This document shows, piece after piece, positions 1 to 47,920 of a stretch of DNA of 47,920 nucleotides. Numbering within the stretch: the stretch's first letter is position 1; each line of letters opens with the position of its first letter. Source of the DNA: an uncultured Prevotella sp. Its GTDB lineage: Bacteria > Bacteroidota > Bacteroidia > Bacteroidales > Bacteroidaceae. Both the position numbers and the translations under genes were made by a program. The notes beneath the pieces are model-generated. The model made no database searches. It worked only from the letters and a program-made list of their open reading frames with translations, and was not told where the DNA came from. The stretch spans positions 1-47,920 of the forward strand of contig ONCJ01000026.1 in NCBI GenBank assembly GCA_900316295.1. The letters run 5' to 3'.

Positions 1-1553
1 TCCTCCAAAACTTGGAACTCGGGCACTATGAGTGCCGAGACAAACTTACGCTGGTCGGCGACGATACAAACCTGCTCTACAAACTTGTCGACGAGCAGTA
101 GTCCTTCGAGCATTTGTGGTGCTATATACTTGCCGTTGCTCGTCTTGAACAGGTCCTTGATACGTTCTGTTAGGAACAGCTCGCCATTCCTTATGTAGCC
201 GGCGTCGCCGGTATGGAAGTAGCCTTCCTCGTCGAATGCCGCAGCGTTGGTGGTGTCACGCTTGTAGTAGCCCTTGGTGATGGTCGGGCCTTTGAGCATT
301 ATCTCGTCGTTCTCGCCTATCTTGATGCTGATACCCTCTATGGGTCTACCCACCGAACCGATGGTATAACCCTCGTCGAGGTGGTCGCACGACACGGTGG
401 CAAGGCTCTCTGTCAGACCGTAGCCCACAACCATCTTCAGTCCGATGGAATGGACAAACTCTTCTACCTCAGGCGACACGTATGCACCTGCTGTAGGGAA
501 GATGTTGGGGTTGATTAGTCCTATCTGCTTGCGCACCAAGGAGAGTACGGTGTTGTTGATCACCTTATACTCCAGCTCCACTGGCAATGGCACTCGCTTG
601 CCATGAGCAAGGTATTCCACGTTGCGTTTCTTACCTACAGCCAGAGCGTGGCGGAACAGGCGCTGCTGAATGGGACTGGCACTGTCCATCTTCTCTTTTA
701 CACCTACATATAGTTTCTCCCAGAAGCGTGGCACAGAACTCATACATGTGGGATGGGTCTCCTTGAGCGATTGTTGTATCTCCTTTGGGTAGGTGTTCAC
801 TATCAGTTCGGCACCCACAGTCAGACATAGGTATGACCATCCTCGTTCGAAGATATGGGTCAGAGGCAGAAAGTTTATTATTCTGTCCTTGTGGCTGACG
901 GGTACACACTTGCCGTTGGCTTCCAAGGCAGCACGATACTGTCCGTAGGTGAGCATCACCCCCTTCGGGTCGCCAGTGGTGCCGCTGGTGTATAGGATGT
1001 TACACAGGTCGTCATCGTTGGCTTGTTTCCATAGCTCCTCTACTTCTGACTGGCGTGGCAGACCCTCGCCCAGTTTCAGAAAGTCCTCAAAGTATATAGC
1101 ATTGGGGTCGTGGCTGCTGATGCGCACGCTGGGGTCGAACACGATGATGCGCTCCAGTGACGGACATAGCGGGAATACCCTATGGGCCTTGTCGTACTGC
1201 TCCTGCTCGCCGACAAAGAGGTAGCGCACTCCGCCATCCTGTATCATAAACTGTATCTGCTGCTCCGAACTCGTGGCATATAGCGGTATTGATACCACAC
1301 GGATGCCGTAGGCTCCGAAGTCGGTATACAGATATTGTATGCAGTTTTGGGCGAAGACGGCAATCTTATCCTGTGGCTTCAGTCCGATGTTGAGCATGGC
1401 ATTAGATACTTGTTTCACTCTCAGTGAGAACTGGTTCCATGAGACGCTCTTCCATTTCTGGCTACCAAATTGGCGGAAGGTGATTACTTTCTTTGTGCCA
1501 TAACGCTTCGCTTGCTCGTGTACGAGGACGGAAAGATGACAGTTGTTCTGCAT
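1..1553 (-). CDS. Long-chain fatty-acid--CoA ligase (AMP-dependent synthetase), 3' end outside window
   Basis: Activates fatty acids to acyl-CoA through an acyl-adenylate. The minus strand reads open from an ATG at 1553 to the window edge, 517 codons with no stop or frameshift. The adenylate-forming P-loop YTSGTTGDPKG lies at about residues 188-198. Further in are the family motifs GYGLTES and GYFHTGDAGY, and the reading continues through KTSNGKYIAPQ. The family is usually near 600 residues, so roughly the last 80, the rest of the mobile C-terminal subdomain, are missing only because the window ends. No signal peptide is seen and the enzyme is expected to be cytoplasmic or membrane-associated. 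A Bacteroidetes -7 box lies just upstream at 1583-1590. It is transcribed divergently from the M20 hydrolase gene. The exact chain-length preference cannot be read from sequence. Confidence 0.93.
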   Translation of the reverse strand, partial: MQNNCHLSVLVHEQAKRYGTKKVITFRQFGSQKWKSVSWNQFSLRVKQVSNAMLNIGLKPQDKIAVFAQNCIQYLYTDFGAYGIRVVSIPLYATSSEQQIQFMIQDGGVRYLFVGEQEQYDKAHRVFPLCPSLERIIVFDPSVRISSHDPNAIYFEDFLKLGEGLPRQSEVEELWKQANDDDLCNILYTSGTTGDPKGVMLTYGQYRAALEANGKCVPVSHKDRIINFLPLTHIFERGWSYLCLTVGAELIVNTYPKEIQQSLKETHPTCMSSVPRFWEKLYVGVKEKMDSASPIQQRLFRHALAVGKKRNVEYLAHGKRVPLPVELEYKVINNTVLSLVRKQIGLINPNIFPTAGAYVSPEVEEFVHSIGLKMVVGYGLTESLATVSCDHLDEGYTIGSVGRPIEGISIKIGENDEIMLKGPTITKGYYKRDTTNAAAFDEEGYFHTGDAGYIRNGELFLTERIKDLFKTSNGKYIAPQMLEGLLLVDKFVEQVCIVADQRKFVSALIVPEFQVLE

Positions 1554-1582
1554 AATACACATGTTTTAGAAAAAACTATGCG

Positions 1583-1608
1583 CAAAAGTAACTAATTCTA
1601 TAGAATTA
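1583..1608 (-). promoter_or_regulatory. Promoter of the acyl-CoA ligase gene with a 16-bp palindrome in its spacer
   Basis: On the minus strand TACTTTTG (1590-1583) matches the Bacteroidetes -7 consensus TAnnTTTG. Immediately upstream, 1593-1608 is a perfect 16-bp palindrome, TAATTCTATAGAATTA, within the -7/-33 spacer where a repressor dimer could act. No clear TTG -33 box is seen. The operator role is inference. Confidence 0.5.
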
Positions 1609-1654
1609 AAAGAATATTTGTGGTAAAAAGTTTTTAGTTTTTAGTTTTTGGTTT

Positions 1655-1686
1655 TTTGTTTTATCGTCAGAAAATAATTATCTTTG
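1655..1686 (+). promoter_or_regulatory. Bacteroidetes promoter of the M20 hydrolase gene
   Basis: TTTG at 1655-1658, a 20-bp spacer and TATCTTTG at 1679-1686 match the TTTG-N19-21-TAnnTTTG consensus. The ATG at 1692 is only 5 bases after the -7 box, close to where transcription should start, so the mRNA is probably leaderless or nearly so. Confidence 0.8.
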
Positions 1687-1691
1687 TCCCC

Positions 1692-2756
1692 ATGGAAAAG
1701 CAAATAGACCAACTCACTTCTCAGGCTGTCGAACTGCTCAGACACCTGATAGCTATCCCGTCAGTAAGCCGTGATGAGACTCGTGCCGCCGATGAAATCG
1801 AAAGTTTCCTTTCTAATGCAGGCTTCCGTCCGCAACGTCATAACAATAATGTATGGGCTATGTCGCTCCATTGGGACGACACCATGCCCACAGTATTGCT
1901 CAATGCCCACATTGATACGGTGAAGCCTGTGGCTACGTGGACACGCAATCCCTACTATCCTGACGTTGAGGACGACTGCCTCTATGGTCTTGGCTCTAAC
2001 GACTGTGGTGGAGGGCTGGTCAGCCTGTTGATGACATTCGTTACTCTTGGAAATGTATCTTGTGTGGGTACTAACTACAACCTTCTCTTCCTCGCGTCTG
2101 CTGAGGAGGAAGTGTCTGGCAAAGATGGCATCAGCAGTGTGCTGCCTTTGCTACCAAAAGTCGACGTGGCGATAGTGGGAGAGCCTACGGGCATGCAGCC
2201 CGCTATTGCCGAGAAGGGACTGATGGTGATTGACGGGGTCGCTCATGGTAAGTCGGGACATGCGGCTCGCAATGAGGGGGTGAACGCCATCTACGAGGCT
2301 CTCGACGATTTGGTATGGCTTCGCGACTATCGCTTCGAGAGGGTTAGTCCGTTGCTTGGTCCCACCAAGATGACAGTCACTGTGCTTGGTGCTGGTACTC
2401 AGCATAATGTCGTACCCGATGAGTGTCGCTTCACCATTGATGTGCGTACTAACGAACTGTATACCAATGAGGAGGTCTTCGAGTTTTTACAGCAAAACAC
2501 GAAGAGCGAGCTTCAAGCCCGCTCCTTCCGCTTGCATTCGTCAAGTATTCCCGAAGATCATCCGCTTGTCATAAGGTGTAAACAGATGGGCATGACGCCT
2601 TTTGGTTCGCCAACGCTCAGTGACCAGGCTCTCATGGCTTTCCCGTCGTTCAAGCTTGGTCCTGGTGAGTCGTCTCGTTCTCATTCTGCCGATGAATTCG
2701 TAAAAATAAGTGAGATCAGACATGCTATAGATACCTATCTGCATCTGTTGGCATAG
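1692..2756 (+). CDS. M20-family metallohydrolase, ArgE/DapE-like (probable N-acyl-ornithine deacylase)
   Basis: A 354-residue zinc amidohydrolase. The metal-site motifs are all present: NAHIDTV (H73, D75), GSNDCGGG (D104), ASAEEE (E138/E139), GEPTG (E164) and a C-terminal HSADEF (H331). The dimerisation domain lies between the two catalytic halves. In Bacteroidetes, close relatives act on N-succinyl- or N-acetyl-ornithine in arginine synthesis. That assignment is inference, because no arginine gene is adjacent and ArgE, DapE and general aminoacylases share these motifs. I chose the ATG at 1692, not the upstream in-frame TTG at 1656, because the latter lies inside the promoter. There is no signal peptide, so the protein is cytoplasmic. 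It is convergent with deoD. Confidence 0.88.
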   Translation: MEKQIDQLTSQAVELLRHLIAIPSVSRDETRAADEIESFLSNAGFRPQRHNNNVWAMSLHWDDTMPTVLLNAHIDTVKPVATWTRNPYYPDVEDDCLYGLGSNDCGGGLVSLLMTFVTLGNVSCVGTNYNLLFLASAEEEVSGKDGISSVLPLLPKVDVAIVGEPTGMQPAIAEKGLMVIDGVAHGKSGHAARNEGVNAIYEALDDLVWLRDYRFERVSPLLGPTKMTVTVLGAGTQHNVVPDECRFTIDVRTNELYTNEEVFEFLQQNTKSELQARSFRLHSSSIPEDHPLVIRCKQMGMTPFGSPTLSDQALMAFPSFKLGPGESSRSHSADEFVKISEIRHAIDTYLHLLA

Positions 2757-2818
2757 CCTCAGGGGGAGGATTTTTAGCTGTCGACATGGTCTTCATGTCT
2801 TTGCAGCCTACCTTGCTC

Positions 2819-3538
2819 CTACAGGGTGATAGCGGTCTCCAATGCCAGTTTGATCATGTTGGCGAAGGATGTCTGTCGCGCTTCTGGAGATAGGTTCTCT
2901 TTTGTGACAAATGAGTCGCTGATTGTCAGCAGGCATGCTGCATGTTTCTTCAGCATGTTGGCATTATGGAAGAGAGCAAAACTCTCCATCTCTACGCAGT
3001 CAGAGCCCGTGCGTTCAGCAATGTCTTGCCACGTGCCTTGCGAGGGGTCGGAATAGAATACGTCGGAGGAATATACCGTGCTCATTTTCAAGTCGATACC
3101 CATCTCTGATGCTTTCTTCTGTACGGTATCGTTGATCTTCTTGCTTGGCAGGAGCTTGTTGTCTTTCACTCCTCCCTGAACAAGGGCGAAGCTCGACTCG
3201 CTCACCGCGCTTTCTGCCAGTGTCACGTCCATGACGTTCAGCCAGTCCTTATAGCTGCCAGCCGAACCTACACGGATGATGTTCTCCACTCCGAAGCTAG
3301 TGTATAACTCCCATGAGTAAATGCCGATGCTTGGCATGCCCATGCCACTTGCCATCACCGTCACTTTTACACCCTTGTATGTGCCGGTAAAGCCAAGCAT
3401 GTTTCTTACAGATGTTATCAACTTGGCATTCTCAAGGAATGTCTCTGCTATGAATTTTGCACGTAGTGGGTCGCCAGGCATCAATACCGTCTTGGCGAAA
3501 GCACCCTCAGGTGCCGAAATGTGTGGAGTTGTTGTCAT
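2819..3538 (-). CDS. deoD: Purine-nucleoside phosphorylase, DeoD type
   Basis: Cleaves purine (deoxy)nucleosides with phosphate to the base and (deoxy)ribose-1-phosphate in purine salvage. It is 239 residues, the same length as Escherichia coli DeoD, and aligns along its whole length by eye. The N-terminal MPGDPLRAK (residues 20-28) and RVGSAGS (89-95) form the phosphate site. VEMES (182-186) binds ribose, and SD at 207-208 supplies the catalytic aspartate. Segments such as GFTGTYKGVKV are typical of DeoD and not of uridine phosphorylase, which I considered because the families are related. It is a single gene with its own promoter at 3603-3634 and is expected to be a cytoplasmic hexamer. Confidence 0.93.
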   Translation of the reverse strand: MTTTPHISAPEGAFAKTVLMPGDPLRAKFIAETFLENAKLITSVRNMLGFTGTYKGVKVTVMASGMGMPSIGIYSWELYTSFGVENIIRVGSAGSYKDWLNVMDVTLAESAVSESSFALVQGGVKDNKLLPSKKINDTVQKKASEMGIDLKMSTVYSSDVFYSDPSQGTWQDIAERTGSDCVEMESFALFHNANMLKKHAACLLTISDSFVTKENLSPEARQTSFANMIKLALETAITL

Positions 3539-3602
3539 AGTAGTATTTGATAGTTAGGGTTTAGTTGTTGTCGCAGATATTTGTCTGCATTTTTTTCATG
3601 AG

Positions 3603-3634
3603 CAAAGGTAAGCACTTTTCTTCATAAATGCAAA
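3603..3634 (-). promoter_or_regulatory. Bacteroidetes promoter of deoD
   Basis: Reading the minus strand, TTTG (3634-3631), a 20-bp spacer and TACCTTTG (3610-3603) match the consensus. It leaves a 5' leader of about 60 bases that contains a small hairpin (GCAGA, loop TATTTG, TCTGC at 3573-3588). Confidence 0.75.
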
Positions 3635-3685
3635 TGATAGCTCAAAAAAATACGTTTTATTACAATGTTATTGTCAGGAAAAGCC

Positions 3686-3693
3686 TACCTTTG
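3686..3693 (+). promoter_or_regulatory. -7 box of the ZIP transporter promoter
   Basis: TACCTTTG matches TAnnTTTG. The -33 box is poor (a T-rich stretch near 3655-3660). Transcription from here would give a leader of about 40 bases before the ATG at 3742. Confidence 0.55.
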
Positions 3694-3741
3694 TGCCCAT
3701 GAACATTGAACGTTAATCCTCTCACCCCTCACCTCTATAAT

Positions 3742-4524
3742 ATGTATACTGCATTAGTTATCGGACTCATCATCCCCCTATTAGGTACTATGCTCGGAGC
3801 GGCATTTGTCTTTCTGATGAAGGACCAGATGTCGGCTCGACTACAAAAGTTGTTGTTAGGCTTTGCCTCGGGTGTTATGGTGGCGGCATCGGTATGGTCG
3901 TTGCTCATACCTGCGATGGAGATGGAGGAGGGCGGTGGTGCTTGGTCGGTGGTGCCTGCTGCCGTCGGCTTTCTGTTGGGTATGGGTTTTCTGTTGCTGC
4001 TCGACGAGATGACACCTCACCTGCATATCGGTACCGACACGCCTGAAGGTCCGCGTTCTCACCTCTCACGCACGGCGATGCTGGCATTGGCAGTCACCAT
4101 ACACAATCTGCCCGAGGGTATGGCGGTAGGTGTGGTGTTTGCCGGAGCAGAGGAGGGAGTGACTGGATTGACGATGGCTGGTGCTCTGGCTGTGAGTATA
4201 GGTATTGCTATACAGAATATACCAGAGGGAGCTATCATCTCTATGCCTATGCGTGCGGCTGGCAATAGTCGTTGGCGCTCTTTTCTGATAGGTAGTCTTA
4301 GCGGTGCGGTGGAACCTGTCGGCGGACTGGCAGTGGTTCTCCTGGCATCGATGATGACACCAGTGTTGCCCTATATGCTCGCCTTTGCCGCGGGAGCGAT
4401 GTTCTATGTCGTTATTGAAGAGCTGATACCCGAAGCCAGCGAGGGCGAACACTCCAATCTCAGTACCATAGGTTTTGCCGTCGGTTTTGTATTGATGATG
4501 GTGCTCGACGTGGTGATGGGGTAG
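3742..4524 (+). CDS. ZIP-family divalent metal transporter (GufA/ZIP11-like)
   Basis: An inner-membrane carrier, probably for zinc and related divalent metals, of 260 residues with about eight hydrophobic segments. The metal-binding helices carry HNLPEG (121-126) and QNIPEG (158-163). The second motif has Gln where ZupT-type proteins have His, which points to the GufA/ZIP11 branch. EELIPE at 226-231 is also typical. A short histidine-containing loop (about 93-107) follows the third segment. The ATG at 3742 was preferred over an upstream TTG at 3706 because it begins directly with the first membrane segment. The gene is a single transcription unit, convergent with the EnvC-like gene. The direction of transport and the exact metal are not visible in the sequence. 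Confidence 0.88.
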   Translation: MYTALVIGLIIPLLGTMLGAAFVFLMKDQMSARLQKLLLGFASGVMVAASVWSLLIPAMEMEEGGGAWSVVPAAVGFLLGMGFLLLLDEMTPHLHIGTDTPEGPRSHLSRTAMLALAVTIHNLPEGMAVGVVFAGAEEGVTGLTMAGALAVSIGIAIQNIPEGAIISMPMRAAGNSRWRSFLIGSLSGAVEPVGGLAVVLLASMMTPVLPYMLAFAAGAMFYVVIEELIPEASEGEHSNLSTIGFAVGFVLMMVLDVVMG

Positions 4525-4650
4525 CAGTCTGTCCCTTTCTTACTTCTGCTCTCCCAGTGCTTGCAGAAGAATAGAGCCCTTGCCTGCTGCTATTTTTCCT
4601 GCTTTTTTCGATAGATAGGTGTGGCGTGATCGATGTCAATATGTGCCGCT

Positions 4651-6441
4651 TTATCTTCCTAACCACTGCTCTGGGTTGAGCTTGGCTGTTTCCTTGCGTA
4701 GCTGGAACTGGAGGATGCCGTCGCCACTGACGGTGCCGAGCGACTGGCGGGCACTGACCTTCTGTCCCTTGCGGACGTTGACGGTGGCGAGGTTGCAGTA
4801 GACGGAGATGTAGGAGCCATGACGGACCATGACGACGGTGGTGCCACTGAAGCCGAAGACGGCACTGACCTCTCCTGCGAAGACGCTGCGTACGGCGGCT
4901 CCTGGCGAACCCTTGATGTTGATACCGTTGTTGGAGAGCTGTACGTTGTGGAGTCCCTCTACGGAATACTGACCGTAGTGGCTGATGATGCGTCCGGACA
5001 TAGGCATAGGTAGGCGACCCTTGTTGTTAGCAAAGCTACCGGAGAGCTGACGATCTTCGGTACTGAAGGCGTTGTCGCTGCTCTCTGCCTCACGGCGTGC
5101 AGCCTCTACCTCACGTTTCTCACGGGCATTGTCTACCTCTGCCTTGCGCTCTGCTGCCATACGTGCTGCCTCTGCCTCGCGAGCGAGCTGTTCGGCTCGT
5201 TCCCGCTTAGCTGCTGCCTCACGTGCCGCCTTCTCTGCTCGTGCCTTCTCTGCCTTCTCTGCCTTGGCAGCTGCCTCTGCCTCGGCTGCTTCCTTGGCTT
5301 TACGAGCTGCTTCTGCCGCCGCACGTGCCTCTGCCTTGGCTCGCTCCTCACGCTCCTTGGCCTCGGCTATCTTACGTGCACGTTCTCTTGCTGCCGCCTC
5401 GGCTGCTGCTTTCTTGCGTGCTGCCTCCTCGGCTGCTTTCTTCTTTGCTGCCGCAAGTGCTGCCGCGCGTGCCTTTGCCTCTGCTGCGGCGCGCTCACGT
5501 GCCTTCTGAATCTCGATGGCTACGAGGCGGTCGATCTGTGAGTTGAGGGCTGCCTGTTTCTGTCGCTGTTGGGCGATGACTCCCTGTAGGGTCTTTTGCT
5601 CAGCTCTCAGGGACTCTACCACCTTCTGTTGTTCTTGCTGTTTGCCTTGCAGGGTGGCTTCTGCCTGTCGTCCCTTGCTCAGCAGGTTGTTCTTGTTGCC
5701 TCGCACCTGAGCGAGCTGCTTGTGTTTCTGCGTGACTTGTTCTTGCTTCTCACGGACGAGCTGTCCCTGTGCACGCTGGTAGGCGGCATATTCACGGACG
5801 AAACGCAGTCGACGGTATACTTGTGTGAGGTTCTTGGCACTAAAGATGAACATCAGCTTGTCTTGTATGCTATTGTGACGAGCCATGTAACGCATGGACT
5901 TGATGAACTTTGCCTTGCGCTCGTCGAGTTGGGACTCGAGTGACGCAAGTTGGCTTTTGAGGATGTCAATGTCGCCGTCGATGACCTTGATGTCCTTTTG
6001 TATGTCGTTGATATTAGTACGTTGTTGTTCTATCTCAGTATTGATGAGTACAAGGTTGTCGAGCCGCTGGCGTACGTCGTGCTCCTTGGCTTTGAGCTCC
6101 CGTTCCTTGTTGCTGATTTCTTTTTGTATCTGAGAGCGCTCCTTTTGTAGCCCGCGTATCTCGGCAGTAGTCTCATAGGAAGTGGATTTGGACTTGCTTC
6201 TCTTCTTTGTGGAAGCCTTCTTCTGGGTTGTAGTCGTCTTTTGACTGGCAGTCCTCTTCTTCTGTGTCGTTGCTGTCTTCTTCTGTGAGGTTGCTGTCTT
6301 CTTCTGAGCTGTTGCTGTCTTCTTCTGAGCTGTTGCTGTCTTCTTCTGTGTTGTGGCAGTACCTTTTTTCTGTGCGTGGACAGGGGCTACAGCCAGAAGC
6401 AGAGTTATGAGGATGGTATATATGAATGTGAGATTTCTCAT
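4651..6441 (-). CDS. EnvC-like murein hydrolase activator: coiled coil plus degenerate M23 (LytM) domain
   Basis: A 596-residue exported protein. A signal peptide covers residues 1-23 (cut after VHA), and imperfect QKKTATA heptapeptide repeats fill about 24-75. Two coiled-coil stretches follow (about 95-310), then a long Ala/Glu/Lys/Arg helix (about 310-455) like that of TolA. The LytM/M23 fold is at about 477-596. The zinc ligands of active M23 peptidases are missing: NNGINI replaces HxGID, YCNL replaces YxHL, and LQFQL replaces HxHF. As in E. coli EnvC, the domain should therefore not cut peptidoglycan itself but switch on a cell-wall amidase at the septum. The role as an activator is inference from this pattern. 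It is the last gene of the dut - TPR - DUF4292 run. Confidence 0.85.
   Translation of the reverse strand: MRNLTFIYTILITLLLAVAPVHAQKKGTATTQKKTATAQKKTATAQKKTATSQKKTATTQKKRTASQKTTTTQKKASTKKRSKSKSTSYETTAEIRGLQKERSQIQKEISNKERELKAKEHDVRQRLDNLVLINTEIEQQRTNINDIQKDIKVIDGDIDILKSQLASLESQLDERKAKFIKSMRYMARHNSIQDKLMFIFSAKNLTQVYRRLRFVREYAAYQRAQGQLVREKQEQVTQKHKQLAQVRGNKNNLLSKGRQAEATLQGKQQEQQKVVESLRAEQKTLQGVIAQQRQKQAALNSQIDRLVAIEIQKARERAAAEAKARAAALAAAKKKAAEEAARKKAAAEAAARERARKIAEAKEREERAKAEARAAAEAARKAKEAAEAEAAAKAEKAEKARAEKAAREAAAKRERAEQLAREAEAARMAAERKAEVDNAREKREVEAARREAESSDNAFSTEDRQLSGSFANNKGRLPMPMSGRIISHYGQYSVEGLHNVQLSNNGINIKGSPGAAVRSVFAGEVSAVFGFSGTTVVMVRHGSYISVYCNLATVNVRKGQKVSARQSLGTVSGDGILQFQLRKETAKLNPEQWLGR
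6217..6372 (-). repeat. Imperfect 21-nt tandem repeat coding for QKKTATA heptapeptides
   Basis: Within the EnvC-like gene, about seven units encode QKK followed by T/A/S residues (residues 24-75). The unit is a multiple of three, so changes in copy number keep the frame and alter only the length of a basic linker behind the signal peptide. Confidence 0.8.
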
Positions 6442-6499
6442 CGGTCGGTGGTTGTTGTCTTATTAGTTTGTATTGTGGTGTGCTTGTGTGTTGTGTTTT

Positions 6500-7387
6500 T
6501 TATTTGTCTATCAGCATCTCCATCACCTCCTCAGCACTTACCTCCTTGTATTTGTCGCTAACGGTGGTGCGTGTCTCCCAGTTGCTGTCGGCAGTGACCC
6601 CGCTGAGGTCGAATACCAGCTGAAACACTTTCTTCTCTTTGGTGGCGGTCGTCTCAATGTCGATGACTTGATGGTTGGGATATTTCTTTGAACCGAACGA
6701 CTGGAAGTCGCTGTAATTCCATGAGAGCTTGGTGGTGCCATGCTTGGAGCTTACGTATGTGATGTCGGCATTCTCGATAAGGGCTGTGGTCTTGTCGGCA
6801 CTCCACACGAAGGACATGGCTCCCTGTCGGAAGTCGACGGGAACGAGATTAGCAGTGGTGCTGATGTCGGCATTATATTGTTTGAGCAGACTCTCGCTCA
6901 CCTTCTGCTCGCCAGGCAGAAACAGCTGGTTCCAGAATAGTGACTGGAGAGAATAGAATGACAAGCCTTTCTCGCGCAGGAAGTCAATCTGATTGTAGTC
7001 TGCCTTGATATATTGCTTGTGTATACGGTCGATGATGAGTACATAGTCCTTGGTGAGTTCCAGTCTGCCAATCTCGCTGCCCAGCAGGGGAATGAACACC
7101 TGCAGACGGATGACGTCATCCTTGCGCATGTGGAGTGAGGCAGGCAGGGTGATGTCCTTGGAGCCTGCCTTGAGGTTGAAGGTCATCTTGGTGGCGACAA
7201 CATTCTTCTGGTATAGGGCGTTGTCTGATACCCTTTGTACGAAACGGAGTGCTTGTTTGGCTTCGCCAGTGTTGCTGGCAGTTACGGTCGTGGTAGTGCT
7301 GTCGTTGGCGATGGCTGACTTCTTGGCTGCACATGCCGAGACGATGAATGCCGTCATGCACACGGCTATAATCTGTATCTTTCTCAT
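6500..7387 (-). CDS. DUF4292-family lipoprotein
   Basis: A 295-residue protein with a lipoprotein signal: the basic start MRK, a hydrophobic segment and a lipobox VSAC with Cys19 as the predicted lipidated residue. The remainder has the alternating beta-strand pattern of DUF4292, a Bacteroidetes family thought to resemble LolA/LolB-type lipoprotein carriers. No function is established that I can name. It is followed after 58 bases by the EnvC-like gene and preceded after 5 bases by the TPR gene. That compact order is consistent with one operon serving the cell envelope. It is expected to be anchored in a membrane and face the periplasm. Confidence 0.8.
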   Translation of the reverse strand: MRKIQIIAVCMTAFIVSACAAKKSAIANDSTTTTVTASNTGEAKQALRFVQRVSDNALYQKNVVATKMTFNLKAGSKDITLPASLHMRKDDVIRLQVFIPLLGSEIGRLELTKDYVLIIDRIHKQYIKADYNQIDFLREKGLSFYSLQSLFWNQLFLPGEQKVSESLLKQYNADISTTANLVPVDFRQGAMSFVWSADKTTALIENADITYVSSKHGTTKLSWNYSDFQSFGSKKYPNHQVIDIETTATKEKKVFQLVFDLSGVTADSNWETRTTVSDKYKEVSAEEVMEMLIDK

Positions 7388-7392
7388 AATGA

Positions 7393-9129
7393 TTATTTTT
7401 TCGGTTCTTTAATGTATTTTCTTTGTTTTATCTTCTTGTCGAGGGTAGGGCTTTCCACCTTGTCGTCCTTGGCTTTCTGCCAATATTGCAGGGCTTCGTC
7501 CGTGTTGCCGGTCATGGCATAGATGTCGCCAGCGTGTTCGTAGATGACTCCTCCGTCGCCCTGAAGGTGTTTTACAGCCTGATCGATATATATTTTAGCT
7601 TCCTCATAGCGTCCTTGCATGAAGAGAATCCATGCGAAGGTATCGAGGAAGGTGCTGTTCTCGGGTTCAGCCTTGATGGTCTTATAGCTCATCTGCTCGG
7701 CACGGCTGAGGTCGCTGCCGTGGATGCTGAGATAGTAGGCGTAGTTGTTGAGAGCGCCGAAATTGTCGGGCTTCCAGTGTAGACAGCTGTCGTATGCGGC
7801 GTACGCTTCCGTGTCGAGCCCCTTGTCGTGTAGGATGTCGCCCATGATGGCATAGAAGTCGCTGACGATGCGGGGGTCGCTGCTGCTGTTGATCTGAGCC
7901 ACTCCCTTGCGGAAGGTGTTCAGTGCTTCGTCGTGCTTGCCTTGCTGATAGTATGCTATGCCTTGGAAATAGTAGAATGCCATCTCGTCGGGATTGTATT
8001 GCTGGGCAGGGCGACAGAGGTCTATCACCTTGTCGTATTGCTCCTCGGGCCACAGATTCTGTATCAGGATGAGGCGTGCCTGGGCATTATCTGGCTCTAC
8101 CTTGATCGCTTGTTCGTAAACGCTGTTGACGGAGTCTTTCGGCATGTTGATGAGTGTGAGGTAGGCTGCCTTCAGCATGTAGAGGTCGCTTGTCTTCTGG
8201 GGTTGTGAGAGTGTCTTGTCGAGGAGCTGAAGTATGGCGATGCTGTCACCTCCCTGCTGTTGATTCTCGTATATGGCACGTCTGAGCAGTGAAACCTTTG
8301 TGCTGGTCTCTGTCTTCGGACTTGACAGGAGGTTGGTGAGCAGTTCCTCAGCCTTGGCGTCCATACCCTCTATACGATAATAGTCGAGCATGGATATCTG
8401 TGCTGCTTCGTTGTCGGGCTCTTCTGCCATGACATACTTGTATTCTTTAAGTGCCAGTCTTGGCTTGCCGTTCTGTAGTAGCCAGTTGCCGAGCATCACT
8501 CTGTAGTTGAGATCATTTGGGTGTTTGTCAACGAGCGACTGCAATTCCTTGAGAACCTTGTCTTTGTCATCCATCTGCTCGTAGATTTGCATCTTTGTGA
8601 GGGTGATTTGTTCGCTGCCGCCTTCCAAGACCTCCATACGATTGAGAACTTCAATCATCTTGGCATAATTGTTGGTGGCTCCGTAGAGGCGCAGCAGAAT
8701 CTCGAGCACGTCTTCACGGCCTTTATTGGTGGAATAGAGCTGTTCGTAGGTACCAATCGCCTTGTCATATTCCTGTTGGGATACATAGAATTGGGCCAGT
8801 CGTTCTTGATATGTGCTGTTCTTGGGGTTCAGTTCGGCTGCCTTCTCAAAGCACATACGCGCAGAGGCATTGTCTTTCATATCGAAATAATACTGTGACA
8901 GCTGAAAGTATGTCTCAGCAGCCATAGGGTTGAGGTGCTGAGCATATTTCATCAGGTCAAAAGCTGCCGATCTGTTGCCTTGTTGTTGCTGCCGAATGGA
9001 CTCTAGATAGAAATATTGGTATGAGCGGGCGGAGTCTTGCGAAAGAGCCTTTGCAGAAAGACATGACAACAGGGCGATGACAAACATAGCCATCACTACC
9101 ATGGTCCTCATGATCTTCTTATTATTCAT
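7393..9129 (-). CDS. Exported tetratricopeptide-repeat protein
   Basis: About 578 residues with a hydrophobic export signal (MRTMVVMAMFVIALLSC...SAKA) followed by TPR units almost to the C-terminus. Typical TPR stretches include AAETYFQLSQYYF, EQYDKAIGTYEQL and ALNNYAYYLS. Such proteins act as scaffolds for protein complexes, here probably in the periplasm; the partner is unknown. The start is uncertain. The frame is open back to 9189 through five more in-frame ATGs produced by a 15-nt repeat. I chose the ATG at 9129, which keeps a short basic stretch before the signal sequence; 9111 is also possible. It lies between dut and the DUF4292 gene in the same direction. Confidence 0.83.
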   Translation of the reverse strand: MNNKKIMRTMVVMAMFVIALLSCLSAKALSQDSARSYQYFYLESIRQQQQGNRSAAFDLMKYAQHLNPMAAETYFQLSQYYFDMKDNASARMCFEKAAELNPKNSTYQERLAQFYVSQQEYDKAIGTYEQLYSTNKGREDVLEILLRLYGATNNYAKMIEVLNRMEVLEGGSEQITLTKMQIYEQMDDKDKVLKELQSLVDKHPNDLNYRVMLGNWLLQNGKPRLALKEYKYVMAEEPDNEAAQISMLDYYRIEGMDAKAEELLTNLLSSPKTETSTKVSLLRRAIYENQQQGGDSIAILQLLDKTLSQPQKTSDLYMLKAAYLTLINMPKDSVNSVYEQAIKVEPDNAQARLILIQNLWPEEQYDKVIDLCRPAQQYNPDEMAFYYFQGIAYYQQGKHDEALNTFRKGVAQINSSSDPRIVSDFYAIMGDILHDKGLDTEAYAAYDSCLHWKPDNFGALNNYAYYLSIHGSDLSRAEQMSYKTIKAEPENSTFLDTFAWILFMQGRYEEAKIYIDQAVKHLQGDGGVIYEHAGDIYAMTGNTDEALQYWQKAKDDKVESPTLDKKIKQRKYIKEPKK

Positions 9130-9197
9130 CTCTATATTACTCATCTCCTTACTACTCATCTCCTTACTACTCATCTCCTCATTACTCACCTCCTCAT
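9123..9197 (-). repeat. Five 15-nt tandem units carrying GGAG and ATG at the start of the TPR gene
   Basis: Read on the minus strand, each unit is close to GTAAGGAGATGAGTA; units 9138-9152 and 9153-9167 are identical. Each contains an SD-like GGAG directly before ATG, and all the ATGs are in the TPR reading frame. The array begins five bases after the dut stop codon. Confidence 0.85.
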
Positions 9198-9201
9198 CTC
9201 C

Positions 9202-9639
9202 TCATTTCACTCCCGTATGTCCGTATCCTCCAGCACCACGCTCAGTCTCGTCGAGCTCCTCAACGATCTTGAATTCTATCTGTTCGTGCCGACTGATGAC
9301 CATCTGGGCAATGCGCTCTCCGTCTTCAATGACAAAGTCTTCTTGTGACAGGTTGATGAGCAGTACGCCCACTTCTCCACGATAGTCGGCATCTACTGTG
9401 CCAGGACTGTTGAGTACGGTGATGCCCTTCTTCAGTGCAAGTCCGCTACGTGGACGTATCTGAGCTTCGAATCCTTCGGGCAGGGCTATGTATAATCCTG
9501 TGGGTATCAGTCTGCGCTCCATGGGGTGCAGGGTTATAGACTCGTCAAGGTTGGCACGAATGTCCATGCCAGCACTCATGGGGGTGGCGTATGCAGGGAG
9601 TTGCTGATGACCTTTGTTGATGATCCTAATCTCTGTCAT
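9202..9639 (-). CDS. dut: Deoxyuridine 5'-triphosphate nucleotidohydrolase (dUTPase)
   Basis: Hydrolyses dUTP to dUMP and pyrophosphate, which keeps uracil out of DNA and feeds dTMP synthesis. It is 145 residues, the usual size of the trimeric enzyme. All five motifs are present: AGMDIRA (23-29), PRSGLA (63-68), GTVDADYRG (80-88) with the catalytic Asp, RIAQMVI (109-115) and the P-loop-like [10 protein letters not shown] (134-143). The ATG at 9639 (MTEIRI) was chosen over an in-frame upstream ATG at 9669, which would add ten residues foreign to the family. It is the first gene of the minus-strand run ending with the EnvC-like gene. Confidence 0.95.
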
Positions 9640-9677
9640 AATTACGTGTTCTATATTAGTTATGTGCAAATTTTGGG

Positions 9678-9685
9678 CAAAGGTA
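9678..9685 (-). promoter_or_regulatory. -7 box upstream of dut
   Basis: The minus strand reads TACCTTTG, matching TAnnTTTG, about 40 bases before the dut ATG. No convincing TTG is seen 19-21 bp upstream; that stretch is a low-complexity series of TTGAAAG-like words. Confidence 0.5.
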
Positions 9686-9781
9686 CGATAATAAGTTGAA
9701 AGATGAAAGTTGAAAGTTGAAAATTGCTTTACGGTTCACAATATTTTAACGCAAATAGTAAGTAAAACGAAAACTTTTTGG

Positions 9782-9789
9782 TAATTTTG
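9782..9789 (+). promoter_or_regulatory. -7 box upstream of dgt
   Basis: TAATTTTG matches TAnnTTTG, 26 bases before the dgt ATG at 9815. The -33 region shows no TTG, so this rests on the -7 box alone. Confidence 0.45.
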
Positions 9790-9814
9790 CAATTGATAAA
9801 GTAACGAAATCACA

Positions 9815-11152
9815 ATGGACTGGCAGAAACTGATAACCAACAAACGACTCGGACAGGAGATTGTTCATGCGGAACGACATGACGACCGTTCAGAGTTCAA
9901 GCGCGACTATGACCGACTGATATTCTCGGCACCATTCAGACGGATGCAAAATAAGACCCAGGTGTTCCCACTGCCTGGAAGTATCTTTGTTCATAACAGG
10001 CTGACCCACTCGCTCGAAGTGTCGAGCGTGGGAAGGTCGTTGGGTGATGATGTGTCACGAGCCCTGATGAAACGACATCCGGAGCTTAGAGGAACATTGT
10101 TTGAGGAGATAGGAACTATTGTCTCTGCAGCGTGTCTTGCACATGATATGGGAAATCCGCCCTTCGGACATAGTGGCGAGAGAGCCATACAAGCCTACTT
10201 CCTCGAAGGTCCTGGTAGGGGACTTCAGGCAATGGTGTCGCCAGACTTCTGGTCGGACATCACTCATTTTGAGGGTAATGCCAATGCCTTCCGCCTTCTT
10301 ACCCATCGGTTTAGGGGTCGTAGAGATGGCGGGTTTGTGATGACATACAGTACGCTTGCCAGTATAGTGAAATATCCTCATTCTGCTTCTCTTGCAGGCA
10401 AGAAAGGGAAGTTTGGCTTCTTCTCTACGGAGGCGATGCTATACAAGCGAATTGCCGATGAAATGGGAATAAACAGAGAGGATGTGGAAGGCGAGGGACT
10501 ACGGTTCTGTCGCCATCCGCTGGTATATCTTGTTGAGGCTGCCGACGATATCTGCTACGAGATAATGGATATAGAAGACGCCCATAAACTGAAGATTCTA
10601 TCATACGATGAAACCGAGGAACTGCTGTTGGGGTTCTTTGACGAGCCCACCAAAGCCAATATCCATAAACGTATCATCGACGAGGGGGTTACGGATAATA
10701 ATGAGAAGGTGGTGTATATGAGGGCGTGCGTCATAGGCAAGCTGGAGAATGAGTGTGTCAAGGTGTTTGTTGACAATGAGGATGCTTTGCTTGATGGACG
10801 GTTTGAAGGTTCGCTGATAAATGGCATGCCGACGCTGCAGCGTGAAGCCTATCTACGATGTGTCGACGTGTCGATGAAGAAGATATACCATAGTAAGATA
10901 GTGCTGGATGTGGAGCTGAGTGGTTATAAAATTATGGACACGCTGATGAACAACTTCATCGGTGCAGCAGTAAGCCCAGAGAAATTCCATTCACAGCAGC
11001 TTATAAGACGCGTGTCAAGCCAGTATGATATACAATCGGACGATCTTGAGACTCGCGTGATGTCTGTCATCGACTACATCAGCGGAATGACGGATGTGTA
11101 TGCGCTGGATATATATCAAAAAATAAACGGAATCAGCCTTCCCGTAGTGTGA
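9815..11152 (+). CDS. dgt: Deoxyguanosinetriphosphate triphosphohydrolase-like protein (HD domain)
   Basis: Hydrolyses dNTPs, typically dGTP, to deoxynucleoside and triphosphate, so it tunes DNA precursor pools. It has 445 residues. The HD-superfamily metal site is visible: His65 in RLTHSLEV, then HD at 110-111 in CLAHDMGNPPFGHSGE, and a later Asp in EAADDICYEIMD. The start MDWQKLITNKRLG and the motif SAPFRRMQNKTQVFP are characteristic of bacterial dGTPases. It sits next to dut in divergent orientation, so two nucleotide-pool enzymes flank one intergenic region. A terminator-like hairpin overlaps its stop codon. Confidence 0.93.
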   Translation: MDWQKLITNKRLGQEIVHAERHDDRSEFKRDYDRLIFSAPFRRMQNKTQVFPLPGSIFVHNRLTHSLEVSSVGRSLGDDVSRALMKRHPELRGTLFEEIGTIVSAACLAHDMGNPPFGHSGERAIQAYFLEGPGRGLQAMVSPDFWSDITHFEGNANAFRLLTHRFRGRRDGGFVMTYSTLASIVKYPHSASLAGKKGKFGFFSTEAMLYKRIADEMGINREDVEGEGLRFCRHPLVYLVEAADDICYEIMDIEDAHKLKILSYDETEELLLGFFDEPTKANIHKRIIDEGVTDNNEKVVYMRACVIGKLENECVKVFVDNEDALLDGRFEGSLINGMPTLQREAYLRCVDVSMKKIYHSKIVLDVELSGYKIMDTLMNNFIGAAVSPEKFHSQQLIRRVSSQYDIQSDDLETRVMSVIDYISGMTDVYALDIYQKINGISLPVV

Positions 11153-11172
11153 TGGCTGACTCCGTTTGTATT
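11129..11172 (+). terminator. Terminator hairpin at the end of dgt
   Basis: GGAATCAGCC (11129-11138) pairs with GGCTGACTCC (11154-11163) with one mismatch, and T-rich bases follow. The stem overlaps the dgt stop codon. It lies between convergent genes and may serve both. Confidence 0.6.
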
Positions 11173-11195
11173 AAGTGAAGGGTGTGTGCCCAGTA

Positions 11196-12182
11196 CTAAT
11201 CTTTGTATATCACCTTGTTGGCTCCGCTAGTGATGCGCATAGCTTCGGGGTGAGCCTTAATGAATGAGTCGATGTGACGCTTGCGCTTATCCTCGAGTAT
11301 CTCGTCAATGGCGATAAGGATGCCAGTCTCTTCAACATCACCAAATCCATAGTTTATGGCAGTGCCAAAGAGTCGCATGGTAGGACTGAGGTTCATGTAT
11401 GCATTGACAAGAGGTGGAATATTGTAACCAAGCTTGCGTATCTCAGTATTTAGAATCACATAGTCCGCGCGGAAGTCATCCTTGCAGAAGAGCTGTTCTA
11501 ACTCTTTCTGGTCAGTTTCGATTTTTAGCGGTTTCATCGGTACAATAAGGTTCTCCTTGTCGTCGAAATGTTTTTTCAGGAAATAGAGTATCATGTCTCT
11601 GCCTCGACGAATGTATGATGGATACATCGTCATTTTTCCGAAAAAGTATTTTATCTCTGGGTTAAGAACAACCAAGGCGCCAAGTCCGTCCCACAGGTTA
11701 TCAAGAGCGAACAAACTCTTTGCTCCCATTCTCGAACTTTGATAGGGTAAGGAAACAAATGATCTGCCGAGCTCCACGGTGTAGGGGACGTACTCCTTCA
11801 TGAACTTCTCAGAGAAATGGAACATGTGACTGGTGGCGAGGTGGGGCTGTCCGTTAGGCATTATCTCCCACTCAGTACCAAACTGATAGCGATATCCACC
11901 CAGAATGTCCTCTGCCTCAGGGTTCCATACAATGAGTTGCTTGTAACAGTTGTCGCATGTGTCGAACTCGTCTATGTCGAGCGCTTTGCCTGTACCACCG
12001 CCTGCCTCTCGGAAGGCAATCTCGCGAAGACGACCTATCTCCCTCATGACGTTGGGTGAGTTGTGGGCAGTAACGATGTATATCTCGTTATTGCTCTTGT
12101 TGGTCAGTCGTAATTGCTTCTCGGGTGTCAGTTCGCTCTTGATAAGTTCTCTGTCTACCGGTTGGATAATCTCTTGTTCCAT
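11196..12182 (-). CDS. GNAT-fold N-acyltransferase, GlsB/OlsB-like (glycine lipid synthesis)
   Basis: A 328-residue protein of the OlsB/GlsB acyltransferase group, which joins a hydroxy fatty acid to an amino acid. In Bacteroides, GlsB makes N-acyl-glycine, the first step to glycine lipids. Stretches that fit are AFREAGGGTGKALDIDEFD, DILGGYRYQFG and VELGRSFVSLPYQ, followed by GLGALVVLNPEIKYFFG. The PlsC-like gene immediately upstream (29-bp gap) matches the partner GlsA, and this pairing supports the call. The products are unusual membrane lipids of Bacteroidetes. There is no signal peptide; the enzyme should act at the inner face of the membrane. The substrate is inferred, not seen. Confidence 0.75.
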   Translation of the reverse strand: MEQEIIQPVDRELIKSELTPEKQLRLTNKSNNEIYIVTAHNSPNVMREIGRLREIAFREAGGGTGKALDIDEFDTCDNCYKQLIVWNPEAEDILGGYRYQFGTEWEIMPNGQPHLATSHMFHFSEKFMKEYVPYTVELGRSFVSLPYQSSRMGAKSLFALDNLWDGLGALVVLNPEIKYFFGKMTMYPSYIRRGRDMILYFLKKHFDDKENLIVPMKPLKIETDQKELEQLFCKDDFRADYVILNTEIRKLGYNIPPLVNAYMNLSPTMRLFGTAINYGFGDVEETGILIAIDEILEDKRKRHIDSFIKAHPEAMRITSGANKVIYKD

Positions 12183-12211
12183 GTCGTTCTGGTTGTTATT
12201 GTTTGGAGTTC

Positions 12212-13051
12212 TTATTTCTCTTTAGGCAGTTGATATACCCTTGCTCGTACTTCCTGTGCCCACTGGGTAGGCGTTTTCGATTTGTCGAATGTCTGCCATG
12301 ATATGGGTTTGCCTATCGTTATCTGGAACGATTGGTGCCTGTTCTTATACATCTCGTCAACGAGGAAGAGCATGGCTATGTTGAACTTGATGCCCAGCAT
12401 CTTGCAGATATTGGCTAGGCGATAGAAGAACATCGAGTTGTGACCGCTGAAGTGTATCGGTACGATGTCTCTCTTATGCTCGACACTCTTGGTGATGAAT
12501 GTCTTCTTCCAGGGGATGTCTTGAATTATCCCGTCGATTTTCCTGGAGCACAGTCCTGCAGGGAACATCACCATGTGATCGTCGCTGGAGAATCCCGTCT
12601 CCACCATTGCCGGGAAGTTGCGGCTCTGCGAACCAGTCTTGTTGATGCCGATGCACAAAGGAGCGAGTCCTGGCAGGTTCATTAAAAGGTCGTTGACAAG
12701 GTATTTGAACTTGTTGTCGTAATGGCGACCGATAATGGAACCTATTGCTACACCGTCGATACCTCCAAGAGGATGGTTGGAGACGAATGTGTAGAGTTTG
12801 CCGTCGTTCTTGTCAGGCAGGTTCTCTTGCCCCCTTATTTCTAACGACATATCCAGATACTTGACGCATGCCACCAACCAGTCTGTTCCAACCAGATCCT
12901 TGTTGTTCCATAGGAATTCGTTTACCTGGTCCTGATGGGTGATATGCTTGAGCCATGTGACAAGTGGTCTGGGCACGTACCTGCTTTTTGTACCCATTTT
13001 GCTCTTTAGTATCTTGTCAATGTCAATCGTTTTTTCCGTTACTTTTTCCAT
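12212..13051 (-). CDS. PlsC-like acyltransferase, GlsA-like (glycine lipid synthesis)
   Basis: A 279-residue lysophospholipid-type acyltransferase that would add the second acyl chain to the N-acylated amino acid. The catalytic motif is NHPLGGIDG (His93, Asp99), the spacing found in hemolysin-like/OlsA-type enzymes. FPAGLCSRK (about residues 158-166) corresponds to the second conserved block (usually FPxG) and IVPIHFSG to the later one. The start at 13051 (MEKVTEK) was chosen over an in-frame ATG at 13093 because the latter would precede the candidate -7 box at 13081-13088. It is the first gene of a two-gene unit with the GlsB-like gene and diverges from mraZ. Confidence 0.8.
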   Translation of the reverse strand: MEKVTEKTIDIDKILKSKMGTKSRYVPRPLVTWLKHITHQDQVNEFLWNNKDLVGTDWLVACVKYLDMSLEIRGQENLPDKNDGKLYTFVSNHPLGGIDGVAIGSIIGRHYDNKFKYLVNDLLMNLPGLAPLCIGINKTGSQSRNFPAMVETGFSSDDHMVMFPAGLCSRKIDGIIQDIPWKKTFITKSVEHKRDIVPIHFSGHNSMFFYRLANICKMLGIKFNIAMLFLVDEMYKNRHQSFQITIGKPISWQTFDKSKTPTQWAQEVRARVYQLPKEK

Positions 13052-13080
13052 TCCAATGAGGGATATTCGATAACAAATTG

Positions 13081-13088
13081 CAAAAATA
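13081..13088 (-). promoter_or_regulatory. -7 box upstream of the glsA-like gene
   Basis: The minus strand reads TATTTTTG, matching TAnnTTTG, 30 bases before the chosen ATG. No TTG is seen at the expected -33 position. Confidence 0.4.
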
Positions 13089-13235
13089 ATCAAACCTTTT
13101 GTAAAAAAGTGCTCTTTTTGTGATAAAAAGTTCTAAACGGCAAAAAAAAGATATTTTTTACTCTCTCCTCGCTCTTTACTTCTCATCCCTTGAATGAGTT
13201 AAAATAATAAAAAAACATCGTTTTTAAAAAATATT

Positions 13236-13278
13236 GTGGAGATTTGTGGTGGAAAGTGGGGAAAAATATGTAATTTTG
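13236..13278 (+). promoter_or_regulatory. dcw cluster promoter with three MraZ-type boxes
   Basis: GTGG occurs at 13236, 13246 and 13256, exactly 10 bp apart; the third copy reads AAAGTGGGG. MraZ proteins are known to bind direct repeats of TGGG/GTGG spaced by one helical turn in front of their own gene. The -7 box TAATTTTG follows at 13271-13278, so bound MraZ would cover the -33 region. A TTTG at 13243-13246 gives a 24-bp spacer, longer than usual. Confidence 0.72.
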
Positions 13279-13306
13279 GAGCCGAATTTAAAATATAAAG
13301 ATGTAG

Positions 13307-13774
13307 ATGAGATTTTTCGGCAACATAGAAGCAAAGACAGACTCGAAAGGAAGAGTGTTTCTTCCTGCGGTTTTCCGCAGGGTTCTGGGCTCGGCAGGCG
13401 AGGTGAGTCTTGTGATGCGTAAGGACATACATGAGACGTGTCTGGTGCTCTATCCCGAATCCGTATGGAATGAGTATCTCGATCGTCTCAATGCGAAGAT
13501 AAACAAATGGAATGCAGAGCAGCGCAGGGTGTTCCGCAAGTTTGTCTCGGATGTTGAGATTGTGACGCTTGATATGAATGGTCGCTTCCTTATACCGAAA
13601 AGATACCTGAAAATGGCGAATATAGGACAGTCTATTCAGTTTAAAGGTATGGATGACACGATTGAAATATGGGGTCAGCAAGAGGAGGAAAAGGCGCAGA
13701 TGAGCTCGGAGGAGTTCTCGCAGTCGATGGAAAAACTAATGGGAACAACGAATAGTGTCTTCGATGAATGGTGA
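13307..13774 (+). CDS. mraZ: Transcriptional regulator MraZ
   Basis: A 155-residue DNA-binding regulator of the division and cell-wall cluster that represses its own operon. It contains two SpoVT/AbrB-like halves, each with the conserved DxxGR core: TDSKGRVFLPAVFR near residue 11 and LDMNGRFLIPKRYL near residue 88. It is the first gene of the cluster, as in most bacteria, and the candidate operator lies just upstream at 13236-13260. The last 11 bases overlap rsmH, so translation of the two is probably coupled. The tail after about residue 125 (EEEKAQMSSEEFS...) is a charged extension. Confidence 0.95.
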   Translation: MRFFGNIEAKTDSKGRVFLPAVFRRVLGSAGEVSLVMRKDIHETCLVLYPESVWNEYLDRLNAKINKWNAEQRRVFRKFVSDVEIVTLDMNGRFLIPKRYLKMANIGQSIQFKGMDDTIEIWGQQEEEKAQMSSEEFSQSMEKLMGTTNSVFDEW

Positions 13775-14684
13775 GCAGTATACATATCATACACCAGTGC
13801 TCTTGCAGGAGAGTATCGATGCACTTGACGTAAAGGCGAATGGCGTCTATGCGGATGTCACTTTTGGTGGTGGCGGACATAGCAGGGAGCTGCTCTCCCG
13901 ATTAGGCAATGAAGGTCGGCTGTACAGCTTCGATCAAGATGAGGATGCTGAAGAGAATATCGGTCGGGTAGAGAATCGTGGGTCGTTCACCTTTGTTCGT
14001 AGCAATTTTAGGTACATCAGTAACTGGATGCGCTATTATGGCGAGGAATATTTGGACGGAATATTGGCGGACCTCGGAGTCTCCAGCCATCATTTCGATG
14101 ACGCAGAGAGAGGATTCTCGTTTCGTTATGACGCACCCCTCGACATGAGGATGAACAAACGAGCAGGAACAACGGCTGCCGATATTATTAACACGTATGA
14201 CGAAAAGCAACTGGCAGAGATATTTTACCTCTATGGTGAAATGAAGAACTCCAGAGCGGTGGCTAAAGCTATTGTCAATGCGCGTCTGCAGGACGAGATA
14301 AAAAGCACAGGACAGCTGGCGTCGGTATTGGAACCTGTGCTAAAGAAGGAGAGAGAAAAGAAAGAACTGGCGAAGGCGTTTCAGGCATTGCGAATAGAGG
14401 TGAACCATGAGATGGAGGCCCTTGCTGAAATGCTCGCCTCGGCAACTAATCTGCTTCGCTCGGGAGGACGACTTGTGGTGATTACCTATCACTCTTTGGA
14501 AGACCGGTTGGTGAAGAATATCATGAAGACGGGCAATGTAAGAGGTGTGGTGGCAAAAGACTTCTTTGGTAATGTTGACTCGCCATATAAGATGGTAGGC
14601 AAGGTGGTACTTCCTACGTATGAAGAACAAGAACGAAATCCTCGTAGCAGAAGTGCTAAACTAAGAATAGCAGAGAAACGATGA
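13764..14684 (+). CDS. rsmH: 16S rRNA (cytosine(1402)-N(4))-methyltransferase RsmH
   Basis: Methylates N4 of C1402 in the 16S rRNA decoding centre using S-adenosylmethionine. It has 306 residues. The N-terminal YHTPVLLQES and the SAM-binding ADVTFGGGGHSRELL (about 30-44) are diagnostic, as are LADLGVSSHHFDDAERGFSFR and the C-terminal RNPRSRSAKLR. The ATG at 13764 begins MNGEQYTYHTPVLL. A GTG at 13755 is also in frame but would lengthen the mraZ overlap. The next gene starts in the ATGA overlap at 14681. Confidence 0.95.
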   Translation: MNGEQYTYHTPVLLQESIDALDVKANGVYADVTFGGGGHSRELLSRLGNEGRLYSFDQDEDAEENIGRVENRGSFTFVRSNFRYISNWMRYYGEEYLDGILADLGVSSHHFDDAERGFSFRYDAPLDMRMNKRAGTTAADIINTYDEKQLAEIFYLYGEMKNSRAVAKAIVNARLQDEIKSTGQLASVLEPVLKKEREKKELAKAFQALRIEVNHEMEALAEMLASATNLLRSGGRLVVITYHSLEDRLVKNIMKTGNVRGVVAKDFFGNVDSPYKMVGKVVLPTYEEQERNPRSRSAKLRIAEKR

Positions 14685-15196
14685 AGGAAAACGAGATAAA
14701 CAAATCAGAAGAATCTGCCAGTAAGCAGGACCCTGTTGTTGGTCAAGAAACAAGAACAGAAAAGGGCGCTGCCGCGGAGCATGAGATGGCTGACGACCAC
14801 CAAGGTACGGTTGCCGAGGAGTTCAAAGAGGCTATCCAAGAGCGTGCGCGTGAGGACGAGCAGCCTCATTCTTCTAATTTTACGCTGAGAAAGATTCTCG
14901 GCGGTGACATCCTGACGGCTCGTCTCATCCGAAGTCAGATATGGCTGGTGGTGCTGGTGGTGTTTTTTGTGATACTCTATATCTCCAATCGTTATAGTGT
15001 GCAGAAAAACCTACTTGAGATAGACCGGCTGAATAGGGAACTGAAAGATGCTAAATATAAGGCATTGTCGAGTAGTAGTATGCTTACGGAGAAGTCGCGT
15101 GAGAGTCATGTCATCAAACTTCTGCAAAGCAGTAAGGACAGTACATTGAAAATGCCCAATCAGCCCCCGTACATCATTACGGTACCGAAGAAGTGA
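14681..15196 (+). CDS. FtsL-like division protein
   Basis: A 171-residue single-pass membrane protein in the position of ftsL. A charged cytoplasmic part (1-85) is followed by one membrane segment (about 88-107, WLVVLVVFFVILYIS) and a short periplasmic coiled coil with heptad leucines (LLEIDRLNRELKDAKYKAL). This is the layout of FtsL, which with FtsQ and FtsB activates FtsW-FtsI at the septum. Sequence conservation in this family is very low, so the call rests on topology and gene order. Its start overlaps the rsmH stop by ATGA. No FtsB-like gene is nearby. Confidence 0.8.
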   Translation: MKENEINKSEESASKQDPVVGQETRTEKGAAAEHEMADDHQGTVAEEFKEAIQERAREDEQPHSSNFTLRKILGGDILTARLIRSQIWLVVLVVFFVILYISNRYSVQKNLLEIDRLNRELKDAKYKALSSSSMLTEKSRESHVIKLLQSSKDSTLKMPNQPPYIITVPKK

Positions 15197-15282
15197 CGGG
15201 AAAATGTAAGAATTGAAAAAAATAAATTATTCGTGAAGTTCGTGTAGGTTGTACATAGTACATTAAAGTTGTAATAATATAG
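15197..15282 (+). repeat. Spacer repeat before ftsI, related to the spacer before murD
   Basis: This AT-rich 86-bp gap shares the words TTATTCGTGAA and AGTACATTA and an ending like TTGTAA..ATAGATG with 20253-20339. It looks like a dispersed intergenic repeat placed just ahead of a start codon. Confidence 0.5.
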
Positions 15283-17499
15283 ATGAGTAGTAAGTTCGAT
15301 TATAAAAAGATTATGCCTCGGTACAGTATCATAGCGATTGCTATGACGCTGGTTGCCATCGCTGTCATCTTGAAGGCATTCTATACAATGACGGCCGACC
15401 GCCAGTATTGGATGGATGTTGCCGCACGACTCAAGGTGGACAGCATGGCGGTGAAACCAATTCGTGGCAATATTCTCAGCAGTGACGGCCAGTTGATGGC
15501 AAGTTCATTGCCTGAATTCAAATTATATATGGACTTCCAGGCCCTCAAAGAGTCAAAGAATGATTCTTTGTGGATGGAGAAACTTGATAGTATATGCGAT
15601 GGATTAAGCAGGATTTTCCCAGAGAAGTCGGCTGCAGATTTCCGTAAACATCTTGAAGAGGGACGCCACCAGATTCAAAAAAACGGAACGGAGGGTTCAC
15701 GCCATTGGCCTATATGGAAGTATCGTGTGGGGTATAATGTCCTGTCCGAGGTGCAGGAACTGCCAATCCTTAGTCTTCCGATGAATTCGGAGACAGTCAC
15801 TCCTGAGTTTACTATCAGAGCATCATATAAGAGCGGCTTTAATGTCGAGGAGTATAATGCTCGTCGTCGTCCGTTCGGTTCGTTAGCCCAGCGTACAGTA
15901 GGTGACATGTTTGGAGCTAAGGATACGGCCCGTTGCGGTTTGGAATTGTCGTATGACTCTATACTTCGTGGTGAAAATGGTATAATCCATCGTCGTAAGG
16001 TGCTTAATAAGTATCTAAGTATCACTGATACTCCGCCCACCGACGGTATGGATATTGTTACCACTATTGATGTGGGTATGCAAGATCTTGCAGAGCGTGC
16101 CGTTCTCGATGAGTTGAAGTTGATCAACGGAAATGTGGGCGTGGCAATCGTCATGGAGGTGGCTACGGGCGATATCAAAGCCATCGTAAACATGGAGAAA
16201 TGTATTGATGGCGAATATCGCGAGATAAAGAACCATGCCGTAAGTGATCTGCTGGAGCCAGGATCGGTCTTCAAGACGGCGTCTATCATGGTGGCACTCG
16301 ACGACGAGGTGTGTGATACCAACTATGTAGTAGAGACTGGCGGCGGAATATATAATATGTACGGACGCGACATGAAGGATCATAACTGGACTCGTGGCGG
16401 TTATGGCACGATGCGTCTGCCAAAGACGCTTGAGGTGAGTTCAAATATCGGAGTAAGCCGCATTATTGACAAGTTCTATCATAACAATCCTGAGAAATAT
16501 GTCCAGGGACTCTACGATCTTGGCTTGGCTACCGACCTGCAAATACCTTTGGTAGGTTCTACTCCTGCACGCATCCGTATGCCAAAGAAAGATGCGAAAG
16601 GCAAACAATATGTCAACTGGAGCAAGACTGCTCTGCCGTGGATGAGTATAGGCTATGAGACACAGGTGCCCCCTATCTCCACCCTAACCTTCTACAATGC
16701 CATTGCCAATAATGGTAAGATGATGCGTCCTCGTTTTGTAAAACAGGTGATGAAGGATGGCGAGGTTATCATGGAATTCCCACCAGAGGTTATCAAGGAG
16801 CAAATAGCCAAGCCTAAGACAGTCGCTACCATACAGACCATTCTCGAACATGTGGTGAGCCAGGGTCTTGGTAGAAAGGCAGGATCTAAGTCGTTTAAGG
16901 TAGCGGGTAAGACAGGAACAGCACAGATATGGACTGCGAGTGGTAAAACCACCAGTTTCCTGTTGTCGTTCGCAGGTTTCTTCCCAGCTGATGCCCCACG
17001 TTATAGCTGTATAGTATGTATACAAAAGTCGGGTCTTCCTGCTTCAGGAGGCGGAATGAGTGGTGTCGTGTTCCATCATATCTCTGAGGGTATCATGGCG
17101 CAGAGCCTCCGTCTTGATGCTAAGGATGCCAAGTCGGCGTCGTCAGTCCTCGTGCCTGAGGTGAAGGGTGGCAATGTGCTTGCAGCCGACTACGTGTTGA
17201 ATCATTTTGGCTTTAAGGTGAAGAATGGATGGGGCGGTGCTCATGCGTTTGGCAACCCTGTATGGGGTACAGTCAGTCCTAACGGCAAGTCGTTAGTGAT
17301 AAGCAAGTCAAATTCAAACACTGCGTCTCGTCATAGTGTACCCGATGTGCACAACATGGGAGCTCGTGATGCTGTCTATATGCTTGAAGAGCGTGGCATC
17401 AAGGCGGTTATAGTAGGACGTGGCAAGGTGCACGAGCAGAGTATAGCACCTGGAACTGAGGTGAAGAAAGGTATGGTATGTACGCTAAAATTAATATAA
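15283..17499 (+). CDS. ftsI: Septal peptidoglycan transpeptidase FtsI (PBP3-type) with C-terminal PASTA region
   Basis: Cross-links septal peptidoglycan together with FtsW. A 738-residue class B penicillin-binding protein: one N-terminal membrane anchor (about 14-34), a dimerisation/pedestal region beginning at IRGNILSSDG, then the transpeptidase domain. The catalytic motifs are SVFK (Ser328, Lys331), SSN (386-388) and KTG (543-545). After the catalytic domain come PASTA-like modules from VPEVKGG (about 624) and SVPDV to the end, which probably bind peptidoglycan or beta-lactam-like stems. The length and PASTA tail are usual for Bacteroidetes. It is followed by murE after 3 bases. Confidence 0.95.
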   Translation: MSSKFDYKKIMPRYSIIAIAMTLVAIAVILKAFYTMTADRQYWMDVAARLKVDSMAVKPIRGNILSSDGQLMASSLPEFKLYMDFQALKESKNDSLWMEKLDSICDGLSRIFPEKSAADFRKHLEEGRHQIQKNGTEGSRHWPIWKYRVGYNVLSEVQELPILSLPMNSETVTPEFTIRASYKSGFNVEEYNARRRPFGSLAQRTVGDMFGAKDTARCGLELSYDSILRGENGIIHRRKVLNKYLSITDTPPTDGMDIVTTIDVGMQDLAERAVLDELKLINGNVGVAIVMEVATGDIKAIVNMEKCIDGEYREIKNHAVSDLLEPGSVFKTASIMVALDDEVCDTNYVVETGGGIYNMYGRDMKDHNWTRGGYGTMRLPKTLEVSSNIGVSRIIDKFYHNNPEKYVQGLYDLGLATDLQIPLVGSTPARIRMPKKDAKGKQYVNWSKTALPWMSIGYETQVPPISTLTFYNAIANNGKMMRPRFVKQVMKDGEVIMEFPPEVIKEQIAKPKTVATIQTILEHVVSQGLGRKAGSKSFKVAGKTGTAQIWTASGKTTSFLLSFAGFFPADAPRYSCIVCIQKSGLPASGGGMSGVVFHHISEGIMAQSLRLDAKDAKSASSVLVPEVKGGNVLAADYVLNHFGFKVKNGWGGAHAFGNPVWGTVSPNGKSLVISKSNSNTASRHSVPDVHNMGARDAVYMLEERGIKAVIVGRGKVHEQSIAPGTEVKKGMVCTLKLI

Positions 17500-17502
17500 T
17501 AT

Positions 17503-18954
17503 ATGAAACTGAGTGAGATTATTCAAGACATCAAACCGCTGAACGTCACAGGCGACACGTCTGTAGAGGTCAATGGCATTCACATAGACAGCCGAAAGAT
17601 AGCTGAGGGCTATCTGTTTGTCGCAATGAAGGGCACGCAGGTCGATGGCCATCAGTATATTGACAAGGCCATAGCTCAGGGAGCCTGTGCCGTACTGTTA
17701 GAGGATATGCCCGTTGATCCTTCTCCAGAGATCACATATATACAAGTTGAGTCAACTGAGGAAGCTGTCGGACCAGTGGCTACAGCCTTCTATGGCAATC
17801 CGTCAAAGAAACTCAAGTTGGTGGGTGTCACTGGAACTAATGGCAAGACTACTATCGCTACATTATTATATAATATGTTCCGAAAGTTTGGTCATAAGTG
17901 CGGTCTTCTCTCCACTGTATGTAATTATATTGACGGTGAGGCGGTACCCGCCAGCCATACCACTCCCGATGCTATTGAGCTCAATGCTCTGCTTGCGCGC
18001 ATGGTGGATGCCGGTTGTGAGTATGCCTTCATGGAGTGCTCCAGCCATGCTATCCAGCAGCGTCGCATCGGTGGACTTTCTTTTGTAGGAGGCATATTTA
18101 CCAATCTCACCCGTGACCATCTTGACTACCATAAGACGTTCGAAAACTACCGTGATGCCAAGAAGTTGTTCTTCGATACACTGCCAAAGAACGCCTTTGC
18201 CATAATCAATGTCGACGACAAGAACGGAATGTTCATGGTACAAAACTGTAAAGCACAGCTGAAGACCTATTCCACCAAGAAGGCAGCCGACTTCAAGGCG
18301 CATCTCCTGGAATGTCATTTCGAAGGAATGTATCTCGAGATTGATGGTCGTGAGGTTGGTGTACAGTTTATTGGCAAGTTTAATGTCAGCAACCTTCTCG
18401 CAGTCTATGGCACTGCTGTGATGCTGGGCAAACAGCCCGAGGATATCCTCCTCGTTATGAGTACCTTGAAGAGTGTCAACGGACGTCTTGATCCTATCTC
18501 TTCGCCTGATGGATGGACTGCCGTGATAGACTATGCTCATACTCCCGATGCATTGGAAAATGTGCTCAATGCCATCCATGAGGTGCTCTCTGGTAAGGGG
18601 CACGTCATAACAGTATGTGGAGCGGGTGGAAATCGTGACAAGGGAAAACGTCCGCTCATGGCTCAGGAGGCTGTCAAGCAAAGCGATAAGGTTATTATCA
18701 CCAGTGACAATCCTCGATTCGAAGATCCGCAGATGATAATCGATGACATGCTCGCAGGACTAACTCCCCAGCAGAAGAAGAAGGTGGTCACTATTGTTGA
18801 CCGACGTGAGGCCATACGTACAGCCACGATGATGGCAGAAAAGGGTGACATCATACTCATTGCTGGCAAGGGACACGAGGACTATCAAGAGATAAAAGGA
18901 GTAAAGCACCACTTTGACGATCACGAGGTGGTACGTGAGGTGATAAACTCATAA
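17503..18954 (+). CDS. murE: UDP-N-acetylmuramoyl-L-alanyl-D-glutamate--2,6-diaminopimelate ligase MurE
   Basis: Adds the third amino acid of the peptidoglycan stem in the cytoplasm. It is a 483-residue Mur ligase with the ATP-binding GTNGKTT at 111-117. The C-terminal DNPR at 402-405 is the signature of enzymes that choose meso-diaminopimelate over lysine, so the cell wall should be of the DAP type. Other Mur motifs are [11 protein letters not shown] and the [12 protein letters not shown] region. It lies between ftsI and mraY in tight order. Confidence 0.96.
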
Positions 18955-18983
18955 TCTAACAATAACAGAAATACAATAAAAAC

Positions 18984-20252
18984 ATGTTATACTATATTTT
19001 TAGATTTCTCGATCAGTTTGGCATCAGCGGCACCCATTTGTGGGGCTACATCTCGTTCCGTTCCATTCTGGCACTGATATTGTCGTTGATAGTATCAGCA
19101 TGGTTTGGCGAACACTTTATCAAATTTCTTAAGCGACGCCAGATTACGGAAACAGCACGCGACTCAAAGATCGATCCCTTTGGTCAGAAAAAGATTGGTG
19201 TGCCCTCGATGGGAGGAATTATTATTATTGCCTCCATCCTGATACCAGTGCTCCTTCTGGGTCGTCTGCGTAATGTATATCTGCTACTTATGATTGCCAC
19301 TACGATATGGTTGGGTTTCCTCGGTGGAATGGATGATTTTATCAAGATATTCCGCCATAACAAGGAAGGTCTCAAAGGAAAATATAAGATAGTTGGACAG
19401 GTGAGCATCGGACTGATAGTCGGACTGGTATTATGGATGTCGCCAGATGTCAAGGCTAACCTCAATGTAGAGGTGGAACGACCAGGTCAGACTGTCACCG
19501 TCACCCATACTCAACAGGCAGAGAAGACTCTGAAGACAACTATTCCGTTTGTCAAAAATCATAATCTTGACTATTCTAAGATTATGTCGTTCTGTGGCGA
19601 CTATGCCAATGCTGCGGGATGGATTTTGTTTGTCATCATGACAATTCTGGTAGTCACAGCCGTGTCAAATGGTGCCAATCTCAATGACGGCATGGATGGC
19701 ATGTGTGCCGGTAACTCTGCCATCATCGGAGTGGCTTTAGGTATTCTCGCATACGTCAGCTCTCACTATGAGTATGCCGCCTACCTTAATATAATGTATA
19801 TCCCAGACTCACAAGAATTGGTAGTGTTCTTCTGTGCGTTTATTGGTGCTATGATAGGCTTCCTGTGGTACAATGCTTATCCGGCTCAGATTTTTATGGG
19901 TGACACGGGGTCTCTCACCATCGGAGGTATCATCGGTGTTGGAGCTATCATTATCCATAAGGAGTTATTACTGCCTATCCTCTGTGGTGTCTTCTTCATG
20001 GAGAGTCTTAGCGTAATCATACAAGTGTGGTACTTCAAGTTGGGCAAACGCCGTGGTGTCAAGCAGCGTGTGTTCAAGCGTACCCCGATTCATGATAATT
20101 TCCGTACCACTGATGCTGAACTCGATGCCGACTGTAAGTATCTGCTGCGTTGGCCACGTGGTGCATGGCTTGAGTCAAAGATAACCATCCGCTTCTGGAT
20201 TGTCACGGTGCTTCTGGCGGCTATGGCGATTATCACGCTGAAGATAAGGTAG
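18984..20252 (+). CDS. mraY: Phospho-N-acetylmuramoyl-pentapeptide-transferase MraY
   Basis: Transfers phospho-MurNAc-pentapeptide to undecaprenyl phosphate and makes lipid I at the inner membrane. It has 422 residues and about ten membrane segments. Catalytic motifs are NDGMDG (234-239) and MGDTGS (305-310), and KKIGVPSMGG lies near residue 70. It is about 60 residues longer than the E. coli enzyme, because of a loop around 150-190 (VEVERPGQTVTVTHTQQ) that is common in Bacteroidetes. An aspartate pair expected in the second cytoplasmic loop is seen in GGMDDFIK. Confidence 0.95.
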   Translation: MLYYIFRFLDQFGISGTHLWGYISFRSILALILSLIVSAWFGEHFIKFLKRRQITETARDSKIDPFGQKKIGVPSMGGIIIIASILIPVLLLGRLRNVYLLLMIATTIWLGFLGGMDDFIKIFRHNKEGLKGKYKIVGQVSIGLIVGLVLWMSPDVKANLNVEVERPGQTVTVTHTQQAEKTLKTTIPFVKNHNLDYSKIMSFCGDYANAAGWILFVIMTILVVTAVSNGANLNDGMDGMCAGNSAIIGVALGILAYVSSHYEYAAYLNIMYIPDSQELVVFFCAFIGAMIGFLWYNAYPAQIFMGDTGSLTIGGIIGVGAIIIHKELLLPILCGVFFMESLSVIIQVWYFKLGKRRGVKQRVFKRTPIHDNFRTTDAELDADCKYLLRWPRGAWLESKITIRFWIVTVLLAAMAIITLKIR

Positions 20253-20339
20253 AGAAATGAAAAATTGAAAACTTGAAGAACTGAATTGTTCGAATTATTC
20301 GTGAAAGTAGTACATTATAAATTGTCAAATTGTAAATAG
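20253..20339 (+). repeat. Spacer repeat before murD, related to the spacer before ftsI
   Basis: It contains TTATTCGTGAA, TAGTACATTA and AATTGTCAAATTGTAAATAG ahead of the murD ATG, and resembles 15197-15282. The AATTGT/TCAATT words are also those found around the methyltransferase gene (41071-41100, 42014-42048). Confidence 0.5.
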
Positions 20340-21671
20340 ATGAAGAAAATAGTAGTGTTAGGAGCAGGTGAGAGTGGTGCAGGTGCTGCGGTTCTTGCAA
20401 AAAAGCAAGGATTCGAGGTGTTTGTGTCAGACATGTCTGCTATCAAGGATAAATACAAGTCTATGCTCGATTCCCATCAGATAGAGTGGGAGGAAGGACG
20501 CCATACTGAGGAGAAGATTCTCGATGCCGATGAGGTCATCAAGAGTCCAGGTATCCCCGATCAGGCACCAATGGTACAGAAAATCATAGCCAAGGGTACA
20601 CCTATCATCAGTGAGATAGAGTTTGCTGGCAGATATACCACGTCTAAGATGATCTGTATCACAGGTTCCAACGGTAAGACCACTACCACCTCGCTTATCT
20701 ATCATATCTTCAAACAGGCAGGATATGACGTCGGACTTGCAGGCAACATCGGCAACTCGCTGGCTCTTCAGGTGGCTGAGGACCCTCATGCCTACTACGT
20801 CATCGAGCTCAGCTCCTTCCAGCTTGACAATATGTACGACTTCAAGGCCGACATTGCCATACTTCTGAACATCACTCCCGACCATCTCGACCGTTATGAC
20901 AACTGTATGCAGAACTATGTCGATGCCAAGATGCGTATCATTCAGAATCAGACCGAGCAGGACGCATTCATCTACTGGAACGACGACCCCATCATCCAGC
21001 GTGAACTTAAGAAGTATGACATCCGCTCTGTCACCTATCCATTCTCCGCTTTGAAGGAGAACGGCTCCATAGGATATATCGAGGAAGGCACATATACTAT
21101 CGAACGCCCTACACCATTTAATATGGAGCAAGAGTCGCTCTCGCTTACAGGTACTCATAACATATACAATTCCCTCGCTGCCGGTATCGCCTCAGACATC
21201 AGTGGTATCAAGAAGGAGGTAATACGTAAGAGCCTTAGCGACTTCCCTGGTGTTGAACATCGGTTGGAGAAAGTCTGTCGTGTTGGTGGTGTGCAGTACG
21301 TCAATGACTCCAAGGCTACCAATGTCGATGCCTGTTGGTATGCTCTTGAGAGCATGACCACTCCCACCATACTCATCATCGGAGGTAAGGACAAGGGTAA
21401 TGACTATGAGCCTATTAAGCCCCTTGTACGTGAGAAGTGTCGTGCCATAGTATATCTCGGTGCCGACAATCAGAAGCTTCATGACAACTTTGATTCCCTC
21501 GGTCTACCTGTCGTAGACACTCACAACATGCGTGATTGTGTCGATGCTTGTTATCGTCTGGCTCAGCCTGGCGATACTGTTTTGCTCAGTCCATGCTGTG
21601 CCAGTTTCGACCTGTTCAAGAACATGGAGGATCGTGGCGAACAGTTCAAGACGCTCGTAAGGGCATTATAA
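20340..21671 (+). CDS. murD: UDP-N-acetylmuramoyl-L-alanine--D-glutamate ligase MurD
   Basis: Adds D-glutamate to UDP-MurNAc-L-Ala in the cytoplasm. It has 443 residues. An N-terminal Rossmann segment (VVLGAGESGAGAA, 5-17) binds the UDP part. GSNGKTTTT at 109-117 binds ATP, NITPDHLDRY marks the central domain and NDSKATN the start of the C-terminal domain. From here to ftsZ the genes favour C-ending codons more strongly than the first part of the cluster. Confidence 0.96.
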   Translation: MKKIVVLGAGESGAGAAVLAKKQGFEVFVSDMSAIKDKYKSMLDSHQIEWEEGRHTEEKILDADEVIKSPGIPDQAPMVQKIIAKGTPIISEIEFAGRYTTSKMICITGSNGKTTTTSLIYHIFKQAGYDVGLAGNIGNSLALQVAEDPHAYYVIELSSFQLDNMYDFKADIAILLNITPDHLDRYDNCMQNYVDAKMRIIQNQTEQDAFIYWNDDPIIQRELKKYDIRSVTYPFSALKENGSIGYIEEGTYTIERPTPFNMEQESLSLTGTHNIYNSLAAGIASDISGIKKEVIRKSLSDFPGVEHRLEKVCRVGGVQYVNDSKATNVDACWYALESMTTPTILIIGGKDKGNDYEPIKPLVREKCRAIVYLGADNQKLHDNFDSLGLPVVDTHNMRDCVDACYRLAQPGDTVLLSPCCASFDLFKNMEDRGEQFKTLVRAL

Positions 21672-21704
21672 ACGAAAAACGATTATCCCCAACTTCAAAA
21701 TAAA

Positions 21705-23030
21705 GTGAATAAGAAATTAGGAAATATCTTCAAGGGCGATAAGGTCATCTGGATGATCTTCTTCTTCCTGTGTATGATTAGCATTGTCGAGGTCTATTCA
21801 GCTTCCAGCTCGCTATCATACAAGGGAGGTAACTATTGGAGTCCTATCCTGAAGCATTGTGGCATCCTTGCCGTTGGTACGTTTATGATGATTCTTGTAC
21901 TGAATGTCAAGTGTAAGTACTTCAAGCTTGTGACTCCCTTCCTGCTCCTCTTCTCTTTTATCACGCTTCTTGTGGTGCTTGTAGCTGGTGAGACCACCAA
22001 TGGAGCTAACCGTTGGATAGGTTTTCTTGGCATCCAGTTCCAACCATCAGAGTTGGCTAAGGGAGCGCTCATCCTCGCTATTGCTCAAATACTGAGCGCC
22101 ATGCAAACCGACAAGGGTGCTGATGATAAGGCCTTCCGCTATATTCTTAGCGTGAGCGCCATCATGCTTGCTCCTATAGCTCCCGAGAACCTCTCTACCG
22201 CTATGCTTATTGGTGCTACGGTGGTTCTGATGATGTTCATTGGCAGAGTACCATTACGTCAGATAGGGAAACTCATCGGAGGTGTTGCCATCGTGGTGAT
22301 CTTTGCTATCGCTATGGTGTTTCTTGTCGGCGATGACGTCGAGAAAGAGGTATCTGAAAAGCAAGTGCTTACCGAACGGGTTGAGGTGGCAGCAGACGAG
22401 CCCCCCAGTGCTCTTAGCAAACTCACCCACCGTATGGGTACATGGAAGTCGCGTTTCAAGCGATTCCTCAATAATGAGGAGATACCACCCGAGAAGTTCG
22501 ATCTCGACAAAGATGCCCAGATAGGTCATGCCAATATTGCCATCGTCAGTTCCAACATCGTTGGCAAGGGACCAGGCAACTCCACCGAGCGTGACTTCCT
22601 CTCGCAAGCGTTCTCTGACTTCATCTATGCCATTATCATTGAGGAAATGGGCATTGGTGGTGCCACCATCGTCGCACTGCTCTATGTGTTCCTCCTCTTC
22701 CGTACTGGCAAGATAGCCTACCGTTGTGAGAATGCCTTCCCTGCATTCCTCGCTATGGGCATCGCTCTGATGCTCGTCATTCAGGCACTATTCAATATGA
22801 TGGTGGCTGTAGGCCTTGCACCAGTCACAGGTCAGCCGCTACCCCTTGTCAGCAAAGGAGGTACCTCCACCATCATCAACTGTATATATATTGGTGTCAT
22901 CCTCTCCATCTCTCGCTCAGCCAAGAAGAAACCATCCTCCTCGGCTGATGCCGACAATGACATAGAGGACTATGCCCTGACGCCCATACCCCAAACGCAA
23001 TTCACCCAACGAATATCCCCCAATATCTAA
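21705..23030 (+). CDS. ftsW: Septal peptidoglycan polymerase FtsW (SEDS family)
   Basis: Polymerises lipid II glycan strands at the septum, paired with FtsI. It is 441 residues and polytopic. SEDS signatures include EVYSASS near the start, NGANRWIGF with FQPSELAKGALI, and the late GQPLPLVSKGGTS. A periplasmic insert of about 80 residues (roughly 215-295) is rich in charged residues. The start is GTG at 21705. The first downstream ATG would remove the cytoplasmic N-terminus and part of the first membrane segment, so GTG is preferred. Confidence 0.94.
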   Translation: MNKKLGNIFKGDKVIWMIFFFLCMISIVEVYSASSSLSYKGGNYWSPILKHCGILAVGTFMMILVLNVKCKYFKLVTPFLLLFSFITLLVVLVAGETTNGANRWIGFLGIQFQPSELAKGALILAIAQILSAMQTDKGADDKAFRYILSVSAIMLAPIAPENLSTAMLIGATVVLMMFIGRVPLRQIGKLIGGVAIVVIFAIAMVFLVGDDVEKEVSEKQVLTERVEVAADEPPSALSKLTHRMGTWKSRFKRFLNNEEIPPEKFDLDKDAQIGHANIAIVSSNIVGKGPGNSTERDFLSQAFSDFIYAIIIEEMGIGGATIVALLYVFLLFRTGKIAYRCENAFPAFLAMGIALMLVIQALFNMMVAVGLAPVTGQPLPLVSKGGTSTIINCIYIGVILSISRSAKKKPSSSADADNDIEDYALTPIPQTQFTQRISPNI

Positions 23031-23043
23031 AAGGAATACAATC

Positions 23044-24150
23044 ATGAAAGTAATCATCAGCGGCGGTGGCACAGGAGGCCACATCTTTCCAGCAATATCG
23101 ATAGCCAATGCTATCAAGGAGAATCATCCTGATGCTCAGATACTCTTCGTGGGTGCACTGGGCAGGATGGAGATGCAGCGTGTGCCAGCAGCCGGTTATG
23201 ACATCAAGGGACTACCTATCTGTGGTTTCGACCGCAAGCACCTGCTGAACAATTTCAAGGTGTTGTACAAGATATGGAAGTCACAACGTATGGCAAAGAA
23301 GATTCTCCGCGAGTTTCGTCCCGACGTGGCTGTCGGTGTGGGAGGCTATGCCAGCGGTCCCACTCTCAATACTGCAGCTTCGATGGGTATCCCCTGTCTC
23401 ATACAGGAACAGAACTCATTCGCAGGAGTTACCAATAAGCTCTTGGCAAAGAAGGCACAGAAGATATGTGTAGCCTATGAGGGCATGGAGCGCTTCTTCC
23501 CCGCAGAGAAGATTATGCTTACGGGCAATCCTGTCCGTCAGTCGCTGTTACATTGCGATCTGTCCCACAGTGAGGCTGTCAGTTCCTTTGGATTGGACCC
23601 TACACTGCCCGTAGCACTTATTATCGGTGGTAGCCTTGGTGCACGCACCATCAACAACAGCGTCCTTGCCCATCTCGATGACATCCGTGCCACACGGGTG
23701 CAGTTCGTCTGGCAGACAGGTAGCTACTATCATGCCGAGATACTACGTCAGCTGGCTGAAAAGGGTTGCCCTGCCAATCTCAAGGTTATGGACTTTATCA
23801 GCGATATGGGTGCAGCCTACCGTGCTGCCGATCTTGTCATAAGCCGTGCCGGTGCCAGCAGCATCAGCGAGCTGTGTCTTTTGGGCAAGCCTTCCATCCT
23901 CGTACCCTCGCCTAATGTGGCTGAAGACCATCAGACCCATAACGCCATGGCACTCGTGCGTCGTGAGGCTGCCCTCATCGTCAAGGATGCTGATGCGCCA
24001 GCTCAGCTCATACCCCTTGCCATCAGTACCCTGAGCGACCCCGTACAACTCTATACCAATCTTGGAGCCAATGCCAAGAAGATGGCTCTGCCCGACTCTG
24101 CCAACATCATTGCCCAAGAAGTGGAGAAACTGGCAACTCATAAACTTTAA
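23044..24150 (+). CDS. murG: UDP-GlcNAc--lipid I GlcNAc transferase MurG
   Basis: Adds GlcNAc to lipid I to make lipid II on the cytoplasmic face of the membrane. It has 368 residues of GT-B fold. The glycine-rich GGGTGGH (7-13) is the MurG signature. PCLIQEQNSFAGVTNKLL and the C-domain SRAGASSISELCLLGKPSILVP hold the donor-binding residues. The gene begins 13 bases after ftsW. Confidence 0.96.
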   Translation: MKVIISGGGTGGHIFPAISIANAIKENHPDAQILFVGALGRMEMQRVPAAGYDIKGLPICGFDRKHLLNNFKVLYKIWKSQRMAKKILREFRPDVAVGVGGYASGPTLNTAASMGIPCLIQEQNSFAGVTNKLLAKKAQKICVAYEGMERFFPAEKIMLTGNPVRQSLLHCDLSHSEAVSSFGLDPTLPVALIIGGSLGARTINNSVLAHLDDIRATRVQFVWQTGSYYHAEILRQLAEKGCPANLKVMDFISDMGAAYRAADLVISRAGASSISELCLLGKPSILVPSPNVAEDHQTHNAMALVRREAALIVKDADAPAQLIPLAISTLSDPVQLYTNLGANAKKMALPDSANIIAQEVEKLATHKL

Positions 24151-24179
24151 AATGTAAACTGTAAACTCAAAAATCGCAA

Positions 24180-25538
24180 ATGTTCAACTCAGTATATTTC
24201 ATCGGAATCGGAGGCATCGGCATGAGTGCTCTTGCCCGCTACTTCCTCCATCGTGGACTCGTCGTTGGTGGCTACGACAAGACGCCAAGTGACCTTACTC
24301 GCCAGCTCGAAAAGGAAGGCGCTCAGATACATTATGAAGACAACCTCCAACTCGTACCCGAGCCATGTCTCGACAGCCAGCACACTCTCGTCGTCTATAC
24401 CCCAGCGATTCCTGCCGACCATAGCGAACTTACTTATTTTCGCAATCATGGCTTCGACCTGCAGAAACGCGCTCAGGTGCTCGGTACTCTTACTCGTACT
24501 CATAAGGGACTCTGTGTAGCGGGTACCCATGGCAAGACGTCAACCTCTACCATGTGTGCTCATATCATGCATCAGAGTCATCTCGACTGTAATGCCTTCC
24601 TTGGTGGTATCTCAAAGAACTACGGAACCAACTATATCCTGTCCTCCAAGAGTGACTATGTAGTCATTGAGGCCGACGAGTTCGACCGCTCCTTCCACTG
24701 GCTCCGTCCGTGGATGACCGTCATCACAGCCACTGACCCTGACCATCTTGATATCTATGGTACCAAGGAGGCATACCTCGAGAGCTTCCGTCACTATACC
24801 ACGCTCATCCAGCCTGGTGGTGCCCTCATTCTCCATACAGGTCTTGAGATGCGTCCTGATGTTCAGCCAGGGGTGCGTACATACAGCTATAGCCTTGACA
24901 GTGGCGATTTCCATGCCGAGAATGTCAAGATAGAGAATGGCGAGATTACCTTCGACCTTATCTCACCCATTGAGAACGTTGCTAATATCCAGCTCGGTCA
25001 ACCCATCCCTATCAATATAGAGAATGGAGTAGCTGCTATGGCGATGGCACAGCTCAATGGCTGTACACCCGACGAGTTACGTGAGGGAATGAAGACCTTT
25101 GCAGGAGTTGACCGCCGTTTCGATTTTAAGGTGCGCAACTCACGTCACGTCTTCCTCTCAGACTATGCCCATCACCCCAAGGAGATACTCCAGAGTGCGC
25201 GCTCCATGCGCCAGCTATATAGCGATCGCAAGATTACCGCACTCTTCCAGCCCCATCTCTACACCCGTACACGCGACTTCTATAAGGAGTTTGCCGAGGC
25301 CCTTAGCCTCCTCGACGAGGTCATCCTGTGTGACATCTACCCCGCCCGTGAGAAGCCCATCCCTGGCGTCACCTCTCGTCTCATCTACGACAACCTCGCC
25401 CCAGGCGTCGAGAAGAGTATGATTCATAAGGAAGAAGTGTTAGACCTTGTACGCTCTCGCGACTTCGACGTGCTCATCGTACTTGGAGCTGGCGACCTTG
25501 ACAATTATGTGCCACAAATAGCCCAGATACTCTCATGA
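24180..25538 (+). CDS. murC: UDP-N-acetylmuramate--L-alanine ligase MurC
   Basis: Starts the peptide stem by adding L-alanine to UDP-MurNAc. It has 452 residues. The N-terminal FIGIGGIGMSALAR (7-20) is the nucleotide-binding Rossmann turn and GTHGKTS (115-121) the ATP loop. EADEFDRSFHWL and DYAHHPKEI complete the Mur ligase pattern. Its stop overlaps the ftsQ start in ATGA, so the two are probably translationally coupled. murB, murF and ddl are absent from the cluster, as is usual in Bacteroidetes. Confidence 0.96.
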   Translation: MFNSVYFIGIGGIGMSALARYFLHRGLVVGGYDKTPSDLTRQLEKEGAQIHYEDNLQLVPEPCLDSQHTLVVYTPAIPADHSELTYFRNHGFDLQKRAQVLGTLTRTHKGLCVAGTHGKTSTSTMCAHIMHQSHLDCNAFLGGISKNYGTNYILSSKSDYVVIEADEFDRSFHWLRPWMTVITATDPDHLDIYGTKEAYLESFRHYTTLIQPGGALILHTGLEMRPDVQPGVRTYSYSLDSGDFHAENVKIENGEITFDLISPIENVANIQLGQPIPINIENGVAAMAMAQLNGCTPDELREGMKTFAGVDRRFDFKVRNSRHVFLSDYAHHPKEILQSARSMRQLYSDRKITALFQPHLYTRTRDFYKEFAEALSLLDEVILCDIYPAREKPIPGVTSRLIYDNLAPGVEKSMIHKEEVLDLVRSRDFDVLIVLGAGDLDNYVPQIAQILS

Positions 25539-26329
25539 CGTGGAAGAAAGTCATCATCACCTGCCTTGACGCGTTGCTTGCCGTCTATCTCGTCCTGGCG
25601 ATTACCTCGTTCAACAAACCCGACGAGGGCGTTGGCGAGTGTACTAAGGTGACCATTGATATCACCGACTCCAATAATGCGGGCTTCCTCAGTGCCGCTG
25701 AGGTTAAGAACATGCTTCTCAAGCGTGATATCTATCCACTCCATAAGCCCATGCCTGAGGTCAACCCTCGCAGTATTGAGGAGTCTCTCAAGAAAAGCCC
25801 CTTTGTCAATACTGCCGAGTGCTACAAGACCCAACAGGGACAGGTTGCTATCAGCGTCACCCAGCGCATGCCCATCGTACGTATTAAGAGTCAGAGTGGC
25901 GATGATTATTATCTCGATGATCAGGGCGGCATACTGCCCAATAGCCACTATACCAGCGACCTCGTTATCGCCACTGGCAACATCAACAAGTGGTATGCCC
26001 GTTACTACATCACCCCCTTGAGCAAGACCATCATGAACTCCGAACTATGGAACAATCAGATTGAACAGATCAATATCCTGCCCGACCGTGGCGTGGAGCT
26101 CGTGCCGCGTATGGGCAACCATGTCGTCTATATCGGTCAGCTTCCGCAATATGGTCGCAAACCAGCTACCGAGAAGGAGATTGACGAGTATGTAGCCACC
26201 AAGCTCTCTCGTCTTGAAAAGTTCTATCGTTATGGACTCTCTCAGGCAGGCTGGAACCGTTACGACTACATCAATATCGAATTTGACAACCAGATAATAT
26301 GCAAGAAAAGAACGGAGAGAAGTTTATAG
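25535..26329 (+). CDS. ftsQ: Division protein FtsQ
   Basis: Bridges cytoplasmic and periplasmic parts of the divisome. A 264-residue bitopic protein with one membrane segment near the N-terminus (about 6-26) and a periplasmic part. The region DSNNAGFLSAAEVKNMLLKRDIYPL to INTAECYKTQQGQVAISVTQRMP has the form of a POTRA domain, and QRMPIVRI is a recognisable FtsQ segment. The call also rests on position between murC and ftsA. The stop codon abuts a GGAGTTAAA repeat element. Confidence 0.88.
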   Translation: MTWKKVIITCLDALLAVYLVLAITSFNKPDEGVGECTKVTIDITDSNNAGFLSAAEVKNMLLKRDIYPLHKPMPEVNPRSIEESLKKSPFVNTAECYKTQQGQVAISVTQRMPIVRIKSQSGDDYYLDDQGGILPNSHYTSDLVIATGNINKWYARYYITPLSKTIMNSELWNNQIEQINILPDRGVELVPRMGNHVVYIGQLPQYGRKPATEKEIDEYVATKLSRLEKFYRYGLSQAGWNRYDYINIEFDNQIICKKRTERSL

Positions 26330-26433
26330 GAGTTAAAGGAGTTAAGGGAGTTAAAGGAGTTAAAGACGATAGTCTTTTTCCTTGAATATTCCCTATAGGA
26401 GTAGAGATTTAAGAAGTAAAACATTTTAACTCC
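26328..26433 (+). repeat. Dispersed repeat, copy A (between ftsQ and ftsA)
   Basis: A run of GGAGTTAAA units, a unique core with a small AAAGAC/GTCTTT hairpin and a CCTATAGG palindrome, then TTAACTCC. Positions 26347-26433 match the reverse complement of 29400-29491 almost base for base. It starts at the ftsQ stop codon. The ends GGAGTTAA and TTAACTCC are inverted repeats. Confidence 0.88.
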
Positions 26434-26482
26434 AAAAAGTAAAACTTGAATTACTAATAAAAAAACACAAAATCTAAAATAT

Positions 26483-27946
26483 ATGGCAGCAACAAAAGAA
26501 TTCATTGTGGCAATCGAGCTTGGCTCGTCCAAGATCACGGGGATAGCCGGTAGAAAAAACCTTGACGGCAGCATCTCCGTGTTGGCTGTAGTCAAAGAAG
26601 ACGCCACCCAGTGCATCCGTAAGGGCGTTGTCTACAACATTGACAAGACAGCCCAGTGTCTTACCAACATCATCTCTAAGCTCAAAAACCAGCTCAAGAG
26701 TGAGATAGCTCATGTCTATGTGGGCATCGGCGGTCAGTCCATCCGCAGCATCCGCAATGTTGTCAACAGGGATTTGCCTGCCGATACCATCATCACCAAC
26801 AACATGATCAATCAGCTCATGGATGACAATCGCAATATGGACTACCCCGAACAGGAGATTCTCGATGCTGTCACCCAGGAATATAAGGTAGACAACCAGT
26901 ACCAGCTCGATCCCGTAGGTATAAAGGCATCGCGCTTGGAGGGTAACTTCCTCAATATCATCTGTCGTGAGACGTTCTACAACAACATCAATGTATGCTT
27001 CGACAAGGCAGGCATCGCCATCGCAGAGCTCTTCCTCGCTCCGTTGGCACTCGCCGAGAGTGTCCTTACCGAGGCTGAGAGTCGTGGAGGCTGTCTGCTC
27101 GTCGACCTTGGTGCCGACACCACTACCGTCACCGTCTTCCATAAGAACGTGCTGCGCCATCTCGCTGTGATACCACTTGGAGGTAACAATATCACTCGCG
27201 ACATTGCCTCCCTCCAGATCGAGGAGCATGATGCGGAGAAGATGAAGCTGCGTTATGGATGTGCCTATACTGACAATAGTGACATCGACAACACTCTCAA
27301 CTACCCCATTGACGAGGAACGTTCAGTCGAAAGCCGTAAGTTCATCGACATCGTCGAGGCACGTCTCAATGAGATTATCGAGAACGTGTGGCATCAGGTT
27401 CCATCCGAGTATGTCGACAAGCTGCTTGGCGGCATCATCCTCACCGGTGGTGGTTGTAATATGAAGAACCTTGAGCGCGCTTTCCGTCTCCATACCCATA
27501 TCGACAAGATACGTATCGCAAAGTTCGTCAATCAGACCATCACCTCCAGCAATCCTGATGTCAATGCTCATAACGGAACCATGAATACCGTGCTCGGACT
27601 GCTCGCTAAGGGAGACGACAACTGCTCTGGAGGACCACTCCATCAGGATCGTGACATCTTTGACACACAGGGTCAGCCTAACCCTCCCACCACAGCCGAC
27701 CTTCATGCTGCAGCACGTCCTACCAATGAGGTGGCAGGCAAGGGCATCGTCCTCACCGCCGCCGAGAAGGAGAAGGCTGAAGCCGAGCGTCGTCGCCGTG
27801 AGGAAGAAGAGGCTCGCCGTGAGGAGGAAGAGGCAGAGCTCTTACGCAAAGAAGAAGAGGAGCGCCGCAAGAACTCCTTCTGGAGCAAAGCTGTGCGTGG
27901 CTTACGCAAGTTCGGCAACACCATTATGGACCCTGAGGATGAGTAA
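26483..27946 (+). CDS. ftsA: Division protein FtsA
   Basis: Actin-like protein that tethers FtsZ filaments to the inner membrane. It has 487 residues. Nucleotide-binding blocks are seen: VAIELGSSKITG at the start, LLVDLGADTTTVTVF in the middle and GGIILTGGGCNMKNLE late. It is longer than E. coli FtsA by a tail of strongly charged Glu/Arg residues (about 425-465), followed by the amphipathic helix SFWSKAVRGLRKFG that should bind the membrane. No strong promoter is visible in the 153-bp gap upstream, which is mostly repeat copy A. Confidence 0.95.
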   Translation: MAATKEFIVAIELGSSKITGIAGRKNLDGSISVLAVVKEDATQCIRKGVVYNIDKTAQCLTNIISKLKNQLKSEIAHVYVGIGGQSIRSIRNVVNRDLPADTIITNNMINQLMDDNRNMDYPEQEILDAVTQEYKVDNQYQLDPVGIKASRLEGNFLNIICRETFYNNINVCFDKAGIAIAELFLAPLALAESVLTEAESRGGCLLVDLGADTTTVTVFHKNVLRHLAVIPLGGNNITRDIASLQIEEHDAEKMKLRYGCAYTDNSDIDNTLNYPIDEERSVESRKFIDIVEARLNEIIENVWHQVPSEYVDKLLGGIILTGGGCNMKNLERAFRLHTHIDKIRIAKFVNQTITSSNPDVNAHNGTMNTVLGLLAKGDDNCSGGPLHQDRDIFDTQGQPNPPTTADLHAAARPTNEVAGKGIVLTAAEKEKAEAERRRREEEEARREEEEAELLRKEEEERRKNSFWSKAVRGLRKFGNTIMDPEDE

Positions 27947-27964
27947 TTTTGCCACAAAACTAAT

Positions 27965-27985
27965 GTCTTTAACTCCTTTAACTCC
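27965..27985 (+). repeat. Fragment of the GGAGTTAAA repeat between ftsA and ftsZ
   Basis: GTCTTTAACTCCTTTAACTCC in the 63-bp ftsA-ftsZ gap is the same word series as one end of copies A and B, in the orientation of copy B. Confidence 0.65.
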
Positions 27986-28009
27986 AATAATAAAATAAAA
28001 AATTAGACC

Positions 28010-29320
28010 ATGGATATATTAGATTTCGGAACTCCCGAGCAGGAGAACAGTATAATCAAAGTCATCGGAGTAGGTGGCGGTGGTGGTAATGCCGTCAATC
28101 ACATGTATCGTGAAGGCATCCACGACGTGTCGTTCGTACTCTGTAATACAGACAATCAGGCACTCAACGACTCCCCCGTCCCCGTCCATCTGCAGCTGGG
28201 CAAGGAAGGACTCGGAGCTGGTAACAAACCCGAGCGTGCGCGCCAGGCAGCCGAGGAGACCCTCGACGCCATCACCGACATGCTCAATGACGGCACAAAG
28301 ATGGCATTCATCACAGCCGGTATGGGCGGAGGCACAGGCACAGGAGCCGCTCCTGTCATAGCTCGTGTCAGCAAGGAACTGGGCATCCTCACCGTCGGTA
28401 TCGTCACCATCCCCTTCCGTTTTGAGGGCGAACGTAAGATCGATCAGGCTCTCGATGGAGTAGACGAGATGTCCAAGTATGTCGATGCCCTGCTTGTCAT
28501 CAACAACGAGCGCCTCCGTGAGATCTACCCCGAGCTCACCGTCCTCGATGCCTTTGGCAAGGCCGACGACACCCTCAGTGTCGCCGCCAAGAGCATTGCC
28601 GAGATCATCACCGTACACGGACTCATCAATCTCGACTTCAACGACGTTAAGACAGTCCTTAAGGATGGTGGCGTAGCCATCATGTCCACAGGCTATGGCG
28701 AGGGCGAGGGCCGTGTCAAGCAAGCCATCGAGGATGCACTCAACTCACCGCTGCTCAACGACAAGGACATCTACAACTCCAAGAAGATACTCATCTCCAT
28801 AGCCTTCGCCAGCGAGAACGGTACAGAGAACCAGACCCTCACCATGGACGAGATGAACGATGTCAATGACTTCATGGATCGTTTCGGCAGTGGCTTTGAG
28901 CTCAAGTGGGGACTCGCCATCGACCCAGAGCTTGGCAAGAAGGTAAAGGTCACTATCCTTGCTACAGGCTTCGGCATCGAAGATGTCGACGGCATGTCCA
29001 ACCACCTCAAGAAGCATACCGAAGAGGAGGCACGCCTTATTGCCGAGGAGGAGGAGCGTGCTGCCGAGCGTCTCGACCGTCGCAACCGCTACTACGGCAA
29101 GGACAGCCGTAACACCCAGTACAAGCGTCGTGCACATATCTACCGCTTCCGTCCAGAAGACCTTGACAACGAAGACATCATCCTCGCCGTAGAGAACACC
29201 CCCACATACAAGCGCACCAAGGTGCAGCTCAAGGACATCCAGAGCATCGGTGCCGCTGCGCAGGCGCACGAGGAAGAACCCTCCTCTGACAACGTACAGG
29301 GAGTCATCAGCTTCGTCTGA
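28010..29320 (+). CDS. ftsZ: Division protein FtsZ
   Basis: Tubulin-like GTPase that forms the Z ring. It has 436 residues. The GTP-binding GGGTGTG is at 106-112 and the T7 synergy loop NLDFNDVK at 207-214, so the catalytic Asp residues are present. The variable linker carries basic and acidic stretches (about 330-385). The conserved C-terminal peptide that binds FtsA appears as NTPTYKR, followed by an extra tail of about 35 residues. Codon use is strongly C-ending, as in well-expressed genes. It is the last gene of the cluster. Confidence 0.97.
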   Translation: MDILDFGTPEQENSIIKVIGVGGGGGNAVNHMYREGIHDVSFVLCNTDNQALNDSPVPVHLQLGKEGLGAGNKPERARQAAEETLDAITDMLNDGTKMAFITAGMGGGTGTGAAPVIARVSKELGILTVGIVTIPFRFEGERKIDQALDGVDEMSKYVDALLVINNERLREIYPELTVLDAFGKADDTLSVAAKSIAEIITVHGLINLDFNDVKTVLKDGGVAIMSTGYGEGEGRVKQAIEDALNSPLLNDKDIYNSKKILISIAFASENGTENQTLTMDEMNDVNDFMDRFGSGFELKWGLAIDPELGKKVKVTILATGFGIEDVDGMSNHLKKHTEEEARLIAEEEERAAERLDRRNRYYGKDSRNTQYKRRAHIYRFRPEDLDNEDIILAVENTPTYKRTKVQLKDIQSIGAAAQAHEEEPSSDNVQGVISFV

Positions 29321-29371
29321 TCAGAATCTTGTTTTTACTATATAATATGTTCTCAACTTTCGCAAGTTGAG

Positions 29372-29510
29372 AGGAGTTAAAGGAGTTAAAGGAGTTAAAG
29401 GAGTTAAGGACAAATGTTTTACTTCTTTAATCTCTACTCCTATAGGGAATATTCAAGGAAAAAGACTAACGTCTTTAACTCCTTTAACTCCTTTAACTCC
29501 TTTAACTCCA
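29372..29510 (-). repeat. Dispersed repeat, copy B (after ftsZ), inverted relative to copy A
   Basis: Flanked by four GGAGTTAAA-type units on the left and four TTTAACTCC units on the right. The core 29400-29491 is the reverse complement of 26347-26433, with only a few substitutions and a small insertion near one end. Copies A and B thus bracket ftsA-ftsZ as inverted repeats about 3 kb apart. Confidence 0.88.
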
Positions 29511-29594
29511 AAAAGTTGAGCGAATGCGAAACTTGAATACGTTTTTTTAGCACTATTCTCTTGCCCCCTGCCCCCTGCTCCTTGCCCCTAATAA

Positions 29595-29637
29595 TTTTTT
29601 TAGTTTTTATTGGACGTTGGACGTTGGACGCTTTGTG
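29595..29637 (+). repeat. TTTTTAG/TGGACG intergenic repeat, copy 1
   Basis: A TTTTTAGTTTTTA stretch is followed by TGGACG units and GCTTTG. A second copy with G for T changes is at 37175-37215, and the TTTTTAG part also occurs at about 1627-1650. Confidence 0.6.
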
Positions 29638-29666
29638 TTAAATTTTATTTTTTTTGTTTTATTTGT

Positions 29667-29697
29667 TTTGAATTTAACGTAGAACATTCTATCTTTG
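29667..29697 (+). promoter_or_regulatory. Promoter of the exported hydrolase/BspA operon
   Basis: TTTG (29667-29670), a 19-bp spacer and TATCTTTG (29690-29697) fit the Bacteroidetes consensus. Transcription should start near 29703, giving a leader of about 27 bases before the ATG at 29730. Confidence 0.78.
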
Positions 29698-29729
29698 TAT
29701 CAATAATACAATCTATTACTATTCACTAC

Positions 29730-31094
29730 ATGGCACTAGCGAGAAAATTTAAAAGGTTGTCTTTACAGGCAACGATTATGGCTGCTATTCTTATTTGCAG
29801 TCATGTATTCACAGCATGTTCGAACAATGACGACAATACTGGCTCCATTTTAGGTCGTACATACAGTCTCAACCAGAAGATAACGAACCGTCGGGAGTGT
29901 CACGCGCTGCAAATGATTGCGAATGATGCGCTGAACTTGAAGTTCCGTCAAATCGTGTTCGAATATACCAGCGTCGGTCCCGACATGAAGACACCGGTGC
30001 GACTGACAGGCGTCATTTCAATGAATCCCGCCGTATATAATAAAGATGAGGCTCCACGTGGTCTGATGCTCTACAATGAGTTTACATGTGCCAAGCATGG
30101 TGAGCGTACTTCTCAGAACGAGATTGACGACATCGGTCTATACATGAACAAATACCAGAATCTCATTATGGTTTCTGCCGACCTCTATGGTTGGACGCTC
30201 ACCGAGGACAAGCCACAGGCCTACTGCTGTCCGGAGATTACCAGTGTTGAGACCATCGATGCTTGGGATGCCGCCATGCAGATTCTGAAAGACGAGGGCT
30301 ATGCCATCAGCGGACTGCCCACCTTCAATGTGGGCTATAGCAGTGGCGGTTTCTCGGCACTCGCCGTTCAGCGCTACTGCGACGAGAAGCGTCCTGATAT
30401 CCATTGGAACCTGACCTCGGGAGGTGCTGCTCCCTTCAACTTGCATAGCGTTTATATCAGCAACATTACCAGCCCCACCTCTGGTTATGCTTGTTCTTTC
30501 CCACTCGTGGTGGTGGCTTACAAGGAGACTTACCACATGGACTTTGACTACAAGGACGTGTTTGTAGAGCCTCTTGCCAGCAACATCCAGAAGTGGATAC
30601 TCTCCAAAGACTACGGCACATGGGAAATCAACAAGCTCATTGCCGGTGGTGATGAAGCAAAGGCCAAGGACTGCCCCGTCAACCTTATTCTGACGCCCGA
30701 TGCGCTCAATCCTCAGTCGACCGTCGGCAAGAAACTGGCCCAGAAGCTCCGCGAAAACTCCCTTTGCGGCGAAGGACAGACCTGGCAACCCAGCACCAAG
30801 ACCAAATATTACATTATGCACTCTGCCGGCGACAAGTACATGGACTGGCATGTGGGCGAGGAAATGGCTAACTACCTAAAGGGGCACGGCTGCAACGTCG
30901 AAACCGAATTTGGCGACTGGGGCAACCACGTAGACTACGGACTCTTCCAGCACATCGGCAAGACCATTCTCTTAATGGAAGACTGCATGCCCGACAAAGA
31001 TGCTACCAGGGAGCAGGCAATAAAAGATGCTATTGATAAGGCTAAAGAATACATCAAGGATAAGGTGTATGATATGACGGGTATCCCCTTGTAA
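29730..31094 (+). CDS. Exported alpha/beta-hydrolase lipoprotein (secretory-lipase-like)
   Basis: A 454-residue protein with a lipoprotein signal ending in the lipobox FTAC (Cys30). It is therefore predicted to be anchored to a membrane and, in Bacteroidetes, possibly displayed outside. The nucleophile elbow is GYSSGG with Ser204. WGNHVDYG near the C-terminus may hold the catalytic His and HSAGDKYMDWH the acid region. The order resembles secretory lipases and acyl esterases; the substrate is unknown. The ATG at 29730 was chosen because it follows the promoter at 29667-29697 and gives a clean signal sequence. It heads a three-gene unit (gaps 30 and 21 bp). Confidence 0.8.
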   Translation: MALARKFKRLSLQATIMAAILICSHVFTACSNNDDNTGSILGRTYSLNQKITNRRECHALQMIANDALNLKFRQIVFEYTSVGPDMKTPVRLTGVISMNPAVYNKDEAPRGLMLYNEFTCAKHGERTSQNEIDDIGLYMNKYQNLIMVSADLYGWTLTEDKPQAYCCPEITSVETIDAWDAAMQILKDEGYAISGLPTFNVGYSSGGFSALAVQRYCDEKRPDIHWNLTSGGAAPFNLHSVYISNITSPTSGYACSFPLVVVAYKETYHMDFDYKDVFVEPLASNIQKWILSKDYGTWEINKLIAGGDEAKAKDCPVNLILTPDALNPQSTVGKKLAQKLRENSLCGEGQTWQPSTKTKYYIMHSAGDKYMDWHVGEEMANYLKGHGCNVETEFGDWGNHVDYGLFQHIGKTILLMEDCMPDKDATREQAIKDAIDKAKEYIKDKVYDMTGIPL

Positions 31095-31124
31095 ACAAAT
31101 ACAGAGGACTAACATAAAACCATC

Positions 31125-32954
31125 ATGATTATGAATCTTAGAAAGTTTCTATTATTAGCCCTTATGCTGCCTGCAGCAGGAGCATGGGCACAAGGAAACC
31201 TCGGCTCGTTGCCGAAAGAGGTTGACGTGAAAGATGTCATAGTGACTAAGGTGGAGTACGCCATCTTCAGCAGTCACGATAGCATCTGTGTAAATCCGAA
31301 AACAGGACAACAAGACACTCTTACGGTTGATGAGGGCATGGAGATTGTCACTCCCGAGGTGTTCCAGGCTAAGCGCGAAGCCAAAACCGCAGCCATCAAG
31401 AAATTAGTGCAGCAGGCGAAAAACCGTCGTGCTTTAGCCCCTTCCGTCAATGCAGATTCTGACTGGCATTACGAAGGCCAGCAGGAGCGCTCGATGGCAC
31501 AACTCTATTACTACACCTACCCCTCGGTAGATGCCGACGGCAATCCCGTACGTCTCTCGGCAATGATGGGTATACCGGTAAACACTGTGTTAGAAGATTA
31601 TTTTGATATAATATCCTCAACTTTTTCAGTTTTCCCCTGGGGTAACAAGATAGCACCCGACTGGAAAGTCCGCCCCAGCAATGTGGTCATTGGCTGTCAC
31701 GTCACGATTACCAGCAACTGGGAATGCCCCACATCCTACGAGCGTTACGATAATTCGAGTTTACTTGGCTTTGATAATTTCTCGACCGATGCGGGCATGA
31801 TGCTCTTCTACACCCGCTACGACGTGCTGCGCCAGCCCTGTTGCCTTGTGATACTGCCCGACTACGAGGGTTATGGCTGCACTGTAGACCGTCCACACCC
31901 CTACCTCTATCAGGAACTGACCGCACGCCAGTGCGTAGATGCTACCCGCTACGGGTTGGCGCTCTACAATTCAAAGGTTGCCTCCGGAGACGCTCGGCCG
32001 TTGGAGAATGACTGGAAGACCGTCTGCGTGGGTTTCTCGCAGGGAGGCTCCGTGTCGCTGGCTACCCACAAGTATATCGAGACCAACGGACTGACTGACG
32101 AGCTCCGCTTTGCAGGCTCCGTCTGCGGCGACGGTCCCTACAGCCCCGTCGACCATCTGCTCTACTATATGACTGACGATGGCACAACCTACGATGGCGA
32201 CAACAAGACTTCCCACAAGGCAGGGCGCGTGTCGATGCCTATCGTGATGCCGCTCATACTGAAAGGCATGCTCGACAGCAATCCCTATATGCGCCAATAC
32301 AGCATCACGCAGTTCCTGCAGCAGGATTTCCTCAACACGGGTGTCATCGACTTCATTGAGGCAAAGAAGAACCCGTCCAGAAAAGACCAGTATAGCACGG
32401 TCGATGTGAATAAAGAGTTCCGTAAAATAATACTGACGAGAACACATAATGGCATCACCATCCACAAGGTCGATAGTTTGTTCCCACACGACGATGGTGA
32501 GAACGTACATGGCTCACTGGAGTATATGCTGACACCCGAATGTTATGGTGACTTTGTGCATCTCACGAAAAATGAGGCGATGAAAAACACATTCATGAAA
32601 GACTTGGTGAAGGCACTGGAGAGCAACAACCTTACCAAAGGTTGGACACCTCAGAAGCGCATCGGCTTCTACCACACTACCTACGACACCGTTGTGCCAT
32701 ACATCAACCTGCTCACCTTTATAAAGAACCAAGACGGACTGACCTACTATTTCGACGACGAAACAAGAACGCGCTCGCTGACGGCTGGGGTGGATCCTAC
32801 ACACGTTGGCTCGAAGGAACAGGCGGATGTCATGATTATAGACACCGACAGTAAGGAAGACCACGTAAAAGCTGGTAAGGATTTCTTTCTGCTTAGCGGT
32901 GTTACATCGCCAGACTATGAGCTGATGAAATGGGTTCTTGAGGGCAAGAAATAA
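31125..32954 (+). CDS. Exported alpha/beta-hydrolase (lipase/esterase-like)
   Basis: A 609-residue protein with a Sec signal peptide (LRKFLLLALMLPAAGAWA, then Q). The nucleophile elbow GFSQGGS puts the Ser at about 305. A preceding PDYEGYGCT resembles the oxyanion segment of secretory lipases, and a late DPTHVG (about residue 560) is a candidate catalytic His. It is clearly related in plan to the preceding lipoprotein but longer. ATGs at 31125 and 31131 are both possible; the second gives a slightly more typical signal. There is no lipobox. It should act in the periplasm or outside on an ester substrate that cannot be named from sequence. Confidence 0.78.
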   Translation: MIMNLRKFLLLALMLPAAGAWAQGNLGSLPKEVDVKDVIVTKVEYAIFSSHDSICVNPKTGQQDTLTVDEGMEIVTPEVFQAKREAKTAAIKKLVQQAKNRRALAPSVNADSDWHYEGQQERSMAQLYYYTYPSVDADGNPVRLSAMMGIPVNTVLEDYFDIISSTFSVFPWGNKIAPDWKVRPSNVVIGCHVTITSNWECPTSYERYDNSSLLGFDNFSTDAGMMLFYTRYDVLRQPCCLVILPDYEGYGCTVDRPHPYLYQELTARQCVDATRYGLALYNSKVASGDARPLENDWKTVCVGFSQGGSVSLATHKYIETNGLTDELRFAGSVCGDGPYSPVDHLLYYMTDDGTTYDGDNKTSHKAGRVSMPIVMPLILKGMLDSNPYMRQYSITQFLQQDFLNTGVIDFIEAKKNPSRKDQYSTVDVNKEFRKIILTRTHNGITIHKVDSLFPHDDGENVHGSLEYMLTPECYGDFVHLTKNEAMKNTFMKDLVKALESNNLTKGWTPQKRIGFYHTTYDTVVPYINLLTFIKNQDGLTYYFDDETRTRSLTAGVDPTHVGSKEQADVMIIDTDSKEDHVKAGKDFFLLSGVTSPDYELMKWVLEGKK

Positions 32955-32975
32955 AATAGAAAGGAGAATAAAACT

Positions 32976-35900
32976 ATGAAGAAAACTATATATATTTTGA
33001 TAGCCCTGCTGCTGCCACTTGCAGCGAGAGCCGACTACACTCTCAGCACGATCAACGTGACTGTGGGCGGCAATACGCAGGCCGCCGTAACGCGACTGGA
33101 TGCCACCAATAAGATTGCACTGCTGGGTAATGGCTATAATGCCTGTATACCATACTGGAGCGAGGGGGCACTCACCATTCCGGGAACCGTCAGCGTGGGA
33201 GACGATACCTACACCGTAGAAGTGGGGCCTGTAGCCTTCCGGCTGTGTACTAATCTGACAAGCATCACCATTGGAGAAGGCGTTACGAAAATCGACGACT
33301 ATGCCTTTGTGGGCTGCTCGTCGGTAGCGAAGATTACACTACCGGCGACGCTGACCACCATCGAGCGTGGAGCCTTTGTCAACATGAAATCACTAAAGAT
33401 CATGGTTTGCAATGCTACCTCAGCACCGGCATGGAGTTGGAACGACATCTTCAGCGACAAGGGTACGAAGGAGAGCATGACAAACATGGCGGCTGAGCGC
33501 ATCATGTACGTTCCTGAAGGACATGAAAGCAGTTACCTTTCTACCAAATTCGATGGAACATCCTACGGCAAGGAAACCGTAGGCTGGCAGGAAGCCTTCA
33601 CACGTATCTACGAGATGAACGACGAGCCGCAGGAGATTACATCGCTACAAGACTTGGAGGACTTCCGCGATGCCGTGAACAGTGGCAACAAGTATAAAGG
33701 CAGCAACAACAAGATGGTGACACTGACGACAGACCTCGACCTGTCAAGCATTGATAACTGGACACCTATCGGCACTTCGGTACATCCTTTCGATGGCATC
33801 TTCAATGGTGGTGGCCATGTCATCAAAAACTTAAATGTTAGTGGAAGCTCAAACTACAACGGTCTGTTCGGGTATGCCATCAAAGCCACCATCTACAACA
33901 TGCATCTGCTGAATCCCACGGTGTCCGGTCCTGACTATGTTGGCACTGTGGTTGGGTATGTTGATGGAGATAGCCATATCACTGACATACTGGTCACCAG
34001 TAATTGCTCCGGTAACGATGGCTATACGGCCAAGGCAACGGATGGTAGTGTTGGCGGTATCGTAGGTCGTGCTAATAATGCCACCATTGAGCGCTGTCTG
34101 TTCAATGGATGGGTAAAGGGAACTGGTTGGACAGGCGGTATCATCGGTAATGTAAACACTAACGTGACCATCATCGACTGCTCTGCTTCCGACTTTGTAC
34201 AGAATACGAAAAATATATATGTTGAAAAGATACCTTTCACTGGCGGCATTGTTGGTGGCGCCGGTTATGTCACCATTGAGCGCTGTTTTGCGAGAAACAC
34301 TGTTAGCTATACAGGAAGCCCATCAACATTTCCTGGCATCATCGTGGGAGGCACAAACAATGTGACGACAAGCACTATCAAGAACTGTGCATATTTGGAT
34401 ATAGGAAGATTGTTGATAGGACAGCCTCAAGCAGGTAGTAATAATACTGAAACTGATAACCAGGGTTATGCAGAGAGATCAGACATGAACCAGGACAAGA
34501 CCAAGAGTGTTTTGGGCGAGGACAACTGGTACTATTTCACCGACAACTACATCGACTACCCCATACCTGCTACGTTGAAGGACATGTATCTTACCAATTG
34601 CGTAGATAAGGTTGACGGCGATTTCGTTTATCGTCCGGCAAAAGCCGCTGATTCTGAATACGAGGTGGTGGCCTATACCGGTAGCGCCACATCAGTCACT
34701 GTCCCCGCTACCTACGACGGTAAGAACGTCACAGCCATTCTTCCTGAAGTGTTCAAGGACAACACCACGATGACATCGGTCACCATCGGTGATAATGTGA
34801 CAACCATCGGAGCGAGCGCCTTCGAGAACTGCGACGCACTGACTACGGTCAACTTCGGCTCTGGCGTGACAACCATCAACGCCAAAGCTTTCTACGACTG
34901 CGATGCACTGACCAGCGTTGACCTGCCCGATGCCGTGACCGATGTGGGCAGGGATGCCTTTGTCAGTTGTGACGCTCTCACCACCTTCAATATCGGCAGA
35001 GGCTTCACGGACCATACAGGCAACTTCCTTGCCTATTGTCCTCAGCTGACCACGATGACCACATCGAGAGGAAACGACAACGGCTACCTGTGTGTTGATA
35101 ATGTGCTGATACATAACGTAGGCTCCTATCGCAGTTATGTCATTGCGTGTGCGCCTGGCAAGACGGGTGACTATGTGATACCTGTCTCCAGCCTGACTAA
35201 TTATACGGTAAATGTGTTTGGCAGTTGTTTCGCTTCCTGCACAGGGCTGACAAGTGTCACCTTCCCTGCAGGAAAGAAGTTCTCTTTAGGCAAGGGTGTA
35301 TTCGACGGGGCATATAACCTGCGCTATGTCGACCTGTCGGCCATCACAGGGACTATTGAAGATGTAAAGTACACTGTCAACCGTAGCGATGCAGACTCAC
35401 CGTTCTACGGTATGAGCGAATACACCATGATTTATCTGCCAAGCGGTCATAGTGCCGCTAATGACGAGGTCAATGCGGTAATAGGCGGTACGGCTACGGC
35501 AGGAATAAAGCTGAACGATGGCTGGGACTTCAATCCGCCACTTTCCTTCACCGCAGGGAGCGCCACGCTGAATCGTGAACTTACAGCAAAGAGTGTTACC
35601 TACGCCAAACTTGTCACTGACCCAGATGGCAATCCTATAGTCATTGGTACAGTGCCAGTATATGATGATAGTGGAAATCCAGTATATGAGGAAGACGGTA
35701 TAACTCCAAAGACACGGAATATCTACCAGACGGAGTCCGAGGAACGTCTTGAACCCTGTGGCTACACCTGCTACCTGCCTTACGCCCTGACGCTCAGTGA
35801 AGAGAACGCCAAGGTCTATAAGCCTTACACTTCAAGCGTAGAGGATGGTGTGACCACCATCACCTTCGAACAGGTGGAGAATAACGCGATGGAGGCATAT

Positions 35901-36353
35901 AAACCCTACTATATCGTGGTAAGCGGAAGTAGCGGTGTTGACCTGAGCACAGATGAGAATATTACGATCGTCAGCGACACCAACGGCTCATGGACGGTGG
36001 GAGGCTATGAACTGAAGGGCACTACAGTGGAGATACCTAACAGCTCGCTCTACGATGCTGACAAACCTGCCTACCTGCTGCAGAGCGACGGCAAATGGTA
36101 TAAGGTGCCACAGAACAATGAGAATGCCTACGTAAGTCCATTCCGTGCTTACTTCCAGGCTATTTCTAGTAGTGATGCCCAAGTCCTCGATATGGTATTA
36201 GAGTACGATGAGACAATCGACGTCCAGCAAATCCGCACCATCGATGCCGACGGCACAGAGCACTACTACGACATAACCGGCAGACTGCTCAACGGCAAGC
36301 CTTCGCAGAAGGGCATATATATCCACAACGGTAAAAAGTACATTAGCAAATAG
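32976..36353 (+). CDS. BspA-like leucine-rich-repeat and GLUG-repeat surface protein
   Basis: A 1125-residue exported protein. Signal peptide at 1-20. BspA-type LRR_5 units lie at about 70-130 and 565-760 (patterns such as VTIGDNVTTIGASAFENCDALT). Between them (about 215-480) is a GLUG-like beta-helix region (IGTSVHPFDGIFNGGGHVI, GGIVGRANNATIERC). The C-terminus, ending in ITGRLLNGKPSQKGIYI and then HNGKKYISK, looks like a type IX or related sorting tail. Such proteins act in adhesion or binding at the cell surface. It follows the second hydrolase by 21 bases, so surface binding and hydrolysis are probably co-expressed. Confidence 0.85.
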   Translation: MKKTIYILIALLLPLAARADYTLSTINVTVGGNTQAAVTRLDATNKIALLGNGYNACIPYWSEGALTIPGTVSVGDDTYTVEVGPVAFRLCTNLTSITIGEGVTKIDDYAFVGCSSVAKITLPATLTTIERGAFVNMKSLKIMVCNATSAPAWSWNDIFSDKGTKESMTNMAAERIMYVPEGHESSYLSTKFDGTSYGKETVGWQEAFTRIYEMNDEPQEITSLQDLEDFRDAVNSGNKYKGSNNKMVTLTTDLDLSSIDNWTPIGTSVHPFDGIFNGGGHVIKNLNVSGSSNYNGLFGYAIKATIYNMHLLNPTVSGPDYVGTVVGYVDGDSHITDILVTSNCSGNDGYTAKATDGSVGGIVGRANNATIERCLFNGWVKGTGWTGGIIGNVNTNVTIIDCSASDFVQNTKNIYVEKIPFTGGIVGGAGYVTIERCFARNTVSYTGSPSTFPGIIVGGTNNVTTSTIKNCAYLDIGRLLIGQPQAGSNNTETDNQGYAERSDMNQDKTKSVLGEDNWYYFTDNYIDYPIPATLKDMYLTNCVDKVDGDFVYRPAKAADSEYEVVAYTGSATSVTVPATYDGKNVTAILPEVFKDNTTMTSVTIGDNVTTIGASAFENCDALTTVNFGSGVTTINAKAFYDCDALTSVDLPDAVTDVGRDAFVSCDALTTFNIGRGFTDHTGNFLAYCPQLTTMTTSRGNDNGYLCVDNVLIHNVGSYRSYVIACAPGKTGDYVIPVSSLTNYTVNVFGSCFASCTGLTSVTFPAGKKFSLGKGVFDGAYNLRYVDLSAITGTIEDVKYTVNRSDADSPFYGMSEYTMIYLPSGHSAANDEVNAVIGGTATAGIKLNDGWDFNPPLSFTAGSATLNRELTAKSVTYAKLVTDPDGNPIVIGTVPVYDDSGNPVYEEDGITPKTRNIYQTESEERLEPCGYTCYLPYALTLSEENAKVYKPYTSSVEDGVTTITFEQVENNAMEAYKPYYIVVSGSSGVDLSTDENITIVSDTNGSWTVGGYELKGTTVEIPNSSLYDADKPAYLLQSDGKWYKVPQNNENAYVSPFRAYFQAISSSDAQVLDMVLEYDETIDVQQIRTIDADGTEHYYDITGRLLNGKPSQKGIYIHNGKKYISK

Positions 36354-36515
36354 GAGGACACAGCAATGAAAAACCCGCCACGAGCGTGGTAATGCTTAAG
36401 TATACTGAGTCAAAGTTTAACTGAGTTTAAAGAATTGTCAGCATAGTTTAAGTGAGTTTAAATTCCGTGCCAGATTGACTTTCGCGATTGTCATTTTGGC
36501 ACGGATTCGCTCTAT
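36354..36515. other. Intergenic region upstream of the sigma-54 site; contains direct and inverted repeats
   Basis: No gene supported. An 18-bp direct repeat, AGTTTAA(C/G)TGAGTTTAAA, occurs at 36414-36431 and 36445-36462, a period of 31 bp (three helical turns). A 9-bp inverted repeat TCCGTGCCA (36464-36472) and TGGCACGGA (36497-36505) flanks a TCGCGA-centred stretch. These are placed like enhancer sites for a sigma-54 activator. Confidence 0.55.
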
Positions 36516-36531
36516 AGGCACGTACTTTGCA
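36516..36531 (+). promoter_or_regulatory. Candidate sigma-54 (RpoN) promoter upstream of hsp20
   Basis: AGGCACG-TACT-TTGCA differs from the TGGCACG-N4-TTGCA consensus at only the first base, and GG and GC are exactly 10 bases apart. A second -24-like TTGGCACG lies 19 bp upstream at 36496-36503 without a matching -12. Transcription would start near 36542. Confidence 0.65.
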
Positions 36532-36541
36532 CTATCCTTAG

Positions 36542-36735
36542 TGAAAGTCGCGAGTAAGCGAGAGCCATCAAGCTCGCTTGAATGGCCGAGCGTGAGCGAC
36601 TTATTCAAAGTCGCGAGCGATTTATTCAAAGCCGAAGCAAACAAGCCGAGGCGATCAAGGCTGCGAAAGCAGACTCGACCGAAAGGTCAAAGAACAAATA
36701 AGTTAAACCAAAAGTATAATTAGGAGGTATTGATT
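36542..36735 (+). other. Long structured leader of the broken hsp20 gene
   Basis: About 195 bases between the predicted start and the ATG. A hairpin at 36564-36586 (GCCATCAAG, loop CTCG, CTTGAATGGC with one bulge) is strong. TTATTCAAAG repeats at 36601 and 36622, and AGTCGCGAG at 36546 and 36609. A good GGAGG ribosome site at 36723-36727 precedes the ATG at 36736. Confidence 0.45.
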
Positions 36736-37028
36736 ATGTTGAACGGATTAATGAAAAGCAATGGTTGGTTCCCAGCAATGTTTGATGATTTCTTTAACAC
36801 TGATTTCATGCCTCGTGCCAACAGTACAGCACCCGCAGTCAATGTCAAGGAGAGTGAGAAGGCCTACACGATGGGTTCAGCTATTCAAACTACGAGCAGA
36901 ACTACGAGTTGCCTGACGATGTTTTGAAAGACCAGATTTCTGCCAAAGTGGAGGACGGCATCCTGACCATCACGATGCCGAAGACCGAGCCGAAGAAGAA
37001 GGTCACCAAGGCCATCGAGGTCTCGTAA
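36736..37028 (+). pseudogene. Hsp20-family small heat-shock protein, broken by an out-of-frame internal deletion
   Basis: The N-terminal part reads MLNGLMKSNGWFPAMFDDFF and on to NVKESEKAYT, normal for Bacteroidetes Hsp20. At about 36870-36876 the sequence jumps to a late segment (FSYSNYEQNYELPDD, then ISAKVEDGILTITMPK), which continues in a different frame and ends with IEVS and TAA at 37026-37028. About 45 residues of the alpha-crystallin core are missing and the frame is shifted by the junction. The first frame stops at 36927. The product cannot form a normal chaperone domain. It may be a true decay event or an assembly fault. The promoter and ribosome site still look intact. Confidence 0.83.
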
Positions 37029-37054
37029 TGGACATTGATTAACCGCATAAACGG

Positions 37055-37092
37055 AAGTCCCGACCTGCAATCGTGCAAGCCGGGACTTCTTT
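37055..37092 (+). terminator. Rho-independent terminator after hsp20
   Basis: AAGTCCCG (37055-37062) and CGGGACTT (37081-37088) form a perfect 8-bp stem followed by CTTTT. Confidence 0.85.
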
Positions 37093-37095
37093 TGC

Positions 37096-37137
37096 GTCAC
37101 CTCTTCAACCACGTGATTATACAGGTGACCCGTTTTT
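37096..37137 (+). terminator. Second terminator-like hairpin
   Basis: GTCACCT (37096-37102) pairs with AGGTGAC (37123-37129), followed by CCG and TTTTT. The position right after the first terminator suggests a backup, or a terminator for the region beyond. Confidence 0.5.
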
Positions 37138-37420
37138 GACACACCCTTCATCTTTTTTTTTATTTCGATTGCTATTTTTAGTTTTTAGTGGACGGGTGGA
37201 CGGTGGACGCTTTGGTGAAAATTTCCTCCTGCCTATCTCGTATATCGGTATGAATCATTCGGGACTTCCATACTCGCTAATATATAAACTGAACAAATAG
37301 TGTCAGATAGTGTGATTATAAGAAAGGAATCAAAACCTGTCCCTATGATTTACTGCTCCGATTTTTTATGTATCTTTGAGAATACTTACCCCTTAGAACT
37401 AAAAATAAATCGGAATTTAT
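37138..37420. other. AT-rich intergenic region before the defence island; no gene
   Basis: No ORF is supported. It holds the second TTTTTAG/TGGACG repeat (37175-37215), an isolated -7-like box TATCTTTG at 37371-37378 without a clear -33, and most of a 9-bp inverted repeat AAAATAAAT/ATTTATTTT (37402-37410 and 37415-37423) that overlaps the -33 box of the next promoter. Confidence 0.6.
37175..37215 (+). repeat. TTTTTAG/TGGACG intergenic repeat, copy 2
   Basis: TTTTTAGTTTTTAG, then TGGACG-type units and GCTTTGG. It matches 29595-29637 with a few substitutions. Both copies stand ahead of a promoter. Confidence 0.6.
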
Positions 37421-37451
37421 TTTGTATTCCACTCGCTTAGTCGTATCTTTG
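37421..37451 (+). promoter_or_regulatory. Canonical promoter of the structured RNA / defence operon
   Basis: TTTG (37421-37424), a 19-bp spacer and TATCTTTG (37444-37451) match the Bacteroidetes consensus exactly. An inverted repeat covers the -33 box (37402-37423). Transcription should start near 37457, some 290 bases before the helicase ATG. Confidence 0.8.
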
Positions 37452-37456
37452 CCTAC

Positions 37457-37670
37457 ATGTTGTAAGTCTCAGCGGAGACGAGCAGCCATTTTGTGGAAAT
37501 ATAACATAGCGTTAGTGCTATTCGGTGATGTCCCTGAACCTTGCAACTTCAAATGACATCTAAAACACGAATGAGTACCTACGCCTACGTGATAGCGTGG
37601 GCTGGACTTTTCGTTTTAGATGGGTTTTGCAAGGACCTTGGGACATCGATAAGGGCGGTTCGCGCTTTTA
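37457..37670 (+). ncRNA. Candidate structured non-coding RNA or leader, about 215 nt
   Basis: After the promoter come small hairpins GTCTC/GAGAC (near 37467) and ATAGC/GCTAT (37506-37521). A long nested structure follows. GATGTCCC (37527-37534) pairs with GGGACATC (37640-37647). CCTTGCAA (37539-37546) pairs with TTGCAAGG (37627-37634) across a 4x5 internal loop. CATCTAAAAC (37557-37566) pairs with GTTTTAGATG (37613-37622). CCTACGC (37578-37584) pairs with GCGTGGG (37595-37601) with one G-U. It ends in a terminator-like AAGGGCG/CGCGCTT hairpin with T-run. No coding capacity is seen. I do not recognise the family. It could be a free RNA or a regulatory leader of the helicase-methyltransferase pair. 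Confidence 0.6.
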
Positions 37671-37748
37671 TTGTGTCCTAAGGTTCTGTGTTGAGAACCC
37701 ATTATCATCCGAGATAGTCCTTTCGCTCCTTAAGTCTATTGCGTAGAT

Positions 37749-40700
37749 ATGGCAGATATACCTATATCGTCCCACTTTTTTACTAACCGAGGTGGGAACA
37801 CATTGATGAATGAGTTTGAGGGGATACTTGAGAACAACCCTCAGGTAAAGAACCTTGATGCCGTCGTTGGATTCCTTCGTGCGTCGGGCTATTTTGCTTT
37901 GCGCCCGTTCTTGGATGGTATCAATAAGGTGCGCATCCTTATTGGTATCGATGTGGATAAATACATTGCTCGTGCCCATCAGAAAGGCATGCTGTTTATG
38001 GGTGCCGAGGAAGAAGTGAAGGAAGAATGTCTGCAACTCTTGAAGAAAGACATCGAGCAGTCGCATTATAATAAAAAGGTAGAGGACGGCATGCTCCAGA
38101 TGCTCCAGGATATGATTGACGGCAAGTTGGAACTGCGCGCCCATCCTTCGAAACGCATACATGCCAAGTTCTACATTCTCTATCCTGACAATTTCAATCA
38201 ACATACCTTCGGCGCAGCCATCACGGGTAGCAGCAATCTCAGCGGCAATGGTCTTGGCATCGGCGAAGACAAGCAGTACGAGTTTAATGTGAAGCTGACG
38301 CAATACGAAGATGTTGCTTTTGCCCGTCATGAGTTTGAACTGCTTTGGGACGAGGCAAAGAATGTTGCTATCGACGCAGAAGACTTCAAGGCAACTCTTG
38401 ACGATACGTATGTGAAAGAAGATGTGTCGCCCTACGAGCTCTACATTAAGATGCTGATGGAATACTTCTCCGATCGTGTCTTGGCAATTGACAACGACGA
38501 TCCATTTGATATGCCCGACGGCTATTCGAAGTTGGAGTATCAGACAGATGCCGTCATCGAGGGCTATCAGAAACTGATACGCTACGATGGTTTCTTCCTT
38601 GCCGACGTGGTGGGTCTTGGTAAGACGGTCATTGCTACGATGATAGCCAAGAAGTTCCTAATTGAGAATGGTCGCGACAATACTAAGATACTGGTTGTCT
38701 ATCCACCTGCCGTTGAACAGAACTGGAAGACAACGTTCAAAGACTTTGATATAGACAAGTATGCCCGTTTCGTAACGAACGGCAGTCTGTCGAAAGTCCT
38801 TGACGATGACAACTACGACTATTGGAATGCCGATGAATATGATTTGATACTTGTCGACGAGTCGCATAAGTTTCGTACCCATACCACAGGTGCCTTCCAG
38901 CAGCTACAAGAGATTTGTAAGATGCCACGCATCAACAAGGGTAATATTCCCGGATATAAAAAGAAGGTGATGCTTATCTCTGCTACTCCGATGAACAATG
39001 CTCCTGTTGACTTGTACAATCAGATTCTGATGTTCCAAGACCCTCGCCAATGTACCATCGACGGTGTGCCCAATCTCACGGCTTTCTTCTCTCCCTTGCA
39101 GGTGGAGTTCCGCAAGTTCCGTAAGCAGGACAATTTCGACATCAAGCAGTTTAAGAAACTGGCTGAGAGAGTGCGCGACAGGGTCATCAAGCCTCTTACC
39201 GTTCGTCGTACCAGAACAGACATCGAGGGTATTCCGCGCTATACGAAAGATGTGAATGGATTCCCTAAAGTGGCAGACCCCATCAAGAAGGAGTACGAAC
39301 TGAACCCACATCTTGCCAGCCTTTTCGACGAGGCAATGAACATTTTGGACAAAAGCCTCAACTATGCGCGCTATAAAGCCATCGCTTACTTGAAGCCCGA
39401 AGCGGCTCCTGGACTCTACGACAACGCAGAACTGATCAGCCGCAGCTTGGCAGTCATACGCAAGAACGGAATGGTAAAACGACTGGAGAGCAGTTTCTAT
39501 GCCTTCAAGATTTCCGTCGAGAACTTTCGTCAAGCCAATCAGAATATGATTAGCATGTGGGAAAACGACAAGATTTTCATCGCTCCCGATATGGATATCA
39601 ACAAACTCTATGAGATGGGGTATTCCGATGACGAGATAGAGGAGAAACTGAACGAGAAGGCAGAAGATAATCCGAAGAATGCAGTCTTTGAACGTGACGA
39701 CTTTCAACCAGAATACGTCGAGCTACTGCGCCAAGACCAGGAACTGCTCGACCACATGTGGTCACAATGGGAAAACATCGACGATGATGATGACTCAAAA
39801 TTTGCCAAGTTCGAGGAGCTCCTTGATAGTGAACTATTCAACAGCGACAAGAACCTTGAAGGTAAGTTAGTGGTATTCTCAGAATCGGTTGATACCATAG
39901 AATATCTGTCGCGTCGCATCCATCGCGACGATGTGATGGTTATCTCTGCCAAGAATCGCGACCAGCAGTTCAAGACCATACGCGAGAACTTCGATGCCAA
40001 CTGGAAGCAGCAGAAGAACGACTATAACATCATCCTTACTTCCGATGTGTTGGCAGAAGGTGTGAACCTGCATCGTTCCAACATCATCATCAACTACGAT
40101 ACTCCTTGGAACTCAACCCGTCTGATGCAACGCATAGGTCGTGTCAATCGTATTGGCTCTAAGTCGGACACCATCTATAATTATGTGTTCTATCCTTCGC
40201 GTCAAGGCAACAAACAAATCAAACTCAACCAGATTGCTTTGAGCAAGATACAGACTTTCCACACCACGTTTGGCGAAGACAACCAGATCTATTCAACAGA
40301 CGAGATTATAGACCGTGATTTGGATAAACTGTTCAAGGAGGGAATCAAGAAAGAACAGGAAGACCGCAACCTGGAACTGCCGTTCTATGAGGAGTTGCGC
40401 TCACTTTACCAGCAGAACCGTAAGGAGTACCAACGCATAGAAAAACTATCTCTGCGCAGTCGTACTGGAAGAGAGAAACGAGAAGTGGAAGGCACCTTGC
40501 TTGCCGATTCAACCCTTGTATTCCTGAAGACTAACTTCCGCAAGTTGTTCTGTCTTGTCAACGACCAAACGGCAAGTGAATTATCTGTGCTTGATGCTCT
40601 CAAATATTTCAAGGCTACACCAGAAGAAAAGGCCGTCGCAAGAATAGAACGGCATCATGACCATGTTGAGAAAGCTGTGAAGAGTTTCCATATAGCCAAG

Positions 40701-41069
40701 GTGAAAGAGATGCAGGAAGAGGAAACCAATCAGAACCAACGTAGCAACCTTGGTGCTCAGGTGACGACAGCTGTCAGCCTTATCAACAGCATGTTGCCAC
40801 ATGTGCAAGACGATGAGGTGTATGTCAAACTGGTACAGTTGAAGAAACTGACAGAACGAGGTACCATCACCCTTATAGCCAAACGCTTGCAACGCATACA
40901 AAAAGACCTGATGCGTCAAGGTGGCAGCAAGGCAAAGATGACCTTCGACGAAGCCCTGAAACAGGTACTCATGATGGCAGACAAGTATAACGCCTACTAT
41001 CGGGACACACAAAAGGCAGAAGAGGAATCGGAGCCAACCATCATCCTCTCCGAGAGTTTTCAATCATGA
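37749..41069 (+). CDS. PLD-nuclease/SNF2-type helicase fusion of a restriction-modification-like system
   Basis: A 1106-residue protein. Residues about 1-180 form a phospholipase-D-like nuclease domain with one HxK motif, IHAKFYI (His138, Lys140), followed by TGSSNLS; a single motif implies a dimeric active site. A superfamily 2 helicase follows: Walker A GLGKT (289-293), DESH (370-373), SAT (411-413), and the late LAEGVNLHRSNIII with QRIGRVNRIG. The C-terminal 230 residues are helical and unassigned. It is followed after 36 bases by the adenine methyltransferase gene. The pair therefore resembles a translocating restriction system in which this subunit cuts. It differs from DISARM, where the PLD protein and helicase are separate genes. 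Codon use is like the host backbone. Confidence 0.85.
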   Translation: MADIPISSHFFTNRGGNTLMNEFEGILENNPQVKNLDAVVGFLRASGYFALRPFLDGINKVRILIGIDVDKYIARAHQKGMLFMGAEEEVKEECLQLLKKDIEQSHYNKKVEDGMLQMLQDMIDGKLELRAHPSKRIHAKFYILYPDNFNQHTFGAAITGSSNLSGNGLGIGEDKQYEFNVKLTQYEDVAFARHEFELLWDEAKNVAIDAEDFKATLDDTYVKEDVSPYELYIKMLMEYFSDRVLAIDNDDPFDMPDGYSKLEYQTDAVIEGYQKLIRYDGFFLADVVGLGKTVIATMIAKKFLIENGRDNTKILVVYPPAVEQNWKTTFKDFDIDKYARFVTNGSLSKVLDDDNYDYWNADEYDLILVDESHKFRTHTTGAFQQLQEICKMPRINKGNIPGYKKKVMLISATPMNNAPVDLYNQILMFQDPRQCTIDGVPNLTAFFSPLQVEFRKFRKQDNFDIKQFKKLAERVRDRVIKPLTVRRTRTDIEGIPRYTKDVNGFPKVADPIKKEYELNPHLASLFDEAMNILDKSLNYARYKAIAYLKPEAAPGLYDNAELISRSLAVIRKNGMVKRLESSFYAFKISVENFRQANQNMISMWENDKIFIAPDMDINKLYEMGYSDDEIEEKLNEKAEDNPKNAVFERDDFQPEYVELLRQDQELLDHMWSQWENIDDDDDSKFAKFEELLDSELFNSDKNLEGKLVVFSESVDTIEYLSRRIHRDDVMVISAKNRDQQFKTIRENFDANWKQQKNDYNIILTSDVLAEGVNLHRSNIIINYDTPWNSTRLMQRIGRVNRIGSKSDTIYNYVFYPSRQGNKQIKLNQIALSKIQTFHTTFGEDNQIYSTDEIIDRDLDKLFKEGIKKEQEDRNLELPFYEELRSLYQQNRKEYQRIEKLSLRSRTGREKREVEGTLLADSTLVFLKTNFRKLFCLVNDQTASELSVLDALKYFKATPEEKAVARIERHHDHVEKAVKSFHIAKVKEMQEEETNQNQRSNLGAQVTTAVSLINSMLPHVQDDEVYVKLVQLKKLTERGTITLIAKRLQRIQKDLMRQGGSKAKMTFDEALKQVLMMADKYNAYYRDTQKAEEESEPTIILSESFQS

Positions 41070-41070
41070 A

Positions 41071-41100
41071 TTATCAATTGTAAATTATCAATTATCAATT
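41071..41100 (+). repeat. AATTATCAATTGT-type intergenic repeat between helicase and methyltransferase
   Basis: The whole spacer is made of AATTATCAATT/AATTGTAAATT words. The same word series occurs inside the methyltransferase gene at 42014-42048. Confidence 0.7.
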
Positions 41101-41105
41101 AACCT

Positions 41106-44100
41106 ATGGACTACAGACCTATCATCGAATCTAGATACAATCGTGAGAACTGGCAGCAACTGCTGCATGACATCTTCGGACGCAAAGTAGAGTTCTGGCG
41201 CACACCGTCAGTCGTGTCAACCAATAGTCAGTTTGCCCGTCAAGCCCTTTGGCTGGGTACTATTACGTTGAGTGATGATCAGACCATCTCTATCTATGAG
41301 GTGGAACTATCCGATAGTGTTGATATTGAACGTAATCGTCGAGGCATCCGTGATATGTTGCTCACCCAATGGCGCAACAATGGAAATGCTGGAGCCTTTA
41401 TGTTCTGCTATCGTAAGAACGAAAGCGTATTACGTTTCTCTTATGTTAGCGAGGCTTGGACGTTTGCCGATGATGGAACGTACCAAAAGGAGTCAACCGA
41501 TACCAAGCGCTTCACCTATCTTTTAGGTGAGGGGCATCGCAGCCGTACGGCTATCCAGCAATTCGAGAAGCTGCGTGATAGTAGTCTTACGTTGAAAGAC
41601 CTGACGAAAGCGTTCTCTGTAGATGCTGTCAGCGATATGTTCTTCGATGGCTACAAGAACCAGTACGAGGACATTATTCAGTATGTCACAGGCAAACGAA
41701 TGGTGAAGAAAGGCAATAAGTGGGAAGAAGAAATCAAGAACGACCCCTGCGAGGAAATCATGCAGGAGTTTGCACAATTTCCTAACCCAGAGAAGGCTGT
41801 CCGCGACTATGTGAAGAAACTCATGGGTCGTCTCGTATTCCTCCAATTCTTGCAAAAGAAAGGTTGGTTGGGTGTACCCGTACATGCAGAGTGGGGAGCA
41901 GGTGATGCTGAGTTTATCCAGAATCTTTTCGCTGAATGTGAAGACAAAGACCACTTCATAGAAAATGTTCTTGAAGTCCTATTCAATGACCTCAACACAG
42001 AGCGCAAGGATGATAATTCTCAATTGTCAATTTTCAATTATCAATTAAAAGTGCCTTATCTCAACGGAGGCTTGTTCGAGCGTGATGCCACAGACGAGAC
42101 GGAATTCCCTCTGCCAGCCAAATATATGCAGAGCCTGCTTGACTTCTTTGCCTCGTATAACTTCACCATCGACGAGAACGATCCTGACGATGCAGAGGTA
42201 GGTGTTGACCCAGAGATGTTAGGCCGGATCTTTGAGAACCTGCTGGAGGACAACAAGGACAAAGGAGCCTTCTACACACCAAAGGAAATCGTCAGCTATA
42301 TGTGTCGCGAAAGCCTCATTGCCTATCTCCAGACAGATATAGAAGACGAAGCTACCAAAGAAGCCATTCGCCAGTTTGTAACCACTCATGATATCAATGC
42401 TCTTGGTACTAACGACAAATTCCGTGAGCAAGTGGATGAAGCTCTTAAGAACGTCAAAATCTGCGACCCAGCTATTGGCTCTGGTGCTTTCCCAATGGGC
42501 TTGTTGAAAGAACTCTTCCAATGTCGAACAGCCCTTGAAGGCTTAGACCAAAGCAAAGCAGCAGAAATCAAGAAGCACATCATCCAGCAAAATATCTATG
42601 GAGTAGATATAGAGAAAGGTGCAGTAGATATAGCACGTTTACGTTTCTGGCTCTCACTCATAGTAGATGAAGAAACACCACAGGCTCTGCCAAACCTTGA
42701 CTTCAAGATTATGCAGGGCAACTCACTACTTGAGCAATACAAGGGTGTTGATTTGTCCAATATAACAGAGTTAAAGCAAGACAAGGTCGGAGCTTATCAA
42801 ACCACCATGTTTGATGATATGCTTGATGTATTGCGTCTTGACCTGCGAAAGAAACTCGACGAATACTATAGTTGTCCCGACCACAAAAAGAAAGCCATCT
42901 TGAAAAAAGACATTATTAATAATGTAAAGCAACAACTCAGGGAACAGAGTATCAATATTGATTTTGGCAATTTAGACCTTGCAGGCAATGACCAGTTCAT
43001 GCTTTGGCATACTTGGTTCTATGATGTGTTCTCACATGGAGGATTTGATATAGTAATTGGAAATCCTCCTTATAATGAGCTTCGAGATTTATCCGATGAT
43101 TTCCAAATACTTTATAAAAAATCACCTTATTTCAAATATGCACAAGGAGGAAGAATAAACATGTTTCAATACTTCTATCCTCTAAGTAGCAATATTTTAT
43201 CAGAAAATGGAATATGTTCACTAATCACTCAAAACTCACTATTGGCAGAAGATAGTGCGCTTAATAACAGAAAACTATTCTTTGAGAGATTCAAAATATG
43301 TGCAATTGATTCTTTTCCTGAAAGAGATAATGTAAAACTTAGAGTATTTGAATCTGCCAAGATGAGCGTATGTATTTGTTTGCTACAAAAAAGATCAATT
43401 ATAGATGATAGTTTTGATATCCATGTATGGAAAAGTAAATACATGAATGCAGGTCATGTCCTTTCTTTGAAAAAGAAGGATATACAGAGTGTCTATCCTG
43501 ATGATTTGATTTTCCCCATTTGTAATAAAGAAGGATGGCAACTTCTTTTGAAGATGAAAGAACATTCTGATTTCATTATTATTGCTCAGGCAGGTGAAAT
43601 TGATATGACAAAATATAAATCTCTGTTTTTACGTTCAAACTTGAATGGAGAGCAACGAGTAATTACAGGAGCTCAAATATTAAGATATAAGATAACCGAC
43701 ACACCATCTCAAGGAGGTCTTGTATATCTAAAACCTAGTATGGTTAAATTGACAAATGACAGAATAGAATCTGTATCAAGAAAAAGAATCGTTACGCAAA
43801 GAATTACAGGAGTTGATTCAAGAATTCGTATAATATCCACATTGGCCCCTGCTAATATTTACTGCGCAAATTCCACCAACTACATTAGTCCAACAAAGAA
43901 TAATGTAGATTTGAAATATCTTTTAGGCATATTGAATTCTAAGTGCGTAAATTTCTTTTTTAAACAAACTAGCACAAACACGAATGTAACAGGAAAAGAG
44001 ATAGCAAAATTTCCGATACCATTAACAAATTCAAGTGCTCGAGATGCTATTATTGAAAAAGTTGAATGTATCTTATCCAAGAAAAGGAACTATAATTCAG

Positions 44101-44198
44101 AAGATACTTCCGCTTTGGAATCCGAAATCGATCATCTTGTATATCAGCTCTATGGCCTGACGGAAGAAGAAATAAAGATAGTTGAAGAGACAAGTTAA
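41106..44198 (+). CDS. Eco57I-type N6-adenine DNA methyltransferase (modification/specificity subunit)
   Basis: A 1030-residue class I SAM-dependent DNA methyltransferase. Motif I is DPAIGSG (454-460) and the catalytic motif IV is NPPY (653-656), so it should methylate adenine N6. The N-terminal ~300 residues (IYEVELSDSVDIERNRRGIR) resemble the N-terminal domain of Eco57I-like enzymes. The C-terminal ~370 residues should be the target-recognition domain. It ends in the family-typical SEIDHLVYQLYGLTEEE. Two oddities stand out. An AATTGTCAATT-type intergenic repeat is inserted in frame at about 42014-42048 (SQLSIFNYQLK). Sequence from about 43040 onward is visibly more AT-rich than before, so the recognition half looks like an import. 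It is paired with the upstream PLD-helicase. Confidence 0.88.
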   Translation: MDYRPIIESRYNRENWQQLLHDIFGRKVEFWRTPSVVSTNSQFARQALWLGTITLSDDQTISIYEVELSDSVDIERNRRGIRDMLLTQWRNNGNAGAFMFCYRKNESVLRFSYVSEAWTFADDGTYQKESTDTKRFTYLLGEGHRSRTAIQQFEKLRDSSLTLKDLTKAFSVDAVSDMFFDGYKNQYEDIIQYVTGKRMVKKGNKWEEEIKNDPCEEIMQEFAQFPNPEKAVRDYVKKLMGRLVFLQFLQKKGWLGVPVHAEWGAGDAEFIQNLFAECEDKDHFIENVLEVLFNDLNTERKDDNSQLSIFNYQLKVPYLNGGLFERDATDETEFPLPAKYMQSLLDFFASYNFTIDENDPDDAEVGVDPEMLGRIFENLLEDNKDKGAFYTPKEIVSYMCRESLIAYLQTDIEDEATKEAIRQFVTTHDINALGTNDKFREQVDEALKNVKICDPAIGSGAFPMGLLKELFQCRTALEGLDQSKAAEIKKHIIQQNIYGVDIEKGAVDIARLRFWLSLIVDEETPQALPNLDFKIMQGNSLLEQYKGVDLSNITELKQDKVGAYQTTMFDDMLDVLRLDLRKKLDEYYSCPDHKKKAILKKDIINNVKQQLREQSINIDFGNLDLAGNDQFMLWHTWFYDVFSHGGFDIVIGNPPYNELRDLSDDFQILYKKSPYFKYAQGGRINMFQYFYPLSSNILSENGICSLITQNSLLAEDSALNNRKLFFERFKICAIDSFPERDNVKLRVFESAKMSVCICLLQKRSIIDDSFDIHVWKSKYMNAGHVLSLKKKDIQSVYPDDLIFPICNKEGWQLLLKMKEHSDFIIIAQAGEIDMTKYKSLFLRSNLNGEQRVITGAQILRYKITDTPSQGGLVYLKPSMVKLTNDRIESVSRKRIVTQRITGVDSRIRIISTLAPANIYCANSTNYISPTKNNVDLKYLLGILNSKCVNFFFKQTSTNTNVTGKEIAKFPIPLTNSSARDAIIEKVECILSKKRNYNSEDTSALESEIDHLVYQLYGLTEEEIKIVEETS
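42014..42048 (+). repeat. Intergenic-type repeat lying in frame inside the methyltransferase gene
   Basis: Consecutive CAATTGTCAATT and TTCAATTATCAATT words encode SQLSIFNYQLK between DDN and VPYLNGG. The word is that of the spacer at 41071-41100. Confidence 0.75.
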
Positions 44199-44237
44199 TG
44201 TAAAAAGTTAAAAGACCACGGACTTATTTAAGTTCGC

Positions 44238-44269
44238 TTTGGAAATGTCGAAATAATTATCTATCTTTG
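44238..44269 (+). promoter_or_regulatory. Promoter of the AT-rich cassette genes
   Basis: TTTG (44238-44241), a 20-bp spacer and TATCTTTG (44262-44269) match the consensus. GGAG follows seven bases before the ATG at 44286. The cassette thus has its own transcription start, independent of the methyltransferase. Confidence 0.8.
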
Positions 44270-44285
44270 CAAAAAAGGAGAGCAT

Positions 44286-44609
44286 ATGATACAAAACAAA
44301 TTTGTCAATACTCTCATAATTGAGAGGATAAAACGAGAGATTCCAAGTAGTATGGGGCAAAAGTTGCATTCGTATCAGGAAAACAGAATGCAATGGCTCT
44401 ATTACGGCGCACTTATTTATCAAGAGCAGAATGAGTTAAGACGCTTAGGCCTGAAAGCATGGCAGGGATACTATTCTCTATACGATATGGCATCCAGCGA
44501 GAAGCACCACAAAGCATTAAGCGAATACCAAAACGAACAATTCAAATATTTCCGCTCCATGTGCTGTGATGTATTGGATATCTGTAATGATTTGTTTTCG
44601 GAGTCCTAA
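44286..44609 (+). CDS. Hypothetical protein, 107 aa, first gene of the cassette
   Basis: I do not recognise a family. The protein is soluble and mostly helical by residue pattern, with many aromatic residues (QWLYYGALIY, WQGYYSLYDMASSEKHH) and no signal peptide or membrane segment. It has the best expression signals of the cassette: a consensus promoter at 44238-44269 and a GGAG ribosome site. It starts 87 bases after the methyltransferase stop and is followed by the DUF2971 gene. Base composition is AT-rich like its neighbours. A role in defence, or as a small partner of the following gene, is only suggested by location. Confidence 0.65.
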   Translation: MIQNKFVNTLIIERIKREIPSSMGQKLHSYQENRMQWLYYGALIYQEQNELRRLGLKAWQGYYSLYDMASSEKHHKALSEYQNEQFKYFRSMCCDVLDICNDLFSES

Positions 44610-44676
44610 TCAAACATGGGAGAGGCATAATAATGATTGAGCTATATGGTCCTAAGAATATTGAAATATTTTGTCT

Positions 44677-45357
44677 ATGAAACTTTACCACTTCACCAAC
44701 TTGGATAGTTTCCTAAAAATTTGGAGACACCAACACATTCTGTTTTCGACATCACATAAAAGAACAAATAATGATATATTAGAAAAACAAAAGTATATCA
44801 CTATAACAGGTGATGCTATTTCTGTAAATAGAAGACATATGGATGCGTTTTGGGAAAGCCTTGATAGGTATAAGCAAATCAGTTTAACAATGGACTATAA
44901 GGATTGTCGTGGCTGTTTATCACCAATGATGTGGGGACAGTATGCAGATAATGCCAATGGTGTTTGTATAGAGTTAGACTATGACAAATTATTATATTCC
45001 GGAGGCAAGATATGGGCAAATAAAATAGTATATAAGAAACAACATCCGCAAGTTACGATAGATGCAGAGACCATAAAAGATTGTTCTGCGCACAATGAGT
45101 TTATAATCAAAAAACGGAATGCGATATTTTTCAAAAAACACAAGCATTGGAGCAACGAGAATGAATTTAGATTAGTTTCTAAAGATTGTACCTATGTAGA
45201 TATATCTAATGCAGTTGTCGCAATATATGTGTACAATCAAAAGGGCCATACCGCATATGTTGTAAGAAAAATTGTGTCGGATGATAGGAAAGTAAACTAC
45301 TTAATCGCAATTCCTCAAGAAGGAAATATGACGCTTTCTTCCGTACCTTTCAAGTAA
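44677..45357 (+). CDS. DUF2971-family protein
   Basis: 226 residues. The N-terminal LYHFTNLDSF, the central MMWGQYADNANGVCIELD (84-101) and the later HWSNENEFRLVS (157-168) are the three conserved blocks of DUF2971. This family is often found in defence or mobile regions; its biochemical activity is not established as far as I know. The arrangement of an N-terminal YHxT, a middle aromatic block and ENEFR is reminiscent of ADP-ribosyltransferase-like folds, but that is speculation. The start is ATG 44677. No signal peptide; cytoplasmic. AT-rich. It lies between two unknown small genes in the same direction. Confidence 0.75.
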   Translation: MKLYHFTNLDSFLKIWRHQHILFSTSHKRTNNDILEKQKYITITGDAISVNRRHMDAFWESLDRYKQISLTMDYKDCRGCLSPMMWGQYADNANGVCIELDYDKLLYSGGKIWANKIVYKKQHPQVTIDAETIKDCSAHNEFIIKKRNAIFFKKHKHWSNENEFRLVSKDCTYVDISNAVVAIYVYNQKGHTAYVVRKIVSDDRKVNYLIAIPQEGNMTLSSVPFK

Positions 45358-45457
45358 GTTAATGATTTATGAATGTGTCTTGATGTCAAGGGACAGTTAA
45401 TTGATATCAATAGTGTGACTATACAAAAAGGAGTATAACATATTAAATATTTTCTCA

Positions 45458-45790
45458 ATGAAATTAGATATATTTCTTGACTACTACAAACCGCTTGATT
45501 CCAAAATGAAAATAGACAAGTTGTTTGAACTTTGTTTCAAAAGTAAGCATCAGCCAATGCTCGAAACTGATTTGTCTAAAATAGTGGATGTTACTATTGA
45601 AGACATTAAACCGTATTTATTTGAGAAAAAAGCAGAATTGGATAGATATATAGATCAATTAAAGAAAGTGAGAAAGAAACGTGAAAAGCTAAAGAAGAAA
45701 AGAGCAAAAAGAAGCAGACATTCACCATCAGTGTATAACAAAGATGAAATAGTTTATAAGCGAATACACATCATTAGTACAGCCATGTAA
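45458..45790 (+). CDS. Hypothetical basic protein, 110 aa
   Basis: Not recognised. Residues 1-60 look like a small helical domain (IDKLFELCFKSKHQPML, DLSKIVDVTIEDIKPYL). Residues 60-95 are a long Lys/Arg-rich helix (KKVRKKREKLKKKRAKRSR), which would suit nucleic-acid binding. The last 20 residues are less charged. There is no signal peptide. Upstream, AAAAAGGAGTATAAC supplies a GGAG, but it is over 20 bases before the ATG, so the start is uncertain. AT-rich, same strand as its neighbours. Confidence 0.5.
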   Translation: MKLDIFLDYYKPLDSKMKIDKLFELCFKSKHQPMLETDLSKIVDVTIEDIKPYLFEKKAELDRYIDQLKKVRKKREKLKKKRAKRSRHSPSVYNKDEIVYKRIHIISTAM

Positions 45791-45840
45791 AGTTCTTCGG
45801 GATTTGGATGGTTCTAAAAAACAGCAATATATAGTTCTAT

Positions 45841-47703
45841 ATGACTCAATACCCCTCTATCTCCATTACTACATTCCACGATGTTGAAGTCATCGTAAGA
45901 TTCTTTGAAGCTAATCGTGGCTCCTACGATCATGTCGTGGAGAGTTGGATAAGAGATAATATAGGAGAAGATAAAGAAATCCTTGACTATTATTCTCAGC
46001 AAATGAACAACACTATTACCAATTATTGGATGATAGCAAGCACAAGAACTAAAGTTTTTAATCGGCGGCATAGGGAGAAATTTGACAAGAGGATAAAGAG
46101 ATTTGAAGATTTGGTATTAAAACTCAATACCTTTAAGCAAGAGTTCGAGGCAAAGACTGTATCTATGACTATCGCAAAACAATGGGTTTACAAAGTAGTT
46201 TCTTTACCCCAACCTTTTGCATCTTTACTCGTCTTAGGTTTGTTAGAAGAATTTCGAGTCACTAACGTTGAGCAATGTAAAGAAGGTGATTTTATCTATG
46301 TTTATGCTACAGAAATGACACAGGAAGCAAAGGAGAAGTTGTGGTATGACAATAACATTTATGGGAAATTCTACAATGCTCTTGAAATGGGGAATCTGCC
46401 TAATGAGCTTCCAATAAATGCATATATCGGACAGTTTAGAATTAAGGATTATAGGCCATACAGAAAAGTTGGAATAGATAAGGCGCTGGTATTTGACAAT
46501 CCCATCATTTGTGATTTTAATGAGATGCCAAAGTTTATAGCAACTTATTCACGCCACCAAGCCCCAATCAAGAACATAAGATTTAGAAACCGCATTATTG
46601 AAGTGCCTCTCTCTGAAGAGAATTGGGAGAATTTGGACAACATGAAAGATGAATTCTTCTTATATTGGGAGGAAGACTATAACCAGTTTTGTTCTATGTG
46701 GGGCAGTAAAAAAGATGAGCAAGGTCTTTATGACATCATATTTTACAATGGGCCAAACAGAAAGCGCTATAAACAATTAGATAACCAGGCGGTTCTTTGT
46801 AATGTTAGAAAGGACAAACAGACTAATCTAGCATTTTACGTTTTAGAGTTTTATTTTGAGTATATTGAAGAAAGAAAAGAAGTAGATAATAGCTCATTCA
46901 ATATCCTACAAAAGAAGGATTGGATATTGGATTGGAACTGTGTAAGATTTAAGGATGGATATATCGTAGTGTCTGCGCCATTGGATGATAGCGTGAGATT
47001 TAAGACAAAAGCATTCCCGCTGAAAGGTTCTATGGAAGCTTTCAATTATCTAAAAGACTATCTGAACGACAGACTGGCACCTGTCCATTGCACAGTTGAG
47101 AAGATGGATATAACCATTTACGATCAAATCAGATTGAGCGAGGCCATTCAAACATTTGCCAAAGCAGTCAGGCAAAAAGGGGTGCAGGTGGCAAAGGCTG
47201 CTAAAGGACCAGTAAGAATAGTCCCACAGCAATCATCATTCAAAAGAGCGTTATCTAAGGCGGAGGAAATGACTCCTGAGGAGTTCCAAAAATATAAGTC
47301 ACAGTACATAGACTATTTGGTGAGTCTGCAAAGAAAAGATATTAAAATCATTCCTTGTGTGGAGCGACTGGCTCATTCAACAGGAGATATGTTTGAAACG
47401 GCCTTCATGTTTACAGTAAATTGTAAGAACGGAAACATGCTAATAATTCATGAGAACGTCAATCCTTCGAGATCAACATTGTTGTTTGAGGTGAAGAAAC
47501 AAGATATCATGAATACCATCCGCGCCATCTATGATTTTTTGCAGAGTGCAGAGATTAACAAGCGAAGCAGTTTGAGGAGTAAAGACTTGGATATTGATAA
47601 TGATAACATCATAAAGTATCGCTCGCTGAACCATGACTACTTTTCCAGTTGGAAGGCTTCACTACTGTATTATCGAGGATATAGGGACTCTATCTATTGG
47701 TGA
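45841..47703 (+). CDS. ASCH-domain-containing large protein of unknown function
   Basis: 620 residues, last gene of the cassette. Residues about 117-215 have the form of an ASCH domain: VVSLPQPFASLLVLGLLEEFR, then EGDFIYVYA, and LPINAYIGQFRIKDYRPYR at its end. ASCH domains bind RNA or modified bases. The N-terminal 110 residues are helical. Residues 215-440 are unassigned. A C-terminal region (from about 500) contains TLLFEVKK, which resembles the E-x-K strand of PD-(D/E)xK nucleases but without a clear partner Asp. There is no signal peptide or membrane segment. The stop codon TGA shares its last two bases with the first codon of the methyltransferase remnant at 47702, so the gene ends exactly at the cassette junction. 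Confidence 0.7.
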   Translation: MTQYPSISITTFHDVEVIVRFFEANRGSYDHVVESWIRDNIGEDKEILDYYSQQMNNTITNYWMIASTRTKVFNRRHREKFDKRIKRFEDLVLKLNTFKQEFEAKTVSMTIAKQWVYKVVSLPQPFASLLVLGLLEEFRVTNVEQCKEGDFIYVYATEMTQEAKEKLWYDNNIYGKFYNALEMGNLPNELPINAYIGQFRIKDYRPYRKVGIDKALVFDNPIICDFNEMPKFIATYSRHQAPIKNIRFRNRIIEVPLSEENWENLDNMKDEFFLYWEEDYNQFCSMWGSKKDEQGLYDIIFYNGPNRKRYKQLDNQAVLCNVRKDKQTNLAFYVLEFYFEYIEERKEVDNSSFNILQKKDWILDWNCVRFKDGYIVVSAPLDDSVRFKTKAFPLKGSMEAFNYLKDYLNDRLAPVHCTVEKMDITIYDQIRLSEAIQTFAKAVRQKGVQVAKAAKGPVRIVPQQSSFKRALSKAEEMTPEEFQKYKSQYIDYLVSLQRKDIKIIPCVERLAHSTGDMFETAFMFTVNCKNGNMLIIHENVNPSRSTLLFEVKKQDIMNTIRAIYDFLQSAEINKRSSLRSKDLDIDNDNIIKYRSLNHDYFSSWKASLLYYRGYRDSIYW

Positions 47704-47812
47704 ATCCGAAATCGACCGTCTCGTCTATCAGTTGTATGACCTGACCTACGATGAAGTCCTCATCGTAGCCCTAGAGACACCAATAACAAGAGAAGAATAC
47801 GAAAAAGAATAA
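47702..47812 (+). pseudogene. Orphan C-terminal remnant of an Eco57I-type methyltransferase
   Basis: Codons read ESEIDRLVYQLYDLTYDE, continue with VLIVALETPITREEYEKE, and end in TAA. The first part matches the end of the intact methyltransferase (ESEIDHLVYQLYGLTEEE, from 44118). The 14 bases GAATCCGAAATCGA are identical at 44118 and 47702; beyond that the two copies differ at many positions, so this is a diverged allele and not a fresh duplication. No start codon of its own. Best explained as the original 3' end of the gene, left behind when the recognition domain and cassette came in. Confidence 0.8.
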
Positions 47813-47830
47813 GAAAAACCAGAGGATCAA

Positions 47831-47858
47831 AGAACCGTCCAGTGATTCAAAAGGTTCT
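47831..47858. terminator. Hairpin between convergent gene ends
   Basis: AGAACC (47831-47836) pairs with GGTTCT (47853-47858) between the methyltransferase remnant and a minus-strand gene. There is no strong T-run on either side, so a terminator role is uncertain. The same GGTTCT/AGAACC arms form a hairpin at 37682-37699 before the helicase. Confidence 0.4.
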
Positions 47859-47864
47859 GTATGC

Positions 47865-47920
47865 TTAATACACAGGCTTCACCACTTCCACCCTCATTCC
47901 AAGGGCTGCAATGATACGAT
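47865..47920 (-). CDS. Partial gene, C-terminus only; possibly a helix-turn-helix regulator
   Basis: The minus strand reads RIIAALGMRVEVVKPVY and a TAA at 47865-47867; the rest is outside the window. The pattern xRIIxALGMxVEVV is common at the end of Xre-type DNA-binding proteins and antitoxins of Bacteroidetes. Only 18 codons are visible, so this is a weak call. Confidence 0.4.
   Translation of the reverse strand, partial: RIIAALGMRVEVVKPVY

Follow-up and report, generated by a model that had tools for sequence, protein, structure and literature searches.

A probable three-part mosaic at a Prevotella helicase-methyltransferase locus with a displaced methyltransferase end

A defence-type locus of an uncultured Prevotella sp. 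is probably a three-part mosaic. Its junctions appear to lie at the NPPY motif of the methyltransferase and in the last ~35 codons of the same gene; recognition domains would be exchanged to the left of this tail and cargo genes to its right, and insertion of cargo would strand the old tail. The locus lies in the window, by which we mean the whole stretch of 47,920 nucleotides analysed, and was compared with loci of relatives in mostly draft genomes, largely MAGs. In rumen Prevotella-type bacteria, the end of the methyltransferase gene looks like a docking point for gene gain and loss, with the target-choosing part exchanged separately. Changes of target specificity and of accessory cargo, joined in an earlier note on this DNA, are here separated as two kinds. 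If true, this would give a physical reason for the piling up of defence genes behind restriction-type methyltransferases: the enzyme's tail would anchor recombination in such a way that genes can be inserted or lost next to it while the methyltransferase gene stays intact. Stranded tails would be readable scars from which earlier turnover of cargo could be tallied across genomes, also as a guide to new defence genes. None of the titles and abstract openings listed by full-text literature searches mentions methyltransferase tails left stranded or an exchange of cargo at the 3' end of such a gene.

Two forward-strand genes form the core of the locus. The PLD-domain SNF2-type helicase (37749-41069) matches the Pfam families Helicase_C (9.5e-17) and SNF2-rel_dom (3.5e-8) and the PADLOC model C3a139 'HKD+Snf2' (9.5e-42), and is conserved at 81-85% amino acid identity in L032, L033, L036, L037 and L049. 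The adenine methyltransferase ORF (41106-44198, 1030 amino acids) has an N-terminal half (41106-43058) that amino acid and DNA comparisons mark as conserved, with 64-90% amino acid identity to seven relatives, and that would serve as the left homology arm. The domain types of these genes are those of DISARM DrmD/DrmMI, Hma and type IIG systems (PLD/SNF2 helicase plus Eco57I-type methyltransferase), but both NCBIfam matches fall far under the curated cut-offs, so the two-gene core is related to these systems yet unnamed. For DrmD, the score of 142 bits against a cut-off of 610 is below equivalog level for DISARM, and the drm models of PADLOC gave no match to any of the four downstream genes (g1-g4). 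The locus is a PLD-helicase and methyltransferase system of defence type, of which the helicase and the N-terminal methyltransferase half are the stable part. A search for this half in viral contigs yielded 67 pattern matches, none of which was confirmed.

Conservation ends abruptly at the NPPY motif (43062-43073), where the exchangeable recognition-domain segment begins (43059-44117, forward strand). In all six comparisons, DNA identity fell from 80-90% in the 60-nt bin that ends at 43058 to 45-53% in the bin after it, as different recognition domains are set between conserved flanks. The segment contains a TaqI_C specificity domain (Pfam, methyltransferase residues 852-971), and the closest of 62 other recognition domains compared, that of L095, is 39% identical. 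Conversely, 33 pairs of loci share a recognition domain while their N-terminal halves range from 42 to 93% identity, i.e., the same domain occurs in loci that differ outside it. The earlier note had described a shift to AT-rich sequence near NPPY. GC content in 200-nt bins does drop, from 0.42-0.475 (41,000 to 42,799) through 0.375 (42,800-42,999) to 0.31-0.34 (43,000 to 44,399), but the drop is not specific to this allele: all eight relatives checked show 0.30-0.37 after the conserved N-terminal part versus 0.39-0.47 within it, and the drop was therefore rejected as a sign of a recent swap. The note's more general proposal of recombination in conserved methyltransferase sequence is supported, as are a different recognition domain from NPPY onward, exchanged downstream genes and a displaced 3' end. 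As described in excerpts of two articles (PMC3077401, PMC3983042), recognition domains of H. pylori Type I S, Type IIG S and Type III Mod genes move by recombination at conserved flanking coding sequence. In both systems, as far as those excerpts go, the domain is exchanged at conserved flanks and the rest of the gene is kept; the H. pylori flanks exchange the domain only, whereas the right flank in the window, the enzyme's own tail, also borders the cargo zone, and exchange there strands tails.

The methyltransferase now ends in a tail of class EEEIKIVE (44118-44198, forward strand), which forms the second junction and the presumed homology anchor; the closest tails of relatives are 79-88% identical at the nucleotide level. 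Downstream of the cargo, a second tail (47702-47812, forward strand; nhmmer 58.6 bits) begins at GAATCC, where the TGA of g4 overlaps its first two bases, and reads in frame as ESEIDRLVYQLYDLTYDEVLIVALETPITREEYEKE to its own stop at 47812. Its class, TYDEVLIV..ETPITREEYEK, is found as LTYDE(V/I)LIVDPETPITREEY at the end of the intact methyltransferases of L070, L084, L108, L109, L111, L113 and L115. Homology to intact tails starts at 47702 in many of the matches, with 81.7% identity over 115 nt to L060 and over 104 nt to L046, and 85.4% over 89 nt to L109, where the match starts further in; other tails of the class match at 73% to 82%. Judged by this homology, the stranded piece is a genuine methyltransferase end, and the claim that a diverged C-terminus resumes exactly at the stop codon of g4 holds. 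The observations that the earlier note named as refuting its interpretation, a tail that is part of a separate gene and an arrangement conserved in distant strains, were not found; relatives differ in their arrangement.

As the earlier note reported, GAATCCGAAATCGA sits at both junctions (44118 and 47702), and it is absent from the rest of the window on both strands. These 14-bp direct repeats lie within coding sequence and recur exactly in 11 of 55 intact tails, i.e., they represent a conserved coding block and were ruled out as a duplicated insertion site. The current and stranded tails are 73% identical over 63 nt and are therefore different alleles; this rules out a fresh target-site duplication, and the long near-identical flanking duplication of such an event is not seen. 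Restriction-modification genes can insert with a long target duplication, after which a copy of the same gene segment stands on either side of them. The window shares this layout, but its copies were not made at insertion. Likewise, a genomic island whose target is the 3' end of a gene brings a copy that rebuilds the end, and the old end comes to lie on the far side. Rebuilding and displacement are common to both cases; in the window, however, no integrase is recognised, few and small genes are carried, the target is a defence-type methyltransferase and the ends are diverged alleles.

The four AT-rich ORFs downstream of the methyltransferase were found at the positions given earlier, all on the forward strand. 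Directly behind the tail, g1 (44286-44609, 107 amino acids) lacks a significant family; homologues lie directly 3' of the methyltransferase tail in L067 and L071 (68%) and 3' of a stranded tail in L033 (50%). The DUF2971 protein g2 (44671-45357; Pfam 1.7e-10, PADLOC candidate PDC-S31 5.6e-16) has homologues of 36-37% identity directly behind the methyltransferases of L064 and L069. For the lysine/arginine-rich g3 (45458-45790, 110 amino acids), which has no confident family, homologues occur in L067 (83%), L071 (81%), L068 (68%) and L082 (56%). The largest gene, g4 (45841-47703, 620 amino acids), is unassigned: at the limits used it matched nothing in Pfam, PADLOC or the PDB (no solved structure at E 0.1), nor any of 72,556 plasmid and 50,697 phage records. 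It has left a C-terminal relic in L037 and L080 and its first ~30 codons in L067, and homologues occur in fetched stretches with neither helicase nor methyltransferase match, e.g., L146, L147 and L152. The cargo probably consists of accessory defence or toxin-antitoxin genes, as g2 and the cargo of relatives suggest. A possible further tail relic between g1 and g2 (ELYGPKNIEIF), spotted by eye, was not detected by nhmmer and is therefore not counted as one.

Displacement can be followed in relatives. L082 has a stranded tail, still in frame, and 8 nt beyond it a gene of the common family c0; in L054 and L059, c0 stands immediately behind the intact methyltransferase, at a distance of 10-11 nt. 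In L033, the stranded tail, intergenic DNA and g1 match the intact tail-g1 arrangement of the window. These are the two cases with the old neighbour gene kept, and a good stranded tail is present in about 7 of 70 loci. Tail-like same-strand hits of at least 12 bits numbered 15 in 449 kb downstream, one in 512 kb upstream and none in shuffled sequence. Of the 14 census loci, L094 and L116 are more plausibly explained by a broken gene and a silent cassette, L056 and L098 are weak, and L061, L067 and L093 have REP-like flanks. Elsewhere tails are stacked, as in L149, which runs g4 relic, tail, NYN gene, tail, HicA/HicB, tail, and in L187, where small genes separate three tails. A different arrangement is seen in L114, L116, L118, L119, L121 and L123, which carry tail copies on the other strand; these six and L131 (seven relatives) share a gene cluster whose member in L118 is a serine recombinase. 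Such invertible, shufflon-like recognition-domain cassettes resemble the window in that extra methyltransferase ends adjoin the active gene. The copy in the window, in contrast, is in direct orientation; no opposite-strand tail lies downstream of its methyltransferase, and neither a recombinase nor an inverted silent cassette was recognised among the six genes of 37749-47703.

In the model of the earlier note, the recognition domain, the EEEIKIVE tail and g1-g4 had arrived as one cassette, through a single allelic exchange. Both junctions lie within methyltransferase sequence and the whole stretch is AT-rich, as that proposal would have it, yet AT-richness is common to all eight alleles checked, and g1, g2 and g3 sit in different combinations behind methyltransferases whose recognition domains are unlike that of the window. 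We examined linkage across 59 loci, counting recognition domains as shared at 55% identity or more and cargo as a downstream gene family within 4 kb, with c0 left out. Cargo was shared in one of the 33 recognition-domain-sharing pairs, against 1.13 expected from label shuffling, and in 57 of 1,678 pairs without a common recognition domain; the domain and the cargo thus show no linkage. Of nine settings, only the strictest reached P 0.034 (15 pairs, 8 kb: 3 versus 0.75). As a positive control, kinship of the N-terminal half does predict common cargo, from 9 of 697 pairs at 40-60% identity to 9 of 52 at 90% or more. When ten recognition-domain-sharing pairs were profiled past the stop codon, DNA identity fell directly to about 40-53% in eight. 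The pair L095-L098 keeps 52-72%, with c0 in both, and L103-L105 keeps 85-100%, so that recognition domain, tail and downstream DNA are all common and joint movement or joint inheritance does happen. These two pairs, the former with partial identity, count against full independence of domain and cargo. A one-step joint event may have occurred in the particular lineage of the window, though as an account of the locus a single exchange seems to us distinctly unlikely.

Somewhat better placed, while still unlikely, is the explanation that the stranded tail belongs to a dispersed repeat of REP/RAYT type, which would have picked up the end of a methyltransferase gene and then inserted behind g4. A REP-like motif (GAACCGTCCAGTGATTC on the plus strand; 47832-47848, minus strand) lies 19 nt behind the stranded tail, is 92% identical over 25 nt to a repeat in L240 and resembles motifs adjoining tails in other genomes. 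A REP-like motif that always ends at the same point stands immediately in front of 18 of the 70 orphan tails examined, and a REP-associated tyrosine transposase-like gene (under the curated cut-off) adjoins a tail in L185, with an 81% identical ORF in L192. As many tails elsewhere in the genus adjoin such repeats at this very nucleotide and the short REP-like string ACGGTTCTTT stands directly before the stranded tail of L082, a transposon-type route is possible. In the window, however, no REP motif was matched upstream of the tail, which is complete and in frame to its stop, and in L082 and L033 a displaced tail still has its former neighbour beside it. In the same genome (G000) the tail profile gave five matches at E <= 0.01, which is no large family: three are clear (the active gene, the relic and a copy on contig C28) and two are weak (in a 522-aa and a 51-aa frame); the relic and the C28 copy have their right-hand flank in common. 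A remnant of a second complete downstream methyltransferase gene, since deleted, would have parallels in L042 and L047, where methyltransferase fragments lie beside methyltransferases; those fragments are on the opposite strand, the direct relics read carry little or no recognition-domain sequence, and c0 follows the L082 relic at normal spacing, all of which makes this origin very improbable. We give least credence, close to none, to a site-specific integrative element with attL/attR at GAATCCGAAATCGA. The 14-bp repeats, the 3'-end target and the reconstituted gene end are what such an element would leave, and g4, having no known family, could hide an integrase or transposase function; yet none was recognised in the cargo by Pfam, PADLOC or NCBIfam (six genes of 37749-47703), the cargo varies between loci, the repeats belong to diverged alleles, and g4 is absent from the plasmid and phage records. 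The recurrent start at GAATCC (model position 8), seen in 17 of the 70 orphan tails, would point to a site-specific system, but 14 of these tails are of the REP-flanked kind, which weakens the argument.

In the three-part mosaic, as comparison of alleles shows, the recognition domain is swapped by recombination that has its limits at the NPPY motif on one side and in the conserved final ~35 codons on the other. The tail would also form the left border of an exchangeable cargo zone: cargo, often led by its own allelic methyltransferase tail, would enter at the 3' end, and the resident tail would be pushed downstream as a relic, as comparison shows for relatives and as we infer for the window. 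Most simply, the anchor would work by homologous recombination in tail sequence present at several loci per genome, and REP-like repeats may help or mark this recombination. At the right-hand junction, unrelated cargo could be joined to GAATCC only if the donor already carried a tail there, or through some activity of unknown kind. Because both tails are in frame to a stop, a tail-to-tail deletion would spare the enzyme, and cargo could be gained and lost without breaking the methyltransferase; it would take out g1-g4 together, and its computed product is a full-length methyltransferase with an open frame of 1040 codons. A wider reading, possible though we lean against it, is that the 3' ends of defence methyltransferase genes in Prevotella-type genomes are a reusable docking site. 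Allelic tails would then serve as exchangeable ends of cassettes that are stacked, excised and carried from one defence locus to another by a system with no known integrase, the enzyme frame staying complete throughout; REP-like repeats, joined to tails of different classes at one and the same codon, would be the mobile ends.

For an enrichment of defence or toxin-antitoxin genes near orphan tails, 114 ORFs of 70-1000 aa that lie no more than 700 nt from a tail were compared with 112 beyond 2.5 kb in the same 55 stretches. Pfam families of the near set included DUF4160 (four), DUF2442 (three), HTH_3 (three) and PIN_3 (two), none of which is among the best 25 of 80 far-set families. PADLOC models were similar in number (298 near, 267 far), with defence genes in the far set too and no clear enrichment.

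To the right of the relic lies the 3' end of an XRE-type antitoxin gene (47865-47920, minus strand), presumably HigA-like, which is cut by the contig end and matches complete genes elsewhere with up to 99% DNA identity. The flank (47800-47920) was searched in 398 genomes, and the nine places fetched hold the antitoxin gene beside other DNA and hence no empty site; an empty allele of the window's own flank was not found in these genomes. The window spans the whole contig, which stops 108 nt past the relic; this last part also occurs on contig C28 of the genome, and the end of C28 carries a diverged second copy of the stranded tail with the same right-hand flank. Identity between the relic and this copy steps from 86% in the first 86 nt to 99% in the last 121, the mark of recombination inside the tail in this genome.

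The right end of the window, which is the whole of contig C50 (47,920 bases) of the draft genome G000, encodes a PLD/SNF2 helicase at 37749-41069 and, at 41106-44198, an adenine methyltransferase of the Eco57I type whose specificity domain is TaqI-like. Four AT-rich genes follow, g1-g4 (44286-44609, 44671-45357, 45458-45790 and 45841-47703), and then a second, stranded methyltransferase end of 111 bases (47702-47812), whose first two bases are shared with the TGA stop codon of g4. While g2 matches DUF2971 and one PADLOC candidate family, g1, g3 and g4 are without known function. The coordinates given in an earlier note are correct. Near position 43,000 GC drops from 0.42-0.475 to values of 0.31-0.34, and GAATCCGAAATCGA is present at both junctions (44118 and 47702) and nowhere else in the window.

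A profile of the methyltransferase N-terminal half (41106-43058) matched at least 80 loci, of which 80 were taken with flanks of up to 10 kb; the window and locus L033 bring this set to 82. A closed methyltransferase reading frame is present in 70 of them, 63 of which have at least 1 kb downstream. The relatives of the window genome are mostly rumen Prevotella/Prevotellaceae assemblies. Among five close relatives the helicase is 81-85% identical, and the N-terminal half is 78-90% identical in five. Just before the NPPY motif (43062-43073) this conservation ends: in all six comparisons, identity drops from 80-90% in the 60-nt bin that closes at 43058 to 45-53% in the bin after it, and the best match to the window's recognition domain among 62 others is 39% (L095). 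Because all eight relatives checked are likewise AT-rich in the recognition-domain part, the drop in GC is no evidence of a recent swap here. A second low-identity patch (37-77% per 60-nt bin against L067, L071 and L069), between about 1,440 and 1,200 nt ahead of the stop codon and inside the otherwise conserved N-terminal half, is a possible extra exchange segment.

The stretch 47702-47812 is a genuine methyltransferase end: intact tails (the last ~35 codons) of relatives match 47690-47920, many of them from base 47702, with 81.7% identity over 115 nt in L060 and over 104 nt in L046, 85.4% over 89 nt in L109, where the match starts further in, and 73-82% in other tails of the same class. Tails of two classes, '...YGLTEEEIKIVEE' and '...YGLTYDEVLIVDPETPITREEYEK', are common; the active gene of the window ends in the former and the relic in the latter. 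The two window tails are only 73% identical over 63 nt and are therefore alleles, a divergence that also rules out a fresh duplication. The 14-mer common to both is conserved coding sequence and recurs exactly in 11 of the 55 intact tails.

Displacement of methyltransferase tails is recurrent. A DNA profile built on intact tails was searched, with a cut-off of at least 12 bits, against 449 kb of sequence lying downstream of methyltransferases and 512 kb lying upstream. It returned 15 same-strand matches downstream, spread over 14 of the 70 loci, against 1 upstream and none in shuffled sequence; on the other strand, 7 more lay downstream. Stranded tails are well supported in seven of the 14 loci (the window, L033, L071, L075, L079, L082 and L099), the flanks are REP-like in a further three (L061, L067, L093), and two are weak cases (L056, L098); L094 is read instead as a broken gene and L116 as a silent cassette. 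Two of the stranded tails retain an old neighbour gene. In L082, c0 starts 8 nt behind the stranded tail, as it does 10-11 nt behind the intact methyltransferase in L054 and L059; a short REP-like string directly precedes this tail, and the cargo includes a SIR2-like protein (Pfam score slightly under cut-off). In L033, homologous intergenic DNA and then g1 come after the stranded tail, the arrangement seen in the window, L067 and L071. In 24 loci (L082 9795-10466 and 23 others) a member of the c0 family (about 223 aa, no Pfam match in three members scanned) stands downstream of the methyltransferase, sometimes with a ~110-aa relative; the family may be a third component of the system.

The earlier note had proposed that recognition domain and cargo were swapped in as one cassette, which is unsupported as a rule. 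Across 59 loci, with sharing defined as at least 55% recognition-domain identity and cargo as a downstream family within 4 kb (c0 excluded), a single pair of 33 domain-sharing pairs (L103-L105) had cargo in common, against a mean of 1.13 after label shuffling. No excess appeared in eight of the nine settings; the strictest one, with 15 pairs and an 8-kb range, gave 3 pairs against 0.75 expected (P 0.034). The test has power, because N-terminal-half relatedness predicts common cargo (9 of 697 pairs at 40-60% identity versus 9 of 52 at 90% or above). Homologues of g1 (L067, L071, L033), g2 (L064, L069) and g3 (L067, L068, L071, L082) all accompany recognition domains other than the window's. When ten domain-sharing pairs were profiled at the DNA level, identity was ~40-53% in the first 60 nt past the stop codon in eight, and held at 52-72% in L095-L098 and at 85-100% in L103-L105; the tail is thus a frequent junction on both sides. 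Since g4 is reduced to its first ~30 codons in L067, ahead of a REP-tail element, and to its last ~113 codons in L080/L037, and tails are displaced, cargo is gained and lost piecemeal.

Comparison of the loci makes the following course most likely. Incoming DNA would recombine within methyltransferase sequence; exchange between NPPY and tail would alter specificity, and exchange beginning in the tail would bring in cargo, the incoming tail allele rebuilding the gene end while the old end remains behind the cargo. Deletion in silico between the window's two tails leaves a 1040-aa open frame without internal stops, so cargo loss need not harm the enzyme. We infer that the methyltransferase would be enzymatically active, the exchange RecA-dependent and the cargo defensive. 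Recognition-domain exchange at conserved flanks is established (PMC3077401, PMC3983042); of the methyltransferase tail as a cargo border leaving stranded ends, no account was found in the literature searched.

Tails also occur in other settings. Six relatives (L114, L116, L118, L119, L121, L123) have other-strand tail copies and share with L131 a gene cluster whose member in L118 is a serine recombinase (Resolvase, 1.3e-33); all seven have opposite-strand methyltransferase segments downstream and are probable invertible specificity switches. A tail-profile scan of 398 genomes of the genus gave matches in 122, many, among the matches listed, in open frames of 20-150 aa. In 71 stretches examined (L236 and L071 are the same place), 70 matches in frames of at most 200 aa fell in 64 stretches. 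A REP-like motif, ending at the same point and fused to differing tail classes, directly precedes 18 of these 70 orphan tails, including 14 of the 17 that begin at model position 8. Such fusions could reflect a REP target preference, a single ancient fused repeat, or subsequent exchange of the tail portion of that repeat. A gene resembling REP-associated tyrosine transposases (score below curated cut-off) adjoins a tail in L185, as does an 81% identical ORF in L192. In the array of L149 (5280-8948, minus strand), a g4 relic is followed by a tail, an NYN-domain gene, a second tail, HicA/HicB and a third tail that is nearly identical to the first. In L187, a methyltransferase from a different family (N6_N4_Mtase) precedes three tails separated by small genes, one encoding an HTH protein, and L190 combines an MmeI-like methyltransferase with a DUF4268 protein, an ORF of 86 aa and a stranded tail.

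Within the window's own genome the tail profile gives five matches, three of them clear. The end of contig C28 matches 47714-47920, with 86% identity across the first 86 nt and 99% across the last 121. This step lies inside the tail and is what recombination there would be expected to produce; mixed strains could account for it too. Over the final 99 nt the two contigs are identical, and they stop at the same position, apparently an assembly fork; the window's right neighbour is thus a repeat or a strain variant. An HsdM-like type I modification gene (below curated cut-off) lies near the C28 copy on the other strand, and the flank beyond the stranded tail is an XRE-type antitoxin gene present in many contexts.

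L041/L126 (433-5335) is a wrecked helicase-methyltransferase locus, with a helicase fragment (residues 7-309), other genes, and a methyltransferase fragment (151-456) fused directly to a tail. Several genomes of the genus contain a dispersed REP-like repeat to which part of a methyltransferase tail is joined at one and the same codon (GAATCC in most), at L193, L196-L199, L201, L203, L213, L214, L218, L229 and L234.
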